From Halalkalibacter krulwichiae (GTDB lineage: Bacteria > Bacillota > Bacilli > Bacillales > Bacillaceae_D): 64,000 nucleotides of DNA. The notes beneath the pieces were generated by a model. It searched no databases. It was not told the DNA's origin and saw only the letters and a program-made list of their open reading frames with translations. Shown here in pieces: positions 1 through 64,000 of this stretch. Numbering within the stretch: position 1 is the first letter of the stretch; each line of letters starts with the position of its first letter. The stretch lies in NCBI RefSeq assembly GCF_002109385.1, contig NZ_CP020814.1, positions 1,180,001-1,244,000 of the forward strand, given 5' to 3'. A program made the translations under genes and the position numbers.

Positions 1-1
1 T

Positions 2-1372
2 GCAATTGGTGATATTTATAATGCTTATATACCGTCTTTAACCCTCGGCTGTGGCTCATACGGCAAGAATTCCATTTCTACAAATGTAGGTGTTGTCCAT
101 TTACTCAATATAAAGAAAGTGGCTAGGAGACGAGTCAATATGCAATGGTTTAAAATTCCTCCAAGAATTTATTTTGAAAAGAACTCTATTCAATACTTAT
201 CGCAGATGTCTGATGTTTCAAACGTTTTTATCGTCACGGATTCTGGTATGTTGGAGCTTGGCTATATAGATAGAATCCTACACTACTTACGTATGCGGCC
301 AACCCCAGTATAATATGAAGTTTTTGCAGGGGTCGAGCCAGACCCTTCAATTGAGACAGTCGAAAAAGGTGCGGCGCTTATGAGAGAATGTCAACCTGAT
401 TGCATCATTGCACTTGGTGGTGGTTCAGCGATGGATGCAGCGAAAGCAATGTGGTTGTTTTACGAACATCCGCATACAAATTTCGCTAGTTTAAAACAGA
501 AGTTTTTAGATATTAGAAAAAGAGTTTGTAAATATCCGAAGCTTGGAACACTAGCGAAGTTCGTTGCGATTCCGACAACTTCAGGAACAGGATCTGAAGT
601 TACTTCATTCTCCGTTATTACAGACAAGAAACAAAATAGTAAATATCCGTTAGCAGACTATGAGTTAACTCCAGATGTAGCAATCATCGATCCGCAGTTT
701 GTTGCTTCTGTGCCACCGCATGTTACAGCAGATACAGGCATGGACGTGTTAACTCACGCTATAGAAGCGTATGTATCAATCATGGCTAATGACTACACAG
801 ATGGGCTAGCAATGAAGGCAATTGATTTAGTATTTAAGTATTTATCAAGAGCATATCGAAATGGGGATGATGAAGAAGCACGTGAAAAAATGCATAATGC
901 ATCAACGATTGCAGGTATGGCGTTCGCCAATGCGTTTCTTGGAATAAATCATAGTTTAGCTCATAAATTAGGCGCTGAATTTAAGATTGCTCATGGGCGT
1001 TCCAATGCAATTTTGCTGCCACATGTCATTCGTTATAATGCTATAAAACCTACGAAATTTGCGGCTTTTCCTAAATACCAACATTTCAAGGCTGATGAAC
1101 GCTACGTAGAAATTGCTAAGATGTTAGGGTTATCAGCTAAAACGACAGAACAAGGAGTAGAGAATCTCGTACAAGCCATTATAAGCCTAGCTAAGGAACT
1201 AAATATTCCAATGAGTATTAGAGATCATCATGTTGATGAACAAGTATTTGAAAGCAAAGTAGACTACTTAGCTGAACGTGCTTTTGAAGATCAATGTACA
1301 ACAGCTAATCCAAAGCTCCCGTTAGTAAAAGAGTTAGCAGAAGTGTATCGGGCAGCATACAAGGGAGTTTAA
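2..1372 (+). pseudogene. adhE: Bifunctional acetaldehyde-CoA/alcohol dehydrogenase AdhE, C-terminal part, in-frame stop
   Basis: AdhE reduces acetyl-CoA through acetaldehyde to ethanol in fermentation. The window opens at the end of its aldehyde dehydrogenase half; the linker RRRVNMQWFKIP leads into the iron-dependent alcohol dehydrogenase half. Visible motifs are GGGSAMDAAK (cofactor binding), TTSGTGSEVT and the metal-ligand region NHSLAHKLG...HGRSNA. One frame runs from base 2 to 1372 except for TAA at 311-313. Homologous sequence (YEVFAGVEPDP) resumes immediately after it in the same frame, so this is a substitution-type nonsense change, not a frameshift. The ATG at 380 has no SD and probably does not rescue translation. 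Family assignment is secure. Whether the stop is real or a sequencing error cannot be told here. Confidence 0.9.
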
Positions 1373-1405
1373 TAGAGCAATAGAGTCTGTCTCAAAAGTC
1401 TGAGA

Positions 1406-1446
1406 GCGTCTCAAAAGGTCAAAACAAAACCTTTTGAGACGCTTTC
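1406..1446 (+). terminator. Rho-independent terminator after adhE
   Basis: A perfect 14-bp stem (1406-1419 with 1429-1442) is followed by a T-rich stretch. Its TCAAAAGG/CCTTTTGA core recurs at about 17.0, 23.6 and 34.8 kb. Confidence 0.85.
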
Positions 1447-1576
1447 TTCTTTAGTTATGAACACTGACGATTCCATAAAAAACAAAAAATTGTTTAAAGA
1501 CCCCTAAAACGAGTAGAACCCTACGTAAAGATTAAGGATCTAATTTTGTGTACATAGAAAATGGGGTGTTATCGGT

Positions 1577-2053
1577 TTGCTAAAAAGGTATTTACTGGCT
1601 ATAGCGGTTATAGGCATGTTTGTAATCGCAGCAGCATGTGAAGCGAATCCGGCTGAAACAAAAACAGTTATTTACGAAAATAAAGAAGCGGGTATTGTAA
1701 TTTATCAATCCAGTAATTGGGAATTAGAAAAAGAAGTTTCAATTGACCCATTGAATGCAGCATTTAAACAAGACCATATGAGGGCCATTGTTTCAATAAT
1801 CCCGAATGCAAAAACAGTTGAGCAAATTAAAGCTGAATTAAATTTAGAAGGCGACTTTGTTCAAATGATTGAGGAGACAGAGGATAGTCTATCTTTTAAA
1901 ATTACTCAAACAGAAGAGACTAGATCTGATATTTTTGTGAAAACAGCAGATCATGAGACGATTATTGTTACATTTTTCACCCCATTAAAAAATTATCAAA
2001 CAAACTCTGAAAAGATAGATGATTTTAAAGATAGCATCGCAAGGATCTACTAG
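1577..2053 (+). CDS. Putative lipoprotein of unknown function
   Basis: A 158-residue protein with a TTG start; the purine-rich GGGGTG about 8 bases upstream acts as SD. Residues 1-21 are a lipoprotein signal with lipobox AAAC, so Cys21 should be lipidated and the protein held on the outer face of the membrane. The mature part is soluble, mixed alpha/beta in character and has no motif I recognise. It lies 12 bases before the DUF5667-like gene and is probably co-transcribed with it, upstream of sigI-rsgI. A role in envelope sensing is only inferred from that position. Confidence 0.75.
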   Translation: MLKRYLLAIAVIGMFVIAAACEANPAETKTVIYENKEAGIVIYQSSNWELEKEVSIDPLNAAFKQDHMRAIVSIIPNAKTVEQIKAELNLEGDFVQMIEETEDSLSFKITQTEETRSDIFVKTADHETIIVTFFTPLKNYQTNSEKIDDFKDSIARIY

Positions 2054-2065
2054 GGAGGACTAATT

Positions 2066-2836
2066 ATGAGAAAAGTGCTTTTATTATTCGCTGCAGGTTT
2101 CATGATGGTGGCAAACTCAGCTCAAGCAGAAGAAGTGTCAATTAAAATGGAAGAACCCATTATTATTAATGAAACAGCAACAGATGAGAATTTCATTGAT
2201 GACGATCTCGTTGATTATGTCAATGCTTTTAAAGAAGTAGCGCTTGATTTAACCGAGAATGAGGCAGATAAAATGTTGTTGCTAACTGAATTTATCTCTC
2301 ACTCGAATGATAAACTTGAAGTTTTGCTTCATTCAGAAAGAGTCGAAGAAGCGGCAATTATACTAAATACCTATAATGAGGATATTGAGAAAGTGAATGA
2401 CTTTCTTGAAGAGTCCGCTTTAATGGAAATAGTAGAGGAAGACATGATCGTTATAACGGAGATAGAGGAAGCGCTGATTGAGAGCACGTCAATGCGTAGC
2501 GTCAATTTAGAGGCGATGCTAGAGGAAGAGAATCTTCCAGCGCCCGCATTAGCAGGTATAAAAAAGGCTTTAGATAATCAAGCAAGAGCTCAAGAAAAGC
2601 GCCAACAATCAAAAGGCTCTTCAGGAGAGAAAGAGAAGAAAGCTAGCGGTAAGAAGATAAACGCTGAGAAAATAAAAGAAGATAAAGGGAAGAAACAAGA
2701 AGTAAATAAAAAGAAAGAGCGACAAAAAGGTAAAGATAAGTCTAATAGAAATGAAAAAAAAGAGAATAGAAATAGTCAGAAGGGCAAAGAAAGAGCTGAA
2801 AAGGCAAAGGAAAGAGCAGGAAAAAAAGGGGATTAA
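2066..2836 (+). CDS. Secreted DUF5667-like protein with lysine-rich tail
   Basis: A 256-residue exported protein with SD GGAGG and an ATG start. Residues 1-21 form a Sec signal peptide ending in ANSAQA. Residues about 30-170 are acidic and helical and resemble the DUF5667 family of secreted proteins; this assignment is from memory of the family pattern. From about residue 172 to the end the sequence is low-complexity, rich in Lys, Glu, Gln, Arg and Asn, and strongly basic. RsgI, encoded two genes downstream, ends in a very similar tail, suggesting that both bind the same anionic wall material or each other. No catalytic motif is visible. Confidence 0.7.
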   Translation: MRKVLLLFAAGFMMVANSAQAEEVSIKMEEPIIINETATDENFIDDDLVDYVNAFKEVALDLTENEADKMLLLTEFISHSNDKLEVLLHSERVEEAAIILNTYNEDIEKVNDFLEESALMEIVEEDMIVITEIEEALIESTSMRSVNLEAMLEEENLPAPALAGIKKALDNQARAQEKRQQSKGSSGEKEKKASGKKINAEKIKEDKGKKQEVNKKKERQKGKDKSNRNEKKENRNSQKGKERAEKAKERAGKKGD

Positions 2837-2881
2837 AAAGAAAGAAAAAAACACATCCACCTACTAAAAAGAAGAATTAGA

Positions 2882-2905
2882 TGCTAGGTAATAGCTTACC
2901 TAGCA
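2882..2905. promoter_or_regulatory. Perfect inverted repeat upstream of sigI
   Basis: Two 10-bp arms, TGCTAGGTAA and TTACCTAGCA, flank a 4-base loop. No T-run follows, so it is a poor terminator. It may be an operator or a 5' mRNA hairpin of sigI. Its CTAGGTAA/TTACCTAG halves are the same octamers found in the marR operators near 51.2 and 51.7 kb. Confidence 0.45.
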
Positions 2906-2984
2906 GTTGTTACCTATTCTCTAGAGCTTTTAAACATGCTATCTTAGAAGGACCAATAGAAAGGTCACTAAGTAGGTGTCAGTA

Positions 2985-3695
2985 ATGAAATCGGATGAAT
3001 TACAAATTATTTTGCAGCAAATAAGAGACGGTGATGAATTAGCGCGTGAGCGAATGATTCGCCATTATAAACCATATATCATAAATGTCGCAGGGAAAGT
3101 TTCTAAAAAATTTGTCTCGTGGAATGACGAAGAATCAAGTATTGCACTATTGGCCTTTAATAAGGCCCTTGATCATTTTGAAGAAGAAGCGGGAAGAACT
3201 TTTTTAAACTATGTTTATCTGTTAATTCATCGTGATCTCATTGATTATTATCGTAAGGAGAATAAAGAAACCCATTTTTCTTATCAATCGACTTCTGAAG
3301 ATGAAAAATCTATTGATCATGAGAGTGATCTTGCGATTGCACAATACGAAAAGGAAATTCAAGCACATGAACTTATTGAAGAAATATTAGAGCTTGATTT
3401 GACATTGCAACAATATAAAATTGCATTTGAAGAATTAGAAAAACATTCACCAAAACATCGGGATACAAGAGAAGACTTGTTTGACATTGCCCATACAATT
3501 GCAGAGGATGATGAATGTACAGATTTATTAATTAGTAAAAAGAAGTTACCAAGCTCATTAATCGTTAAAAAGTATGGTTGGAAGAAGAAGACATTAGAGA
3601 GGCATCGTAAATACTTAATTACACTAATTGTAATAGCGCTGAATCCACAATGGGAACAACTTTCACAGTACGTAAGAAAGAAGGGGACAGAATGA
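2985..3695 (+). CDS. sigI: RNA polymerase sigma factor SigI
   Basis: SigI is an alternative sigma factor of the sigma-70 class, linked in Bacillus to heat and cell-wall stress. The N-terminal half carries the region-2-like segment (RDGDELARERMIRHYKPYI, then SIALLAFNKALDHFEE and a DLIDYYRKE stretch). The C-terminal half, about residues 180-225, carries the helix-turn-helix part ending in KKTLERHRKY. I take ATG 2985 as start because AGGTG at 2974-2978 gives a 6-base spacing; a GTG at 2976 would overlap that SD. Its stop overlaps the rsgI start by 4 bases (ATGA), the usual translational coupling of a sigma factor and its anti-sigma factor. Confidence 0.93.
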   Translation: MKSDELQIILQQIRDGDELARERMIRHYKPYIINVAGKVSKKFVSWNDEESSIALLAFNKALDHFEEEAGRTFLNYVYLLIHRDLIDYYRKENKETHFSYQSTSEDEKSIDHESDLAIAQYEKEIQAHELIEEILELDLTLQQYKIAFEELEKHSPKHRDTREDLFDIAHTIAEDDECTDLLISKKKLPSSLIVKKYGWKKKTLERHRKYLITLIVIALNPQWEQLSQYVRKKGTE

Positions 3696-4819
3696 AGAGG
3701 CAAAGCATAACTGGTACCGTTGTTAAAGTAACGGAACAGCAAATTGTATTGCTTACACAAGTTGGGACTTTTCAAAACGTTCCTTTAGAAAGGGTAGAAG
3801 AAATACCTTTAATTGGACAGGAATATACGTATATTGAAAAGAAAAAGAATGTACAGTCGTTTATGAAATATGGAGCACTGGCTGCTGTTTTCGTATTATT
3901 CGTCTTCTCTTCTTTCTTGTTGCCATTTAATAGTCAGGCTGAAGAAGCTTTCATTTTCACCATTGATATTAATCCTAGTATTGAGATTGCAACAGATGAC
4001 GAGTATCAGGTTATTCGAACAGATGGATTAAATGAGGAAGGGAAGGAACTATTGGCTTTAATTGAAAGAGAAGGCCCTCTCGTTGAAGTGTTAGAACAAA
4101 TTATTAGCGAAACGGTGACAGCAGGATATATCGTAATGGAAGAACCTATCATTGCAACTTCAGTTGTTGCTCTTGAGGAAAATACAGAATCAGTCATTCC
4201 GGAATTATCAGAAGTTATTCAAGATTCCCTTGAAGATTTTCAAATAGATTCAGAAGTAATTGTAACAAATGATGAGGTTGATTTATATGAAGAAGCAAAG
4301 CAGAACAATCTCTCTGTTAATTACCTAAAAGAATATAAAGTACTTGAAGCAAGCGGAATAGTAAAGAAAAAAGAAGACATCAGTGGTAAGTCTCTTGCAG
4401 AATTGAAGCAAATGAGAAACCAAGCTCGTAAAGAAGAGAAAGTAGAATCAAATAAACCAAAGAATATGGAAAAGCCGGTAAATGAGCGTGGTCAGTCAGA
4501 AAAGAAACGTCAAAATGAAAAAGGAAACCGGGAAGCAGCAAAAGAAAATCGTGAAAACGCTAAGAAGCAAAAGAAAACCCAAAGTGATCAGGCTAATAAA
4601 GGAAATCAACAACAAGGAAAAAAAGAAAACAATCATAAAGGAAATGAAAAAAAGGAAAATCGTAATCAAAAAAGAAATCAAGAGCAAAAAGGGAATCAAG
4701 AGCAAAAAGGTGCTCCGAAACAAAAGGAAGGACCAAGAAATAACAATGCCAATAATGGGAACAACCATAACAAGAACAAAGGACCGAACCACTCAAATGA
4801 GCGTGGGGGTCGGAATTAA
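3692..4819 (+). CDS. rsgI: Anti-sigma-I factor RsgI
   Basis: A 375-residue single-pass membrane protein that holds SigI inactive. ATG 3692 follows SD AAGGGG and overlaps the sigI stop. Residues 1-55 are the cytoplasmic RsgI N-terminal domain that binds SigI. Residues about 60-82 are the membrane segment. The extracytoplasmic domain begins near residue 85 and contains DINPS; Asn94-Pro95 matches the site where family members are reported to cleave themselves. From about residue 230 the protein is disordered, with Lys/Asn/Gln/Glu-rich repeats such as NQEQKG in tandem. The tail differs from the carbohydrate-binding tails of clostridial RsgI proteins and resembles that of the secreted protein at 2066-2836. 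Confidence 0.92.
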   Translation: MKRQSITGTVVKVTEQQIVLLTQVGTFQNVPLERVEEIPLIGQEYTYIEKKKNVQSFMKYGALAAVFVLFVFSSFLLPFNSQAEEAFIFTIDINPSIEIATDDEYQVIRTDGLNEEGKELLALIEREGPLVEVLEQIISETVTAGYIVMEEPIIATSVVALEENTESVIPELSEVIQDSLEDFQIDSEVIVTNDEVDLYEEAKQNNLSVNYLKEYKVLEASGIVKKKEDISGKSLAELKQMRNQARKEEKVESNKPKNMEKPVNERGQSEKKRQNEKGNREAAKENRENAKKQKKTQSDQANKGNQQQGKKENNHKGNEKKENRNQKRNQEQKGNQEQKGAPKQKEGPRNNNANNGNNHNKNKGPNHSNERGGRN

Positions 4820-4827
4820 TAAGAAAG

Positions 4828-4855
4828 AGCTAAATCATTATGATTTAGCTTTTTT
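4828..4855 (+). terminator. Terminator of the sigI-rsgI operon
   Basis: Perfect 10-bp stem AGCTAAATCA/TGATTTAGCT with a 3-base loop, followed by TTTTT. Confidence 0.92.
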
Positions 4856-4984
4856 GATTTTCAGATAAGCAAATGTCTTTGTTGTACAGTAAATATAATT
4901 TGAAAAGAGGACTGAATCTAGCATTTTTCTGATATAATAAGTTTTGTTTGTTTTGTGAAAAAATAGAAAAAGGGGAAAGTGCTA

Positions 4985-6997
4985 ATGTTTCAAAAAATAC
5001 AACATAAAGTGATGGCATTAATTGCAATTGTGTTAGTAACGGCAATTACAACAGTTTCATCCGTTACTTACTTTCAAACGAAAGATGTAATTGATCAAAG
5101 TACACGGATCGAAGCGAATAATGCTGTTAATGAGATTACAAGATATACGAATCAATATTTAAGTCAAATTGCTAATCAAGTAAATTTATATAGTACAGAT
5201 GCTCGAGTTATCGATTACCTTAATGAATTACATAATGAAGATTCTAATCTTATTACTCAGCTTGAGCAATCAATTGCAACTAGTTTTATCGATTATACTA
5301 AGTTAATGGGTAGCGTTGAGCTTATTTATATCGGCAGTGAGACGAAAACCATGAATGTGACGCCTTTAATTCCTTTACCGGAAGATTTTGATCCAACCGG
5401 GAGACCTTGGTATATTGAAGCCCAAAATAATCCTGGTGAAGTCATTTGGACCGATCCATATGAAACAGAAGGAGAAGAGGGAGGTTTTGTTGTAACGGCA
5501 GCAAAGGCTGTTTTTGAGCCGCGGACAGACCAGCTTTTAGGTGTAGTAGGAATAGATCTTTCTTTAAATGATCTAGCAACAATTATTCATCAAGTTCAAG
5601 TGAATCATGATGGGTATACATCCCTATTCGACGCAAGTGGTACGGCATTAGTACATCCATCACGTCAAGGGGAGAATCTTTCAGAAGATAAAGCGATTGA
5701 AATGATGTTGAGTCAAGCTGATGGAAACATTGATGATCAAATTGATGGACAACAGCGTCTTATTTATTTTAGCACGGTTCAAGAAACAGGATGGAAAGTC
5801 AACGCTATTTATAATTATCATGATATGCTTAAAGAATTGTATGACATTAGAACAAAAGTCATTATTATATCGGTCGTAATGTTAGTGTTATCATTAGTGA
5901 TCGCCTACTTTGTTTCTCGTAATATCACAAAGCCGATTAAAAATTTGAAAGAGCATGTAAGTCAAATCTCTCAAGGAGATTTGACGGTTAAAGCTGTTTC
6001 ATCTTCAAAGGATGAAATCGGACAACTTACAATGGATTTTAATGAGATGGTTGACCAGATGAAACAGTTGATTGAATCTGCTCAACATTCAGCAAATGAA
6101 GTCAACATGTCTGCCGAAAGTTTAAGCGCACTGTCTGAAGAATCGACCGCCTCTAGTGAAGAGGTAGCTGCAGCAGTAACAGAAATCGCAAATGGAGCAA
6201 GCAATCAGGTTGAAGATGTTGAAGATACGAAGAAACGAACATTTGTGTTATCAGGGCAAATAGAAAAAGTGGCAACTGAAACACATCATATGCAAAAGAT
6301 TGCTGTAAGTACAAAGAATATTAGCAAAGATGGTACGATGAAAGTTGATACTTTACTTATAAAAACAAATGAAGCGAATGAAGTCTTCGCTACCGTTGAT
6401 CGTGTAATTAAAGATCTTTCTGGGAAAATTTCAGAAATTGACCAGGTGATTGATACCATAAATGGAATTTCGGAACAAACGAATTTATTGGCTTTAAATG
6501 CAAGTATAGAAGCTGCTAGAGCAGGGGAGCATGGAAGAGGTTTTTCTGTTGTTGCATCAGAAGTTCGGAAGTTAGCAGAACAATCCAGAAAAGCAACAGA
6601 AGGTGTACGTAAGACGATTAATGGTATTGTGTCACAGTCTGAGAAAGTTTTAACTGAACTTACTACAACGAAAGATATTTTTCAGCAACAGACAGAAGCT
6701 GTAGATGAGACTCAGTCATCTTTTAAGCAAATCGTCATTTCAGTTGAAGAGATTGTTACTTCATTAGCGCTAATACGTACAGAAGCTGAACAAATGTCAG
6801 ACCAAAAGAACTTAGTTGTAGATAGTATTCAAAATATTGCTGCTGTAGCGGAACAAGCTTCGGCTTCAGCGCAAGAAGTAGCGGCAGCTGGGGATCAGCA
6901 AATTGATGCATTAAGCCAAGTGGCAGTATCAGCTGAGCAATTAAATCACTCTAGTTTACAATTATTAGAGTTAATTAAGAAGTTTAAAGTGAAGTAA
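4985..6997 (+). CDS. Methyl-accepting chemotaxis protein with Cache sensor
   Basis: A 670-residue transmembrane chemoreceptor. The start is ATG 4985, 9 bases after AGGGG; a GTG at 4979 would be too close. Domain order: membrane helix at about 8-30, extracellular dCache-type sensor at about 35-285 (contains GRPWY and the [12 protein letters not shown] strand), second membrane helix at about 290-312, HAMP linker, then a coiled-coil signalling domain. The CheA/CheW-binding hairpin tip, [20 protein letters not shown], lies near residues 493-512. Glu/Gln-rich flanks hold likely methylation sites. The ligand cannot be read from sequence, though the family often binds amino acids or other small organic molecules. 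It is monocistronic. Confidence 0.95.
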
Positions 6998-7003
6998 TGT
7001 GAA

Positions 7004-7057
7004 AAGGTTGTCCTAGTAAAGTCAGTGATTTGACTTATTGGACAACCTTATTTTTTT
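7004..7057 (+). terminator. Terminator after the chemoreceptor gene
   Basis: The 10-bp stem AAGGTTGTCC/GGACAACCTT (7004-7013 with 7040-7049) with a smaller inner hairpin is followed by a run of T. Confidence 0.9.
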
Positions 7058-7160
7058 AAGCAAGTTTAAACTTCCATTGACAATTAGTCATGCAAACTTA
7101 TTATGTAAATAAAAATAAAAGTTAATGAAAACATGGTTTATCTGGTGTAAGTAGGGGGTA

Positions 7161-7185
7161 ATGCATCTATGTATGATAGATGCAT
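7161..7185. promoter_or_regulatory. Inverted repeat abutting the SD of a small gene
   Basis: Perfect 10-bp arms ATGCATCTAT/ATAGATGCAT with a 5-base loop end exactly where the SD GGAGGG (7186-7191) begins. It could be an operator, or an mRNA hairpin affecting ribosome access to the small gene at 7198. Confidence 0.5.
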
Positions 7186-7197
7186 GGAGGGTAAGTG

Positions 7198-7317
7198 ATG
7201 AAAAGATTTATAACTGCAAATGTTGTAATAACGATTCTTTTTTTAGGTTTCTTTTATTTATCAGAAAAAATAAAAGTCAAATCAAATGAAGGAATAGTAT
7301 TAGAAGAGTTTTTATGA
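7198..7317 (+). CDS. Small membrane peptide, 39 residues
   Basis: A short reading frame with excellent SD GGAGGG six bases before ATG. Residues about 4-22 are a continuous hydrophobic helix; residues 23-39 are charged (SEKIKVKSNEG...), giving one membrane anchor with a short soluble tail. No family is recognised. The ideal ribosome site and the inverted repeat directly upstream argue that it is translated. Confidence 0.55.
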   Translation: MKRFITANVVITILFLGFFYLSEKIKVKSNEGIVLEEFL

Positions 7318-7373
7318 TGGCACATGATAAAATTCATGGTAGGAAGCATAGTAGACGATAAGTAGTGTTTCCG

Positions 7374-7799
7374 TTAGTGAAGCAGTTGATCAAGTCGTTC
7401 AATATGTTCTGTATCTTTGTTTAAAATATCTTGAACTAAATCTAAACTCTCCTTATCTAAATCACCTTCAAGTATTTGTTTAGATTTGTCAATTCCACGT
7501 TGTTCACCGACTTTGGCATCTTTTATAATAGCGATTGGATCATAGGTTGTCCCTTTTAGTTTAATAAAGATTTCAGCAATGTTACCTCGTAAGCCTACAT
7601 CGTCTACAGGAACTCCACCAAGGTTTTGAATTCTCTCAGCAACTAACATAGCATGTTGTTTATGTTCTTGTTGAAGCTGTTGGAGGGTTTGTTTCATCAT
7701 CGCATTATCAATATGTTCAATGTAATTTTCATAGGCATGAATGGCCATGAAATTACCTTCAAGAAATTGATTTAGTTCTTTAATAGTCTTCGTATTCAT
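7374..7799 (-). CDS. Ferritin-like DUF2383/PA2169-family protein
   Basis: A 141-residue all-helical protein with SD AAGGAGA and ATG start. The N-terminal segment with FLEGNFMAIHAYENYI and the later QQEHKQHAMLVAERI helix match the four-helix-bundle PA2169/DUF2383 family, which carries Glu and His residues typical of ferritin-like metal sites. Function is not established; stress or spore-related expression is common in Bacillus relatives but cannot be shown here. It stands alone between a small plus-strand gene and an oxidoreductase gene. Confidence 0.8.
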   Translation of the reverse strand: MNTKTIKELNQFLEGNFMAIHAYENYIEHIDNAMMKQTLQQLQQEHKQHAMLVAERIQNLGGVPVDDVGLRGNIAEIFIKLKGTTYDPIAIIKDAKVGEQRGIDKSKQILEGDLDKESLDLVQDILNKDTEHIERLDQLLH

Positions 7800-7878
7800 T
7801 GTCTATCTCCTTCGTTTTTCTTATAGGATTTGAACGATTAGGAGAAATATACATAATAGAGAGTTAAACACCCACAGT

Positions 7879-8547
7879 TCAACGTTTAGCCCGCTCCTCG
7901 ATTTTGTGAGAAGGGATGACAAATATCCCTTTTTGAGGGTTATTTGCGGTTTTACACATGGCTAAAGCAACGGTCTCTCCTGCAATGGCTTTGTATTTTT
8001 TGAGTGATCCGATAAAGAGAAAGGGGAGAAGGGAATACATCATTGCACCTGCCTTTTCCCCTAGTCGAAATTCAGTTCTAGAACCAAGAAGAAGAGAAGG
8101 GCGGAAAATAGAAACGGTTTGAAACCCAATTCTAGTCACTTTTTCTTCTAATTCACCTTTTATTTTAGAGTAGAAGATCTTCGATTGAGCGTTTGCGTTT
8201 AAAGCGCTGACTAATAAAAAATGGTTGGCACCTAATTGCTTTGTCCATTTTGCTACTTTTAAAGGATAATCGACATCAATTTTTCGCATGGTTTCCTTTG
8301 TTCTCGCCTTTTTAATCGTTGTTCCTAAACAACTGAACACATCATCAATTGGTATGTTTATTGTTCTGAAGTGATCTTCTAAACGATCAAAGTCAAGAAC
8401 ATGTTCTTCTAGTTTCGGGTGAGTTGTCTGTATAGATTTACGGGTAAAGACAATGATCTTCTTATAGGTAGGTTCGGCAAGCAGAATTTGAAGCAAGTGA
8501 CTTCCAATTAGACCTGTTGCACCAATTAGTAATGCTGTTTTATCCAT
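7879..8547 (-). CDS. NAD(P)-binding oxidoreductase, YraR/HTATIP2-like
   Basis: A 222-residue short-chain-type Rossmann protein. The start is the ATG of MDKTALLIG, 5 bases after AGGAGG; an upstream in-frame ATG lacks an SD. The dinucleotide motif GATGLIGSHLL sits at about residues 8-18. The conserved stretches DDVFSCLGTT and FYSKIKGELEE (the YxxxK pair) place it in the atypical reductase group that includes YraR and HTATIP2. The substrate is unknown. It follows the truncated nfo gene on the same strand but has its own SD. Confidence 0.82.
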   Translation of the reverse strand: MDKTALLIGATGLIGSHLLQILLAEPTYKKIIVFTRKSIQTTHPKLEEHVLDFDRLEDHFRTINIPIDDVFSCLGTTIKKARTKETMRKIDVDYPLKVAKWTKQLGANHFLLVSALNANAQSKIFYSKIKGELEEKVTRIGFQTVSIFRPSLLLGSRTEFRLGEKAGAMMYSLLPFLFIGSLKKYKAIAGETVALAMCKTANNPQKGIFVIPSHKIEERAKR

Positions 8548-8635
8548 AATATCCTCCTTATCAAAACGGTTATCCAATGAATAAATTTTACTATAGGGAG
8601 GAGAAAGGTGTTAAGAAAAATGATTTATAACAATG

Positions 8636-9133
8636 TTAATCATTTACCCATTCCTTCATTAGTAATAGTTCAGATGTAATTCCCATATCATTTTGGGTAC
8701 CAGCATTATTTTCGATTAAAATTTTTGCATCACCATCCCAAATAGATAAAACATCATTTAGTAAATCAATCATCTTCCGATATCCTTCAAGAGGTTCCAG
8801 TTGTGATGTTGCACCGAAATGGACAACAACACCGATAGAACCACATGCTTCAACGATTTCTAAATCGTTTATGATAGATTTAATCATTTTTTCTTTGGAG
8901 ACTTCGTTGTCCGAAATGAGCTTAGTAGGATAAGGGGCGTGAGCAATAGAAACGATGTTATGTTTGAGACAAAAATTTGAACATTCCCGTGCATCTGTAT
9001 AATCAAAATCTTTCACATTTATGCTCCTTGGATTTTTAGGGAAAAATTGAAAGGCAGTTGCACCTAGTTGATGAGCGGTTTTGGCTGCATGTAAATAACC
9101 ATCGCGAATACTAACATGACTCCCAATAAACAT
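8636..9133 (-). pseudogene. nfo: Endonuclease IV, C-terminally truncated
   Basis: Endonuclease IV (deoxyribonuclease IV) cuts DNA at abasic sites using three zinc ions. The start ATG (MFIGSHVSIRDGY) has SD GGAGG and the N-terminal barrel is intact: AHAPYP, VVHFG and the metal Glu in ILIENNAG are present. The reading frame stops at 165 residues, whereas family members are about 280-300. The later metal ligands (the D, H, H, D, H, E set of the C-terminal half) are absent, and no homologous sequence follows in any frame before the next gene. This is a real truncation and the product should be inactive. Confidence 0.88.
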
Positions 9134-9219
9134 AGTCAGAACCTCCAAACAAAGGGTAGTATCCTTTGTATCCCCGTTATTGATTCAATTATGTATACCG
9201 GTAATTGTTACGGATAAGA

Positions 9220-9258
9220 AGAAAAACAAACACTTGGATAAGAAGCACAAGTGTTTGT
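9220..9258 (-). terminator. Terminator of the DsbA-like gene
   Basis: On the minus strand an 11-bp stem (ACAAACACTTG/CAAGTGTTTGT) is followed by TTTTTC. Confidence 0.9.
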
Positions 9259-9268
9259 AGTAAGAATG

Positions 9269-9979
9269 TTATTCAGATTTAGGTATGTCACAACCTTCGT
9301 CAGTACAAGTATTTGTACCGTCAATTGGTTGGAAAGTTACTTCAGATTCTTCTTTTAAAACTTTTTTTATGGTTTCCTGGAAAACAGTGATTGGTTGGGC
9401 ACCAGAAATGGCATATTTCCGATTAAATACGAAAAATGGGACACCTTGAACACCAATCTTCCGGGCTTCCATTTCATCAAATCGAACATCTTCTTCAAAA
9501 TGAGAACCTTCTAACATCGTTTTGACTTCGTCGCGATCCAGGTTTAATTCATCTGCAAGGGTAATTAAGTCATTGTGATTACTTAGTTGTTTGTTTTCAG
9601 TAAAATAGGCAAGTAATAGACGCTCTGTCATTTCATGGGCTTTGCCTTTTGTTGCAGCAAACTTTGCTAAACGGTGGGCATCGAAAGTATTAGTAAATTT
9701 CATATTATCAAAATTAAATTGCAAGCCTTCCTCAGCAGCTTGTTGTCCTATACTATTGTTCATCCGTTTTGCTTCTTCTAGTGATGTTCCATACTTTTTA
9801 GCTAATGCTTCGTGAATCGTTAAAGTCGTCTCCCGTTTAGCATTAGGGTCAAGTTCAAAACTTTTATATATTACGTCAATGTTTTTTCTTTCAGGTAGAG
9901 ATTCCAATGCCTGCTCTAACCTGCGCTTCCCTATATAACAAAATGGGCAAACATAATCTGACCATACTTCTATTTTCAA
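9269..9979 (-). CDS. DsbA-family oxidoreductase (FrnE/YwbO-like)
   Basis: A 236-residue cytoplasmic thioredoxin-fold protein with no signal peptide. The active site CPFC is at residues 11-14, right after the first strand (MKIEVWSDYV). The inserted helical domain spans about 40-160, and the cis-Pro loop is GVQGVPFFVF. This is the 2-hydroxychromene-2-carboxylate isomerase/DsbA-like group, acting on thiols or polyketide-like substrates; the true substrate is unknown. The C-terminus adds two Cys (TNTCTDEGCD), possibly a second redox pair. Monocistronic. Confidence 0.88.
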   Translation of the reverse strand: MKIEVWSDYVCPFCYIGKRRLEQALESLPERKNIDVIYKSFELDPNAKRETTLTIHEALAKKYGTSLEEAKRMNNSIGQQAAEEGLQFNFDNMKFTNTFDAHRLAKFAATKGKAHEMTERLLLAYFTENKQLSNHNDLITLADELNLDRDEVKTMLEGSHFEEDVRFDEMEARKIGVQGVPFFVFNRKYAISGAQPITVFQETIKKVLKEESEVTFQPIDGTNTCTDEGCDIPKSE

Positions 9980-10155
9980 TTAAACACACCACTTTCCTGT
10001 TGAGTTACTCATACAATAGCACATTATTTAGGGGGTAGCTAAATAAATGAACTTCCCCAGTTTGGTCGATTTTATTTTTGTTCTTGTTTATAAGGACAAG
10101 ACATAGAAGGGTTTGATTGTTACAATGAAACTAATTAGAAAAGGGAGGGTGGAGA

Positions 10156-10911
10156 ATGGTTAATAATAGACAAATTAAATTAATTGCCATTGATATGGAC
10201 GGGACATTGTTAAATGACTGTCATGAGATTTCAATGGAAAATAGAAAGGCAATTCAAGAAGCTGAAGAAAAAGGAATTCACGTTGTTATTAGTACTGGAA
10301 GAACTAGAATGTCATGCGATGAGTTGGTCAATTCTTTGGCGCTCCATGCTCATTTGATTACAGTCAATGGCAGTGAAATTTGGGATGAAAATAGAACTCT
10401 TATTGAACGTCAATTGCTTGACCTGCAACACATCGAACAGATGTGGGGGCTTAAGCAGCAGCATGATGCAACTTGCTGGGCGGCTACGGTAAATAAAGTG
10501 ATAAGAGAGGAGTTTCCTAGTGACTTATCCTCACATGAGTGGATGAAGTTTGGTTTTGATATTGAAGAGGATGACACGAGAAAGAAGATCTTGGCTGAGC
10601 TTCAGAAGAATAAAGAACTTGAAGTGACCAATTCAAGTCCAACTAATATAGAAATAAATGCAGCTGGGGTAAACAAAGCAAATGCCTTGAAGAAAGTCTG
10701 TGAGCGGTTAGGCATTACAATGGATCATGTTTTAGCAATGGGAGATAGTTTAAATGACTTAGCCATGATTAAAGAGGCGGGAATTGGGGTTGCCATGGGT
10801 AACGCACAACCATTCGTTAAGCAGTCTGCCGATTGGATAACGGCAACAAATGTTGAAAATGGTGTCGCAAAGGCGATTCAAAGATGGGCATTACGTTCTA
10901 GCAGTCAGTAA
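10156..10911 (+). CDS. Cof-type HAD phosphatase
   Basis: A 251-residue haloacid dehalogenase-superfamily hydrolase. Motif I DMDGTLL (nucleophile and acid/base Asp), motif II VISTGR and motif IV MGDSLNDLAMI are all present, with Lys in VNKANALKKV as motif III. The arrangement is that of the Cof/YbiV subfamily (type IIB cap), which dephosphorylates sugar phosphates or flavin and pyridoxal phosphates. It is somewhat shorter than the usual 265-290 residues because the cap is compact. Start ATG has SD GGGAGG. The substrate cannot be inferred. Confidence 0.9.
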   Translation: MVNNRQIKLIAIDMDGTLLNDCHEISMENRKAIQEAEEKGIHVVISTGRTRMSCDELVNSLALHAHLITVNGSEIWDENRTLIERQLLDLQHIEQMWGLKQQHDATCWAATVNKVIREEFPSDLSSHEWMKFGFDIEEDDTRKKILAELQKNKELEVTNSSPTNIEINAAGVNKANALKKVCERLGITMDHVLAMGDSLNDLAMIKEAGIGVAMGNAQPFVKQSADWITATNVENGVAKAIQRWALRSSSQ

Positions 10912-10944
10912 TGTAAGTTTTGGATAGCTGATTTACATGGGTGT

Positions 10945-10973
10945 TTGACCTAACGAGGAAAGTGACTTATAAT
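10945..10973 (+). promoter_or_regulatory. SigA-type promoter ahead of a possible leader RNA
   Basis: TTGACC (10945-10950), a 17-base spacer and TATAAT (10968-10973) form a near-consensus promoter. It points toward the terminator at 11114 and the MFS gene at 11213. Confidence 0.75.
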
Positions 10974-10979
10974 GAACAA

Positions 10980-11113
10980 CGGCAATGATCGCTTTCTTCA
11001 ATGTGATGAACAAGGAAGTAAGAAATCATTCTCATAGTTTTTTAGTGGAAAATAAATGTTTCTTTTTAAAATGATAGAAGGTTGCTTACGTAAACACAGA
11101 ATGTGAGTGCATA
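10980..11113 (+). other. Possible untranslated leader RNA of the MFS gene
   Basis: This 301-base gap (10912-11212) has no credible gene. Between the promoter at 10945 and the terminator at 11114 lies about 135 bases of transcript whose only short frame (ATG 10972) overlaps the -10 box and cannot be translated from this promoter. The promoter-leader-terminator-gene order is that of an attenuator or riboswitch. I do not recognise the class, and no T-box motif is present. Confidence 0.4.
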
Positions 11114-11158
11114 AGAGACCAACGTTGATGTTTTTTATCACCGTTGGTCTCTTTTTTT
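11114..11158 (+). terminator. Terminator 55 bases before the MFS gene
   Basis: The 11-bp stem AGAGACCAACG/CGTTGGTCTCT is followed directly by TTTTTT. It is in sense orientation before the MFS SD, so it either ends a small RNA or acts as an attenuator. Confidence 0.88.
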
Positions 11159-11212
11159 GTGAAAATTTATTATTCTGACAACTTTGCGAAGAGCGCAAGA
11201 GGAGGCTATATA

Positions 11213-12418
11213 ATGAATCGCTGGTTAGTTGTTTTAGGTGCTGTATTAATTCAAATTAATCTAGGGGCTGTGTATGCATGGAGTTTATTTAATCAGCCTC
11301 TAATAGATAAATTTGGCTGGAATAGAGAAGATGTCGTTGTAACGTTTTCCATTACAATTGCAACGTTTGCGTTAGCAACCATTTTTGCAGGAAGGCTTCA
11401 GGATCGAATTGGTCCTAGATGGGTTGCAACAATTGGAGGTTTGTTATTAGGAATTGGGCTAATATTAGCTAGTCAAGCGTCCACTCTCCTTCAACTTTAT
11501 TTTTTTTATGGTGTAATTGGAGGAATCGGGATTGGGATGACGTATGTTTGTCCACTTTCAGCTTGTGTGAAATGGTTCCCGAATAGAAGAGGTTTTATAA
11601 GTGGTGTGGCAGTCGCTGGATTTGGATTAGGAGGTTTAATTTATAAACCTGTAATTAGTTCCTTAATAGAAATGACAGGTGTCTCTTCCTCTTTTCTTTA
11701 TTTAGGAATTATATATTTAGTGCTAGTTGTAGCAGGGGCACAATTGTTGAAAAATCCGCCTAAAGAAGACTCTATTTCTTCGAATCTAGAAAATGTTTCT
11801 AGTGATGCAAACAATGATTTCACACCGAAACAAATGCTTGGAACCTACCAGTTTTACTTATTATGGTTCATGTTTTTATTTGGTAGTGTATCTGGGTTAA
11901 TGGTTATTAGCTTTGCAGTTGATATTGGTATCGACTTGGTTCAAGTAACATTAGAACAAGCTGGTAATGCAGTTATGGTGATCGCATTGTTCAATGCAGC
12001 AGGACGTATTGTATTAGGTAATCTTTCAGATCGGTTAGGTCGTAAGAAGACATTAATTATGATTTATAGTTTAACAGCTATTATTATGTTTTATATGAGT
12101 ACTGGTTTTATGAACTATTCGACATTTTTAATTGCTGTTTCGCTTATCGGTTTTTGTTTTGGTGGTTTCCTTGCTCTTTTCCCATCTGTAACAGCAGATT
12201 ATTATGGGACTAGATATATTGGAAGTAACTACGGTTTTATGTATCAAGCTTACGGTTTATCAGCTTTTGCTGGACCGTTAATCGTCAAAGTTCTTCCTTT
12301 TACACAAGCCTTTGTGTTAGCTGGTCTAATTTGCGTACTAGCAATCATAATGGCTAAATTAGTTGTTGTACCACAGAAGGCAACGGTTACTAACTTTAAA
12401 GAAAAACAAGCGTCATAG
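11213..12418 (+). CDS. OFA-family MFS transporter (oxalate/formate antiporter-like)
   Basis: A 401-residue, 12-helix major facilitator. ATG 11213 (MNRWLVVLGAVLIQINLG) follows AGGAGG; upstream in-frame codons lie inside the preceding terminator. The N-terminal AVYAWSLFNQPL helix and the loop between helices 2 and 3 (FAGRLQDRIGPRWVA) are characteristic of the OFA group, named after the oxalate:formate exchanger. In Bacillaceae the real substrates are mostly unknown monocarboxylates. A second OFA protein is encoded at 30521-31789. The upstream promoter-terminator arrangement suggests attenuated expression. Confidence 0.88.
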   Translation: MNRWLVVLGAVLIQINLGAVYAWSLFNQPLIDKFGWNREDVVVTFSITIATFALATIFAGRLQDRIGPRWVATIGGLLLGIGLILASQASTLLQLYFFYGVIGGIGIGMTYVCPLSACVKWFPNRRGFISGVAVAGFGLGGLIYKPVISSLIEMTGVSSSFLYLGIIYLVLVVAGAQLLKNPPKEDSISSNLENVSSDANNDFTPKQMLGTYQFYLLWFMFLFGSVSGLMVISFAVDIGIDLVQVTLEQAGNAVMVIALFNAAGRIVLGNLSDRLGRKKTLIMIYSLTAIIMFYMSTGFMNYSTFLIAVSLIGFCFGGFLALFPSVTADYYGTRYIGSNYGFMYQAYGLSAFAGPLIVKVLPFTQAFVLAGLICVLAIIMAKLVVVPQKATVTNFKEKQAS

Positions 12419-12424
12419 AATGAT

Positions 12425-12470
12425 AAAGTCGAATTGGACATCGGTGAATGTTCGATTCGACTTTATTTTA
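12425..12470 (+). terminator. Terminator of the OFA transporter gene
   Basis: The 10-bp stem AAAGTCGAAT/ATTCGACTTT (12425-12434 with 12455-12464) is followed by ATTTTA. Confidence 0.85.
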
Positions 12471-12606
12471 TTGAAATATAAAAAAGGGTTCATCATTGGA
12501 TGATATAATATGTTAATGATTTAATTCAAATAGTTAAAGGGTTTTGATCAATTATATCGAAAAAATTGATATGTCTTTAATTTTTGATGTTTTTTCTGTG
12601 AATCTT

Positions 12607-12632
12607 GTTTTAAGGAAAATAAAATGGGGTAA
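12607..12632 (+). promoter_or_regulatory. Possible SigB-type promoter
   Basis: GTTTTA, a 14-base spacer and GGGTAA resemble the SigB pattern (GTTTAA then GGGTAT). It would read toward the zinc-ribbon gene at 12814. The 395-base gap 12419-12813 otherwise holds only the terminator at 12425 and a SigA-like promoter at 12704. Confidence 0.35.
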
Positions 12633-12703
12633 TAGAATAGGTGAAGTAAGTAGTTTTTACGAGAATAATTGCATAAATTATAGAGAAAGCCAATTTTAGG
12701 TTG

Positions 12704-12732
12704 TTGAAAAGGAATAGCAACATATGTATATA
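12704..12732 (+). promoter_or_regulatory. SigA-like promoter of the zinc-ribbon gene
   Basis: TTGAAA (12704-12709), a 17-base spacer and TATATA (12727-12732) lie 82 bases before the ATG. Confidence 0.45.
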
Positions 12733-12813
12733 TATAGGAATAAAAATAGCAAAGACATTGCTTCCAGATTATACATTGACTTAAAGAGGTGAAAAATAAA
12801 GGAGGCTAAAAAA

Positions 12814-13002
12814 ATGGACTATCTCATGTTTTGTGATTATTGTGGAATGCCCAAACCGATAGAAGAGCACATCATGAGGGAGTACTTTTGGATTGCGAGC
12901 CATGTCTATTGTAGTCATTGTGAAATAGCAAATGTGATACCAGATGAATTACAATCTTTAGCTTTAGAAATGAGAGATGACCGTTACGGCAGCAAAGATT
13001 AG
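12814..13002 (+). CDS. Small zinc-ribbon-like protein
   Basis: A 62-residue protein with strong SD AAAGGAGG before ATG. Two CxxC pairs, CDYC (residues 7-10) and CSHC (33-36), are spaced as in a zinc ribbon, so it likely binds one zinc. The rest is mixed and soluble, and the C-terminal 20 residues are acidic and helical. I recognise no named family. Promoters of both SigA and possibly SigB type lie in the long upstream gap, hinting at stress control. Confidence 0.65.
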   Translation: MDYLMFCDYCGMPKPIEEHIMREYFWIASHVYCSHCEIANVIPDELQSLALEMRDDRYGSKD

Positions 13003-13105
13003 ATGATTATGGAGTCTGAATTCATGAATGGCAGGCTCCTTTCTTACATAAATTAAAATTTGAAGTTTGAATTGGAAACTGATAGGGAATTGTATGTTAC
13101 ATATA

Positions 13106-13139
13106 AAGAACCAAATCAGCTATTGCTGAATTGGTTCTA
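13106..13139 (-). terminator. Terminator of the LysM/3D gene
   Basis: AGAACCAA/TTGGTTCT with inner pairing (ATCAGC with GCTGAAT) forms a hairpin just past the minus-strand stop; the T-run is weak. Confidence 0.65.
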
Positions 13140-13146
13140 ATAAATA

Positions 13147-14013
13147 TTACTTATAAACAGTTACCTTTACGTCTTGGACTCCCCAGTTAATGGCTTCATC
13201 TTTGTTTGGAATGAATATGTCAATTTTATTACCGACGATCGCTCCACCTGTGTCGCCAGCAATTGCATGTCCATATCCTTCAACATAAACTTCAGATCCT
13301 AATGGTATTACAGAAGGGTCCACGGAGATAACCTTCTTGTCTGGATTGTCTAACAGATTTATTCCTGTTGCAGTTATGCCAGTACATCCTTCACAAGTAG
13401 CTGTATAAGCAGTGGCTGACATCGTTAGTTCTTGAGCTACTTCTTCATTAACAGGTTCTTCTGTTGTAGAAGCAGATTCTTCTGCAGGTTCTGCTGATAC
13501 CGTGCTAGGGACTGATTCTTCGTCTGAAGAAGAATTGTTTTCTTCTGTGTTCGGTTCTTCGTTTGTTTCCAACTCTTTTTCAACAATTTCAGTTGTTTCT
13601 ACTGATTCTTTTATGTCAGTAGAAGCTGGAGTAGAACTTTTTCCTTTTCCTTGTATGTAAATGTCCAAGGTTTGTCCAATGACGATAAGATCTGAGTCAA
13701 GATCATTCCATTCTTGAATCATCTTCCAAGTAACACCATCATACTGTGATGCGATACAAGATAATGTATCCCCTTTTTTCACTTCATACGTTTCTTTATT
13801 GGCAACTTTAAGGCGATCATTTGGGAAAATGAGTTCACTTGAAAGGTTATTCCAATCTTTTAAATTTTCAACTGATATATGATGCGTATTGGCAATTCCC
13901 CATAGTGTATCTCCTTTTTCGACAGTTACCTCATGTGCTGAGGCGTGAAAGCCAAAACCTAAAGTTCCAGTAAGGGCGGCAACGGTTGCTAATGATAGAA
14001 TGCTTTTCTTCAT
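13147..14013 (-). CDS. LysM and 3D-domain cell-wall hydrolase, YocH-like
   Basis: A 288-residue secreted peptidoglycan-active protein. The start is the ATG of MKKSILSL with SD GGAGG. A signal peptide (to about residue 27, ending in FHASAHE) is followed by two LysM domains at about 28-70 (VEKGDTLWGIANTH) and 76-120 (VKKGDTLSCIASQY), which bind glycan chains. A Ser/Glu/Thr-rich linker at about 122-195 is highly acidic. The C-terminal 3D domain (about 200-288) contains MSATAYTA, ATG, DPSVIPLG and GDTGGAI with the three conserved Asp. This is the YocH/resuscitation-factor-like fold. A WalR box upstream supports control by the WalRK system. Confidence 0.92.
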   Translation of the reverse strand: MKKSILSLATVAALTGTLGFGFHASAHEVTVEKGDTLWGIANTHHISVENLKDWNNLSSELIFPNDRLKVANKETYEVKKGDTLSCIASQYDGVTWKMIQEWNDLDSDLIVIGQTLDIYIQGKGKSSTPASTDIKESVETTEIVEKELETNEEPNTEENNSSSDEESVPSTVSAEPAEESASTTEEPVNEEVAQELTMSATAYTATCEGCTGITATGINLLDNPDKKVISVDPSVIPLGSEVYVEGYGHAIAGDTGGAIVGNKIDIFIPNKDEAINWGVQDVKVTVYK

Positions 14014-14057
14014 GTTATACCTCCACAAAAATTTTGTTGCTTTTGTCTTGCGATTTA

Positions 14058-14112
14058 ACTATATCACGGTTCTTTCCGAGACAAAGAACAGGCTAGTAAC
14101 AATTTCATTACA
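14058..14112 (-). promoter_or_regulatory. Promoter with WalR box for the LysM/3D gene
   Basis: Read on the minus strand, TGTAAT-GAAAT-TGTTAC (14096-14112) fits the WalR consensus TGTWAH-N5-TGTWAH exactly. Downstream are a weak -35 (TTTGTC) and TATAGT (14058-14063) as -10, with the box about 33 bases above the -10, a position expected for activation. An extra TGTTAT half-site precedes it. Confidence 0.7.
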
Positions 14113-14312
14113 CAAATAACAGAAAGATGTTAATCGTATTACGGGCATTACGAGATTTCACATAAATCATGTTTAGTAGGCCTGATAGTTACATAGCTTT
14201 GTGAGTAAATGTGGGAAAAGAGAGGAATAGGAGAGAGTTCTATCCCAGGTCTCATCTAAGTTATGAACAACATCAATAGAGAATCGGAAGGAAAAACGAG
14301 AAGAAAATATAA

Positions 14313-14341
14313 TTGACGAAATGAGAATCGTAGCTTATGAT
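14313..14341 (+). promoter_or_regulatory. SigA promoter of the riboswitch transcript
   Basis: TTGACG, a 17-base spacer and TATGAT end about 20 bases before the riboswitch core. Confidence 0.75.
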
Positions 14342-14360
14342 AAAGAAAATAAATTGAAAA

Positions 14361-14465
14361 TTCCCAAAGGGGAGTAGCTTTAACAGCAAAGTCGTCATTA
14401 CGGAGCATAGACCTCTCGGCTTTGTTGGCGGCGTATAGACGTTGTTAGCAAGACCTTTACACTAA
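14361..14465 (+). promoter_or_regulatory. yybP-ykoY manganese riboswitch
   Basis: The stretch AAAGGGGAGTAGC at 14366-14378, the segment GTCATTACGGAGCAT at about 14394-14407 and the closing GCAAGACCTTTAC at 14448-14460 match the conserved core of the yybP-ykoY class, which binds Mn2+ and usually raises expression of manganese exporters. A promoter precedes it and two terminator hairpins follow. Recognition is by sequence memory, not by a covariance search. Together with promoters and the WalR box it fills the 546-base gap 14014-14560. Confidence 0.85.
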
Positions 14466-14486
14466 TGGTAAAGGTCTTTATTTGTC
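14451..14486 (+). terminator. First riboswitch-linked hairpin
   Basis: AGACCTTTAC/GTAAAGGTCT (14451-14460 with 14468-14477) followed by a modest T-rich stretch. Its 5' arm is the 3' end of the riboswitch core, so ligand-stabilised folding would compete with it. Confidence 0.75.
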
Positions 14487-14494
14487 TTTTTTGT

Positions 14495-14527
14495 AACCTT
14501 TACCAAAGCAGTGGTAAAGGTTTTTTG
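14495..14527 (+). terminator. Second hairpin, strong terminator
   Basis: AACCTTTACC/GGTAAAGGTT (14495-14504 with 14513-14522) followed by TTTTG. Its arms can also pair with those of the first hairpin. Confidence 0.85.
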
Positions 14528-14560
14528 TTTTTAAAATGGTAATTAAGGGTGGGAAACAGG

Positions 14561-14830
14561 TTGAAATACGCAAAAAGGTTACTATTTATTCTAAAAGTAA
14601 AAAAGTTCCTTCCGTTTATGAAGGAATTCTTTCAATCATCAGAAGTGAAAAGATCAAAGAAGGTATTGGGAATTAGCTTTATATTAGCTTATCTTATTTT
14701 TCCATTTGATTTAATTCCTGATTATCTCGTATTTTTCGGAATTCTTGACGATCTCATGCTAGCTACATTTGTGTTAGAAAGAATGGTTTATCTAGCTCCA
14801 CCTTCATTAAAACAAAAATATCAACTGTAA
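14561..14830 (+). CDS. DUF1232 (YkvA-like) small membrane protein
   Basis: An 89-residue protein. I choose TTG 14561, 8 bases after AAGGGTGG; the alternative GTG 14549 lies inside that SD. The segment SFILAYLIFPFDLIPDYLVFF and the following GILDDLMLA are the DUF1232 signature: a membrane hairpin with the conserved SPIDLIPD-type motif (here FPFDLIPD). The basic N-terminus should be cytoplasmic. Family function is unknown. It is the first gene after the manganese riboswitch and its terminators, so its expression should respond to Mn2+. The kinase-like gene follows 47 bases later. Confidence 0.85.
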   Translation: MKYAKRLLFILKVKKFLPFMKEFFQSSEVKRSKKVLGISFILAYLIFPFDLIPDYLVFFGILDDLMLATFVLERMVYLAPPSLKQKYQL

Positions 14831-14877
14831 AGGTAAACAATATAAGAATTGACTGAATGCTAGAAAGGGTGAGGGAG

Positions 14878-15570
14878 ATGTCTTTTCTATTAGAAAATGT
14901 AGATGAAAAAATAAAACAAATACAGTTGTTTTCTCGCAACAATAATCAAATTGTGACAGTTAAAAAGGTACCAAAAGGAATAAAGTGTATAGGAATGGGG
15001 ACAGATGCTGCAGTGTTTCAATTACTTGATGCCCCTCAATTTGCATTTAAAGTCTTTAGTCAAGATAAACTCAAGAAATTGGAAAGGGAAAAACAGGTGT
15101 ATACGTTATTAGGTGATTCCAATTATTTTCCTTCTTATTATAGTAATGGAACAAATTATCTTGTTTTAAGTTTTGAAGAGGGGTTAACTTTATATGAATG
15201 TTTATTGAAAGGTGTGCGGATTCCCGAACAGGCAATTGTAGATGTTGAGAGGGCAAGAGAATTTGCAAGAAGTAAGGGCCTTAATCCGAGAGATATTCAT
15301 CTAAAGAACATTCTATTGCAGGGAGGAAGAGCTGTTGTGTTAGATGTCTCTGAATATTTGAACGAAGGAAATGATCATCGCTGGGAGTACTTAAAAGAGG
15401 GTTACTATGAATACTATACATTAATTGCTGAAAAGAAAGTTCCTTATTGGGTAATTGAAACAGTCAGGAAGTGGTATAACCAGTCACACCCAGGGCGATT
15501 CCAACTCCACTCTTTTGTTCAGAAGGTATTAAAAATAGTTCATATTGAATCAGAAGAAATGAAACGTTAG
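14878..15570 (+). CDS. Protein-kinase-like protein (YrzF-like)
   Basis: A 230-residue protein. ATG 14878 is preferred because AAAGGGTG lies 7 bases upstream; ATG 14857 has no SD. Kinase-like features in order are a glycine loop (GMGTDAAVFQL, about 41-51), FAFKVF with the ATP-binding Lys, a catalytic-loop equivalent PRDIHLKNILL (Asp and Asn kept), and VVLDVSEY where DFG would be. The lobe structure is short compared with classical Hanks kinases, as in Bacillus YrzF. Targets are unknown. It shares a transcript with the riboswitch-controlled DUF1232 gene and may therefore respond to manganese, the preferred metal of many kinases. Confidence 0.8.
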   Translation: MSFLLENVDEKIKQIQLFSRNNNQIVTVKKVPKGIKCIGMGTDAAVFQLLDAPQFAFKVFSQDKLKKLEREKQVYTLLGDSNYFPSYYSNGTNYLVLSFEEGLTLYECLLKGVRIPEQAIVDVERAREFARSKGLNPRDIHLKNILLQGGRAVVLDVSEYLNEGNDHRWEYLKEGYYEYYTLIAEKKVPYWVIETVRKWYNQSHPGRFQLHSFVQKVLKIVHIESEEMKR

Positions 15571-15624
15571 CAAATATTCTTTCGTTTTTATAATATAACG
15601 AAGCGTTGGAGGTGGGAGGAGAGC

Positions 15625-16092
15625 GTGATAGTTACATTGTTAATGCTTGTTATCTTTATAGTGTTTATATGTTTTGTGACGTTTGGTGTTAAGCAATCAA
15701 CCATTAAGTTAACTGAAGAGGAGCGCGAAGACATGGTGAAACAAGTTTATCAGTATGCAGTTGCTTTCATAACTTTGATTATGGTCATTGGGGGCGGAGT
15801 CTTTGCATTTATGTCACTAGCGGATTATGTATCCCCTAGTCCTTATTTGGAAACATTTGAAGAATTTAAGAGTATGAGGGAAATGAAAAGCGAAGAGCAA
15901 ATGAACGAAAATCAGCTAGATGAAGAACGTTTGCAAAGGCAATATGATGCTATGGTTGAACAGCAAATAGCTGGCAGCAAGCAAAGGGCTTTGAATAGTT
16001 TTATTAAAAGTTTAGGTTGGATTCTGATTCCTCTTCCGATATTTATCTTTTTCCAAAGAAAGATAAATCGGGATAGAAGAGATCGTATTTAG
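15625..16092 (+). CDS. Membrane protein of unknown function
   Basis: A 155-residue protein with a GTG start right after SD GGAGGAG. Three hydrophobic helices are seen: about 2-22, 47-68 and 132-148. The long charged stretch between the second and third (about 75-130, rich in Glu, Met and Gln) is probably coiled. The C-terminus is basic (RKINRDRRDRI). No family recognised. It lies 54 bases after the kinase-like gene; the gap holds a TATAAT inside an inverted repeat (TTCGTT/AACGAA), so it may also have its own promoter. Confidence 0.7.
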   Translation: MIVTLLMLVIFIVFICFVTFGVKQSTIKLTEEEREDMVKQVYQYAVAFITLIMVIGGGVFAFMSLADYVSPSPYLETFEEFKSMREMKSEEQMNENQLDEERLQRQYDAMVEQQIAGSKQRALNSFIKSLGWILIPLPIFIFFQRKINRDRRDRI

Positions 16093-16102
16093 TTTGAAAA
16101 TG

Positions 16103-16140
16103 ATCTGAAAAGGTCACTTAATGATAGGACCTTTTCAGAT
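16103..16140. terminator. Shared hairpin between convergent genes
   Basis: The 13-bp stem ATCTGAAAAGGTC/GACCTTTTCAGAT lies between the plus-strand membrane protein gene and minus-strand spo0M. On the minus strand it is followed by CATTTTC, so it may serve both directions. Confidence 0.7.
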
Positions 16141-16171
16141 GATCAAAAGAGAATTACAGATTGAGATTTTG

Positions 16172-16858
16172 TTAGATAGCTACAGGTAGTGTGAGTAGCT
16201 GTTCATCGATACTTAGATCCCTTTTGATTTCGTAATGTTTCAAATGATTATTCTCTTGGACATATAGATGAATATTTTGATCATTTCCGACAAAGTAAAC
16301 CTCTTTACCTTGATCATTGGTCAGATGAAATGCTTGTAAGCAATGAGTTGGATTGCTCTCTGTTGGGAGCTTATAACGACATTGGCCACTTTTGAAATTA
16401 TGATAATATCCACGTTCGATTAAATATTGATTAAGAAGATCGATTAGAGGGTCAATTACTTCAAAATCATGTGTTTCAACAGGATGATTAAAATAATTTA
16501 TATCAAGTTCTGTTTGAATATGAATCGTTTGTTCTTTAAATGTAACAGGTGTGTAGTACGGTAACGTAAAAGAAAAAGGAATTTTCTTTTCTTCGTTTGG
16601 TTGAATGACAAAAGGTTCGGTAATTTTAATTTCTAAGATTGGTTCTGTTACATCACGAAATTCCGTCATTTCATCATCAAAACGATGAAACTCTGTGTCA
16701 ACATGAATATAGATTTCAGAAATGGTTTGGGCTGCTTTTCCTCCAAACACATGAACCTCACCTTGAACTTCTTTGTTACGTTCAATCTTGTCTTGGAAAA
16801 GTACCGTATTCACTCTTGTAGATCCAATTCCAATAGAAGAGAAAAGTCTCTCAAACAT
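16172..16858 (-). CDS. spo0M: Sporulation-control protein Spo0M
   Basis: A 228-residue arrestin-fold protein that affects the timing of sporulation and cell division in Bacillus. ATG (MFERLFSSIGIGSTRVNTVL) has SD AAGGAGA; the longer frame upstream includes the SD itself. The N-terminal two-thirds is a beta-sandwich with family landmarks VQGEVHVFGGKAAQ and PFSFTLPYYTPVT. The C-terminal part (GQCRYKLPTESNP...) binds partners. No enzymatic residues are expected. Its presence supports a spore-forming host. Confidence 0.92.
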   Translation of the reverse strand: MFERLFSSIGIGSTRVNTVLFQDKIERNKEVQGEVHVFGGKAAQTISEIYIHVDTEFHRFDDEMTEFRDVTEPILEIKITEPFVIQPNEEKKIPFSFTLPYYTPVTFKEQTIHIQTELDINYFNHPVETHDFEVIDPLIDLLNQYLIERGYYHNFKSGQCRYKLPTESNPTHCLQAFHLTNDQGKEVYFVGNDQNIHLYVQENNHLKHYEIKRDLSIDEQLLTLPVAI

Positions 16859-17025
16859 AACTCCATCTCCTTCCAAAGAAGCATTTGTTTAGTATTTTTA
16901 TTATTATATGCATGGTGTAAAAAAATTCTTGTATTCTATTGATAGAATACCAACTTTTGATCAATTAAACTACTGAAATATGAAAAATAATGTATTTATT
17001 TAGTGGAGAAGTTAACAAAAGCTGA

Positions 17026-17070
17026 CAAAAGAGGCGTTTCAAAAGGTCTTTCTTGTCCTTTTGAAACGCC
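17026..17070 (-). terminator. Terminator of the symporter gene
   Basis: The 14-bp stem GGCGTTTCAAAAGG/CCTTTTGAAACGCC is followed on the minus strand by CTCTTTTG. It is one of the four related hairpins with a TCAAAAG core. Confidence 0.85.
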
Positions 17071-17111
17071 CAGTTTCTAATGAAGTCAAAGGAACGAATT
17101 CCTTTTTTGTT

Positions 17112-18251
17112 TTATTGTTTTGACCAGCGATCAATGAGGATATTTACGGCCCCATCACCAGTTACATTGGTTGCTGTACCAAAGCTGTCTTGTGCCATAT
17201 ATAAAGCGATCATTAGGCCGATTGCAGCCTCATTAAAGCCAAGCATAGAAGTCAAAACTCCTAATGCGGCCATAATAGCTCCACCTGGAACTCCAGGTGC
17301 TGCGACCATGATTAATCCAAGCATTAATATAACTGGAATAATCTCAATAAAGGTTGGCTGAACCATTTCAGGGGAGAGTACCATTACAGCGATAGTGCAT
17401 GTAATAATCGTAATTACACTACCTGATAAATGAATCGTAGCACAAAGCGGTACCCCAAAGTTTGCGAGATTATCTTTTACACCATTTCGTTTAACAGATC
17501 GTAATGTGACAGGTATCGTTGCTGCACTGCTCATTGTACCAACAGCTGTAAAATAGGCAGGCATCATATTTTTAAGTAATGAAAAAGGATTCTTCCGAGC
17601 GACAGTTCCAGCAACTGAATACTGAATTAGAAGCCAGATCCAATGCATCACAATTGCCAGCAATAAGACAATCCCGAATACTTTAAGTGTTTCAAAGACA
17701 GTTCCTTCAGAAGCCATTTCGGCAAAAATTCCAGCGATGTAAATCGGCAACAAAGGAATGATGATTTTGGAAATGACTAATTCGATAATTGCTTTTCCTT
17801 CATCAAAGAATTTCTTTAGCCACTCTGCGTTTGTTTTAGCCACTCCGATTCCGAATACAAATGCCGTTAAGAGAGCCGTCACTACACCCATTAACGGAGC
17901 AATTTCGATTGTTAAGAAAGGTTCTAATGCAGTTCCTTCAGCAACATTCGTTGCTTCTGTTGCTACGTTTGGGATAATGGCCGTAGCAAATAAAAATGCA
18001 AGTAGTCCTGCCACAATCGTTGATAGATAAGCTGTTCCTACGGTCATTCCAACAAGCTTGCCAGAGGATTTTCCTAGTCCTGCAACCCCGCTTGCAATAA
18101 AGAATAAAATAATAAAAGGAATAATAAATCCAATAAAACTACCGAATAAAACTTTCATTGTGATCAGTACACGTATGAAGAAATCAGGAGCGAATAGCCC
18201 TAATACAATTCCTGCCACAATTCCAATAATTAACTTTACAATTAAATTCAT
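17112..18251 (-). CDS. Dicarboxylate/amino acid:cation symporter (DAACS family)
   Basis: A 379-residue sodium- or proton-coupled carrier of the GltP/SstT family. There are eight membrane helices and two re-entrant loops; the serine-rich loop (GTMSSAATIPVTL) and the later GDGAVNILIDRW and DSFGTATNVTGDGA segments correspond to substrate-binding parts. It is slightly shorter than typical GltP (about 410-430). Substrate may be glutamate, aspartate, serine/threonine or a C4-dicarboxylate. ATG start follows a purine-rich AAAGGGAG. Monocistronic, with the gap at 18252-18581 as its upstream region. Confidence 0.87.
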   Translation of the reverse strand: MNLIVKLIIGIVAGIVLGLFAPDFFIRVLITMKVLFGSFIGFIIPFIILFFIASGVAGLGKSSGKLVGMTVGTAYLSTIVAGLLAFLFATAIIPNVATEATNVAEGTALEPFLTIEIAPLMGVVTALLTAFVFGIGVAKTNAEWLKKFFDEGKAIIELVISKIIIPLLPIYIAGIFAEMASEGTVFETLKVFGIVLLLAIVMHWIWLLIQYSVAGTVARKNPFSLLKNMMPAYFTAVGTMSSAATIPVTLRSVKRNGVKDNLANFGVPLCATIHLSGSVITIITCTIAVMVLSPEMVQPTFIEIIPVILMLGLIMVAAPGVPGGAIMAALGVLTSMLGFNEAAIGLMIALYMAQDSFGTATNVTGDGAVNILIDRWSKQ

Positions 18252-18542
18252 GTCGATTCTCCCTTTGTTGTTGTATGTTCACTGTAAAAATACAAATGTA
18301 TACTGCTATTCTACACAAAATAAAACTTAATACAATGAATTTTCTATTTTTCAGAATAATAAATTTTCTTTTGGCGGATTCGAGCTCTGTCTTTTTATAA
18401 GGCTGCTTTGTGAAATTTTGCTTTGGGCTGCTGGCCTAAGCTTTTGCCTGGTTAACGGCCCGACCATTTGAGGGAAGAGCTCTAACTATTACTGGATAAA
18501 AAAAGTCATTTCAACCATCGAAATGATTGAAATAACCTCAGT
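18252..18542. other. Gap with a locally GC-rich, unassigned block
   Basis: The 330-base gap 18252-18581 holds the symporter promoter region (18260-18330, AT-rich) and the ABC-operon terminator. Between them, at about 18373-18482, is a block richer in G and C than its flanks, bounded by two GAGCTC palindromes (18381-18386 and 18477-18482) and containing complementary pieces such as GGCCTAAGC/GCTTAGGCC-like arms. No open frame with an SD is seen. It might be a leader RNA of the symporter gene or a decayed element. Confidence 0.3.
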
Positions 18543-18571
18543 GAAAAAGGCCCTGTATTTCGACAAGGGCC
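18543..18571 (-). terminator. Terminator of the ABC transporter operon
   Basis: On the minus strand GGCCCT...AGGGCC is followed by TTTTTCAC. Confidence 0.88.
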
Positions 18572-18581
18572 AATATTGATG

Positions 18582-19376
18582 TTAGGATAGCATCGCTCGA
18601 TCACTATCCATTTGTTTTCCGCGAATTCGTTTGAATTCTTGTAAAAGTTTATCGATGGTCAATTTTTGTTTTTCTTTTCCTTTTACTTCTAAAATAATTT
18701 GACCGTTATCCATCATGATTAAGCGATTCCCTAAATCTAAAGCTTGTTGCATATTGTGCGTAACCATTAAGGAAGTGAGTTTGAATTTATTAACAATCTC
18801 ACCAGTTAACTCAGTGATTAATTCAGCACGGGATGGATCAAGTGCGGCTGTATGTTCATCTAGCAATAAAATTTTAGGCTCTGTAAAAGTGGCCATTAAT
18901 AAGGATAATGCTTGCCGCTCTCCACCTGAAAGTAGTCCAACTTTGGCTGTAAAGCGATTCTCTAGTCCGAGATTGAGCGTTTCGAGGTATTCTCTAAACA
19001 TTTCTCGTCTTTGTTTGTTTACTCCAATACGGAGCGACCTCTTTTTGTTTCTGGAATAGGCCATTGCAAGGTTTTCCTCGATCGTCATGCTTGGTGCAGT
19101 GCCTGCCATTGGATCTTGGAAGACACGTCCAATTAAAGAGGCGCGTTTGTATTCAGGAAGATGGGTTACATTCTTTCCATCAATGATTACATCCCCGACA
19201 TCCGTCAGAAGAGAACCTGAAATTGCGTTCATCATAGTTGACTTTCCAGCCCCGTTACTGCCGATCACAGTGAGAAAATCACCAGGTTCAAGGGAAAGGT
19301 TAATTTGTTGAAGGGCTTTCTTTTCATCAGGAGTGCCTTCGTTAAATGTAATGCTAATATTGTTAAGATGTAGCAC
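18582..19376 (-). CDS. ABC transporter ATP-binding protein
   Basis: A 264-residue ATPase of the COG1101 type. Walker A GSNGAGKSTMM, signature LSGGERQALSLLM, Walker B KILLLDEHTAALD and the switch His in VTHNMQQ are intact. The GTG start overlaps the end of the permease gene by 14 bases, with SD AAGGAGGG inside that gene, so the two are translationally coupled. Operon order is substrate-binding lipoprotein, permease, ATPase. This set belongs to the group that includes streptococcal TrpXYZ, importing tryptophan or tyrosine; no T-box or other amino-acid sensor was seen upstream, so the substrate stays open. Confidence 0.92.
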   Translation of the reverse strand: MLHLNNISITFNEGTPDEKKALQQINLSLEPGDFLTVIGSNGAGKSTMMNAISGSLLTDVGDVIIDGKNVTHLPEYKRASLIGRVFQDPMAGTAPSMTIEENLAMAYSRNKKRSLRIGVNKQRREMFREYLETLNLGLENRFTAKVGLLSGGERQALSLLMATFTEPKILLLDEHTAALDPSRAELITELTGEIVNKFKLTSLMVTHNMQQALDLGNRLIMMDNGQIILEVKGKEKQKLTIDKLLQEFKRIRGKQMDSDRAMLS

Positions 19377-20382
19377 TTGATTTCCCTCCTTTTTGTTGAT
19401 GATCGAGCTTTAGTTTCTCAGATAATTCTTGACGCTTGCGTAAACGGCGTTTCTTTTCACGTTGTGCGTCAAGTAATTTTGGCGTGACTAATGCAGCGAT
19501 TACAATGACTGCTGTAATTAATTTCATATCTCCTGTTTCAAGGAAATCTGCACGTAATGCTAGGGTAACAACGATTCGATAAATAATTGCTCCGCCAATA
19601 ACAGCTAAGGTAGTCCGTGCAATTGTTTTCGTACCAAAGAGTGCTTCTCCAATAATTACAGAAGCTAAACCAATAATTATCATTCCAATACCCATACCGA
19701 CATCAGCAAACCCGCCATATTGAGCGATAAGAGCACCTGATAAAGCTACTAGTCCATTGGAAATACCAAGACCTAAAATGATGAGCCAATCTGTATTGGC
19801 TGCAAAGCTACGAATCATACGTTTGTTATCGCCCGTTGCACGTATAGCTAGCCCAATTTCTGTTTTCAAAAAATAATCAGTCAAAAACTTGATGAGTAAT
19901 GTCACGATCAACATTACACAAACAATGGCCCATGTTCTTGGTAACTGGCTCGCACCAAATATTGTTAAGATTGGGTTAAAAAGCGAATCAATTCCAAGAC
20001 TTTGCCAAGTCGCTGTTAATTTTGTGAAAAGGGTTTCTTCATTTAATAATGGTAAATTGGGTCTACCCATAATCCGCAGGTTAATCGAATAAAGGGCGAT
20101 CATCATTAATATCCCTGCTAGTAATGGGTTGATTTTCCCCTTTGTATGTAAAATACCAGTTACACATCCAGCTAAAAAACCAGCTATGACCGCAAATAAA
20201 GTAGCAACTAAAGGAGAAAAACCATTGATAATACTAATTGCAGCAACGGCAGCTCCAGTTACAAAGCTCCCGTCAACTGTTAAATCAGGGAAGTCTAATA
20301 TACGAAATGATAAGTAAACACCTAATGCCATAAGGGCATAAATAATTCCAGATTCAATTGAACCAAAAATTGAAATCAGCAC
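19363..20382 (-). CDS. ABC transporter permease
   Basis: A 339-residue permease of the COG4120/branched-chain-type superfamily with about nine membrane helices. The conserved MALGVYLSFRILDFPDLTVDGSF region is near residues 17-40 and the EAA-like GLAIRATGDNKRMIRSFA loop is near 178-195. The start is GTG at 20382, with AAAGGTG about 10 bases upstream. The C-terminal 35 residues are charged (QREKKRRLRKRQE...) and cytoplasmic. It works with the ATPase at 18582-19376 and the lipoprotein at 20463-21509. Confidence 0.9.
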   Translation of the reverse strand: MLISIFGSIESGIIYALMALGVYLSFRILDFPDLTVDGSFVTGAAVAAISIINGFSPLVATLFAVIAGFLAGCVTGILHTKGKINPLLAGILMMIALYSINLRIMGRPNLPLLNEETLFTKLTATWQSLGIDSLFNPILTIFGASQLPRTWAIVCVMLIVTLLIKFLTDYFLKTEIGLAIRATGDNKRMIRSFAANTDWLIILGLGISNGLVALSGALIAQYGGFADVGMGIGMIIIGLASVIIGEALFGTKTIARTTLAVIGGAIIYRIVVTLALRADFLETGDMKLITAVIVIAALVTPKLLDAQREKKRRLRKRQELSEKLKLDHQQKGGKSSATS

Positions 20383-20412
20383 AAACCATCAGCACCTTTT
20401 CTAAAGTATAAG

Positions 20413-20454
20413 AGGATGACTCATAGGGAGGTCTTTGACCATTTGAGTCATCCT
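20413..20454 (-). other. Intercistronic hairpin between binding-protein and permease genes
   Basis: An 11-bp perfect stem (AGGATGACTCA/TGAGTCATCCT) fills the 80-base gap. There is no good T-run, so it more likely protects the upstream mRNA or reduces read-through, keeping the binding protein in excess over the membrane parts. Confidence 0.6.
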
Positions 20455-20462
20455 ATCTCTGT

Positions 20463-21509
20463 TTAGTCTTGATTTACAAATTCAGCAATACTATCCCATT
20501 CCTCGTTCCATGTTACACCTTGAGCTTCTGCATTTTCTTTGTTAATCATCAAAGTCATGCTCGGTGGAATCTCAACAGGAATGTCTGAAGTTGTTTTTTC
20601 TCCTTTTAAAATTTCAGCTGCCATTTCTCCGGCACGGTAACCGATTGTATAATAGTCAATTCCGTATGTTGCAAAACCGCCGCGATCTAACGAATCAGGC
20701 TCACCGACGATTAATGGAATTTGATAATCGCTTCCAACAGCAGCTACTGTTTCAAGAGCTGAAACAACTGTGTTGTCTGTAACAATGTAAAATAAATCAA
20801 TATCGCCTACAAGAGTTGTGGCAGCTTGTTGCACTTCAGCCGAAGTCGATACGGTACGAGTTACTAACGTTAAATCTGTACCCTCAATCGCAGCTTCAAC
20901 TGCTTCAATCTGTGCAACTGAATTTTGTTCACCAGCGTTGTAAATGGTCCCGATTGTTGCCTCAGGGAAATTGGCAGAAATAAACTCAATCGTCATTTCA
21001 ATGGACTCTGGATGTAAGTCAAGTACACCAGTAATGTTTTCCCCTGGTTCATCTAGGGATGACACAAGTCCAGCTCCAACAGCATCTGTAACGGAAGTGA
21101 ATACAATTGGAATATCATTAGTAGCATTTAAAGCTGCTAATGAGCTAGGTGTTGAATTAGCAAAGATAAGGTCTACTTGGTTACCGACGAAGTTAGTAGC
21201 AATTGTATTCGCGTTGTTTTGGTCCCCTTGAGCAGATTGAAAATCATATGTAGTATTCTCACCTTCAACAAATCCATTGTCTGCTAACGCAGATTTAAAG
21301 CCTTCAAAAGCGGCATCTAGGGATGGATGTTCAACAATTTGGCTAGCTCCAATTAAGATTTCTTCCGTTCCCTCGGTTGCCGGTGCTTCTTCTGTTGTCT
21401 CATTTGTTTGATCGTCTGCTTCAGAACCCGACTCTTCTGCTCCACATGCTGTTAGTAGTACCATTCCAGCTACTAACGCACCCATACTTTTAAACCATCT
21501 CTTTTTCAT
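20463..21509 (-). CDS. ABC transporter substrate-binding lipoprotein (ABC_sub_bind family)
   Basis: A 348-residue lipoprotein. ATG follows AAGGGGG. Signal peptide 1-21 ends with lipobox LTAC, Cys22 being lipidated. A Ser/Glu/Thr linker at about 25-48 precedes a two-lobed periplasmic-binding fold of the PF04392 type (GASQIVEHPSLDAAFEGF, GTIYNAGEQNSVAQIEAV, IGEPDS-like hinge VGEPDSLDRGG). Homologous sets transport aromatic amino acids in streptococci. It is the first gene of the minus-strand operon. Confidence 0.9.
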   Translation of the reverse strand: MKKRWFKSMGALVAGMVLLTACGAEESGSEADDQTNETTEEAPATEGTEEILIGASQIVEHPSLDAAFEGFKSALADNGFVEGENTTYDFQSAQGDQNNANTIATNFVGNQVDLIFANSTPSSLAALNATNDIPIVFTSVTDAVGAGLVSSLDEPGENITGVLDLHPESIEMTIEFISANFPEATIGTIYNAGEQNSVAQIEAVEAAIEGTDLTLVTRTVSTSAEVQQAATTLVGDIDLFYIVTDNTVVSALETVAAVGSDYQIPLIVGEPDSLDRGGFATYGIDYYTIGYRAGEMAAEILKGEKTTSDIPVEIPPSMTLMINKENAEAQGVTWNEEWDSIAEFVNQD

Positions 21510-22004
21510 TGTGTTGCCCCCTTATATAGTTTTGGTTATATTAAATCGCATCCAATTTAGTTGAAAACGAATTAATGTCAATTAGCTTTATTGTCTTATT
21601 AAATGCCTGAGTCTAAAGTTGTGATCGAGAGGATGAAGAAGTCAGACATTTAAATGAAAAAGAAAAATTTAGCCCTTTTCACATAAATATTAGAATTGTT
21701 TTTATTTTTTGTCATATTATCATGATGGCTGAAAATTGACAATTATTAATTTATGAGAATAATAGTTTTACTAGTTAATCTAAGGGGAGAGGCAATGGAT
21801 TATTCCATGTTAAGCAGTGGAAAGTTATAAGCTTTTTACTTATTTTAAAAGGAATGAGTGATTTATGAGAATTTTATAAAAGTTTAATCAATTAATTCTA
21901 TTTGAAGAATAAAAGTAGAAGGATGCAAATCAATTTTAGCGAATGTATAGAGAACATCGTAAATTTGTAAGCGCTCACCTATAAAGGAAGAAGGGGAGAA
22001 GAAA
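21510..22004. promoter_or_regulatory. Divergent control region with a possible cre site
   Basis: A 495-base AT-rich gap between divergent genes. For the acyl-CoA ligase there is TTGACA (21736-21741) with TAATAG 18 bases on, about 240 bases before the start. At 21965-21980 TTGTAAGCGCTCACCT matches the CcpA cre consensus WTGNAARCGNWWWCAW at 14 of 16 positions and lies just above the SD, fitting repression by carbon catabolite control. I saw no gene or known riboswitch here. Confidence 0.45.
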
Positions 22005-23591
22005 ATGAATCAAAAACATTTAATAGCACCCGAATATTATAATATTGCTCAAGATATTGACAAGTATGCTGATGATCCTAACAAGTTAGCTTTAATTTGG
22101 GAGAATGAAATAGGAGAAAAACGACAGGTCACATATCGGCAGCTGCGAAAAGAGTCTAATCAATTTGCTCATGCTCTGGTGAATCTTGGTTTAAAAAAGG
22201 GAGATAAGGTGATGATTACGTTGCCAAGGATCCCAGAAACGTATGCAATCTATCTTGGGGCCCTTAAACTAGGTCTCATTATTTCACCGGGCTCTGAAAT
22301 GCTTAGAGAAAAAGATATATTGTATCGTGCTGAACATTCACAGGCAAAAGCGACGATTTGTTTTGCTGAATTGACAGAGCGATTTGATTCAATTCGCGCG
22401 CAAGCAAGCAGTTTGACTTGTTTTATAACAGTAGGAAATGAGGTTGATGGTTGGCTTAATTATCACCGTTTAATAGATGGAATAAGTGGTGATTTTGAAA
22501 TTGTAAAAACAAAATGTGATGATCTTGCTTTTTTAAATTATACTTCTGGTACAACAGGGAATCCAAAAGGAGTCGTGCATGCACATAGTTGGGCATATGC
22601 TCATCAAGCTGTAGCTGCCAAGCATTGGCTTGATGTAAAAGAGACTGATCTTGTATGGGCAACGGCTGCCCCTGGATGGGCTAAATGGAACTGGACACCT
22701 TTCCTTGCAACATTAGGGTCGGGAGCAACTGGCTTTGTTTATGATGGTAAATTTGATCCGGAAAAATATTTATCATTATTAGAAAAATATAGTGTCAATG
22801 TGCTTTGCTGCACTCCAACCGAATATCGATTAATGGCAAAATTAGATAATCTTAGTTCTTACAATTTGCCTTATCTCCGCAGTACTGTTAGCGCGGGAGA
22901 ACCGTTAAATCAAGAGGTGATAGACACATTCAGAAAGCATTTTAATGTGCAAGTACGTGATGGATATGGTCAGACAGAAAATACTTTATTAATTGGAACA
23001 TTGATGGGGATGAAAGAAAGAATTGGATCAATGGGGAAACCGACACCAGGTAATCAAGTCTCAATTATTGATGAAGAGGGCAATGAAGTACTTCCGGGAG
23101 TAGTAGGAGACATCGCAGTTCATCGGAGTACACCAGCTCTGTTTAAAGGATATTTAAATGATCCGGAACGAACATCACAAGCGTTTCGTGGAGATTGGTA
23201 TTTAACAGGAGATCAAGCTTCTATGGATGATGAAGGTTATTTTTGGTTTGAGGGCCGTTCTGATGATATTATTATTAGTTCTGGTTATACAATTGGCCCT
23301 TTTGAAGTAGAAGACGCGCTTGTGAAACATCCTTCTGTCAAAGAATGTGCAGTTGTTGCTTCTCCTGATGAGATAAGAGGGTCTATTGTCAAAGCATATG
23401 TGATCTTAAAGGATTCTAGCTCATCAAATGAGGCATTAGTAAAGGAATTACAGGAGCATGTGAAACAATTGACAGCCCCTTATAAATATCCAAGGGCAAT
23501 TGAATTTATTGAAGAGTTACCAAAAACGACTTCAGGAAAAATACGAAGAGTTGAACTTCGTCAGTTAGAAAAGAGTAAAAGTTCTTTATAG
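22005..23591 (+). CDS. Acyl-CoA synthetase, AMP-forming (MbcS/YtcI-like)
   Basis: A 528-residue adenylate-forming enzyme that joins a short or medium-chain carboxylic acid to CoA using ATP. Core motifs in order: YTSGTTGNPKG (about 178-188), GYGQTEN (about 319-325), YLTGDQ (about 399-404), GRSDDIIISSGYTIGPFEVE, and the catalytic Lys in TTSGKIRR near the C-terminus. Length and sequence resemble Bacillus YtcI (MbcS, methylbutyryl-CoA synthetase) more than classical acetyl-CoA synthetase, which is about 100 residues longer. SD GGGGAG precedes the ATG. A possible cre site above it suggests repression by preferred sugars. Confidence 0.9.
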   Translation: MNQKHLIAPEYYNIAQDIDKYADDPNKLALIWENEIGEKRQVTYRQLRKESNQFAHALVNLGLKKGDKVMITLPRIPETYAIYLGALKLGLIISPGSEMLREKDILYRAEHSQAKATICFAELTERFDSIRAQASSLTCFITVGNEVDGWLNYHRLIDGISGDFEIVKTKCDDLAFLNYTSGTTGNPKGVVHAHSWAYAHQAVAAKHWLDVKETDLVWATAAPGWAKWNWTPFLATLGSGATGFVYDGKFDPEKYLSLLEKYSVNVLCCTPTEYRLMAKLDNLSSYNLPYLRSTVSAGEPLNQEVIDTFRKHFNVQVRDGYGQTENTLLIGTLMGMKERIGSMGKPTPGNQVSIIDEEGNEVLPGVVGDIAVHRSTPALFKGYLNDPERTSQAFRGDWYLTGDQASMDDEGYFWFEGRSDDIIISSGYTIGPFEVEDALVKHPSVKECAVVASPDEIRGSIVKAYVILKDSSSSNEALVKELQEHVKQLTAPYKYPRAIEFIEELPKTTSGKIRRVELRQLEKSKSSL

Positions 23592-23619
23592 GATTGGTGT
23601 GAAATTGGAATAAGTAGCG

Positions 23620-23662
23620 GGGGTGTTTCAAAAGATTTGTTTATAATCTCTTGAAACACCCC
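23620..23662. terminator. Hairpin after the acyl-CoA synthetase gene
   Basis: A 17-base imperfect stem (GGGGTGTTTCAAAAGAT with ATCTCTTGAAACACCCC) shares the TTTCAA..TTGAAA core of the recurring terminator. The T-run after it is poor in both directions. Confidence 0.6.
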
Positions 23663-23764
23663 TAAAGCTGCTTTTTAAGAGTATTTCTTTCTATTTCTTG
23701 AGTTCGGGTAACCTCAATGGGTAAAATGAAGGTGGAAAAGTATAAGAATTGAAGGTGTTTTTTG

Positions 23765-24888
23765 ATGAATACATACATTATTGTTGGAGCGGGGATTTTA
23801 GGAGCCACGACAGCCTATCAACTAGCAAAGGAAGGGGCTAAAGTAACATTAGTTGACAGAAATGAGCCTGGAAAAGCAACGAATGCTGCGGCGGGAATTG
23901 TTTGCCCTTGGCTTTCACAAAGAAGAAATAAAGCATGGTACCAATTAGCTAAAGGAGGAGCAAAATATTATCCAACGCTTATCAAACAATTAGAAGCTGA
24001 AGGGGAAACAAAGACGGGCTATGCGAAAGTGGGAGCACTTAGCCTTCATACTGATGAGGGAAAGCTCGATAAATTGGAAGAGAGAGTTCGAAAACGAAAA
24101 GAAGAAGCACCGGAGATTGGAGAAATTACGCGATTATCTCCAAAAGAAACAAGAGCGTTCTTCCCACCGCTTTCTGAAGAATACGGAGCGGTACATGTTA
24201 GTGGTGCAGCGAGAGTAAATGGAAAGGAACTTTGCGACGCTTTAATTCGCGCAGCGATCAGAAATGGGGCAACGTATCTGACAGGGGATGCGGAGCTGAT
24301 GTTTACAGAAGAAGCAGTGACAGGGGTTTGTGTTAGTACAGAGAAAATAACGGCTGATCAAGTGATTGTGACAGCAGGAGCTTGGTCAAAACAACTACTA
24401 GAACCATTAGGTATTCATTTTAAAATTGAGCCACAAAAAGCACAAATTGTTCACCTTGAAGTACCTGGTCTAGATACGAGTGCTTGGCCAGTTCTCATGC
24501 CTCCATCAAACCAATATTTACTTGCATTTGAAGGGGACGTATTGTCGCAGGTGCCACACATGAGGATGAAAAAGGTTATGATCTGCGTACCACACTCGGT
24601 GGCTTACACGAGATCTTTGATAAGGCATTAAAGGTCGCACCAGGATTGGCCGATAGTACATTAGTTGATACAAAAGTTGGCTTTCGTCCAGTAGCACCGG
24701 AATTTCTTCCGATCATTGGTCCAGTGCCAAACATTAAAAGGCTTTTAGTAGCCAATGGACTAGGTTCTTCCGGTTTGACAGTCGGCCCTTATTTAGGGAA
24801 AGAGTTAGCAAAATTGGCATTAGATCAGGAATTGGAGATTGATCTTTCACTTTACGATGTTGCTACTGCAATTGAAGCGCAAGTCTAG
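23765..24888 (+). pseudogene. FAD-dependent amino-acid oxidoreductase (DadA/YurR-like), frameshifted
   Basis: A DAO-family flavoenzyme of about 374 residues if read through. ATG 23765 has SD GAAGGTG. The FAD-binding N-terminus reads YIIVGAGILGATTAYQLA; PEKAQ-like segment KIEPQKAQIVHLE and the C-terminal FRPVAPEFLPIIGPVP and NGLGSSGLTVGPYLG are typical. Frame is lost at the G-run 24533-24536. With one extra G the protein reads on as GGRIVAGATHEDEKGYDLR into the frame ending at 24888. Everything else is intact, so a base-calling error in a homopolymer is likely. Probable role: oxidation of a D- or N-substituted amino acid. Confidence 0.85.
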
Positions 24889-25000
24889 AGATAACGGAAT
24901 AGAATTGTAAGATAAAAATCTCTGAATTTCAAAAAATTACTACAACTAGTACTTAATAATTAGTAAAATAGTGGTAAATAGTAATAGTGGAGGTGTTGAA

Positions 25001-25141
25001 ATGGAAGGGAAACCTAATCATTATGATGGTAGTGGTCAAAATGATGATCGTATCGAAGCAGAGAAGGAAACATTTAAATTGACTGAAGAAGCTAGAACGA
25101 ACATTAGTGGGAACCCGTTTTTTATTTCAGAAAATGAATAG
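25001..25141 (+). CDS. Small hydrophilic protein, 46 residues
   Basis: Short frame with SD GGAGGTG seven bases before ATG. The product is polar and acidic (HYDGSGQNDDRIEAEKE...) with no signal peptide or membrane helix. No family recognised. Such small hydrophilic proteins are common in Bacillus spores, but nothing here proves it. Confidence 0.55.
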   Translation: MEGKPNHYDGSGQNDDRIEAEKETFKLTEEARTNISGNPFFISENE

Positions 25142-25255
25142 TACACATTTGGAAGAGGTGTCTTTAATAGGACAGCCTTTTCTTTTTGCTAAACGAATAG
25201 AACCCTTTTTTTCGCAGAACCTAAGGTGTATATCCATAGAAGAGAGGGTAAGTTA

Positions 25256-25891
25256 ATGACAAAAGTCCTATATATTACAGCACATCCACATGATGAAACA
25301 GCATCTTATAGTATGGCAGTTGCAAAAGCTTTTATTGACACTTATAAGCAAGTCAATTCAGATCATGAAATCATAACGATTGACCTTTACAAAGAGGAAA
25401 TCCCTTATATTGATGTTGATGTTTTTAATGGTTGGGGCAAACTTCAATCTGGTCAAGCGTTTGAAGCACTATCAACTGATGAAAAAGCAAAAGTAGGGCG
25501 ATTATCCGAATTATGTGAGCAGTTTATAAGTGCTGATAAATATATTTTTGTAACACCATTATGGAACTTTTCATTTCCACCTATTATGAAGGCTTACATT
25601 GATGCGGTCGCAGTTGCTGGAAAAACATTTAAATATACAGCACAAGGTCCAATTGGTTTATTAACGGATAAAAAAGCGCTGCACATTCAAGCAAGAGGTG
25701 GAATCTATTCTGAAGGACCGGCAGCTCAAATGGAAATGGGTCACCGTTATCTTGATATTATTATGCAGTTTTTTGGTGTTCCTTCCTTTGAAGGCTTATT
25801 TGTAGAAGGACACAATGCAATGCCTGAGAAAGCCGGAGAGATTAAAGAAAACGCTATTGCCCGTGCGAAAGATTTAGCTCACACTTTTTAA
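25256..25891 (+). CDS. azoR: FMN-dependent NADH-azoreductase
   Basis: A 211-residue flavodoxin-fold quinone/azo reductase. ATG 25256 ([14 protein letters not shown]) follows AGAGGG; an upstream in-frame start lacks an SD. FMN-binding segments are [12 protein letters not shown] (about 7-18), [19 protein letters not shown] (about 98-116) and the [12 protein letters not shown] loop. The enzyme reduces quinones and azo compounds with NADH through FMN and protects against thiol and quinone stress. Monocistronic with a good terminator. Confidence 0.93.
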
Positions 25892-25904
25892 TGAAAACAT
25901 TCTG

Positions 25905-25945
25905 GAAAACAAGGATTGGCTTCAAGCTCAATCCTTGTTTTCGTG
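25905..25945 (+). terminator. Terminator of azoR
   Basis: A 14-bp perfect stem (25905-25918 with 25929-25942) whose 3' arm ends in GTTTTC. Confidence 0.85.
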
Positions 25946-25983
25946 AGTTGGATGCGGTGCCGCGCAAATAGCCCTTTATTTGT

Positions 25984-26337
25984 TTAAAAACCATCATCTC
26001 CAGCTGTGTAAGGGATATTTAAGTTTCTTTCAACTGTTCGAAGACGTTGATTAACTCGATTTAGTCGGCCAGTATGAAGCTCATCATTACGATTTAATCG
26101 AATAATTTCATCGTTTACTCGATTTAGTTCACCATTTAGACGTACGATCTCTTCATTAAGGCGTGTTAATTCTTGAACTTGTTGTTGATTTTGTTGTTCA
26201 AGCTGATTGACTCTTTGTTCTAAAGTTTGCCTGCTATCATGCTGGCGTATAAGTTGTTCATTTGGGAAAGCATTTTGATATTGTTTGTAAGAAGGATTTT
26301 GTTGTGGATAAAATTGGTTATAATAATATTGGTTCAT
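25984..26337 (-). CDS. Coiled-coil protein with Tyr/Gln/Asn-rich N-terminus
   Basis: A 117-residue protein with SD GAGGAGG before ATG. Residues 1-28 are rich in Tyr, Gln, Asn and Pro (NQYYYNQFYPQQNP), a composition seen in spore-coat and adhesive proteins. Residues about 38-108 form a regular coiled coil with repeated LN..I.RLN units. No enzyme motif. A coat or structural role is possible but not shown. Confidence 0.65.
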   Translation of the reverse strand: MNQYYYNQFYPQQNPSYKQYQNAFPNEQLIRQHDSRQTLEQRVNQLEQQNQQQVQELTRLNEEIVRLNGELNRVNDEIIRLNRNDELHTGRLNRVNQRLRTVERNLNIPYTAGDDGF

Positions 26338-26454
26338 TAGGAAACCTCCTCTTCGTTTTGGGTTGGATGATTACCCTAATAACCTATGAAAGATTAACGT
26401 GAAATGACAATAGTAAATTAAGTGGGAAGAAGCAAACAGATTGGAGTGGTTAGG

Positions 26455-27446
26455 GTGAAGGCTGTTGTGCATAAAGGGAAAATAGGGTTTGACGGACTCA
26501 AATATCGGGAGATTACGCTAGATGCACCAAAAAAAGGTGAAGTAAAAGTAAAGGTAAAAACCGCTGGCTTAAATCACCGTGATCTATTTGTTTTGAATCG
26601 TCATCAACCAAATGAGCCTGCCCTTGTGATCGGCTCTGATGGTGCTGGGATTGTTATAGAAGTTGGCGAAGAAGTAATCGACGTTAACATTGGTGATGAA
26701 GTCATCATAAATCCTGGACTTGGTTGGAAAGAAAATAGTGATGCTCCACCTAGTGGATTTGAGATTGTTGGATATCCTGATAATGGAACTTTTGCAGAAG
26801 AGATCATTGTATCAGCCGAAAACCTCCTTCCAAAACCTTCTTTCTTAACTTGGGATGAGGCAGGGTCTTATCACTAGCTGCTTTAACTGCTTATCGTGCT
26901 TTGTTTACAAGAGCAAAGATACAACCGGGCATGAAAGTATTAATACCTGGAATAGGAAGTGGAGTAGCAACGTTTTTATTACAATTCGCAAAAGCAGTAG
27001 AGGCAACAGTGTATGTAACATCGCGTTCAAGAAAAAAGTGTGAAAATGCTATTAAACTAGGTGCAGATCAGGCTATTGATACTAATAGTGATTGGGAAAA
27101 AGAGCTTAATGGTGAGAAAATGGATCTTGTTATTGAATGTGTTGGGGCTGCGACCTTTAATAAATCCTTAGAGCGAGTTCGACCAGGTGGTACGATTGTG
27201 ACTTTTGGAGCTTCTGCCGGTGATGACGTAGAAATTAATATTAGACAGTTTTTCTATGGACAGTATAATTTGCTCGGTACAACAATGGGGAGTACTGAAG
27301 AATTTAGAGAAATGCTTGAATTTATTCAAACGTATCAGATTAAACCAGTCATAGATGAGATGTTTCCTCTTGAGCAGTTCGACCAAGCCTTTAAGAGGTT
27401 GGCAGAAGCAAAGCAATTAGGGAAGATCGGATTCCGCATTTATTAA
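26455..27446 (+). pseudogene. Zinc-type alcohol dehydrogenase/quinone oxidoreductase, frameshifted
   Basis: A medium-chain dehydrogenase of about 330 residues. The start is GTG 26455 (KAVVHKGKIGF), 8 bases after GGAG. The N-terminal part carries GLNHRDLFVLN and GSDGAGIVIEVG; the C-terminal part carries the NAD(P) motif LIPGIGSGVATFLLQFA and the family ending. Frame is lost at the G-run 26863-26865: inserting one G turns the terminal DEAGSYH-stop into DEAGVLSLAALTAYRALF, continuing to 27446. Probably a sequencing error. Substrate unknown; few zinc-ligand Cys are visible, so it may be a quinone or enoyl reductase. Confidence 0.83.
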
Positions 27447-27501
27447 ACAAGCAATTCCTACGTGTCTTGATGAGAGTAGATTAAAACTAAATAAATAAAA
27501 G

Positions 27502-27533
27502 AAAGGTTTTTACCATTATGTAAAAGCCTTTTT
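27502..27533 (+). terminator. Terminator of the dehydrogenase gene
   Basis: AAAGGTTTTTAC pairs with GTAAAAGCCTTT (one G-T wobble), followed by TTG. Confidence 0.7.
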
Positions 27534-27611
27534 GCTCGGTTAAAGTATGAAAAAATCAAGTTGAAAGATCAAAGAGTATGCATGAAATCACCAAGAGCTG
27601 TTGCAAACGTT

Positions 27612-27723
27612 GTAAAAACCTCCTGTTAAAATGGTAAAGCAGTGGAAAGTCTATACATGAAAAAGCAAACACGTTACGATGACAATTGTAAACAAGAACA
27701 AAAACTTTTTAGGAGGTTTTTAC
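27612..27723 (+). promoter_or_regulatory. Long-range complement of the lipoprotein SD
   Basis: GTAAAAACCTCCT (27612-27624) is the exact reverse complement of AGGAGGTTTTTAC (27711-27723), which contains the SD of the acidic lipoprotein gene. If both are in one transcript, a 13-bp helix would hide the SD. Whether transcription starts above 27612 is not settled. Confidence 0.45.
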
Positions 27724-27724
27724 T

Positions 27725-28033
27725 TTGAAAAAAACTTATTTAACAGTAGCAACTGCAATTCTTTCTGTGGGAATTCTAGCAGCATGTGGAGATGGTGAAT
27801 TAGACGATCCAACAATGGGTGAAGAACAAGAATTTGAACAAGAGATGGATATGGGTACTGAAACGGATGGTTTCGACGAAACAAATGGTATTGAAGAATT
27901 TGAAACGGACGTAGATACAGAGTTTGATGAAACAGAAAATGATTTAGATACAGAGTTTGACACAGAAGAATCAGAAGAATTTGATGCAGAAATGGAAACA
28001 GAAATGGAAGATACAGAAGAGAACGATATGTAA
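27725..28033 (+). CDS. Extremely acidic lipoprotein
   Basis: A 102-residue protein with TTG start and SD AGGAGG. Lipobox LAAC at residues 18-21 follows a typical signal. The mature part is almost entirely Asp, Glu, Thr, Met and Phe in loose repeats (TEFDETEND, TEFDTEESEE), with hardly any basic residue. It is expected to be disordered and highly negative on the outer membrane face, perhaps binding cations; alkaliphiles commonly have acidic surfaces. Function unknown. The opposite-strand frame here is a composition artefact. Confidence 0.75.
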   Translation: MKKTYLTVATAILSVGILAACGDGELDDPTMGEEQEFEQEMDMGTETDGFDETNGIEEFETDVDTEFDETENDLDTEFDTEESEEFDAEMETEMEDTEENDM

Positions 28034-28068
28034 TAGGCATTCTCTCCCCCGAGAGTTTATATATATTT

Positions 28069-28093
28069 AGTTGGTGACCGACTGCTCTTTTTT
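28069..28093 (+). terminator. Terminator of the acidic lipoprotein gene
   Basis: AGTTGG/CCGACT (one G-T wobble, 3-base loop) followed by GCTCTTTTTT. Confidence 0.75.
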
Positions 28094-28130
28094 AAACACT
28101 CCCCACTCTATTAGAGTGGGGAGTGTTTAA
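28092..28130. other. Near-perfect long hairpin, 18 bp
   Basis: TTAAACACTCCCCACTCT pairs perfectly with AGAGTGGGGAGTGTTTAA over a 3-base loop. It begins inside the T-run of the previous terminator and has no T-run of its own. It could be a transcription road-block or a remnant of a palindromic element. Confidence 0.7.
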
Positions 28131-28230
28131 CGTTAGAATTCATAGGTAGATTTACTTGTGTCTTCTTGCATATTGTTCTTTTGCCATTTTTCTTTATAAT
28201 CTTTAGGTATGTTTAGTTAGGGGAGGAATT

Positions 28231-28812
28231 ATGCGAAAATTTGGCTACATGGTGATTGGCGGAGTGTTTACTTTAATTATTTCAATGGGACTGATTACAT
28301 TTGCAGATACAAGTAGTTCAGTAGAATTAGAGTTGAGCAATGATAATGATAAGGATCTTGCAGAAGTGGTTGAAGTACAGCAAGTCAATGAATCACCTGT
28401 AATTCTTACTGGACCTTTAGAAGAAGAAGAAGAAACGACTCAACTTTCAGACGAGCAAGACAGAGAACATATTTCAGAGCCTAAATCTTTTCTAAAAGAA
28501 TTAGAAAAATTAGAAGTTAAATTAGAAAGTGATCAAACGAAAATTGAAATTAAACAAGAGAGAAAAAAGAATAATATCAAGTCCGAGGTAGAGATAGAAT
28601 TAAAAAATGAAAAAATGAAATTAAAAGATCAAAGGGCAGAGGAGTTTCTTGAAGAGCTTTTTGCTACGATTGAGATCGAATCCAATAAGGATTTAGAGAA
28701 AATAGCAGATCAACTTCTTAACGAGTTTCAAATGAACCCCCACGCTGTGGAGATCGAGTTGAAAGTAAAGAACTTAGACGGTAGAAAATATAAATTAGAA
28801 ATAGAAAATTAG
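28231..28812 (+). CDS. YusW-like exported protein
   Basis: A 193-residue protein with SD GGGGAGG and ATG. A signal or anchor helix spans about residues 5-25 (VIGGVFTLIISMGLITFA) and lacks a lipobox Cys. An acidic linker at about 27-85 is followed by a YusW-like domain at about 88-193, with the Lys/Glu-alternating strand KIEIKQERKKNNIKSEVEIEL and the repeated closing strand VEIELKVKNLDGRKYKLEIE. Bacillus YusW is uncharacterised. It sits just downstream of another highly acidic envelope protein gene. Confidence 0.72.
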   Translation: MRKFGYMVIGGVFTLIISMGLITFADTSSSVELELSNDNDKDLAEVVEVQQVNESPVILTGPLEEEEETTQLSDEQDREHISEPKSFLKELEKLEVKLESDQTKIEIKQERKKNNIKSEVEIELKNEKMKLKDQRAEEFLEELFATIEIESNKDLEKIADQLLNEFQMNPHAVEIELKVKNLDGRKYKLEIEN

Positions 28813-28814
28813 TG

Positions 28815-28852
28815 AAAAGCGAATGCAGATAGTGCTGTGTTCGCTTTTTTTT
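28815..28852 (+). terminator. Terminator of the YusW-like gene
   Basis: AAAAGCGAA/TTCGCTTTT with the 3' arm merging into a T-run. Confidence 0.88.
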
Positions 28853-28920
28853 CTTGTGTATAGTCTTGAAGAGAGAGAAGGTGTCCATAATAGAAAAAAG
28901 AGCAAACAGTAGGTGATTAA

Positions 28921-29208
28921 ATGAAAAGTATTTTTGCTATATTGATTGTGGTCATTCCTCTTATGATGTGGGTAATTGAACGGAAATGGATTCGAGCTAG
29001 GACTCTATTTAATGTATTAGCATACTTCTCTACTATCATTTTTGGTTATATTATCACAACAACCATTTATGAAGTTTTGAGTTTGCAAGAGGTTTTTATG
29101 ACAAGTATTCATGGGATTCTTCTTAATCAGCTTTTTTTAGTTACAGGAGCCTATATAGGTTCTTATTTTCTATATCGTATCGTCATTGTCACTTTGCATG
29201 ATTTTTAG
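28921..29208 (+). CDS. Small membrane protein of unknown function
   Basis: A 95-residue protein with an ATG start and weak SD (AGTAGGTG). Three hydrophobic helices lie at about 3-19, 31-50 and 66-90; a short basic segment (ERKWIRAR) after the first helix is probably cytoplasmic. No family recognised. It lies alone between two terminator hairpins. Confidence 0.65.
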   Translation: MKSIFAILIVVIPLMMWVIERKWIRARTLFNVLAYFSTIIFGYIITTTIYEVLSLQEVFMTSIHGILLNQLFLVTGAYIGSYFLYRIVIVTLHDF

Positions 29209-29249
29209 CTGTATGATTAGGTGCTTGACGAATGTTAAGGAGAGCAGGA

Positions 29250-29277
29250 AGTGGCTCCTTAAACCTTTTGAGCCACT
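29250..29277. terminator. Bidirectional hairpin between convergent genes
   Basis: AGTGGCTC/GAGCCACT with outer AGCAG/CTGCT pairing separates the plus-strand membrane gene from the minus-strand HPr-like gene. T-runs are weak on both sides. Confidence 0.6.
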
Positions 29278-29285
29278 GCTTGTTA

Positions 29286-29534
29286 TTAATTCAGACGTTC
29301 GAATACACCAGTAGCTAGCAAGGCGTTTGTGATTTCGTCTTTCCTGCTTCCTATAATCTGTATTTCGATAATATCTCCTATTTCAAGAGAGATGGAAAGC
29401 AAATCGAGTAGATTTTTCGCATCAACTGACAATTGTCTTTTCTTTATTGAAATCTCTTCAGGAAATTCTCTAGCTTTATTAATAAGAAGACAAGCCGAAT
29501 CCGCTAGGAGTGGCTTTATCACTTTTACTTTCAT
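29286..29534 (-). CDS. Degenerate HPr-like protein
   Basis: An 82-residue protein with SD AAGGAGG. It aligns without gaps to HPr over about 50 residues (ending LLSISLEIGDIIEIQI against HPr's MSLGIAKGAEITI), so it has the HPr fold of the phosphotransferase system. The key residues are gone: the phosphorylated His15 aligns to Leu10, Arg17 to Asp12 and the regulatory Ser46 to Asn41. It can therefore neither carry phosphate nor be phosphorylated at Ser46 like HPr or Crh. It may be a binding partner or decoy. It is divergent from the nucleotidyltransferase gene 162 bases away. Confidence 0.75.
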   Translation of the reverse strand: MKVKVIKPLLADSACLLINKAREFPEEISIKKRQLSVDAKNLLDLLSISLEIGDIIEIQIIGSRKDEITNALLATGVFERLN

Positions 29535-29696
29535 TTATATATCCTCCTTGTTAAAAGGTCTATTTCAAGATCATAATATGTTGAATAGGTAAGGAGAGTA
29601 TTAGACGAATTCATTGGTTTGTGTTTGTTGCAGATGTATAAGTGTTAAATGGAACTAGTTGAATGGTAGTTTGGAATGAATGAAGGAGCGATGATT

Positions 29697-30458
29697 TTGA
29701 AGCGTATGGTTGCTTTTAAAGCGTTAGTAGGATCGGCCAATTATAATCTTGCCACACCAGAGTCAGATCAAGATTATAAGGTTTTTGTTCTTCCTACTTT
29801 TGATGATTTATATCATAATTATATTTTTACGAAAAGTAATGTCGGCAGTAGTATAGATGAAGAATATCACGATATTCGTAAGCTTATTGGCTTATTATGG
29901 AAATCGAATGTGAACTTTATGGAAGTGCTCTTTTCGATTGATGTGATTCAGAGTGATAACAAATTAATACGTGAAGCAATGGATCAGCTATTTAAGATGA
30001 GAGATCAGATTGCTGCGATGAACCTTCCCTACCTTTATAAAGCTTGTAAAGGGATGTATGTAAGTAAGGCGAAGTACATTGAAGAGGGAAATAATGCTAC
30101 AAAGGAATTTGTCCATCTTTTTGGTTATGATACGAAGTCTGCTATGCATACCTACCGTATACTCGATTTTATTGAACGATTTGCAAACAATCGATTTACA
30201 AATTTTAAAAATGCGATAACGTATAGTCATTCAGATAGAGAATTTCTTTTAAGCATCAAACATGGTGCATTCACGAAAAGTCAAATATTGAGAATAATCG
30301 ATGCGAAGCTGCAAATTTTCGGTGAACTTGAACAGACGTATTTGAAGCAAAAACCAAAGGAAGACGTTAAAGAACAATTGGAGAAAATCATTTATCAGTT
30401 AACTGCTAATGTGATACGCAATCAATTGGTGAAAATATCCAATAACAAAGACAACTAA
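29697..30458 (+). CDS. Predicted nucleotidyltransferase (PF10127/RlaP-like)
   Basis: A protein of about 253 residues of the DNA-polymerase-beta superfamily. The SD AAGGAG (29683-29688) best fits TTG 29697 (8 bases); the ATGs at 29676 and 29691 are poorly placed. The catalytic motif GSANYNLATPESDQDYK (about residues 12-28) has the GS and the DxD metal pair. A helical C-terminal domain follows. Relatives are grouped with predicted RNA-repair nucleotidyltransferases, but no substrate is proven. It is divergent from the HPr-like gene and has its own terminator. Confidence 0.8.
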   Translation: MKRMVAFKALVGSANYNLATPESDQDYKVFVLPTFDDLYHNYIFTKSNVGSSIDEEYHDIRKLIGLLWKSNVNFMEVLFSIDVIQSDNKLIREAMDQLFKMRDQIAAMNLPYLYKACKGMYVSKAKYIEEGNNATKEFVHLFGYDTKSAMHTYRILDFIERFANNRFTNFKNAITYSHSDREFLLSIKHGAFTKSQILRIIDAKLQIFGELEQTYLKQKPKEDVKEQLEKIIYQLTANVIRNQLVKISNNKDN

Positions 30459-30480
30459 GCAAGTTACACTTAGTTGTCTT
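30448..30480 (+). terminator. Terminator of the nucleotidyltransferase gene
   Basis: A perfect 12-bp stem (AAGACAACTAAG/CTTAGTTGTCTT) overlaps the last codons; no long T-run follows. Confidence 0.75.
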
Positions 30481-30520
30481 CAGACCGACCGGTTAGTTTC
30501 TAGTTTTCATGATAAAAAAA

Positions 30521-31789
30521 TTAAGAAATTGCGTGTTGATTTTGCTTCGCTTGTAATTCTTTTTCGCTTCTTTTAATATCTAACTTCATTAAGATTGAAA
30601 CAATGAAACCTAATAGAATTAACGCAGTGAAAACGTAGAATACAGGAATGTAACTGTCTGTTCGTTCTCTAATTTGTGAAACAATCATTGGTCCAAACAC
30701 ACCGCCAAGCGACCAAGTAGTTAGTAAGTAACCATGTATCGCGCCAAGTTGTTTTGTCCCAAATAGATCTCCAACAAAAGCAGGTAAATTCGAGAATCCT
30801 CCGCCATAACAACTTACCACAAGCAAGATCATAATTTGGAAGAGAATAATGCTTGTAATAAAAGGAAGTGTTAAGAAGGCAACTACTTGGATGGAAAAGA
30901 AAATGATAAATACGTTTGAACGCCCTAAATAATCAGATGCAGCGGCCCAGCCAAGTCGACCCCCACCGTTAAAGATCCCCATAATACCTACTAATGTTGC
31001 TGCAGCAGCTGCAGATAATCCAACTACTTCTTGAGCCATTGGCGAAGCAACGGAAATCATCATAATACCAGCAGTTGTATTAATGAGCATCATCGTCCAA
31101 AGCATCCAGAAGCGTCTTGTTCGAACAGCTTCTTTAGCAGATAGTTGTTGTAAATCTTTTTTTATTATTTTCTTTCCTGATGCAATATCTTTTTTCATTG
31201 AAGCAGGCATCCAACCTTCTTGAGGAGGAGCAATATAAGAGGCACCAAGAATCATTAGGATAAAGTAACTGCTACCTAGTAAATAAAACGTATTTGAAAT
31301 GCCTATTGCTACCATTAGATTTGCTGCAACTGGTGCGGTAATTAATGAACCTGCACCAAAGCCTAGCACGGCCATTCCTGTTGCCAATCCTCTTCGGTCA
31401 GGAAACCATTTAACTAATGTAGACACTGGTGAAATATAGCCGATTCCAAGTCCAAGCCCGCTAGCAACGCCGTATGTAAGTAGAAACAACGGAAGTGATC
31501 CGATTGCGATCGCAACACCTGAACCTGCTTGCCCAATTCCAAATAAGACTGCAGCAACGATCGCTGATTTCCTTGGTCCATTACGTTCTACAAATTTTCC
31601 AAATAAAGCAGCAGATGAACCAGCAAGTGCCATCATAATTGTAAAGGCAATTGTTACCTCAGTAGCAGACCATCCCATTTGATTACTGACCGGATACGTA
31701 TAAACACTGTATGCGTACGCTCCACCAATGGAAAGGTGAATAGCAATTGCAGACAATGCAATGAGCCATCTGTTTTTTGTTGTCTTCAT
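30521..31789 (-). CDS. OFA-family MFS transporter
   Basis: A 422-residue 12-helix carrier, the second OFA member in the window. ATG with SD AAGGAGG. The first helix (SIGGAYAYSVYTYPV) and the FGKFVERNGPRKSA loop define the family; the GSLITAPVAANLMVAIG stretch lies in helix 5. It aligns throughout with the protein at 11213-12418 but is clearly divergent, so it probably has a different substrate. The C-terminus is charged and cytoplasmic (KRSEKELQAKQNQ). A promoter and palindromic operator lie upstream. Confidence 0.88.
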   Translation of the reverse strand: MKTTKNRWLIALSAIAIHLSIGGAYAYSVYTYPVSNQMGWSATEVTIAFTIMMALAGSSAALFGKFVERNGPRKSAIVAAVLFGIGQAGSGVAIAIGSLPLFLLTYGVASGLGLGIGYISPVSTLVKWFPDRRGLATGMAVLGFGAGSLITAPVAANLMVAIGISNTFYLLGSSYFILMILGASYIAPPQEGWMPASMKKDIASGKKIIKKDLQQLSAKEAVRTRRFWMLWTMMLINTTAGIMMISVASPMAQEVVGLSAAAAATLVGIMGIFNGGGRLGWAAASDYLGRSNVFIIFFSIQVVAFLTLPFITSIILFQIMILLVVSCYGGGFSNLPAFVGDLFGTKQLGAIHGYLLTTWSLGGVFGPMIVSQIRERTDSYIPVFYVFTALILLGFIVSILMKLDIKRSEKELQAKQNQHAIS

Positions 31790-31819
31790 AGACTTCCTCC
31801 TTTTTTAATCATCTCTAAT

Positions 31820-31865
31820 TGTAAGCCCTTACATGTATAATAATGGTTAATGAGCAAAAAATCAA
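31820..31865 (-). promoter_or_regulatory. Promoter with operator for the OFA gene
   Basis: On the minus strand TTGATT (31860-31865), a 17-base spacer and TATTAT (31837-31842) are followed at once by TGTAAG..CTTACA (31820-31833), an inverted repeat over the likely start point. It differs from a CcpA cre core by one base. Confidence 0.6.
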
Positions 31866-31963
31866 ACTAATAAAAAAATTCTTATATTAAAAATTACCAA
31901 AATTTATTCAATTGGCCAATTTAGAGGCATAATTTGGCTCACTTTTTTAAATAAAAAAGCAAA

Positions 31964-32092
31964 AGAAGCCAGGATAAAAGAGTTTTTATTAATGAAATCC
32001 GAACGTAATAGCATAGCATCAGCTCCGAAATTATCCTTCGCTAATGTTATCAACATTCGTATTTTTTAATAAAACTGTTATGTCTAGCTTCT
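31964..32092 (+). repeat. Intergenic palindromic repeat, copy A (short)
   Basis: The ends AGAAGC...TTTTTATT and AATAAAAC...GCTTCT are inverted copies of about 25 bp with several mismatches. The inner AAATCCGAACGTAATAGCAT is shared exactly with copy B at about 41.8 kb and nearly with copy C at 50.6 kb. Copy A lacks the long middle part of the others. It occupies part of the 527-base gap 31790-32316, which otherwise holds the OFA promoter and an orphan terminator. Confidence 0.75.
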
Positions 32093-32107
32093 TTCATGAG
32101 AATTATG

Positions 32108-32135
32108 TAAAAAATCCAGTGCGCCGACACTGGAT
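32108..32135 (-). terminator. Minus-strand terminator with no gene upstream
   Basis: On the minus strand ATCCAGTG-TCGGCG-CACTGGAT is followed by TTTTTTAC, a textbook terminator. The only sequence it could serve is the gap 32136-32316, where a 44-codon frame (32042-32176, minus strand) without an SD runs through it. An unrecognised small RNA or a repeat-borne hairpin is possible. Confidence 0.65.
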
Positions 32136-32316
32136 AGATGATTGAATCAGGTGGCGCTTGACCACTGTGTATATAGACTACCATATCAACCGCCGAAAAA
32201 GATAGCGTTAAAAAATACCAACATCACTCTAGATAAAGGGTTCTTTCACCTAATGGGTTCATTCCTCATAAACTAACGATAACAAATATAAAATATGTAG
32301 AGGAAGGAGTGGGAAT

Positions 32317-33129
32317 ATGAAGAGTAACAAATTATTTCCTGGTATTCCAAAAGTATTTGTGAAAGCACAAAATAATGATGTGAATCAAACAGTATTTTAT
32401 AAAAATACAAGAATGGAACGGATTGGAAATCAAATGAATGAAATAAACGACTCACTCAAAACGCATGATCGGCTTTATACTTCTACTAATAGGAGATTAG
32501 AAGCTCAAGAGCTCTGTTTAAGTAAGGTCCAACAGATGCACGATGAGCTTAAGAATTTTGTTACATTAAAGAGTGAGTTGCAGAAAGAGTTAAAGGAACG
32601 AGTGGATGTTATAGAAAAGCAGGAAAAGGAGTTAGAGGAAGAGCTAGTACAATTACATGACAAAAAAGATTGTTTGACAAAGCAGGTAAGACAGTTAGAA
32701 ATTGCAAAACAGTATTTGGATGATGAGGTGAAACGTCAACAAAGTCAAATAATCAACACTGATTTTCATGTTAAACAGGTAGAGAAAGATCAAGAAAATT
32801 ATAAAGAGCAGCTAGAACAATTAGCTCAACTGGTCGGAGTACAGTCGATTGACCACGAAGATCTGTTGAAAACGGTTAAAGAAAATGAAGAAGAGCAAAA
32901 GCAAATGCAAGTCGAACTGGATCAGTTGATTACTAAAGTGATAGCTTTATCTTTGCAACATCGTGAACAAGAAAAGCTACATGTAGATTTATATACACAA
33001 GTAACCCAATTAAAAGCTGTTTCATATGAGACAACAAAGCAACTGAAACAAGCAATTTCAAGGCTACATTCAGAGTTAAAAGAAGTTGATTTCAAAGTGC
33101 TAGAAAAAAAAGAAAACAGAGTACATTAA
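32317..33129 (+). CDS. Long coiled-coil protein of unknown function
   Basis: A 270-residue soluble protein with SD AAGGAGTGGG before ATG. After a short start (KLFPGIPKVFVKAQ) nearly the whole chain from about residue 35 is heptad-patterned coiled coil rich in Glu, Lys, Gln and Leu, with a break near GVQSIDHEDLL (about 187-197). No membrane helix or signal. It resembles cytoskeletal or spore-structure rods in composition only, which is not evidence of homology. Confidence 0.65.
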   Translation: MKSNKLFPGIPKVFVKAQNNDVNQTVFYKNTRMERIGNQMNEINDSLKTHDRLYTSTNRRLEAQELCLSKVQQMHDELKNFVTLKSELQKELKERVDVIEKQEKELEEELVQLHDKKDCLTKQVRQLEIAKQYLDDEVKRQQSQIINTDFHVKQVEKDQENYKEQLEQLAQLVGVQSIDHEDLLKTVKENEEEQKQMQVELDQLITKVIALSLQHREQEKLHVDLYTQVTQLKAVSYETTKQLKQAISRLHSELKEVDFKVLEKKENRVH

Positions 33130-33144
33130 GAGTAGATCAAAGGA

Positions 33145-33171
33145 TTGTACAATTGGATTTCAATTGTACAA
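33145..33171 (+). other. Hairpin after the coiled-coil gene
   Basis: Perfect 11-bp arms TTGTACAATTG/CAATTGTACAA with a 5-base loop precede the true terminator; no T-run. Confidence 0.6.
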
Positions 33172-33187
33172 AGACTACGGTGTTTGC

Positions 33188-33247
33188 ACGAGATGATCGA
33201 AGAAAGGTCGTAACACGATCTTGCATTCGATCATCTCGTCCTTTTTT
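33188..33247 (+). terminator. Terminator of the coiled-coil gene
   Basis: A 14-bp stem (ACGAGATGATCGAA/TTCGATCATCTCGT) is followed by CCTTTTTT. Confidence 0.9.
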
Positions 33248-33404
33248 ATTGGACGTTTTAATTATGGAGGTGTATAGTATAGTGATATTTGTTTTAAAAC
33301 ATTTTACAATGGTTGAATGAATAGAAGTACTTTTGTGATAGGGTCTTAGTTTGCTTTTGCTGAGGCGAAAATCCTATTGTTCAAAAATAAGCATGGGGGA
33401 AAGA

Positions 33405-34771
33405 ATGATGCATCATGCAGAAACATGGAAAGAAAAATTGAAACTTTTTTTAGCTATTTTATGGCCGATTATGGTGACTCAAGTTAGCTTATTTGCAATG
33501 AATCTTGTAGATACAATGATGTCTGGTCGGGTGGGCACAGATGATTTAGCTGGTGTTGCAATTGGAGCGAGTTTATGGATGCCGATTTTCTCAGGAATCA
33601 ATGGGATCTTACTTGCGGTTACACCTATTGTTGCCCATTTAATTGGAAGTGGAAAACGTGAAAAAATTGCCGGTTCAGTTGTACAGGGCTTGTATTTATC
33701 TATATTGCTAGCACTAACAGTTGTAGTGTTCGGGGATTTCTGCTTAATCCTATTTTAACATTGATGAATTTGGAACCAGCTGTTAATCATATTGCTTTTC
33801 ACTATTTAGTTGGACTAGCTATTGGGATCATCCCATTGTTCGCATCTAGTGTCCTTCGTTATTTCTTCGATGCACAAGGATTTACACGGATCACAATGAT
33901 TATTACAGTTTTGGCTGTTCCCTTTAATGTCGTTTTAAATTATGGGTTTATTTTCGGTAAGCTTGGTTTACCAGCTTTAGGTGGAATCGGGGCAGGGTAT
34001 GCTACAGCGATTACGTATTGGATTATTTTCTTTTTTAGTGTATGGATGACATTTAAAGTAGAGGCAGTAAGAAAGTATCGATTATTTGTTCAGTGGGCCT
34101 ATCCTTCTTGGAAGGCAATGAAAGAACAATTATCGATTGGTGTACCAATTGGTTTATCGATCTTCTTTGAGTCAAGTATTTTCGCTGTAGTTACATTGCT
34201 GATTGGTATGATGTTCACAACCGTTACGATCGCTGCGCATCAAGTAGCATTGAATTTCACTTCACTTATTTTCATGATTCCGTTAAGTATTTCGATGGCG
34301 TTAACGATCGTAGTTGGTTACTCAGTTGGTGGGGGGAAATTTCAAACAGCTAAGCAATATGGTCGGCTTGGTGTATGGGGTGGAATAGGAATTTTATCAG
34401 TAGGGGCAATCTTCTTATATTTATTTAGAGAAGAAATTGCTTCGCTCTATACTGTGGATCCAGAAGTTATTGCTTTAGCTGGTCAATTTTTTATTTTCGC
34501 CATAGTGTATCAAATCTCTGATGCTGCTCAAGCTGGTCTTCAAGGTGTGTTAAGAGGATATAAAGATGTCAAAGTACCGTTCATTACGGCATTTATTTCT
34601 TATTGGATTATCGGCATTCCATCAGGTTATTTGCTTGCTGTGTTCACTCCTTTTAATGCATTTGGATTTTGGATTGGGATCATATTGGGGCTAACTTGTG
34701 CTGCGATAGGGTTCTTTGTACGATTGAAAATCATTCAGAAGCGTGTAATTGGTCAAACGGTAGCTGAGTAG
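33405..34771 (+). pseudogene. MATE-family multidrug exporter, frameshifted
   Basis: A cation-coupled efflux pump of about 455 residues if read through. ATG 33405 (MHHAETWKEKLKLF after a second Met) follows GGGGGA. The N-terminal helices contain ILWPIMVTQVSLFAMNLVDTMMSGRVG, and PIVAHLIGSGKR follows. Frame breaks at the G-run 33732-33735: one extra G changes VVFGDFCLILF-stop to VVFGGFLLNPILTLMNLEPAV and joins the second part, which runs intact to 34771. Most likely an assembly error. Twelve helices would be restored. Substrates are probably cationic drugs or metabolites. Confidence 0.88.
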
Positions 34772-34773
34772 GG

Positions 34774-34818
34774 GCTGTTTCAAAAGGTTGGTTTTGGCCT
34801 TTTGAGACGGTCTTTTTC
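34774..34818 (+). terminator. Terminator of the MATE gene
   Basis: GCTGTTTCAAAAGG pairs with CCTTTTGAGACGGT (wobbles near the base), followed by CTTTTTC. Member of the recurring TCAAAAGG hairpin group. Confidence 0.85.
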
Positions 34819-34938
34819 TTTTTGAAATAAAACATGTATCTTATTTACCTAATTAAAAATTCGGTATATAATGAATTTTGTGTGAACAAATCTAACAAAG
34901 GTTAGTGTTTTATATTTATTGAGAGGGGGAGGTTTTCT

Positions 34939-35496
34939 ATGCCTGAAAAAGAACTTAGGAAAACCGCGGATGTAAACTCAAGCTTCCGATTCTCTACATA
35001 TATCAGCAAAATGAAAGGTGAGGCGAAAGAGAATACGGCTCTGCATATGAGCGAATCTCTTATATCTGCAGGTGGAAGTTTAATTGCAATGACCATCATT
35101 AGTTTACTAGCCGTCACGCTAGGATATCCAATGGCATTAGGGCCAGTCGGAGCAAGTTGTCTACTCGTATTTGTTGCTCATTCAAGTCCATTTTCTCAAC
35201 CGCGTCAAGTTATTGGCGGTCACGTTATTTCGACTTTTGCAGCTTTATTAATTTGGGATATCTTTGGTAGGACTCATCTCACAATCGGGGTAACGATTGC
35301 CGTCGTTATCTTACTGATGCTGTTATCAAATACAATGCATCCGCCCGCTGCTGCAAGTGCAATTGTAGCGCTTAATTCAGGAGTAGGCTGGGGAATATTT
35401 TTAACAATAGCGTTAAGCGCTTGTTTGGTTGTACTTAGTTCTGTTGCTTATAATAATTTGTTTCATAATCGTCATTACCCGAAAAGGTGGCTATAA
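34939..35496 (+). CDS. HPP-family membrane protein
   Basis: A 185-residue integral membrane protein with SD GAGGGGGAGG. The signature NTMHPPAAASA (about residues 133-143) gives the HPP family its name; four membrane helices cover about 45-175. The GPVGASCLLVFVAHSSPFSQPR segment is also conserved. Some HPP proteins take part in nitrite uptake in chloroplasts and cyanobacteria; the bacterial role here is unknown. The N-terminal 40 residues are soluble and charged. Confidence 0.88.
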   Translation: MPEKELRKTADVNSSFRFSTYISKMKGEAKENTALHMSESLISAGGSLIAMTIISLLAVTLGYPMALGPVGASCLLVFVAHSSPFSQPRQVIGGHVISTFAALLIWDIFGRTHLTIGVTIAVVILLMLLSNTMHPPAAASAIVALNSGVGWGIFLTIALSACLVVLSSVAYNNLFHNRHYPKRWL

Positions 35497-35581
35497 TACT
35501 GAGAGGCAAGGTGGAAAAGAGAATTTCTACCTTGTTTTTGTTTTTAGTAAGATGAACTAGGGACAAGCGTATAAATTGATT

Positions 35582-35607
35582 TCATAATCGTTTTCATTTA
35601 TGATAAT
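35582..35607. promoter_or_regulatory. Possible Fur box
   Basis: Read on the minus strand TGAAAAC-G-ATTATGA (35582-35596) matches the 7-1-7 Fur pattern TGATAAT-N-ATTATCA at about 11 of 14 positions, and TGATAAT recurs at 35601-35607. It lies about 55 bases before the FAD oxidoreductase start. Confidence 0.4.
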
Positions 35608-35655
35608 TTTTGAAAATTTAGTAATTAACTAACGATAGTAAAGGAGAGTTTAATA

Positions 35656-36219
35656 ATGTATGATATCGCAATTATTGGTGCTGGACCAGCCGGAGCAAGT
35701 GCTGCTTTAATTGCCGCGAAAGCGGGGAAGAAGACGGTGCTATTAGATTATGATAAAAGTATGACAAAAAGAGCATGGATTGAAAATCATTACGGTATTA
35801 TGGAAATTACGGGACCTGAATTAATAGAGATCGGAAAAAAACAAGCTGAAAAGTTTGGAGCAGAGGTAATGGCAACGAATGTGATTAATTTAAACAAAAC
35901 AGATTCTAGTATTCATGTGGAAACAGAAGACACTACCTACGAAGCAAAGCATGTAATTGTCGCAACGGGTGTAGCTGCTAACCTAGCTGAAGGAGTAGGG
36001 ATTAAGACGAAGGACGGTACAGAACCTCGAATTAAAACGATTTTCGATGTTGATGCCAAAGGAAAAACGAATATTGAAGGGATTTGGGCTTGTGGCACAA
36101 TCGCTGGAGTAAGTGTCCATACAATTATCACTGCAGGGGATGGTGCTAAAGTTGCGATTAATGTTGTAAGTGAGTTAAATGGAGAACGTTATGTTGACCA
36201 TGATGTACTAAAATCTTAA
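35656..36219 (+). CDS. Short FAD/NAD-linked oxidoreductase (thioredoxin-reductase-like)
   Basis: A 187-residue protein with SD AAAGGAGAG. The FAD Rossmann motif is YDIAIIGAGPAGASAALIAA, and the second FAD contact GIWACGTIAG(VS) is near the end. It lacks the separate NAD(P)-binding domain and the redox CxxC of true thioredoxin reductase, which explains the short length (usual about 310). It is a single-domain family member found in Bacillaceae, substrate unknown. A possible Fur box upstream hints at iron-linked control. Confidence 0.8.
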   Translation: MYDIAIIGAGPAGASAALIAAKAGKKTVLLDYDKSMTKRAWIENHYGIMEITGPELIEIGKKQAEKFGAEVMATNVINLNKTDSSIHVETEDTTYEAKHVIVATGVAANLAEGVGIKTKDGTEPRIKTIFDVDAKGKTNIEGIWACGTIAGVSVHTIITAGDGAKVAINVVSELNGERYVDHDVLKS

Positions 36220-36278
36220 CAGGTAGTATTTCAACAAGTATATACATCCTACTAGAATGAGATGATGATTCGAATGAA

Positions 36279-36987
36279 ATGGCCCAACAGTATATTGATG
36301 CATTTGGTCATTTACGACAGAAATTGATTCATTTCAACAAGCAAGAAGCCGTTACGTCCTCACGTATGATGGAATTTGCAAAGGAAGTATATCAAGTAGC
36401 TGAAGGTTATTATCAATTTGAAGGAAAAATGCAAAGTTTACGAGTTCAGAATCAAATTAATCTAAACTTAACCCCATCGTATTTGAATGGAACATTAAGT
36501 GAAAACGAGGAATATCTCAGAATTCTTACCTATTATATGAATGGTGAGAATTATTCTCCTTTGCCTCTAGTAGATTTGCTAGATTTATGGTTGGAAGATC
36601 AATTAGGTTTGCTGTTCTTCTTCGTAATATTTTAGACCCTGTTGAATTGCAAACCATTGCACAGACGATTTGTATATTCAGCAATTTCAAGCTTTTATTG
36701 TTCAAAATGAGCAAATGAAAGGACATCTGCGCTTTTCTCCACCAGGAATTTCAAGGCAGCATCGTTTTTCTAGAGAAGTAGGACAGACAACGATTAATAT
36801 GTATAACTTCATTGTTAATGTTGTAAAAATGTATATGGAGACTGAAATATTCAATAGAACGACTTTGCGTTTTCTTGAACATCATTTCCCTGAGAGCTGT
36901 TATTTCATTCGAAAACTAAGCTTTTATGCACCTGAGTTAAGCCAACAAGCCGGAAATTGTCCTTTGACGAAGCCGTCATTTGAATAA
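36279..36987 (+). pseudogene. DUF2935 protein remnant, two frameshifts and missing N-terminus
   Basis: DUF2935 proteins are two-copy helical-bundle proteins whose His/Glu pattern suggests metal binding. Here the first copy starts late (AQQYIDAFGHLRQKL), without the usual opening helix with EHRFW. Frame is lost at the T-run 36608-36610; adding a T restores the helix FAVLLRNILDPVELQ. Frame is lost again near 36659-36667, after which DDLYIQQFQAF continues to 36987. No good SD precedes it. Two breaks plus the missing N-terminus argue for a decaying gene, although the region shares the error pattern of its neighbours. Confidence 0.7.
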
Positions 36988-37184
36988 TAGGAAATACTCT
37001 ATGCCCAATTCGAGAACATGAATCGTATTGGGCTTGTTTGTGTGGCTGGAACAGTAGTTGTTTTCTAATCATCGATTTTGAAACGGGAATTCAACTAACT
37101 TTTACAAATAATGATCCAAATACAGAAGGTGGATTTTAAAAAATATATATATGGAATATAATGGGAGAGAGTGAGGGGGATTTA

Positions 37185-38494
37185 GTGAAGCGAAATAAAA
37201 CGTATTTAGTAATAAGTGCAGTGCTGTTTGGTCTATTGCTTGTGACAGTAGCTTATGAATTGTTTGGTAACAATGATCCGTACAAATTCCATACGGGGAT
37301 TGGAGACCACTTTTCACTTTCATCTGATGATTCATCTGTACTCTTTTCCTACTATCTAAATGGAAGTGAAGCGATTTATCGTGCCGATCTAAATGGAAGC
37401 AATGTAGAGCAAATAACTGGACATACTGATCAAAGACACCGAAGCCCAGATCATTCAGCCGATGGAAATTACATTCTTTATTTATCGAGAAATAAGGAAG
37501 GCGTGCAAACGCTTTATGTAGCAGAGAGGATGGGGGGAATCCGTTAAAGCTTACCAATGAAGAGCATCATGTCATTGATGCTGTCTTTTCACCGGTTGAA
37601 GACCGTATTTATTATGTTGCAATGTCAGCTTCAGATTTAAATAAAGCTGAAGGAGAATCAGTGAGTGGAAGCAACATTTATACGGTAGATCTTTTAGGAG
37701 AGCATCATGAACAGTTAGCAACAAGTATCCAACCGCATATAAACACTCTTGTATTTTCAAAAGATGGCGAGGAATTATACTATAGTGTATTTACCGGTAA
37801 TCGAGATACAGTCTATGCTTTTTCAATTCATGATCAAAATGAAAAATTAGCTGATTTTAAGCATTTGTTTCCAAGGGATACCTATTTAGCCTCTTTTGAT
37901 GTGTCAACAGATAAAAACTCAGTCCTGTATACAGGAATATCTGAAGCATCATTAACTAGTAATCTATTTAAATATGAATTATATATGAAGGATATTGCTA
38001 GCGAACAAACAACCAAACTGACAGAGCTAGATTCGCTTGTTCATGCTCCAATCTTTTTTCATCAATCTAATACAGTCGCCTTTTTGCAAGATTTAAATTG
38101 GCCTATAAAGCCAGAAATGTATCGTTTTATGACATTGGATCTTGAGACGAAAGCGTTACAACAATTAGAGTTTGAGTTACCTGAATCAGTAGTAAAGTAT
38201 TGGTTTTTCAAGACGGTCGATCGTGTTATAAATGGTTGGACAGTTGCTTCCTTATATGTTTTATTTATAACTGCTCTTACTCTTCATTTTCATAAGAAGC
38301 AACGAAGAACTTATATACCTACGATGACTAGTTTTGGTGTATCTATCTTTTTATTTCTTAGTAGTTTTGTTGTAGCAGGCATGACGAATCCTTGGTATGG
38401 AATAGGGATTGCAATGTTGGCAGGAGCTATGTTTTTCTGTACTTTTATCGTGTTATTATTTGCCTTTATATTAAGAAAAAGAATGAAGAACTAA
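37185..38494 (+). pseudogene. Membrane-anchored beta-propeller (PD40/TolB-like) protein, frameshifted
   Basis: A protein of about 435 residues if read through. GTG 37185 (KRNKTYLVISAVLFGLLL) is preferred since GAGGGGGA lies just upstream; ATG 37161 overlaps that SD. An N-terminal anchor helix precedes propeller repeats such as SDDSSVLFSYYLNGSEAIYRADLNG and DHSADGNYILYLSRN. Frame is lost within 37527-37537; adding one G gives ERDGGNPLKLTNEEHH, continuing to 38494. The C-terminal 100 residues hold three more membrane helices. Function unknown; perhaps a surface sensor. Confidence 0.75.
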
Positions 38495-38531
38495 TGATTT
38501 TTTATCAATTTGAAAGGAGGGAGGCTCTTTG

Positions 38532-38729
38532 TTGAAAAACAAAGTGGTTTTGTTAGCGGCAATCTTACTAATAGTCGTCGCTGCTGTTATACGGTTCAAT
38601 CAAATCCAGGAAAACCACGAAGCTAATAAAGTTATAGCAGAAAATTGTATAGATAATGAAGGTACTGTTATTATTCAAGAGGGACTGTTCTTTACATTGA
38701 CTTCGGTAACTTGCGAAGAAGGATTATAG
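38532..38729 (+). CDS. Small membrane-anchored protein
   Basis: About 65 residues. TTG 38532 is 8 bases after the strong SD GGAGGGAGG (a TTG at 38529 is also in frame). One N-terminal helix (VVLLAAILLIVVAAVI) anchors a short outer part with two Cys (ENCIDNEG and TSVTCEEG) that could form a disulfide. It follows the beta-propeller gene by 37 bases and may be in its operon. No family recognised. Confidence 0.6.
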   Translation: MKNKVVLLAAILLIVVAAVIRFNQIQENHEANKVIAENCIDNEGTVIIQEGLFFTLTSVTCEEGL

Positions 38730-38919
38730 GAAAGATGAAAGATGTGTTTATTGAAATGATAAAGTGTAAGTTATAAAGTGGAATTCTTCCTTCCTAACCT
38801 TTATGATTTATAAAGAGATTGAATAAGTAATGTGGGTAGTCAATTCGTTAAATTGGAAAAATCTGATATAATTGGAATGGTTATTTCGGAGAACGAAGAA
38901 AAGGGTGTGAGGTGTGATC

Positions 38920-39639
38920 ATGGTAAAAGTATTATTATTTGATTTAGACGGAACGTTATTACCAATGGATACAGAGAAATTTGTGAACCATTACATAAAA
39001 GAGTTAGCTCCGAGAGTCTCCCATATTTTAGATCCTCAAGTATTTGTGAAAGCCTTGCTGACGGGAACGGATGCAATGATGAAAAACCTTGAACCTAACA
39101 AGACAAATGCACAAGTGTTTGAAGACACGTTTCTACCGCTTGTTTCCTTACAAAAAGAAGAAATTTGGCCAGCGCTTGATGAATTTTATGAAAAAGTCTT
39201 TCCGACATTTTCCCACCTATCAAGTCCGACTCCGCTCGCAAAAAAATTGGTAGAAGAAGCATTAAACCAAGGATTTCGCTTGGCGGTAGCGACGAATCCT
39301 GTTTTTCCTAAAGCTGCCATTTACCATCGCTTAAAGTGGGCGGGGATCGATGACATTCCATTTGAAATAGTCACTGTTTATGAAGAAATTTCTTTTACGA
39401 AACCACATAAGGAATACTATCTAGAAATTGCTAATCGCCTTGGGGTAGAACCAAATGAATGTATAATGATTGGAAATGATAAGCAAGAAGATATGTCAGC
39501 AAGTAGCATCGGAATGAAAACATTTTTAGTTGAAGGACATGTTATTGATCGTGGTCAACCTCAATTTCGAGTAGATGAACAGGGGACATTAGAGCAATTG
39601 TACGAAAAGGTGAAAAATAGACAAGGGTTGTTTTCATAA
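38920..39639 (+). CDS. HAD-superfamily phosphatase
   Basis: A 239-residue hydrolase. ATG 38920 follows GTGAGGTG; a GTG at 38914 is the alternative. Motif I LLFDLDGTLLP (Asp nucleophile), motif II VATNPVFP (with Thr), the Lys in SFTKPHKEYY and motif IV MIGNDKQEDMSAS are present. The helical cap lies between motifs I and II (type I cap), as in phosphoglycolate-phosphatase-like enzymes. Substrate unknown. Confidence 0.88.
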   Translation: MVKVLLFDLDGTLLPMDTEKFVNHYIKELAPRVSHILDPQVFVKALLTGTDAMMKNLEPNKTNAQVFEDTFLPLVSLQKEEIWPALDEFYEKVFPTFSHLSSPTPLAKKLVEEALNQGFRLAVATNPVFPKAAIYHRLKWAGIDDIPFEIVTVYEEISFTKPHKEYYLEIANRLGVEPNECIMIGNDKQEDMSASSIGMKTFLVEGHVIDRGQPQFRVDEQGTLEQLYEKVKNRQGLFS

Positions 39640-39642
39640 TAG

Positions 39643-39683
39643 TAGTGCCTGTGCTATTGTTCTTATAACACAGGCACTTTCTA
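39643..39683 (+). terminator. Terminator of the HAD gene
   Basis: AGTGCCTGTG/CACAGGCACT followed by TTTC. Confidence 0.8.
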
Positions 39684-39715
39684 TGCACATTAATCGTTCT
39701 TTGTTTTGGCTTTAA

Positions 39716-40551
39716 TTAAGAATTCAAGTCAGATAGGCCAGGGCTATGTTCATTAGGCATCTCAGGAAGGTCAGGAACAGGGTAGCCTTCAGGTGGGGCG
39801 ATAACGTGCAATTCATTGCTGTTTCGACTAGGTGATTCTCCTTTGAAAATGTCGCCAATTTGCGTCTGATCTAGTCTAAAATTGAATTGGGCATTATGGA
39901 AGCCCATGTCAACATATTAATATCATAATTTGGAATTGGGAATAACTTGCCCCAATCAACTCCAAGTGTCTCGAGTGCTTTGGCAAACGCGTTTTGATGT
40001 GCATTGTCACGCACGATTAAAAAGGCTAAAGTCTCTCTAAATGTCTTATTTGAACTCATTTCGTAAATTCTCGATTTTTGTAGGACGCCGGTTGATTCAA
40101 GAACCAAATTATCTAGCAAGTCACTAATTAGGTTTCCATGGCTGTATACATATGCACCTGTCCAAGGATTACCTCCTGCATCTACAGGTAGCGAAGATTG
40201 TGCCCCCATTATGTAATGGTGCGGGTTTGCATGTTCTTTAACAGCATCTTCTAAAGGCGCACCATCTGTTCCAACATTCCCAACTCCCTCTTCCCCAGAA
40301 CCATTTAGTAATTGATTAATCGTTGTTTGAACAAGTTCGACATGACTAATTTCTTCTAAAAAAATACCTCTAATTAAATCTCGGTAGGGTTTAGCTTTTC
40401 CGCGAAAATTAGCACTCTGAAATGAAAATTGCATCATTGTTCTCATTTCACCGAAACGTCCACCAAGAGCTTCTTGTAGTACTTTTGCTGCAGCTGGGTC
40501 AGGTTTATCAGGTACGATCATGTTAATTAGATCTTCTTTATAAAAATACAT
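39716..40551 (-). pseudogene. Manganese catalase family protein, frame-disrupted
   Basis: Manganese catalases convert hydrogen peroxide to water and oxygen with a di-manganese site; Bacillus versions are often spore-associated. ATG with SD TAGGAGG. Expected ligands are present: Glu in GGRFGEMRTMMQ, Glu and His in EEISHVELV, Glu in LVLESTG and His in RDNAHQNAF. Near residue 210 (about 39907-39922) the frame breaks after IPNYDIN. The next frame resumes at MGFHNAQFNFRLDQTQIG and ends at 39716. Relatives carry several more residues between these points, so a short deletion not divisible by three is more likely than one missing base. Confidence 0.82.
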
Positions 40552-40724
40552 GTTTTAACCTCCTATTTTATAAACAAACCAAGTATTGCTAAGTTATTAT
40601 TTTGAAAAATATGTTATTTTATTCACTTAATTTTGAGATTTATATAAGTGAGAAAGGGATTTTATACGAGTTGTTAGAATAAAGAAAGGATAAAGCCACA
40701 AAGATGTTGAGGGAGGGTTTAAAC

Positions 40725-41741
40725 ATGATAAATGAATTAAAGAAAAAAATTGAGCATTTACATGAAGAGGAAGCAAAAGAGCTTTTGTTTCATCTCCTTC
40801 TTAAAATGAACATGTTAGAGTCAACATCTAGCTTTCAAGAGGTACAGCTCACAGAGCTTAAAACTTTCTATCAAGATCTATTAGAAAAACAGGGCTCTTC
40901 GATCGTTGAGTCCCAATACCAAAAAGCGCATATTGTTTTCGGCGATTCTGCATCTGGATGCTTAAAAAGTGTATTAGAGCAATTAGGAAAAGAAAAAGAA
41001 GAGGTTATAACTTTTTCTGATCAGTTCTCGATTGGACCTTTGTGGAACCTAGAAGAAGAGGTAGGGAAAGTTAATCGTTATGAGTGGTTGAAGGATCATA
41101 TTAATTATCATGAAAAATACATTGACTCTTATTTGAAGCGTTTTGATAAGACAATAGAGAAAGTGAAACGTATTCCTAACAATAATCCGATCTTGATCTG
41201 GTATGGTGACAACGCTCATGAGCAAACGGGTTTACGGTTTGTTCTATATTTATTAAAAGGAAGACAAAATGAAGTGGTGGTTCTAAATACATCGAAACTT
41301 TATCCTGTCGATTCAAATATCGCTTACCGCCCTTTGTATACTGGAGAGATAAGTCCCGAGAAGGTTCAAATGATTTATGAACATTCAAATAGGCTCCGAT
41401 TTTTAGAAAAGATGGAGCGTCAACAATTTGAGGAGGAATGGGAAGAATTAGCAACTGCACATGATGTTCTACGAATTTGGAAAGGGAATGAAGTCTTAAG
41501 TGTAAGTGAGGATTTCTATGATGATTATATCGTTCAGAAAGCTCGAAACTTACATTATGAACAAGTGAATAAGTCGTTTATAAAAGCGGCACGAGTAATA
41601 GGAGAAGTGATAGGACATGTCAACCAATATATTGGTGATGAATATATTGAGTATCGACTTAGATCGTTAATTATGAACGGAGTGTTTGAGATAAAGGGTG
41701 TTCCTAAAGCATTGAGGTATTATAGTGTGAAAATTCGATAG
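40725..41741 (+). CDS. DUF1835/DUF3658 domain protein
   Basis: A 338-residue soluble protein. ATG 40725 has SD GAGGGAGGG; an upstream in-frame ATG overlaps the SD. After a coiled N-terminal 65 residues, the DUF1835 domain starts at HIVFGDSASGCLKSVL (about 69-84) and includes FSDQFSIGPLWNL and WYGDNAHEQTGLRFVLYLL. The C-terminal part (WEELATAHDVLRIW...GVFEIKG) matches DUF3658. Function unknown; the pair is widespread in Bacillus. Confidence 0.85.
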   Translation: MINELKKKIEHLHEEEAKELLFHLLLKMNMLESTSSFQEVQLTELKTFYQDLLEKQGSSIVESQYQKAHIVFGDSASGCLKSVLEQLGKEKEEVITFSDQFSIGPLWNLEEEVGKVNRYEWLKDHINYHEKYIDSYLKRFDKTIEKVKRIPNNNPILIWYGDNAHEQTGLRFVLYLLKGRQNEVVVLNTSKLYPVDSNIAYRPLYTGEISPEKVQMIYEHSNRLRFLEKMERQQFEEEWEELATAHDVLRIWKGNEVLSVSEDFYDDYIVQKARNLHYEQVNKSFIKAARVIGEVIGHVNQYIGDEYIEYRLRSLIMNGVFEIKGVPKALRYYSVKIR

Positions 41742-41752
41742 ACATAAGTTTT

Positions 41753-41981
41753 GGGAGAGGCCGAAACAAAAGAGTGTTTATTAACGAGAAATCCGAACGT
41801 AATAGCATAGCATCCTCACCGGAAATATGCTTCGCTTTCTGCCGGACGGCTGGTGAGCCTCCTTATGCTAACGCATTGTGGGGTCTCACCGTTTTTTTTT
41901 GCCCCGCAGGGATATCCCTCCGCTAAGGTTGTCGGTTTTTGTATTAGAAATAACACATTTAATAATCTTCGGTCTCTCATT
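41753..41981 (+). repeat. Intergenic palindromic repeat, copy B (full length)
   Basis: About 229 bp filling the gap after the DUF1835 gene. The ends GAGAGGCCGAA/TTCGGTCTCTC are inverted. The inner order is AAATCCGAACGTAATAGCAT, then a CTCACC...GGTGAG stem around CTTCGCTTTCT, then GGGGTCTCACC, GCCCCGCAGG and CCTCCGCTAAGGTTGTC. The same order of blocks occurs, inverted, in copy C. Confidence 0.8.
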
Positions 41982-42000
41982 TTACTTTTTTGCTAAGCAT

Positions 42001-42906
42001 CTATCCACTAGCTGAAATCGACGTCTCTTCCAGCTTTTTTCTCTCCTTAGTAGTTAGGTAAACACCAAAAAGAATCACCAAGCCTCCAAACAACTGATTT
42101 AAGGAAAGTGGTTCATCAAGGAAGAAGACTGCGCCAATGACCGTGAAAAATGGAAGAAGGTTTAGAAAAATAGATGCCCGAGAAGGTCCAATAGTTGCTA
42201 CGCCAATATTCCAGAAAATTAGTGCAATGACAGAAGGGAAAATTCCTAAATAAAGAAGTCCAGCTAGTAATTGCGGTTGTAATAAATTTGGAATGCCGGC
42301 TTTCCATTCGTATAGGGCGAATGGAAGCAAAATGACTAAAGATAAAAACAACATAACAACCAAACTTCCATAGAGAGGAATATAACTATGTTGTTTAATT
42401 AATAACGAGTAAATAGCCCATGCGAACACAGCGATTAATACGAGAATGTCTCCAATATTAAATTGAAAATGTTGAATGACTTGCCAATCGCCTTTTGAAA
42501 TAACCCATAATGCCCCTACTAATGACAGGGTGATCCCACTAACTTGTATTTTCGTTAACCGTTCCTTTAAAAAGATCATTCCAAGTAACAGAGCAAAAAC
42601 AGGAGTACTTGTTTCAATGACTGCTACATTTGTAGACGAAGTGAATTGAAGCGAAGCGTACAAAAACACATTAAAGACAATGATCCCACTTACTGATAAG
42701 GAAAGGAGAGCCTTCCACTCTTTCAACCAAAGTGTTTGATTGTTTTTTAGTTCTCGAAAACCGACAGGAAATAAAATGATCAAAGCAATCAAACAACGAA
42801 AAAATGTCATTGTAACGGGAGGAACTTCGCTTAGTAGTTTTCCAACTAATATATTCCCTGAAAATATGATGATTGTAATTGTTAATAATAGGTAAGAACG
42901 TATCAT
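42001..42906 (-). CDS. EamA-family (DMT) metabolite exporter
   Basis: A 301-residue ten-helix transporter made of two EamA repeats (about 1-140 and 150-290). ATG with SD AAGGTGGAG. Landmarks include FRCLIALIILFPVGFRELK after helix 2, TPVFALLLGMIFLKERLT closing the first repeat and the equivalent FFTVIGAVFFLDEPL in the second. Family members export amino acids, drugs or other metabolites; the substrate cannot be named. Confidence 0.9.
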   Translation of the reverse strand: MIRSYLLLTITIIIFSGNILVGKLLSEVPPVTMTFFRCLIALIILFPVGFRELKNNQTLWLKEWKALLSLSVSGIIVFNVFLYASLQFTSSTNVAVIETSTPVFALLLGMIFLKERLTKIQVSGITLSLVGALWVISKGDWQVIQHFQFNIGDILVLIAVFAWAIYSLLIKQHSYIPLYGSLVVMLFLSLVILLPFALYEWKAGIPNLLQPQLLAGLLYLGIFPSVIALIFWNIGVATIGPSRASIFLNLLPFFTVIGAVFFLDEPLSLNQLFGGLVILFGVYLTTKERKKLEETSISASG

Positions 42907-43085
42907 GTTTTCATCTCCACCTTTTCCAATGGCTATTGTATCATATATGGATTGGTTATTTTTCCTGAAAATGTAAATGTAATTTAATATAAAAAGGATA
43001 GATTAATCCTTGCATTTCGTTTAATCTGTATTAGTGTTATTTCAAATATTTACTTAGGTACATATAGAGAGAAAGAGGGAATTTG

Positions 43086-44525
43086 ATGGACTCAACAACG
43101 AATTATAATAAAACAACAATTGTTGCTTTATTACTTGCAGGATCCTTTATTGCAATCTTAAATCAAACATTAATGATTACGGCCATTCCACCGATTATGG
43201 CTGAAATGAATGTCACGGCGAATAGTGCGCAATGGTTAACGACGGTATTCATGCTCGTGAATGGTATTATGATTCCAATTAGTGCATTTCTGTTAAATCG
43301 CTATACGACAAGACAATTATTTATCGCAGCAATGAGTATTTTTGCATTTGGAACTTTAGTTGCAGGGGTAGCTCCTAATTTTGAAGTGCTTCTACTCGGT
43401 AGGGTTATACAATCAACAGGAGCTGGTGTGATGCTGCCACTTATGACAACTGTGTTTTTGATGATTTTTCCGATCAATAAGCGCGGTGCAGCAATGGGAT
43501 TGATTGGTCTTGTTATTTCTTTTGCACCAGCAGTCGGACCTGCTTTGTCTGGGTGGGTTACAGGCAATTATTCTTGGAGACTGTTATTCTTCATCATTTT
43601 ACCAATCGCTTTAATCGATATTTTAATAGCAGTTTTTGCTTTGAAAAATGTTACAGAGGTTACGAAACCAAAAGTAGACGTACTTTCAATAGTATTCTCT
43701 TCTTTGGGATTTGGTGGACTTCTTTATGGTTTTACGAGTGCTGGCAACCACGGTTGGTCTGACATGATTACGTTGATCACCATTGGAGTCGGTGTATTAT
43801 CACTATTTCTATTCGTCACAAGGCAATTAAAGCTTGAACAGCCAATGCTAGAATTTCGTGTGTTTAAGTATTCGATTTTCCCATTTGCAGTCGTAATAGG
43901 GATGATTTCATTTATGGGGTTAATTGGCGTAGAGACACTCATTCCGTTATTTATGCAAAACATGCGAGAGTTTACCGCTTTTGAAGCTGGTTTAGCGCTA
44001 TTGCCTGGTGCACTCATCACAGGTTTGCTTTCTCCAATAATTGGAAGGGTTTTTGATAAAGTTGGTGCTAAGTGGCTTGTTTTGGTTGGTTTGACGATTT
44101 TAACATTGTCTTCTTTCTCGTTTACAAATTTAGGACTTGAGACGTCTTTTGCCTATATTACAATAATGTATTCAATCCGAATGTTCGGTTTGGCACTTGT
44201 TATGATGCCGATTCAAACTGCCGCATTAAATCAATTGCCTAAGAAATTAATACCTCATGGTGCTGCATTGGATAATACAATGAGAATGACAGCTGCATCT
44301 GTAGGTACAGCAATATTAGTAACGATTATGACGACTAGTGCCACTTCTGCACAGCAGCAACCTGCGATCGCACATCCTGATATATATGGAGCGAACATTG
44401 CTTTTATTGTCCTGGCTGTACTAACATTAGGTACGCTTATCCTTTCTTTCTTTATTAAATATGATAAGCCAGCAACAGAAGAAGTAACGGTTATTAGTCA
44501 GGCAAAAGCAAGTAATGATTATTAA
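43086..44525 (+). CDS. DHA2-family MFS drug exporter (EmrB/LmrB-like)
   Basis: A 479-residue transporter with 14 predicted helices. ATG 43086 follows AAAGAGGGA. Motif C of exporters is present in GLVISFAPAVGPALSGWV and the helix-1 motif is LNQTLMITAIPPIMAEM. Motif A after helix 2 reads FLLNRYTTRQLF. The family exports lincomycin, lipophilic drugs or bile-type compounds with proton antiport. No adjacent regulator is seen. Confidence 0.9.
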   Translation: MDSTTNYNKTTIVALLLAGSFIAILNQTLMITAIPPIMAEMNVTANSAQWLTTVFMLVNGIMIPISAFLLNRYTTRQLFIAAMSIFAFGTLVAGVAPNFEVLLLGRVIQSTGAGVMLPLMTTVFLMIFPINKRGAAMGLIGLVISFAPAVGPALSGWVTGNYSWRLLFFIILPIALIDILIAVFALKNVTEVTKPKVDVLSIVFSSLGFGGLLYGFTSAGNHGWSDMITLITIGVGVLSLFLFVTRQLKLEQPMLEFRVFKYSIFPFAVVIGMISFMGLIGVETLIPLFMQNMREFTAFEAGLALLPGALITGLLSPIIGRVFDKVGAKWLVLVGLTILTLSSFSFTNLGLETSFAYITIMYSIRMFGLALVMMPIQTAALNQLPKKLIPHGAALDNTMRMTAASVGTAILVTIMTTSATSAQQQPAIAHPDIYGANIAFIVLAVLTLGTLILSFFIKYDKPATEEVTVISQAKASNDY

Positions 44526-44570
44526 AAAAGATGAAGCTGATATCACGTAGATGTCAGCTTTATCTTTTTT
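44526..44570 (+). terminator. Terminator of the DHA2 transporter gene
   Basis: AAAAGATGAAGCTGA pairs with TCAGCTTTATCTTTT (one G-T wobble), ending in TTTTTT. Confidence 0.88.
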
Positions 44571-44702
44571 ATTCGCAGTATAAAGCAAGATGAAGAAAAA
44601 TATAGCACTAGATTAATTGTTTGCAAAATAATTTCTAGAAAATCCCAGATTAAGTCATCTGTGATAAAATGATCACAACTTAGACATTAAGGATGGTGAG
44701 AT

Positions 44703-45041
44703 ATGGGTTACATCTTGATTGTAAGTATATTCGTCCTTGCCGTTAGTACCCATCTGTGGGTAAGAGGAAAGCTACAAACAGCAAAAAGAGGATGGTATAA
44801 GCACCAACATAAGGTGTTCCATGCGATATTTTATGCCCTTCTAAGCTTATTTTTAATTACGAGTCTTCTGCTTGAAGTAATTGGTTTCCTATTGGCCTTT
44901 TCCCTTTTAGGTGCTTTTACCAATTTGCTTTTTGGTTTCGAAAAATGGAAGTATGAAAAACAAAAAAAGCAATATGTGCATTATTTATTAGACTCTTTCT
45001 TTTGGTTACTAATTAGTATAACAATTTATCTATTTATCTAA
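44703..45041 (+). CDS. Small membrane protein, possibly DUF4181-like
   Basis: A 112-residue protein with SD AAGGATGGTG and ATG. Helices lie at about 3-18, 42-78 (two closely packed) and 93-111; a basic loop AKRGWYKHQHK follows the first. Arrangement and length fit the DUF4181 family of Bacillus membrane proteins, but the match is loose. An inverted repeat TGTGAT/ATCACA at 44660-44677 sits in its promoter region. It is 21 bases before the acetyltransferase gene and probably co-transcribed. Confidence 0.6.
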   Translation: MGYILIVSIFVLAVSTHLWVRGKLQTAKRGWYKHQHKVFHAIFYALLSLFLITSLLLEVIGFLLAFSLLGAFTNLLFGFEKWKYEKQKKQYVHYLLDSFFWLLISITIYLFI

Positions 45042-45062
45042 ACAATCACAAAGGAGATTAGA

Positions 45063-45629
45063 ATGTTTATTCATAAAATTGACGATGAACTATCCTTAAA
45101 GCTTATTGATATAAGAGATAGCGAAAGGATCTTCCATCTAACAGAACAATCACGAGCTTATTTACGCCAATGGCTTCCATGGCTAGATCAAACGACGGAG
45201 CTTGAACATACGAAAGGATTTATAAAAGGTTGTGTAACAGCATTTGCTGAAGAAAAAAGTATGAATACAGTTATATTGTATAACGATGAAGCCGTAGGTA
45301 TTGCAGGATATAACGTTCTTGATTGGAACAATAAAGTGGGTCATATTGGCTATTGGCTTGCAAAAGATTTCCAAGGAAATGGTATTATGACGAGGGTGGC
45401 TAAAGCGTTAACAGATTATGCCTTTGATGAATTACGTTTAAATAAAGTTGAAATTAGAGCCGCGGTTAACAATCAAAGAAGCCGTAGTATTCCTGAAAGG
45501 TTAGGTTATGTAAAAGAAGGAGAGATAAGACAAGCAGAGTGGTTATATGACCATTATGTTGATCATGTTATTTACGGTGTACTCGTATCAGAATGGAAAG
45601 AAGAAAGAAATAATTTGAAGAAGAGATAA
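45063..45629 (+). CDS. GNAT N-acetyltransferase (RimL/YdaF-like)
   Basis: A 188-residue acetyltransferase using acetyl-CoA. SD AAAGGAGA. The acetyl-CoA pyrophosphate-binding motif A reads YWLAKDFQGNGIMTRVAKAL (about residues 99-118), and the RimL-type ending RSIPERLGYVKEGEIRQAEWL is clear; many relatives have SxxVxEKLGF where this has SIPERLGY. Likely substrates are N-terminal alanine of ribosomal proteins or small amines. Confidence 0.88.
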   Translation: MFIHKIDDELSLKLIDIRDSERIFHLTEQSRAYLRQWLPWLDQTTELEHTKGFIKGCVTAFAEEKSMNTVILYNDEAVGIAGYNVLDWNNKVGHIGYWLAKDFQGNGIMTRVAKALTDYAFDELRLNKVEIRAAVNNQRSRSIPERLGYVKEGEIRQAEWLYDHYVDHVIYGVLVSEWKEERNNLKKR

Positions 45630-45747
45630 ACACGATAAGTCCAAAGTAGTTATATTAAGAGTCTAACCTTTTTTGCCCCACGTTAATATCTTATAGAGAT
45701 TATTTAATTCATAAAAAAATTGATTCAATAAGATAGGAGTGGTAATC

Positions 45748-46074
45748 GTGTATTATGCACGTTTAGTACAATATCAATTAGGTCGTAATAAGAGGTTAGA
45801 TGCAGAAAGAATTACACAAAAACTTGATAAAATAAGTAGGACTTTATCAGGTTTTAGAGGCAATGTTTATTTTTTTGATGATACAATTGGAGAGTATCGT
45901 GCATTAAATTATTGGGACACAAAATTGAATGCACAACAAGCTCATAAAGTGCTATGCGATAAACTAGAGAGTGAACTTCAGCTACTTAGTAGCGAAAAGC
46001 CAACCTATAAATTGTTAGAAGTTTATGACCCGCCACAGGATGAGGAATGGATCTCGTCGCATATTCAACTGTAA
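45748..46074 (+). CDS. Small ABM/Dabb-like ferredoxin-fold protein
   Basis: A 108-residue protein. GTG 45748 (YYARLVQYQLG) lies 8 bases after AGGAG; GTG 45739 overlaps that SD. The pattern of strand-helix-strand-strand with GFRGNVYFFDDTIGEYRALNYW resembles antibiotic-biosynthesis-monooxygenase and Dabb domains, dimeric ferredoxin-like folds. No cofactor residues can be assigned. Monocistronic with a strong terminator. Confidence 0.6.
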   Translation: MYYARLVQYQLGRNKRLDAERITQKLDKISRTLSGFRGNVYFFDDTIGEYRALNYWDTKLNAQQAHKVLCDKLESELQLLSSEKPTYKLLEVYDPPQDEEWISSHIQL

Positions 46075-46083
46075 GGAATTAAA

Positions 46084-46120
46084 GGAAGTAGTCGCTTAGA
46101 TGGCGACTACTTCCTTTTTT
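46084..46120 (+). terminator. Terminator of the ABM-like gene
   Basis: Perfect 12-bp stem GGAAGTAGTCGC/GCGACTACTTCC followed by TTTTTT. Confidence 0.95.
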
Positions 46121-46254
46121 AGAGAAAGTCTTTAGCTAGTGCTTCTTATCATAAGCTTCATTTATTCTCAGCATTTTCTCATTTCCTTATAAACATTTCT
46201 TCAGATTTGATCTGTAGTATGTAGTTACAACGAATAAGTGAGGGGATGATGCAT

Positions 46255-47019
46255 GTGGCATTAGAGATATTTAGCCGCAGAGAGCAAAAGTATTTAATTT
46301 CAGTGCATCAATACGAGCAATTAGTGAAAAAGATGAATCCGTATATGCGCTACGATAAATTTGGAGATGAAGGTCGTTATAGTGTAACAAGTTTATATTT
46401 CGAGACGCCAGATCAAAAAATTTATTATGAAACAAAAAACAAATTAAATTTTCGTCAAAAGCTTAGATTGCGTATTTATGATGATACGTCGATTGATGGC
46501 GATGCTTTTTTTGAAGTAAAGCAGAAATATAATAATGTTGTTAATAAAAGGAGGATGGTCATCCCGCTTCGCGAGGCGTATCGCTATTTGGAGAAACATG
46601 AGAGTGACTCGGTTTTAGATTATCAAACTTCAAATTATCAAGTATTGAAAGAGATTGATCATTTTCGGAAGTTTTACAATCTAAAACCTGAGATGGTGGT
46701 TAGTTATGATCGTCATGCATTTCATTCAATTACCAACTCAGATCTTCGTATTACATTTGACTTGAACTTACGGTGCCGAAAGAATGATCTTCGTATTGAA
46801 AATGGTCCATATGGGAGCAATTTCATTGATGCTAATTTAGTTGTACTTGAAGTGAAGGTTACGGATAGTGTACCGCTCTGGTTAACAAGAATGCTACAAG
46901 AATTAAATTGTGAACAAAGAAGCGCTTCAAAATTTTGTACGAGTGCGGAGCTATTAAGTAACAAATGGCTGTCCGGTAGTCATGTAAATAAAGAGAAGGT
47001 TATGATTGGAGGAATGTAA
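46255..47019 (+). CDS. VTC-domain protein, predicted polyphosphate polymerase
   Basis: About 254 residues. AGGGG at 46241-46245 best suits GTG 46255, though ATG 46246 and 46249 are in frame. The VTC tunnel-fold signature residues are visible: RREQKYLIS (substrate-binding basic strand), SLYFETPDQKIYYE, RQKLRLRIYDD, FFEVKQKYNN, VSYDRHAF and VVLEVKVTDSVPLW. The family makes polyphosphate from ATP in yeast (Vtc4); the bacterial homologues are less studied. The next gene starts 1 base after its stop and encodes a DUF4956 membrane protein, its usual partner. Confidence 0.85.
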   Translation: MALEIFSRREQKYLISVHQYEQLVKKMNPYMRYDKFGDEGRYSVTSLYFETPDQKIYYETKNKLNFRQKLRLRIYDDTSIDGDAFFEVKQKYNNVVNKRRMVIPLREAYRYLEKHESDSVLDYQTSNYQVLKEIDHFRKFYNLKPEMVVSYDRHAFHSITNSDLRITFDLNLRCRKNDLRIENGPYGSNFIDANLVVLEVKVTDSVPLWLTRMLQELNCEQRSASKFCTSAELLSNKWLSGSHVNKEKVMIGGM

Positions 47020-47020
47020 C

Positions 47021-47701
47021 ATGCAAGAATTAAATCAACTTTTTACAAGTGGAACCATAGAGCAATCATCTTATCTGATGACCGTTTTTGCAATGATGGG
47101 CGCAGCAGGGCTGAGTTTAATCGTAACAAAAGTGTATCAATTAACCTTTTCTGGAGAGCGTTACTCTCAATCATTTGTTCATACAATTATTATGATGAGT
47201 GTATTGGTTTCTGTTGTTATGAATGTAGTTAGTAATAATGCAGGAGTGGCATTAGGTCTCTTCGCAATCTTCTCGTTGATTCGTTTTCGAAGTGCGGTAA
47301 CAGAAGCGATTGATATTGCTTATATTTTCTTTGGACTTTGTATCGGTATGACATGTGGATTGTTTCAAATTGAGTTGGCGATTATTTTGACGATATTTGC
47401 TAGCATTGTTTTTTATTTGCTTTATAAATTTGATTATGGCAAGGGCAAGGATACACAAATTTTAAAAGTGACCGTTCCTGAAAACCTAAATCATGAGAAT
47501 ATGTTTGATGAGATATTTGCTACACTAACCGATTACCATGTTTTGAGGCAAGTGGAGACGACCAATCTTGGTACAATGATTCAATATACGTATGCAATTA
47601 GAAGCAAAAAAGAAGTAAAGGACCAAGAGTTATTGAATGTGATTAGAGAAAAAAATGCAAACTTAAAGGTATCCTTGTCTTATTTTCCAACAGCAGATTA
47701 G
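47021..47701 (+). CDS. DUF4956 membrane protein
   Basis: A 226-residue protein with ATG 47021 and SD GGAGG inside the end of the VTC gene. Four membrane helices lie at about 20-140, including VVMNVVSNNAGVALGLFAIFSLIRFRSAV, the conserved family core, followed by a soluble C-terminal domain (about 145-226) of ferredoxin-like pattern (LKVTVPENLNHENMFDEIF). DUF4956 genes are regularly next to VTC-domain genes, so it is probably the membrane component of a polyphosphate-making or exporting complex. Confidence 0.85.
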   Translation: MQELNQLFTSGTIEQSSYLMTVFAMMGAAGLSLIVTKVYQLTFSGERYSQSFVHTIIMMSVLVSVVMNVVSNNAGVALGLFAIFSLIRFRSAVTEAIDIAYIFFGLCIGMTCGLFQIELAIILTIFASIVFYLLYKFDYGKGKDTQILKVTVPENLNHENMFDEIFATLTDYHVLRQVETTNLGTMIQYTYAIRSKKEVKDQELLNVIREKNANLKVSLSYFPTAD

Positions 47702-47805
47702 GAATAATCTTTTCTGGAAATTCTCATTTTAGGCATACTTTTTCTTCCCTCTGATATTGCTCTGACATACACGGCTTAAAGTAGTGTATAGAAGGAGTGA
47801 TACGA

Positions 47806-47988
47806 ATGAACATGTATGAATTATTTATAAATGGGCAAGAGGTTATGCAGAAAATAAAGGAGCAACAAGAAGGACATCAGTACACAAAAATAAAAAGAAA
47901 AAGGCCGCGAAAGTGGGATTTAATTATGAAAGATGTATTTACTCTTATAAAGCGAGACGCAAGATGGTGGAAGAATATTGTGAAGTAA
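47806..47988 (+). CDS. Small basic protein, 60 residues
   Basis: ATG 47806 lies 8 bases after AAGGAG. The product is soluble and basic, with a cluster KIKRKRPRKWD in the middle, suggesting binding to nucleic acid or polyanions. No family recognised. It follows the VTC-DUF4956 pair by 104 bases and precedes a terminator; a link to polyphosphate is only a guess from position and charge. Confidence 0.55.
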   Translation: MNMYELFINGQEVMQKIKEQQEGHQYTKIKRKRPRKWDLIMKDVFTLIKRDARWWKNIVK

Positions 47989-48007
47989 CAAGATTCTCCG
48001 TTACGAT

Positions 48008-48055
48008 AAAAGAAGAAATCAAAGGTCCATTAGATCTTTGATTTCTTCTTTTTAT
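48008..48055 (+). terminator. Terminator after the VTC region
   Basis: A 17-bp stem (AAAAGAAGAAATCAAAG with CTTTGATTTCTTCTTTT) followed by T-rich sequence. Confidence 0.92.
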
Positions 48056-48125
48056 TTTTTGGGAATTTAGTAGTTAATGGGGGATTCTCCCTTATGATAA
48101 AGGAAGAAGAGAGGGGGAGTTCTTA

Positions 48126-49274
48126 TTGACTATTGAGTTAAATGAGGCAGAATTCTTAGTAACGGTTGAGAATGAAAGTGTTCAATTGCTAAGAAAAGAG
48201 TTTTTGCTTTTTGCTTACCTTTATCGGCATAAAGAAAAAACGTTCACACGCGAGCAGCTTCTTGATGCTGTTTGGCGATTAGAATCTCCTAGTGACCGGA
48301 CAGTAGATGATCATATTTACCGTCTTCGGAAAAAACTCAACCGTTGGTGCAACCTTTTTCGAATTGAAACGAAAAAAGGTTATGGGTACTGCTTGAAGAT
48401 AGTTGAAGTTCCAGAAAAGTCTAATCCCCTTATGAACAATAGAGAATTTATTGAACAGACGAATAAATTATTTCGTCTGTATTACATGTATGGACAAGGA
48501 AAAGCAATTGAGACATTGATATCTTCTCCTTCCCTTGCCGTTCCTCTTGATCCTAAGCAACAATTGCTATCAATGATCATAAAAGGAGAATATAAAAAAA
48601 TTCTAGAGTCAGAGCATTTGTCCGAACTGGATAAAGTTTATATTTATATTGATCTATATGTCCATCTTGAGGGGAACTTAGATGACTCAATTGCTGTTAC
48701 GAAAAAAGTATTAGCAACAATGAAACTAGAATCTGACTTACTAGATGAATTGATGTATATCAGTTTACCTATTCAATATTTACTAAATAATCAGATGGAC
48801 GAAGCGACAGAACAGATTGAGCTGGCCAAAAAAAAAGTGAACACGCCAGACAATGGATTTTACCCAATTGTATTAATGATTGAGTTCATGTTGTACTTAC
48901 GTAGAAGACAGTTGGTAGTAGCTAAAAAGAAAATCGAAGAAGTGGAGCAATTGTTGATCGAGCGACCTTATCAACGTGAACTTGGAATGGCATCGATCTT
49001 GAGAGGCTTGCTTCTCTTTGCGGAAGGAAATGCAAAGGAAGCGAAAGAAAACGTGAATGTTGGATTAGAGATCGTTCAAGGAACAAAAAATGAATATTAC
49101 TTTTTATTTTGTTATACAGTCATTATTTCTTTTTTAAACGTATATCAAGTTGAACAAGTACATGTCCGATTTTATCAAGCTCTCCAACAAAGTTATTTCA
49201 AAAGACATCACTTAGATGAGCTAAAGCCAATAGTCGTGAGAAAGATATCTCACTTATTGACAGCGCGGGCTTAG
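48126..49274 (+). CDS. Winged-helix regulator with helical-repeat C-terminal domain
   Basis: A 382-residue protein with TTG start and SD GGGGGAG. Residues about 1-97 are an OmpR/PhoB-type winged helix: RKEFLLFAYLYRHKEKTFTREQLL, then DRTVDDHIYRLRKKLN as recognition helix and TKKGYGYCL as wing. There is no receiver domain. Residues about 110-380 are all-helical with TPR-like periodicity (SELDKVYIYIDLYVHLEGNLDDSI). This is the general plan of BTAD/SARP-like or quorum-type regulators, in which the repeats sense a ligand. Target genes unknown; the VTC pair upstream is one candidate. Confidence 0.8.
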   Translation: MTIELNEAEFLVTVENESVQLLRKEFLLFAYLYRHKEKTFTREQLLDAVWRLESPSDRTVDDHIYRLRKKLNRWCNLFRIETKKGYGYCLKIVEVPEKSNPLMNNREFIEQTNKLFRLYYMYGQGKAIETLISSPSLAVPLDPKQQLLSMIIKGEYKKILESEHLSELDKVYIYIDLYVHLEGNLDDSIAVTKKVLATMKLESDLLDELMYISLPIQYLLNNQMDEATEQIELAKKKVNTPDNGFYPIVLMIEFMLYLRRRQLVVAKKKIEEVEQLLIERPYQRELGMASILRGLLLFAEGNAKEAKENVNVGLEIVQGTKNEYYFLFCYTVIISFLNVYQVEQVHVRFYQALQQSYFKRHHLDELKPIVVRKISHLLTARA

Positions 49275-49295
49275 ATCATTTGATAGTAGGTGAAA

Positions 49296-49327
49296 AGTGG
49301 AGGTTCAACAAACCTCTGCTTTTTTTT
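49296..49327 (+). terminator. Terminator of the regulator gene
   Basis: AGTGGAGGTT pairs with AACCTCTGCT (two wobbles), followed by TTTTTT. Confidence 0.88.
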
Positions 49328-49418
49328 ATCAAATTCTACGTTTAAGAATAGAAGTAATGAGGAATTGGAAAGGATGTGAATAAAACAACATTAAGATTTA
49401 CATAAAGGAGACAGATTA

Positions 49419-50420
49419 ATGAAGAACTGGGAAACCGTTATGCAGTTGGTAGGAGATGGAGAAAGCGGAAGGATCGAGATTCTAAGAGGTCAAAGTGAAG
49501 ATAATGAGTGGGTGTTTAAAACAAAGGAACGTGAAGAGGCAAAGCAGTATCCTAATTTCCTTGAGGCATTTAAAAGCCTTCGTACTGTTTGGAATCACGT
49601 AACACCTTCCTTTCTCAATTCTTTATATAGAGAGCAAGTATGGGATGAGTTGACAAATGAGGGTCTTACTAAAGAAAACCTCAAGCCATGGGCAAAGAGT
49701 TGTCTTCCTGAAATGTTTCAAGTTGCCGAATACATAAAAGCCTCATCTAAAACAGTAGTTTTTACGGGAGCTGGTATGTCAACGGAAAGTGGCATTCCTG
49801 ATTTTCGATCTCGTTCTGGTTGGTGGAAACAAGTAGATCCTAGAACAGTTGCCACGATAGAAGCCCTTGAGCAAGATTATCCTCTGTTTCATGAATTTTA
49901 TAGCATGCGAATGAGATCCTTACAAAAGATTAAACCGCATGATGGTCATAATATTCTAGCGGAGTGGGAGAAGAGGGGCCTAGTCCACCTTGTGGCAACT
50001 CAAAACGTTGATGGACTTCACCAGGAAGCAGGAAGTCAGCATGTTGAAGAACTGCACGGCTCTATAAAGCAATTGAAGTGTCAACAATGTGAAAAGGAAG
50101 CTACAACCGATGAATTTCTAGAGGGTAAACCATGTTCGCATTGCGGCGGAAAGTTGCGAACGTGCGTGGTACTTTTTGGTGAGGCGTTACCTCAACAAGC
50201 ATGGAAGCAATCGTTTGAGACGATTAAGGAAGCTGATGTGGTGATTGTAATCGGAACGAGTCTAGAGGTTTATCCGGCTGGTGAACTTCCATTTCTTTCA
50301 AATGGAAAAACCATTCTAATTAATCTTGAAGAAGTCGAGAATGATTTTGATGTGACGATTACTGGGAAAGCAAAAGAGACATTACAAAGAATCAACGAAT
50401 TGCTCGTAATTGTTGAGTAG
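49419..50420 (+). CDS. Sirtuin (NAD-dependent deacylase) with extra N-terminal region
   Basis: A 333-residue Sir2-family enzyme that removes acyl groups from lysine using NAD. SD AAAGGAGA. Catalytic domain from about residue 105: GAGMSTESGIPDFRS (NAD site), TQNVDGLH with the active His region ELHG, four zinc Cys (CQQC and CSHC) and GTSLEVYPAGELP. The usual bacterial CobB/SrtN is about 240-250 residues. Here about 100 residues precede it (RIEILRGQSEDNEWVFKTKE...), predicted soluble, with no recognised domain. The motif before FGEALP reads RTCVVLFGE where relatives have RPxVVxFGE. Confidence 0.9.
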   Translation: MKNWETVMQLVGDGESGRIEILRGQSEDNEWVFKTKEREEAKQYPNFLEAFKSLRTVWNHVTPSFLNSLYREQVWDELTNEGLTKENLKPWAKSCLPEMFQVAEYIKASSKTVVFTGAGMSTESGIPDFRSRSGWWKQVDPRTVATIEALEQDYPLFHEFYSMRMRSLQKIKPHDGHNILAEWEKRGLVHLVATQNVDGLHQEAGSQHVEELHGSIKQLKCQQCEKEATTDEFLEGKPCSHCGGKLRTCVVLFGEALPQQAWKQSFETIKEADVVIVIGTSLEVYPAGELPFLSNGKTILINLEEVENDFDVTITGKAKETLQRINELLVIVE

Positions 50421-50424
50421 AAAG

Positions 50425-50646
50425 TAGGTGCCGCTTGGACATAACTAAAGTGTTTAATTGAGACAACCTTAGCGGAGGACATATACGAACTCCTGCTGGA
50501 TCAAAAGACAAGGGTGATACTCGACAGTGCGTTCTTACGATGAGGCCCACCATCCGCTCCAAAAAAGCGAAGTGAAATTCCGGAGCGGATGGCTATGCTA
50601 CTACGTTCGGATTTTTTATGATAAAAACTCTTGTGTCCCGGCTTCA
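50425..50646 (-). repeat. Intergenic palindromic repeat, copy C (full length, inverted)
   Basis: Read on the minus strand it runs GAAGCCGGGACACAAGAG, AAAAATCCGAACGTAGTAGC, an 11-bp stem CCATCCGCTCC/GGAGCGGATGG around CACTTCGCTTTTTT, then GGGCCTCATCG and CCTCCGCTAAGGTTGTC. Block order equals copy B, while the stem sequence differs but stays paired. Confidence 0.8.
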
Positions 50647-50650
50647 TTTT

Positions 50651-50977
50651 TTAATTGTTCCAACCATCAAAAGGATATTTGTCAACGAGGGTAGCTGGAG
50701 AGCTTTTTTCCGTTTCATGATTATTAGAAATGAGATTGACAACAATTCGCTGATCCTGTTTAATATCCGCTTCCTCTTGTAATTCAACCCAAATTTTATT
50801 AATGCTAGTTGGAGCTTTATTGGAATGAATAAGAAGCAATACATGATTCCCGCTTACATCCATTATTCTGCCTTTTAATTCACTATCTGTATAAGCTTGA
50901 TTGCCAAAAGGCGCTTTTTCGATAAAGCTTGCAACAAGTAACAATAGCAAAGAAGTTATAAGAAAAGTTTTTAACAA
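50651..50977 (-). CDS. Exported DUF3221-like protein
   Basis: A 108-residue protein with TTG start and SD AAGGAG. An N-terminal helix (LITSLLLLLVASFI) is a signal or anchor without a lipobox Cys. The rest is beta-rich, with LKGRIMDVSGNHVLLL, INKIWVELQEEADI and QRIVVNL, the small barrel pattern of DUF3221 (Bacillus YobA-like). Function unknown. Repeat copy C begins right after its stop codon. Confidence 0.65.
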   Translation of the reverse strand: MLKTFLITSLLLLLVASFIEKAPFGNQAYTDSELKGRIMDVSGNHVLLLIHSNKAPTSINKIWVELQEEADIKQDQRIVVNLISNNHETEKSSPATLVDKYPFDGWNN

Positions 50978-51166
50978 TTTGATCAGCTCCTTATAAGGGT
51001 TGATAACGCTTTCTCTAGGTATCTTACTATTAGGTATTTTTCTTTGTAAATAGAATGATGAAAAGAAATTGTGTAAATTTTTACCAAATCAATCTAATCG
51101 TTGCTCAAAGCTTTTGTATGTCTATTATTTATACAAAGTGCCTTTTCTTTAGAGAGGGGAAATAGT

Positions 51167-51206
51167 TTGAAAAAGTTGATTTAAAGGTTTATAATTACCT
51201 AGGTAA
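51167..51206 (+). promoter_or_regulatory. marR promoter with palindromic operator
   Basis: TTGAAA (51167-51172), a 17-base spacer and TATAAT (51190-51195) form the promoter. The perfect 12-bp palindrome TTACCTAGGTAA (51195-51206) starts at the last base of the -10, fitting autorepression by the MarR protein encoded next. Confidence 0.8.
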
Positions 51207-51238
51207 GTAATTGAGGAATAAAGAAGGAAGGTATTTCT

Positions 51239-51655
51239 ATGACATTGTTATATGGTCATGTTACTAATCAGTTGGCTCGCAAATTTAAGAAAAAGTGGGA
51301 TGAACAGCTTTCGCCAACTGGTCTGTTTAGTTCACAGTGGGCAATTCTTTACTTTTTATTTAAGAAGGGGAAAGTAACACAGATTGAAATTAGTAAGTAT
51401 TTGAACGTTGAGGCACCGACGATTACGAGAACGTTGAATCGTCTAGAAGAAGATGGTTGGATAAATAGAGAGTCTGGAAAGGATCGCAGAGAGCGCTTTG
51501 TTTGTCTTACGGATAAAGCACGTGAACATTATCCAGAACTATTAAAGCTTGCGCAAGAGATAGAAAATGAAACGATAGCAGGAATTAGTGAACAGGAGCT
51601 TTATATTTTCAGACGAGTTGTCGAGCAAATGCATGAGAATTTAGATCGACTTTAA
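51239..51655 (+). CDS. MarR-family transcriptional regulator
   Basis: A 138-residue dimeric winged-helix repressor with SD AAGGAAGG. The DNA-binding core reads VTQIEISKYLNVEAPTITRTLNRLEEDGWINRESGKDRRERFVCLTDKA (helices alpha-3 and alpha-4 plus the wing with conserved DRR). It likely represses itself and the MFS gene that follows, since the same palindrome precedes both. The inducing ligand is unknown, probably a toxic small molecule exported by the MFS protein. Confidence 0.92.
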   Translation: MTLLYGHVTNQLARKFKKKWDEQLSPTGLFSSQWAILYFLFKKGKVTQIEISKYLNVEAPTITRTLNRLEEDGWINRESGKDRRERFVCLTDKAREHYPELLKLAQEIENETIAGISEQELYIFRRVVEQMHENLDRL

Positions 51656-51686
51656 TAGTTTAGAGTAATTAACATGTGAGAAATAG

Positions 51687-51698
51687 TTACCTAGGTAA
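51687..51698. promoter_or_regulatory. Second copy of the MarR operator
   Basis: TTACCTAGGTAA is identical to the operator at 51195-51206 and lies between marR and the MFS gene, 24 bases before its ATG. Confidence 0.75.
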
Positions 51699-51721
51699 TT
51701 ATTGGGAGTTAGGAGAAGATA

Positions 51722-52933
51722 ATGGCTAATCAAGCGCTCTGGTCAAAGGATTTTATTTTCATTACAATTTGCAATCTTTTGGTCTTTTTAGGTTTTTATT
51801 ATTTAATTGTGACTATGCCGATATACACTCTTCAGGAGTTAGGAGGAACTGAAGCAGAAGCAGGATTCGTTGTTACTTTGTTTTTACTTACAGCGATTGT
51901 GATTCGCCCTTTTGCCGGAAGGTGGGCTGAAGATTATGGACAACGAATCGTCTTATTTAGTGGTCTTGCTATTTTGGTTTTAGGGTCATTCTTGTATGTA
52001 CTTGTCGATTCAATTTTTGGATTAATGGTTGTTAGGTTATTTCACGGAATTGGGTTCGGAATTGCGACTACGGCAACAGGAGCCATTGTAGCTAATATCA
52101 TCCCTGAAGCGAGAAGAGGAGAAGGAATGGGCTACTATGCATTATCATTTAATATTGCCGTTGTTTTAGGTCCATTTTTAGGATTAACAGCGATTCGTGA
52201 CTGGAGCATGATTACGTTATTTGTAATCGTTATTTTTTGCAATATACTTGCTGTGTTGTTTGCGATGCTTCTTGGCAAGACTAGAACCAATGCCGCTGAA
52301 GTGGAGAAGAGCGTGAAAAAACGTAGATTTGAATGGGTGGAAAAAACAGCTGTTCCTATAGCAATAGTAGCTGCTTTATTTGCGATCATATATTCATCGG
52401 TATTATCATTTGTTCCGGTATATGCTGAGGAAATTGGACTATTGCATATTTCAAGTTACTTTTTTGTTGTTTATGCTGTTGCGATGGTTATCTCTAGACC
52501 ATTTACTGGCAGGGGATTTGACCGCTTTGGTGCAAGTATGATTGTCTATCCCTCCATTGCTTTTTTTGCTGTAGGGATGTTGCTCTTAAGTGTTTCAGAG
52601 ACTGCATTTCTGTTCTTAGTAGCTGCTGCTTTTATCGGATTAGGGTGGGGGACTCTGTTTCCAACTTTTCAAACAATTTCTGTTCAAAGAACGGCTCCTA
52701 ATAAGCGGGGGTTGGCCCTCGCATCATTTTTGTCCATTTTTGATCTTGGTATTGCGTTTGGATCGCTTATCGTAGGGATCATCGTTGCAGAGATAAGCTT
52801 ACATTCCTTTTATTTCTATTCATCCTTTGTCCTTTTATTAGGAATGGCGGTGTATAATGTAGTTTATGGAAGATATGTAATGAAGAACATGCAGCATCAA
52901 ATAAAGAGAAACAATCGTGCCAGTAATCTTTAA
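51722..52933 (+). CDS. MFS drug-efflux transporter
   Basis: A 403-residue 12-helix exporter with SD TAGGAGAAG. Motif A RPFAGRWAEDYGQRIVL follows helix 2, and GFGIATTATGAIVANIIPEARRGEGMGYY covers helix 4 and the next loop. The second half repeats motif A as RPFTGRGFDRFGA. It resembles Bacillus YfkF/YwoG-type pumps. Its pairing with marR and the double operator mark it as an inducible efflux system. Confidence 0.9.
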   Translation: MANQALWSKDFIFITICNLLVFLGFYYLIVTMPIYTLQELGGTEAEAGFVVTLFLLTAIVIRPFAGRWAEDYGQRIVLFSGLAILVLGSFLYVLVDSIFGLMVVRLFHGIGFGIATTATGAIVANIIPEARRGEGMGYYALSFNIAVVLGPFLGLTAIRDWSMITLFVIVIFCNILAVLFAMLLGKTRTNAAEVEKSVKKRRFEWVEKTAVPIAIVAALFAIIYSSVLSFVPVYAEEIGLLHISSYFFVVYAVAMVISRPFTGRGFDRFGASMIVYPSIAFFAVGMLLLSVSETAFLFLVAAAFIGLGWGTLFPTFQTISVQRTAPNKRGLALASFLSIFDLGIAFGSLIVGIIVAEISLHSFYFYSSFVLLLGMAVYNVVYGRYVMKNMQHQIKRNNRASNL

Positions 52934-52962
52934 GGCTATTTCAAGCAAAGGAGATTGATTCC

Positions 52963-53307
52963 ATGCCATTTGTAAGGTTTAGAGGCTTTGAAAAACAAGA
53001 CCTCGAACAACTTAGTCCTTATCTTGTTGAAGAATTTGCAACTATTGCTGAAATTCCGATGGAAATAGTAAAAGTAGAACTCCTTCATGCGGAACAGTTA
53101 ACAAATAACCCGCCTCTTGTTGAAATTTCAATGTTTCAAAGAGATCAGAGTACCCATGATGCTATAGCAGCAATGATATATAGATTGGTAAATAACTATG
53201 GTTATAAAAATGCACATATCTTTTTTGTCATTTTACAGCCTGGACTTTACTATAAAGAAGGGGTCGCTTTAAACGAAATCCCCAAAGTTGTTTATTCTAA
53301 AAGTTAG
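52963..53307 (+). CDS. DUF1904 (tautomerase-fold-like) protein
   Basis: A 114-residue protein starting MPFVRFRGFEKQDLEQL, with SD AAAGGAGA. The Pro directly after Met is conserved in DUF1904 and recalls the catalytic Pro1 of tautomerases; strand-helix-strand order (VEISMFQRDQSTHDAIAAMI, AHIFFVILQPGLYY) also fits that fold. Activity is unproven. It is 29 bases after the MFS gene and probably in the marR operon, so it may chemically act on the compound the pump exports. Confidence 0.8.
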   Translation: MPFVRFRGFEKQDLEQLSPYLVEEFATIAEIPMEIVKVELLHAEQLTNNPPLVEISMFQRDQSTHDAIAAMIYRLVNNYGYKNAHIFFVILQPGLYYKEGVALNEIPKVVYSKS

Positions 53308-53328
53308 CAAGCAATATAGAAGGAAATG

Positions 53329-53366
53329 AAAGACCTACCCCTACTGCCAAGAAGGGATAGGTCTTT
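53329..53366. terminator. Hairpin between convergent genes
   Basis: AAAGACCTACCCCT pairs with AGGGATAGGTCTTT (small mismatch), serving the DUF1904 gene and, on the other strand, the gene at 53368. Confidence 0.75.
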
Positions 53367-53367
53367 G

Positions 53368-53658
53368 TTAGATTGAAAAACTAATACCACCATGCTCACT
53401 AATTTCGACTGTTGAATAGCTTTTAAAAGGCTCAACCGTAGTAATTTCTTCTGTCGAACTTGAAAGATTTTCGATGTATTCTTGATAAGCATCATAATCT
53501 TTAATAAGGTGATAATAATAGACCTTCTCCCCTTCAATCACATCGCTATCCTTTAGGACAAATCGATCACTAAATAAGCTTTTAAACCATGACTGGGCTT
53601 CTTCATGACTTCTAAAGTCCGGCATTTGATCATAAATAGTTGTTAAATCAATCTTCAA
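53368..53658 (-). CDS. Hypothetical small acidic protein
   Basis: A 96-residue protein with a TTG start and SD AAAGGAGCGGG. Soluble and acidic; DFRSHEEAQSWFKSLF and VYYYHLIKDYDAYQEYIENL look helical, and the end VEISEHGGISFSI is a strand. No family recognised. It is monocistronic, divergent from the toprim gene. Confidence 0.65.
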   Translation of the reverse strand: MKIDLTTIYDQMPDFRSHEEAQSWFKSLFSDRFVLKDSDVIEGEKVYYYHLIKDYDAYQEYIENLSSSTEEITTVEPFKSYSTVEISEHGGISFSI

Positions 53659-53789
53659 GGTAACCCGCTCCTTTCGATACGATTTAGTATGAGCGTCATT
53701 TATTAATCTATTCGAATATCGCTATACAAAAACAAAAAGTACGATAAATTTATTCAGATTGGTCAAAGTAAAAAGAGGGAGTGAAAGCT

Positions 53790-54119
53790 ATGGAGGAGAA
53801 AGTGTTAATTGTAGAAGGAACAAGTGACCGCAAGCGTGTAAAAAAAGTACTTGTTGAGCCTGTAGAAATTATTTGCACATATGGAACCTTGAGTGATGAA
53901 AAATTAGAAAACTTAATCTATCCGATTGAAGATAAAGATGTATATGTGTTTGTTGATGCTGATGATGCTGGAAAGAGTTTAAGAAAACAGTTGAAAAGGG
54001 AGTTACCTAATGCGACTCATCTTTATACCTTGAGTGAATATGGACAGGTTGAAACAACTCCATATGATTATTTAGCTCAAGTACTGCGAGCCTATTTTCA
54101 GGTAAGGGAGCGTGTTTAA
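53790..54119 (+). CDS. Toprim-domain protein (YusF-like)
   Basis: A 109-residue single Toprim domain. ATG 53790 is used because AGAGGGAG would overlap the GTG at 53781. The catalytic Glu is in KVLIVEGTSDRKRV (about residues 4-17) and the metal DxD in YVFVDADDAGKS (about 51-62). It resembles RNase M5 and small primase-like proteins but lacks their extra domains; Bacillus YusF is the closest comparison. Acts on nucleic acid phosphodiesters if active. Confidence 0.88.
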   Translation: MEEKVLIVEGTSDRKRVKKVLVEPVEIICTYGTLSDEKLENLIYPIEDKDVYVFVDADDAGKSLRKQLKRELPNATHLYTLSEYGQVETTPYDYLAQVLRAYFQVRERV

Positions 54120-54188
54120 TCAAAAGATGAGCATAAGAAATTTGTTTGGACTAATAATATACATCTAGATGTAAAGGAGGAAGGATAA

Positions 54189-54332
54189 ATGAAAAAGGAA
54201 AAACAATTCAATCAGCAAAGACAGGTAGAGCAGGGTAATCAAATTCCTTCAATAAAACAGGAAAAAGAAAAAATGAAGAACGTTGAAAAAGACGGCTTTC
54301 GTTATGATTATGACGACTCTTCTAATGTATAA
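54189..54332 (+). CDS. Small hydrophilic protein, 47 residues
   Basis: Short frame with SD AAAGGAGG before ATG. Very polar, rich in Gln, Lys and Glu (KEKQFNQQRQVEQGNQ), ending in DGFRYDYDDSSN. No membrane segment. It resembles in character the small hydrophilic protein at 25001-25141 but shares no clear sequence. A strong terminator follows. Confidence 0.55.
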   Translation: MKKEKQFNQQRQVEQGNQIPSIKQEKEKMKNVEKDGFRYDYDDSSNV

Positions 54333-54350
54333 AATTGGGCCTGTTAATTA

Positions 54351-54397
54351 AAGAGCCACTGAAAAAGGGATGTGTGTCTCCTTTTTCAGTGGCTCTT
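54351..54397 (+). terminator. Terminator after the small gene
   Basis: A perfect 18-bp stem (54351-54368 with 54380-54397); no long T-run follows, but the stem is very stable. Confidence 0.8.
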
Positions 54398-54492
54398 AAG
54401 ACTTCTTAGGAAATAGGTGAAGCAGTTCTGGTAAACTAATAATTATTTCAAAATACTAGAAACCGTTCTTGTTTACATTAATATTTGCATGC

Positions 54493-54975
54493 TTAATCTC
54501 CTTTTATGATTGGTGCTAATGTTGCACCTGTGACGTCGATTAAATTTTCTACTGTTATCTCAATTTGGACACCAATCATTCCACCACTAACAATTATTGT
54601 TTCAAGTGTTTGTGCTTCATGAGCGATAAAAGTAGGAAATGACTTTTTCATACCGATTGGTGAGCAGCCACCGCGAATGTAGCCTGTTACTTTTACAATG
54701 TCTTTAACTGGGATCATTTCTATTTTCTTTTCTTCGGCTGCTTTTGCAGCTTTTTTCAAATCAAGTTCTGCTTCAACTGGAATAACAAACACATAAAAAT
54801 GTTTACTACTACCTTGGGCTACGAGAGTTTTGTATACATATTCTGCTTGTTTGCCAATTTTGTTAGCAACAGAAACGCCGTCTATTTTCCCATCATTCAC
54901 GTGATAGTTTATGATCTCATATGCGATCTTTTGCTGATCCAAACTCCTCATAGCATTCGTTTTTGCTTTTTTCAC
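54493..54975 (-). CDS. ybaK: YbaK/EbsC-family aminoacyl-tRNA deacylase
   Basis: A 160-residue editing protein that hydrolyses mischarged Cys-tRNA(Pro). ATG with SD AAAGAGGTG. Family features: N-terminal KTNAMRSLDQQKIAYEII, the catalytic-pocket Lys in EYVYKTLVAQG, VIPVEAELDLKKAAKA, and the GYIRGGCSPIGMKKSFP loop unique to the YbaK type. It protects translation accuracy. Monocistronic. Confidence 0.92.
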   Translation of the reverse strand: MKKAKTNAMRSLDQQKIAYEIINYHVNDGKIDGVSVANKIGKQAEYVYKTLVAQGSSKHFYVFVIPVEAELDLKKAAKAAEEKKIEMIPVKDIVKVTGYIRGGCSPIGMKKSFPTFIAHEAQTLETIIVSGGMIGVQIEITVENLIDVTGATLAPIIKGD

Positions 54976-55116
54976 CCTGTCACCTCTTTCTAGTAATTCT
55001 CATTATTTTATTATGAATTGGTTTCTGTTTAAAGCATAGTACAAGATAAGTTTTCTTTTAGATAATATAATTAAGGAAATACTTATTTACTAATAGTTAT
55101 TTTCAGGAGGTATATG

Positions 55117-56586
55117 ATGGAATTTAAAGATGATAGCTTAGCACTACATACAGACGCTTATCAAATCAACATGACTGAAACGTATTGGCATGATCATATG
55201 CATAATCGCAAGGCCGTGTTTGAATTATATTTTAGAAAGTTGCCATTTGGAAATGGATACGGCATGTTTGCTGGGCTAGAGCGTATTATTGAATATGTGA
55301 AGGGATTTCGTTTTAGTGACAGTGATATTGAGTATTTACGTGACTCGATCGGATATGAAGAGGACTTTCTTCAATACTTAAAGTCACTTACATTCACGGG
55401 CACGATTCGCTCAATGCGTGAAGGGGAACTCGTATTTGGGAATGAACCAATTCTGCAAGTAGAGTCAACGTTAGCGGAAGCGCAATTATTAGAAACTGCA
55501 TTACTGAACATCGTTAATTATCAAACGCTTATTGCAACAAAAGCATCGAGAATTAAGCAGGTGATTGGGAAGGAGAAGGCACTTGAGTTTGGCTCGCGCA
55601 GAGCACAAGAAATGGATGCAGCAATTTGGGGAACTAGAGCCGCTTTTATTGCGGGATTTGATTCAACTAGTAATGTGCGGGCAGGGAAGAAGTTTGGAAT
55701 TCCTGTGTCTGGAACGCACGCGCATTCGATGATACAAGTGTATAAAAGTGATTACTTAGCTATGAAAAAATACGCTGAAAGCTGTGTGCGGAGGAAAAAT
55801 AAAGTCTTCATTCCCCTTGTCGATACGTACGATGTTCTCCGTTCAGGAGTGCCTGCAGCGATTAAGGTAGCAAAGGAATTCAAAGGAAAGGTCGAGTTCT
55901 TAGGTGTACGTCTAGACGGGGGAGATATGGCCTATCTTTCAAAGGAAACACGAAAGATGTTAGATCAGGCGGGCTTCCAACAAACGCAAATTGTCGCGTC
56001 CAGTGATCTTGACGAACAGACCATTTTAAGTTTAAAAGCTCAGGGGGCCCAAATTGATGTTTGGGGGATTGGGACAAAGCTAATTACAGCTTTTGATCAG
56101 CCAGCTTTAGGTGCAGTGTATAAAATTGTTGCCATAGAAAACGAAGAAGGCGAGATGGTCGATACGATTAAGATTTCTTCTAACCCAGAAAAAGTAACCA
56201 CGCCTGGTATGAAGAAGGTGTATCGAATTATTAATACACTTAATCAGAAGTCTGAAGGGGATTATATCACTCTTGAAGATGAAGAACCTCAAAAAGAAGA
56301 ACAATTAAAAATGTTTCATCCTACTCATACGTTCATTAGTAAGTATGTATCGAATTTTGAAGCGCGTGAGTTGTTAACAAATGTATTTGTTGATGGAGAG
56401 CTCGTTTATAAGAATCCTGACATTTTTGCAATTCAACAATTTGCTTTAGAAAATCTGAATGTACTTTGGGAAGAATATCAACGTACTTTAAACCCTGAAG
56501 AATATCCAGTTGACTTAAGTCAAAAGTGTTGGGATAACAAAATGGATATTATTCATGAAATAAAGGCAGAGCTAAAAACTAAATGA
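55117..56586 (+). CDS. pncB: Nicotinate phosphoribosyltransferase
   Basis: A 489-residue NAD-salvage enzyme joining nicotinate to phosphoribosyl pyrophosphate. ATG 55117 gives a 6-base spacing from AGGAGG; ATG 55114 would be only 3 away. Landmarks are LHTDAYQINMTETYW at the start, FELYFRKLPFGNGYGMFAGL, the phosphorylated-His region GTHAHSMIQVY, and GVRLDGGDMAYLS with VWGIGTKLITAFDQPALGAVYK near the phosphate site. Full length. It supplies NAD that the sirtuin at 49.4 kb consumes, but the two are not linked in an operon. Confidence 0.93.
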   Translation: MEFKDDSLALHTDAYQINMTETYWHDHMHNRKAVFELYFRKLPFGNGYGMFAGLERIIEYVKGFRFSDSDIEYLRDSIGYEEDFLQYLKSLTFTGTIRSMREGELVFGNEPILQVESTLAEAQLLETALLNIVNYQTLIATKASRIKQVIGKEKALEFGSRRAQEMDAAIWGTRAAFIAGFDSTSNVRAGKKFGIPVSGTHAHSMIQVYKSDYLAMKKYAESCVRRKNKVFIPLVDTYDVLRSGVPAAIKVAKEFKGKVEFLGVRLDGGDMAYLSKETRKMLDQAGFQQTQIVASSDLDEQTILSLKAQGAQIDVWGIGTKLITAFDQPALGAVYKIVAIENEEGEMVDTIKISSNPEKVTTPGMKKVYRIINTLNQKSEGDYITLEDEEPQKEEQLKMFHPTHTFISKYVSNFEARELLTNVFVDGELVYKNPDIFAIQQFALENLNVLWEEYQRTLNPEEYPVDLSQKCWDNKMDIIHEIKAELKTK

Positions 56587-56686
56587 TTACACTTTTATAG
56601 AATAAAAAAGAAGAAAACGTTTTATATATTGTTGTGAGGGTATTTATTAATTAGAAACATCCAAGAATGCAATAGGAGGTTTTGTA

Positions 56687-58066
56687 ATGGGAAGTCAAAC
56701 TGGAGAAATTGTACAAGCATCGTTAAAAGCATTATTGGAGGATTCCTCTTTTCTGCCAGAGCTACAAAATCAGGATAGAAATCAAGCCTTTGCCTCATTG
56801 GCTGCTATTTTATCAACACCAAACAAAGTACATAAGGCTTTTCTACGAGTCACGTTAGACGATGGAAAAGTTGTTCGGATTCCAGCGTTTCGTGTACAAC
56901 ATAATAATACACTTGGCCCTTACAAAGGTGGAATTCGTTTTCATGAATCAGTTAATGAAGAAGAAGTGATGAATCTTGCTGCTTTGATGACATTGAAAAA
57001 TGCACTACATGATGTGCCGTTTGGGGGAGGGAAAGGTGGAATTATCGTCAACCCTCGAAATCATTCTGCGAAAGAAATAAATTTGATCTGTCAAAAATAT
57101 GTTCATTATTTTAGTGATATTTTAGGACCAGATAAAGATATTCCAGCTCCAGATATGGGTTCTGGAGACAGGGAAATGGATTGGATGATGGCCGAATATA
57201 AGAGCATAAGACCTGGAGAAGCCTATCTTGGCAGCTTTACGGGTAAAAGTGTTGTTAATGGTGGATCATTAGGCCGAAGAGAAGCAACGGGTAAAGGAGT
57301 GTATTTCTCTTTTCGTTACATGGTTCATGATTTCTTGCAGGAGAAGCAAGCTTTTTTAAGAAAAAGTGATAATCAGTTCGCTCAAACCTTGCTTCATTAT
57401 ACAGATAAACCACTAAAGCTTGCGGTACAAGGGTTTGGTAACGTTGGTTCAGTGGCCGCTCTTGAAGCGTATCACTGTAAAATGCTACAAAATAAAGTCG
57501 TAGCAGTTAGCGACCGTAACGTTATGCTTTATAACTCAGAAGGGCTTAACATACCAGCTCTGATTGAATTCACGTCAAAAAACCGCGGAGACTTGCCGAC
57601 ATCGGAGGAACAATTAGCTCATTGCGGAGTAAAAGCTGACATTCATGACCGGGATCAAATTTTAACACTTGATGTCGATGTGTTAATGCTTGCTGCATTA
57701 GAAGATCAAATTCACAAAGACAATATGGAGCAGATCAAAGCGAGAATAATTGTGGAAGGGGCCAATGCACCGGTCACGGGTGAAGCCGATCGTTATTTAA
57801 GTGATAAAGGGGTTATCATCATTCCAGACATATTAGCAAATGCCGGTGGTGTAATCGTTTCATATTTTGAATGGCTTCAAGGCCGTGAAACACAATTCTA
57901 TACGGAAGAAGAAGTGTTCAAGTTGCTAGTTGGAAAAATGACAGGAACCATGGAAATGATCTTACCACAATATTTTGGTGACCCTTTTACATTACGCCAG
58001 AATTGTTTCATTCATTCTGTTATGAAACTGTCTACCGTATTGTATCGCCAAGGAAAATTATATTAA
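56687..58066 (+). CDS. Glu/Leu/Phe/Val-family dehydrogenase, glutamate dehydrogenase-like
   Basis: A 459-residue NAD(P)-dependent amino-acid dehydrogenase with SD AGGAGG. Substrate-domain lysines are in GPYKGGIRFHE (Lys80), MTLKNA (Lys104) and FGGGKGGI (Lys116). The catalytic Asp is in PAPDMGSGDREMDW, and the Rossmann motif is GFGNVGS. The sequence differs from the GudB/RocG paralogues of Bacillus (for example the long segment HDFLQEKQAFLRKSDNQF), so I do not assign a symbol. It interconverts glutamate and 2-oxoglutarate plus ammonia. Confidence 0.9.
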   Translation: MGSQTGEIVQASLKALLEDSSFLPELQNQDRNQAFASLAAILSTPNKVHKAFLRVTLDDGKVVRIPAFRVQHNNTLGPYKGGIRFHESVNEEEVMNLAALMTLKNALHDVPFGGGKGGIIVNPRNHSAKEINLICQKYVHYFSDILGPDKDIPAPDMGSGDREMDWMMAEYKSIRPGEAYLGSFTGKSVVNGGSLGRREATGKGVYFSFRYMVHDFLQEKQAFLRKSDNQFAQTLLHYTDKPLKLAVQGFGNVGSVAALEAYHCKMLQNKVVAVSDRNVMLYNSEGLNIPALIEFTSKNRGDLPTSEEQLAHCGVKADIHDRDQILTLDVDVLMLAALEDQIHKDNMEQIKARIIVEGANAPVTGEADRYLSDKGVIIIPDILANAGGVIVSYFEWLQGRETQFYTEEEVFKLLVGKMTGTMEMILPQYFGDPFTLRQNCFIHSVMKLSTVLYRQGKLY

Positions 58067-58075
58067 AGTTTCTTT

Positions 58076-58114
58076 AAAGCTGTGTTGGATTCAATTCAAT
58101 GCAGCTTTATTTCT
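58076..58114 (+). terminator. Terminator of the glutamate dehydrogenase gene
   Basis: AAAGCTG/CAGCTTT with inner TTG..CAA pairing, followed by ATTTCT. Confidence 0.75.
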
Positions 58115-58131
58115 CGAGTCCTAAAGGGTAA

Positions 58132-58167
58132 AAACAAGGTTTAAGTGCTCATACTTAAACCTTGTTT
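58132..58167 (-). terminator. Terminator of the uspA-like gene
   Basis: On the minus strand the 14-bp stem AAACAAGGTTTAAG/CTTAAACCTTGTTT runs into TTACCC. Confidence 0.85.
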
Positions 58168-58177
58168 CTAGTTCTTT

Positions 58178-58612
58178 CTATTCATTTCGAACAATAATGA
58201 CATCGCATTTAGCCCTTCTAACGATACCTTCTGAAACACTTCCCATTAAAAATCTCTCAACGGTATTTAATCCTGTTGCTCCAGCTACAATTAAGTCAAC
58301 TGAGTGTTTTTCAGCGATTTCTTTAGGAATTTTCGCTCGTGGCGAGCCGTAACCAAGGTCTGTTACAACTTCTTTCACACCTGCTTCTAATGCAAGTGTT
58401 TGAGATTCGTCAAGTAGGGCTTTTCCATGTGCTTCTGTTCTTTCTGTAAAGGTGCGATCATAATATTCAAGGGTGCCCGTTGTGCGATTATCAATTACAT
58501 AAGAAATAACAAGCTTTGCTTCATCATTTTTGGCAAGATCAATGGCTCTATGTAGAGCGCGCTTCGCTTCATTTGAACCATCTACAGCTACAAGAATCGT
58601 ATTATAACTCAT
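58178..58612 (-). CDS. Universal stress protein (UspA family)
   Basis: A 144-residue nucleotide-binding stress protein. ATG 58612 (SYNTILVAVDGSNEAKRAL) has SD AGGAGAG; a GTG three codons upstream is too close. The ATP-binding motif G-x2-G-x9-G-S is present as GATGLNTVERFLMGSVS (about 112-128). A soluble dimer that binds ATP. In other bacteria it helps survival of starvation and oxidative stress. Confidence 0.93.
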   Translation of the reverse strand: MSYNTILVAVDGSNEAKRALHRAIDLAKNDEAKLVISYVIDNRTTGTLEYYDRTFTERTEAHGKALLDESQTLALEAGVKEVVTDLGYGSPRAKIPKEIAEKHSVDLIVAGATGLNTVERFLMGSVSEGIVRRAKCDVIIVRNE

Positions 58613-58859
58613 TACCTTCACTCTCCTTAGTATCTAACATGTCTTCTTGTTTAGAATAATCGATCTATTCAGATTATAATGTGATGTTCGTCACAGTAAA
58701 AGGGAATTTTTGAAATCTTGGTGGATGAAAGTCGAACTATCCCTCTTGCTATGCTCCATTTTAAAGCGATTCCAGACGTTTTTTCCAATTTTTGATTTCG
58801 ATTATTTTATCATTAAGAGACTAATACTAAAACAAAATGCTAAATGGAAGTGACTTCAG

Positions 58860-59714
58860 ATGAAACTTCGTAGGAAACCTAATAAGATTCCATTTCTGAT
58901 CTTAGGATTGATCCATATATTCATGCTTGGCTATACATTTTATAAAAGCAATAATCGAAAAAGGGATATCGTTCTTTTATTTAATTTTACAGGCTTTGCC
59001 TATTGCTTAGATTATTTAGTTGTTACATTGTTTAAAGGGTATGTATATAAACCCAAATTCTCGAACCAGAAAGAGATCGATAATATTGCTGGCTCGATCA
59101 TGTCACAGTTCTTTTATGTTCCTATAACGGCCTTATTCATAACTGTATTTGGGTTTGGTTGGAAGGCGAAGTTGTTATTTAGCTCTTATTTTGTACTGAT
59201 TGAACGGATTTTTACTAAATTAGCTGTGTATCAAAATAAGTGGTGGAAAACAACCTATACGTTTAGTTTTATTTTCTTATCCTTTCTATTAAATGATTAT
59301 TGGAGCCGTAAGTTAACTAAAGGGAACGAAACAATTTTAAATATTTCATTCTATAACATGATTCAAATGACTTGGATGAATATTATTTTTGTATTAGCGT
59401 TACTTGGGGAAATTAGGTATGGGGCGAAAAATTTATCGTGGAAGCAGCATTTTAAAGTAGCTCCTTTCATTGGGTATTTCGTTTCAGCTTTAACCTTTTG
59501 GACGTTCAAAAGCAACCGAATGTTATCTAAAGCTAAATTGTTTTTCTCATTTTTAATAGTTGATTTTATCTTAATTAAAAAAGGTGTATTGAAAGTTCGA
59601 AGCTGGTTCGTTTTGCCGTTAATATATTTGGTGGTCATTATTTCATCCAGTTATTATCGGAATTGGGTCATTTCAATACCAAATGATGTAAAGAATGATT
59701 ATGCAATAGACTAG
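58860..59714 (+). CDS. Multi-helix membrane protein, possibly CBO0543-like
   Basis: A 284-residue integral membrane protein. SD is weak (GGAAGTGACTTCAG before ATG). About eight hydrophobic helices are seen, separated by basic loops; FNFTGFAYCLDYLVVTLFKGY and YFVLIERIFTKLAVYQNKWWKT resemble the CBO0543 family of clostridial and Bacillus membrane proteins, which also has unknown function. Moderate confidence in the family name; the membrane topology is clear. Confidence 0.65.
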   Translation: MKLRRKPNKIPFLILGLIHIFMLGYTFYKSNNRKRDIVLLFNFTGFAYCLDYLVVTLFKGYVYKPKFSNQKEIDNIAGSIMSQFFYVPITALFITVFGFGWKAKLLFSSYFVLIERIFTKLAVYQNKWWKTTYTFSFIFLSFLLNDYWSRKLTKGNETILNISFYNMIQMTWMNIIFVLALLGEIRYGAKNLSWKQHFKVAPFIGYFVSALTFWTFKSNRMLSKAKLFFSFLIVDFILIKKGVLKVRSWFVLPLIYLVVIISSSYYRNWVISIPNDVKNDYAID

Positions 59715-59819
59715 ACTAAATGAGCGAAAGCAAAGCGAAAGTATAATATTGGAGCTCCATCACATGCTAACAAAGAAGGGTTTTATTAATTCGTTGAGAT
59801 CTGAAGGTAGGTGATGGTA

Positions 59820-61232
59820 ATGGAAGCAAGCTGGCTATCGATCATTCCGTTTTTAGTCGTGATCCCCGTAGCTATATATACGAAACAAGTACTTCCGGCT
59901 CTTTTTCTAGGTTTGTTAGTTGGATCTTACTTGCTTGAGCCTACAATTATCGGTGGGATCCAAACGATGTTTATTTATGTTGTACAAGCACTTATTGATC
60001 CAAACAATATTAAAATTATTGTATTTCTGTACGCCTTTTCTGGACTTGTCGGCATGATTAAAATGACAGGGGGATTAGAGGCTTTGTTGAAAAAGCAGCA
60101 GAGAGAATTCAGACAAGAAAGCAAGCTTTGCTTTTAACATATGTCTCTACAATCGGAACATTTGCTTCTCCTACATTCAGGTTTGTTACAATTGCCCCGA
60201 TTATGAGAGCATTGTTAAAAAAAGTGAAGATGACTACTGCGGAGCTTGGTTTTGTAATAGAGACGACGGCAACTCCAGTTATTGTATTGATTCCAGTAGC
60301 TACAGCATTCGTTGGATATATGGTTTCGATTATTCAAATTGCAACTGAGAATCAAGGGCTGGAGATAGATCCGTATTCATTGTTTATTCAAAGCATTCCT
60401 TTTAACTTTTTTTCCATAGTTATGATTGTATTAGGTGTCTATTTGAGCTTCTTTCACCATTCTAAAAAGAAGTCGAATGCTCCAATGCAGATTGAAGAAG
60501 AAACGGTTGAAGAGGAAGAGGATTGGCATGATTGTCATCCGTCCGTTTCGAAAGAATTGCCAATAAAACCGCTCAATCTTTTATTGCCTCTCGTTCTTGT
60601 CATTGCACTCACCTTATTTTTGACATGGTGGGATGGGCACGTACAAGGATTTGGTTTCTTAGAGGCGTTTATAAAAGCGGAAGTCTTAGATGCAATGGTT
60701 ATTGGTCTGTTAATTACCGTATTAATTTCTTTTGCGATGTACCTATTTCAACGTTTTAAGTTAGAAGAGTTAATCTCAGGTTTCATAGCAGGTGGCAATG
60801 AGTTAATGTCTGTTATTTTGCTTTTATCTGTTGTTTGGGGACTTTCATCAATTACAGATGACTTAGGTTTTTCAAGTTTTATTGTTGCCCATACTGGTTG
60901 GATTCCACAAGCGTTTATTGCGCCGCTTATATTTGTGTTTGGGGCAGCTGTCTCTTATTTTATTGGCTCAGCTTGGGGACATGGGGATTTTAATGCCACT
61001 TGGTGTATCACTTGCAATGGTAAGTGAAGTGTCTTTACCATTAGTGATAGGGGCAGTATTTGCAAGTGGATCGTTTGGGGCATTTTCTTCGCCACTAAGT
61101 GATGATACTAATACAATAGCAAAAATATTAGGTTTATCAGTGATGGAATATGCCAAATACAAATTAAAACCAGCTTTAATTGCAGCTGCCATTACGACAG
61201 GATTATATGTTGCTGTGATGTTTATTTTTTAA
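59820..61232 (+). pseudogene. NhaC-like Na+/H+ antiporter, frameshifted at two places
   Basis: An ion:proton antiporter of the NhaC superfamily, about 470 residues if repaired. ATG 59820 lies 6 bases after AGGTAGGTG; earlier starts overlap the SD. The first break is at the A-run 60090-60094: one more A turns KKQQREF into KKAAERIQTRKQALLLTYVST. The second is at two adjacent G-runs, 60975-60978 and 60983-60986: one more G in each restores GSAWGTWGILMPLGVSLAM, the conserved SWGT-type motif. The remaining helices and the ending are intact to 61232. Such antiporters keep the cytoplasm neutral in alkaline or salty media. Confidence 0.83.
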
Positions 61233-61257
61233 AGCCTCTATAAGTAGAGGCTTTTTT
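61231..61257 (+). terminator. Terminator of the NhaC-like gene
   Basis: AAAGCCTCTA/TAGAGGCTTT with a 4-base loop, then TTT. Confidence 0.92.
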
Positions 61258-61271
61258 AAGTTCCAAATAGA

Positions 61272-61296
61272 GCCCCCTTTCAGTCTGAAAGGGGGC
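61272..61296 (-). terminator. Terminator of guaC
   Basis: GCCCCCTTTCA/TGAAAGGGGGC with a 3-base loop immediately downstream of guaC on the minus strand; the following TCTATTTGG is only partly T-rich. Confidence 0.8.
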
Positions 61297-61304
61297 GTAA
61301 TTAA

Positions 61305-62288
61305 TTAATATACTTTATCACCGTTAAAGATCGAATTTTTCACGACAACGTAGTCTACGTTTCGAATCGAGTCTAATTTCTTTCCGCCAGCGTAAGAAAT
61401 TGATGATTGAAGGTCTTGCTCCATTTCCACTAATGTATCTTGTAAAGAACCTTTGTGTTGAACGAGCATTTTCTTCCCTTCAACATTTTTCTTCTCACCT
61501 TTTTGGAATTCCGAAGCAGATCCGAAGTATTCCTTGAAAAGCTTTCCGTCTTTTTCAACCGTTTCACCTGGAGATTCTTCATGACCCGCGAATAAAGAGC
61601 CAATCATAACCATTGAAGCACCAAATCGAATGGACTTAGCAATATCACCATGTGTACGAATACCACCGTCAGCAATAATTGGTTTGCTAGCAGCTTTTGC
61701 ACACCAACGTAAGGCAGCTAACTGCCAACCGCCAGTTCCAAAACCGGTTTTAATCTTCGTAATACAAACTTTCCCTGGGCCGATTCCAACCTTTGTTGCG
61801 TCAGCACCAGCATTTTCTAATTCTCTAACTGCTTCTGGAGTACCGACATTTCCAGCGATGACAAAACTATTTGGTAAATGTTTTTTAATATGTTGAATCA
61901 TTTCAATAACAGCATTGGAATGGCCATGAGCTATATCGATTGTAATGTAATTAGGACAGAGCTGTTCAGCAACTAGTTGCTCAATGAAATCATATTCTTC
62001 AGTTTTAACTCCTACACTGATTGAGGAGAAAAGTCCTTTTGACTGCATATCTTTAATAAAGTTAATTCGTTTTTCTGGTTCAAAACGATGCATTATATAG
62101 AAGTAACCATTCTCTGCTAAGAAAATTGCGATTTTTTCATCAATAATTGTTTGCATATTTGCAGGCACTACAGGCAACTTGAATGTATGTCCACCTAGTG
62201 TAATGCTCGTATCACACTCAGATCTGCTGTTTACTACACACTTTGCGGGAATCAATTGGATATCTTCGTAATCAAATACATTTTCCAT
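61305..62288 (-). CDS. guaC: GMP reductase
   Basis: A 327-residue TIM-barrel enzyme that converts GMP to IMP and ammonia with NADPH. ATG 62288 ([16 protein letters not shown]) follows AGGAGTG; upstream in-frame codons precede the SD. The catalytic loop [22 protein letters not shown] places the nucleophile at Cys175, and [20 protein letters not shown] and GSLFAGHEE bind phosphate. It is the short form without the CBS domains of IMP dehydrogenase. Monocistronic, with its own promoter at 62352-62380. Confidence 0.96.
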
Positions 62289-62351
62289 GTTGCACACTCC
62301 TAAACACGAATATTGTGTTGGCTCACTTTTCAAATCGTTCGCCCATTTGGT

Positions 62352-62380
62352 AATATACATGAATTTTATTAGGTTGTCAA
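62352..62380 (-). promoter_or_regulatory. SigA promoter of guaC
   Basis: On the minus strand TTGACA (62375-62380), a 17-base spacer and TATATT (62352-62357), close to consensus. It lies in the 370-base gap 62289-62658. Confidence 0.82.
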
Positions 62381-62396
62381 AGTTTTTTGAAAAAGA

Positions 62397-62424
62397 TTCA
62401 TTATTTTCTTAGTAAAATAATGAA
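62397..62424. promoter_or_regulatory. Inverted repeat above the guaC promoter
   Basis: TTCATTATTTT/AAAATAATGAA, perfect 11-bp arms with a 6-base spacer, 17 bases above the -35. On the minus strand it is followed by TCTTTTTC, so it could be an operator or an AT-rich terminator. Confidence 0.5.
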
Positions 62425-62543
62425 TTTGATAAAGGTGTTTGCTTGTCCGTCCATTAATACGGTTTCCATTTGTTAGATATAGCATTCGCTGCTTGTACTT
62501 GAAAAGAAGGAAGATATTGTAGAAAAGGAGGGGCAAAGAAAAG

Positions 62544-62595
62544 AGACTAGTGACTGGAGAAGATCAAAAACTGATCCGGTTAAAGTCACTAGTCT
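62544..62595 (-). terminator. Terminator of the LD-carboxypeptidase gene
   Basis: The 12-bp stem AGACTAGTGACT/AGTCACTAGTCT is followed on the minus strand by CTTTTCTTT. Confidence 0.8.
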
Positions 62596-62658
62596 TCTAT
62601 TTATAGCAAACGTAGTTCAGCCTAAAAAGGAGTTTGCTGAATTGATGGACAAGATAAG

Positions 62659-63585
62659 TCATACAAAAGAGACAGTCGGTTCCACGACAGTTAAGCGGTT
62701 CTCGGTTGTATTCAAGTTTACAGTTGCACCAATTGGAATTGTTGCTTTATACAGTCCGTGTCCTGTAGAAAGATTGATCATAAGTGGCTTTCTTAATGGA
62801 ACTAAAAACTGATTAATCAATTGCTGGTAAGTCGTTCCCCAAGAAACGAGGCAGTTGGTGCACTCTCCCATGATAATCCCAAGACAATCCTGAAATTTTC
62901 CTGCCATTTGTAATTGAGCGAGGTACCGATAAATCATCGTGGTAGGGGAGTTTACCTCTTCTAAGAAAAGAATCTTACCCTTCGTGTCGATTTCATAAGG
63001 AGTTCCAAGCGTATTTACAAGAGAGGTCATATTTCCGCCAATGATAGGAGCGGTTACATTTCCTGGGACTAAGCTCACTTGTGGGAAGTTTGGTGGATTC
63101 TGAATCACTCTCGGTGAAACTCCCGTTGAAGTTGCTTCAAAAAATTGATTGAAATTATAAGTAGGCGTGTCTGGTCGAAAGTCACCAAGCATCAAACTGT
63201 GGAACGTAATTAAATCAGAAGATTGATACAAAGTATTTAAAAGGACAGTAATATCACTATAGCCTGATATAATTTTAGGGTTTTGTCTGATGATGTCATA
63301 GTCTAAAAAAGGCAGGAGTGTTTGTACACCAGTCCCTCCGCGGGTTGCTAAAATCAATTTAACTTGAGGATTTTGAAACATAGTCATAATATCTTCTGCT
63401 CTTTGTGGAGCTGGAGCAGAGACAATCCCATCAAAAGAATACATATAACGACCATACGCGATGTTAAATCCCATATTCATTAACGTTTGGATTCTAGCGT
63501 TAATAATATTTGCATCAAGAGGACTTCCTGGAGTAACCAAGCCAATTGTGTCTCCACTTTGTAATGCTGGTGGTTTTATCGCCAT
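62659..63585 (-). CDS. LD-carboxypeptidase (peptidase S66, MccF-like)
   Basis: A 308-residue cytoplasmic serine peptidase with SD AAAGGAGGA. The nucleophile Ser110 sits in SGYSDIT, with Glu209 or Glu210 in ILFLEEVN and His276 in STGHGLYK completing the Ser-Glu-His triad. The N-terminal LQSGDTIGLVTPGSP is typical. The S66 family trims the terminal D-alanine from muropeptides during wall recycling or inactivates microcin C7-like peptide antibiotics; which applies here is unclear. Monocistronic. Confidence 0.92.
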   Translation of the reverse strand: MAIKPPALQSGDTIGLVTPGSPLDANIINARIQTLMNMGFNIAYGRYMYSFDGIVSAPAPQRAEDIMTMFQNPQVKLILATRGGTGVQTLLPFLDYDIIRQNPKIISGYSDITVLLNTLYQSSDLITFHSLMLGDFRPDTPTYNFNQFFEATSTGVSPRVIQNPPNFPQVSLVPGNVTAPIIGGNMTSLVNTLGTPYEIDTKGKILFLEEVNSPTTMIYRYLAQLQMAGKFQDCLGIIMGECTNCLVSWGTTYQQLINQFLVPLRKPLMINLSTGHGLYKATIPIGATVNLNTTENRLTVVEPTVSFV

Positions 63586-63760
63586 AAGCTCCTCCTTTTA
63601 TCGTCAAAGTTATACCCCGAGTATAGTAATTAATATGAAGGAGAAGAACTTTTATTCGGCAATATTTATAAGACGAGGTCTGAGGATTTGTTTACGGTGC
63701 CTGTTGATCTTGTCATGTGAATAATGACAATAACGAATTGATTATTTTTTTAAAAAAGTC

Positions 63761-63811
63761 TTGCCAACACTGTATTAACCGTATTATTATTTATAGTACA
63801 GTTAATACAGT
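63761..63811 (+). promoter_or_regulatory. Promoter and operator of the GntR gene
   Basis: TTGCCA (63761-63766) and TATTAT (63785-63790, 18-base spacer) overlap a long dyad: ACTGTATTAAC (63769-63779) and GTTAATACAGT (63801-63811). Autorepression by the GntR/YtrA-type protein encoded next is likely. Confidence 0.7.
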
Positions 63812-63836
63812 TATTTAGTGTTGAAAGGAGGATTAT

Positions 63837-64000
63837 ATGTTTCAATTAGACATCAGAAGTAGAGTCCCAATTTATGAGCAATTAGTGGAAAAGTTAAAAG
63901 AACTTATCATTCATGAAGTGTATCAGCCAGACCAACAATTACCTTCTGTACGAGTTCTAGCACAGGAATTAACCGTAAACCCTAATACGATTCAAAAAGC
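63837..64000 (+). CDS. GntR-family regulator, YtrA subfamily (5' end only)
   Basis: The first 54 codons of a regulator cut by the window edge. SD AAAGGAGG precedes ATG. FQLDIRSRVPIYEQLVEKLKELI and the helix-turn-helix QQLPSVRVLAQELTVNPNTIQK are the YtrA-subfamily pattern, in which short regulators (about 120-130 residues) usually control an adjacent ABC transporter operon. Such an operon would lie just beyond the window. Confidence 0.9.
   Translation, partial: MFQLDIRSRVPIYEQLVEKLKELIIHEVYQPDQQLPSVRVLAQELTVNPNTIQK

Follow-up and report, generated by a model that had tools for sequence, protein, structure and literature searches.

A yybP-ykoY class riboswitch ahead of a DUF1232 gene and a minimal kinase-like gene in Halalkalibacter krulwichiae: a probable manganese operon without TerC

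In Halalkalibacter krulwichiae, a leader resembling the yybP-ykoY (Mn2+) riboswitches precedes two genes, neither of which encodes a known exporter. This raises the question of whether these genes take part in manganese handling. The locus lies on the plus strand of the window, that is, the whole stretch of 64,000 nucleotides analysed (contig NZ_CP020814.1, positions 1,180,001 to 1,244,000). An earlier note, made from the sequence alone, had described a promoter, a riboswitch core, two terminators, a DUF1232 gene and a kinase-like gene separated from it by 47 bases. All of these were found where it had placed them, and its statement that neither gene is a known exporter also holds. A motif scan, together with promoter frequency upstream of relatives, locates a sigma-70/A-type promoter at 14313..14341 (TTGACG-17-TATGAT). 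The aptamer follows at 14362..14458 and includes the switch helix P1.1 (14366-14370 with 14454-14458). Hairpin scans and folding identify terminator 1 (14450..14478) and terminator 2 (14495..14522). The DUF1232 protein of 89 aa is encoded at 14561..14830 (start TTG 14561, alternative GTG 14549). After a gap of 47 bases, the gene for a minimal protein-kinase-like protein of 230 aa extends over 14878..15570 (start ATG 14878, alternative ATG 14857). It is followed by ORF155 (155 aa, 15625..16092), which is kept after the kinase gene in relatives.

The class of the RNA was assessed with covariance models. Across the whole window no Rfam family reaches its gathering score, which is a curated threshold and not a biological feature. 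In a search of 291 bases run with an E-value threshold, the yybP-ykoY model RF00080 matches 14357-14509 with 22.4 bits (E 1.8e-4; gathering cut-off 45). This cut-off cannot decide membership because known positives also miss it: the E. coli mntP leader scores 41.6, and alx does not appear among the matches at E<=0.01; both are reported Mn-sensing riboswitches (PMC9603457). The RF00080 search that the earlier note had proposed for the leader thus returned a sub-threshold match and none at gathering score. Reading this score as a refutation was rejected, since the two E. coli leaders fail the same threshold. RF00080 of Rfam 15 therefore misses both E. coli Mn2+ riboswitches (L079, L080) at gathering score, and the class may be undercounted in annotation.

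A second covariance model, R1, was built from related elements. Relatives were sought by blastn with 14340-14535 as the query, and 34 of 40 genomes were positive (the window's own counted). Three plasmid stretches were added and 6 duplicate loci dropped, which left 71 aligned elements, the window included in this training set and E. coli absent from it. R1 scores the window at 86.5 bits, the E. coli alx leader at 42.4 bits (E 7.6e-10) and the mntP leader at 21.3 bits (E 0.0014). At E<=1 there is one match in each 12-kb E. coli stretch (alx and mntP) and no other in either. The consensus structure of the 71 elements comprises 28 pairs, 16 of them with changes on both sides. Paired cells make up 96.8% in this alignment versus 89.3% when shuffled and 28-53% when slid. 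As judged by R1 and covariation, the aptamer core and helices are common to the experimentally shown members alx and mntP. On this sequence evidence the RNA at 14362-14458 is a genuine yybP-ykoY (Mn2+) riboswitch, as the earlier note had proposed, and a further example of an already known class. Among 81 genomes drawn from the order, R1 detects the class in 80. The genome of the window carries four elements at E<=0.01; the other three are found ahead of a DUF368-type gene and a CNNM gene, of another DUF368-type gene and of a Na/Ca exchanger gene. DUF368 thus occurs twice behind the riboswitch in this one genome.

The L3 loop of the window (UCAUUAC) resembles that of L. lactis (UCAAUUC); the X. 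oryzae loop is ACAUACU. The third base of the two published loops is the invariable Mn-binding adenosine (PMC6754395), numbered A41/A48 in the literature (PMC9190785, PMC6754395). Comparison with these loops designates A14397 as the predicted Mn-contacting adenosine. A shift of specificity to another divalent ion, which the unusual genes would then reflect, could be argued from a review which raises the possibility that certain variants of the yybP motif respond to other metals (PMC7266159) and from the many downstream genes that are not known manganese exporters. However, the A14397 column is invariant in all 71 elements and TerC is the commonest target, and we regard such a shift as very unlikely. 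TerC is present in 33 of the 71 operons of this first survey and in at least 52 of 104 elements of a second one. The latter covers the order and consists of 104 elements among the matches listed, 6 loci having been dropped as already used. A response to Mn2+ is therefore the reading that we infer for this aptamer.

Promoter-like sites are not above chance in the region scanned (4 found versus 7.4 expected). Among the relatives, a 10-of-12 promoter is found within 70 bases upstream of 44 of the 71 elements, compared with 2.9% of mononucleotide shuffles. Terminator-like hairpins number 3 on the two strands of the scanned region, versus 1.3 expected. Terminator 1 contains the 3' strand of P1.1 (14454-14458), which shares bases with the 5' arm of this hairpin. 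P1.1 likewise overlaps the terminator in the L. lactis yybP-ykoY element (PMC11087558), where Mn2+ is described as stabilising P1.1 so that termination is prevented (PMC9190785, introduction; PMC11087558). By analogy, Mn2+ should turn the operon ON: at high Mn2+ the aptamer would hold P1.1 and thereby sequester some bases in the 5' arm of terminator 1. The E. coli alx leader shares the aptamer core of the window, the CGTCATTACG loop included. Unlike in the window, its hairpin after the aptamer appears by eye to have no U-tract, and its gene is annotated as a Mn exporter.

The second terminator has the same arm sequence as the first. The 3' arm of terminator 1 (14466-14475) can form 10 pairs with the 5' arm of terminator 2 (14496-14505). 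In folding of a growing transcript with P1.1 imposed, this cross helix forms when the 3' end reaches 14506, and from 14522 onward the terminator 2 hairpin is predicted in its place. With P1.1 not imposed, terminator 1 is favoured at every 3' end. Because the terminator 2 hairpin outcompetes the cross helix once complete, any relief of terminator 2 would be kinetic only. The freed 3' arm of terminator 1 could pair with the nascent 5' arm of terminator 2, and one binding event could relieve both. A single aptamer might thus control the two terminators through this transient predicted pairing.

The predicted dominance of the finished terminator 2 hairpin would equally suit two terminators that are independent and redundant, with similar arms arising from duplication. 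Folding predicts two hairpins after the aptamer in 68 of the 71 elements, and only 41 of these 68 have a cross helix of at least 8 pairs, which also speaks against linkage. We give the independent alternative somewhat less than an even chance, on two grounds taken from the relatives. The longest cross helix has a mean length of 7.9 pairs, compared with 5.4 for shuffled arms. With a stricter scan, both hairpins are U-tracted in 46 elements and the first alone in 9, while 16 of the 71 have no U-tailed first hairpin but carry a later one, a pattern that would fit a steering role of the first hairpin over the second. We lean towards linked control of the terminators as a possible model.

The PyrR attenuator model RF00515 also matches 14450-14529, below its threshold (25.9 of 54). 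This reading was rejected, as the match falls on the twin hairpins, which are best read as terminators. A leader reported in B. methanolicus as '(yybP-ykoY)(PyrR)-ykoY' (PMC4342826) similarly has a yybP-ykoY element followed by one read as PyrR. Known to us by description, it may correspond to twin hairpins of the type found in the window.

The operon can be compared with its relatives. The order riboswitch, DUF1232, TerC, kinase, ORF155 is found in Alkalihalobacillus deserti (L163), Halalkalibacter alkalisediminis (L164) and H. akibai (L165). ORF155 exhibits 61-65% identity to its counterparts in these three loci. It may belong to the same transcript as the kinase gene or be served by its own promoter, a promoter-like site being found by motif scan at 15567-15594. 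A Spo0M gene on the opposite strand comes after ORF155 in the window, L163 and L164. A LysM/3D gene adjoins the riboswitch in the window and lies farther upstream, past other sequence, in L164 and L165. A tblastn search of 14300-16200 at E<=10 detected no trace of TerC. The only TerC gene found in the genome lies elsewhere (at 3149581, 220 aa), and R1 gives no match within the surrounding stretch of 7 kb. As judged from gene order, the operon of the window is a TerC-less form of a conserved manganese operon, from which TerC would have been lost in this genome and kept in relatives. Published targets of the riboswitch include terC and two groups of predicted membrane proteins (PMC2211319), and current work gives the TerC proteins of B. 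subtilis a part in metalating exported enzymes (PMC10550928). B. subtilis ykoY (meeY) is described as a TerC gene behind a Mn-responsive riboswitch (PMC10550928). Compared with that description, the window has DUF1232 in first position, the kinase after it and no TerC.

The assignment of the first gene to DUF1232 was correct in the earlier note: its protein matches PF06803 with 36.7 bits, above the gathering cut-off of 23. How often this family follows the riboswitch, a survey that the note had suggested, was determined in 41 family genomes. These contain 15 DUF1232 relatives at E<=1e-6, and in 10 of these loci an R1 match precedes the gene on the same strand. TerC is the next gene in 9 of these 10 loci, the window being the sole exception. 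The five relatives without R1 showed no TerC match in the stretches fetched. DUF1232 was found behind 15 of the 71 elements of the first survey and behind 8 of the 104 elements of the order survey, among the matches listed. Among the first 71, 14 distinct DUF1232 genes were counted, 10 of which share a run with TerC. In one locus (L293, G059:C3:427025 and 427536) a DUF1232 gene lies between two elements that are on one strand and separated by about 500 bases. On these counts DUF1232 is, as far as gene neighbourhoods tell, a regular operon partner of TerC behind the yybP-ykoY riboswitch.

This bears on the proposal of the earlier note that DUF1232 is a new manganese-handling membrane protein. 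Its position behind the riboswitch is confirmed. However, DUF1232 usually accompanies TerC and, therefore, position alone does not make it a new Mn transporter. The stronger version, in which DUF1232 itself binds or moves manganese and is more than a TerC helper, appears rather unlikely, though not negligible. Residues D50, D54, D63 and D64 are invariant in 19 of 19 sequences, which together with the position speaks for it. On the other hand, DUF1232 mostly stands alongside TerC instead of taking its place, a length of 89 aa would be short for a transporter, and the structure prediction is weak (pLDDT 69.9). In the literature search, DUF1232 and the riboswitch were joined nowhere, and within the text retrieved DUF1232 was named only in plant RING-finger papers.

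The second protein has no Pfam match, PF00069 (Pkinase) included, and three of its relatives score 19.3, 22 and 26.4 against that profile, all under the curated cut-off of 31.7. Membership of the Pfam Pkinase family was set aside on these scores. The kinase-like nature proposed by the earlier note is nevertheless supported by a profile search in which the family alignment matches solved protein kinases in the PDB (E 4.7e-7). The AlphaFold model (pLDDT 92.5, pTM 0.87) has a kinase fold and matches kinase structures. Positions G39, G41, K58, E71, D139, N144 and D156 are invariant in 29 of 29 family members. We take these to be the Gly loop, the Lys, the Glu, the catalytic Asp, the Asn and the metal-binding Asp. 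Fold and catalytic residues are shared with PknB, archaeal RIO2 and the CurKC kinase domain, although the window protein is shorter than these and lacks a Pfam kinase match.

Linkage of this kinase to the riboswitch, defined as a riboswitch upstream on the same strand, is recurrent and its frequency depends on the sample. It amounts to 24 of 30 loci fetched from 31 family matches when the window protein is the query, to 13 of 30 loci fetched from 51 order matches with a remote relative as the query (flank of about 1.5 kb), and to 8 of the best 80 among at least 579 confirmed relatives in a GTDB scan (flank up to 4 kb). These three samples overlap partly and contain near relatives, the window being counted once in each of the first two. 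Starting from the RNA, the kinase is found behind 11 of the 71 elements of the first survey and behind 9 of the 104 in the order survey, among the matches listed; in 7 of the latter it is the first gene, one of them broken. A second kinase copy in the genome of the window (at 1361260) has no R1 match nearby. Behind the riboswitch, the kinase occurs with DUF1232 and TerC, alone, after DUF6376, or before EcsC (Robertmurraya L166, L167). The suggestion that it may act with DUF1232 gains support from the recurrent co-location of the two genes.

A tree of 91 kinases has one clade with 25 of 25 members riboswitch-linked, and 11 of 66 members are linked in the part that contains the window. The linkage label changes at least 5 times on well-supported branches of that part. 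A kinase always tied to the riboswitch was considered and dropped: 9 of the 25 clade rows had been picked via the riboswitch and the other 16 come from one family, while the protein-based order sample gave only 13 of 30. On two metagenome contigs (L172 and L183) the riboswitch is followed by an ORF of some 150 aa that matches no Pfam family, then by the kinase, TerC and an M48 peptidase. Their R1 scores are 30.2 and 25.9, respectively. In the tree, their kinases neighbour those of Desulfosporosinus and, therefore, wrong binning or transfer is possible. A claim of linkage in two phyla was accordingly lowered to these two contigs, L183 being labelled Desulfobulbaceae.

With both genes described, the absence of TerC can be weighed. 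The DUF1232-kinase pair could be a remnant decaying after the loss of TerC and no longer serving manganese handling, the window being alone among the 10 riboswitch-DUF1232 loci of the family in having no TerC next to it. This seems improbable to us. Both frames are open, the kinase retains its catalytic residues, and the nearest relatives share 51-61% identity with the DUF1232 protein and 58-61% with the kinase; other genera, too, have the kinase behind the riboswitch with no TerC. We consider it likely, as an explanation for the locus as a whole, that a yybP-ykoY riboswitch senses Mn2+ and in response turns ON transcription of a TerC-less DUF1232-kinase operon. DUF1232 and the kinase would then be made as part of the manganese response, both with a presumed role in membrane manganese homeostasis.

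The riboswitch acts as a ligand label, and whatever genes stand under its control probably belong to manganese handling. This flags both DUF1232 and the family of small kinases as candidates for a partnership with TerC. The window would represent a natural loss of TerC in which both partners remain, and in which a TerC-independent role can be addressed. Of greater interest is that the small kinase family recurs behind the riboswitch. Tentatively, Mn2+ riboswitches of Bacillales (and of the two metagenome contigs) may repeatedly control minimal kinases, often with TerC, DUF1232, EcsC or Spo0M, such that manganese excess would lead to phosphorylation of proteins at the membrane; we hold this as a possibility with the balance tilted against it. 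The literature search found no manganese phospho-signalling route, the target lists of the two founding ligand papers lying outside its scope. Riboswitch, protein kinase, manganese, TerC and operon were joined nowhere in it, and among the matches listed yybP-ykoY was joined with none of threonine kinase, DUF368, undecaprenyl, Spo0M and EcsC.

Other genes share this riboswitch. Spo0M is found with 14 of the 71 elements of the first survey and with 14 of the 104 of the order survey, among the matches listed. Genes of the undecaprenyl phosphate recycling type (DUF368 translocase-like, BacA, PAP2) are located behind it in several loci (L050, L355, L051, L052, L031, L066, L002 and L047). The sections of PMC9876793, on DUF368, that were retrieved mention neither riboswitch nor manganese. 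A second kinase family, matching PF00069 (122 bits for the L042 member), also occurs behind the riboswitch (L038, L042, L054, L301, L309 and L310), and in five of these six loci it comes after a gene for a small basic protein.
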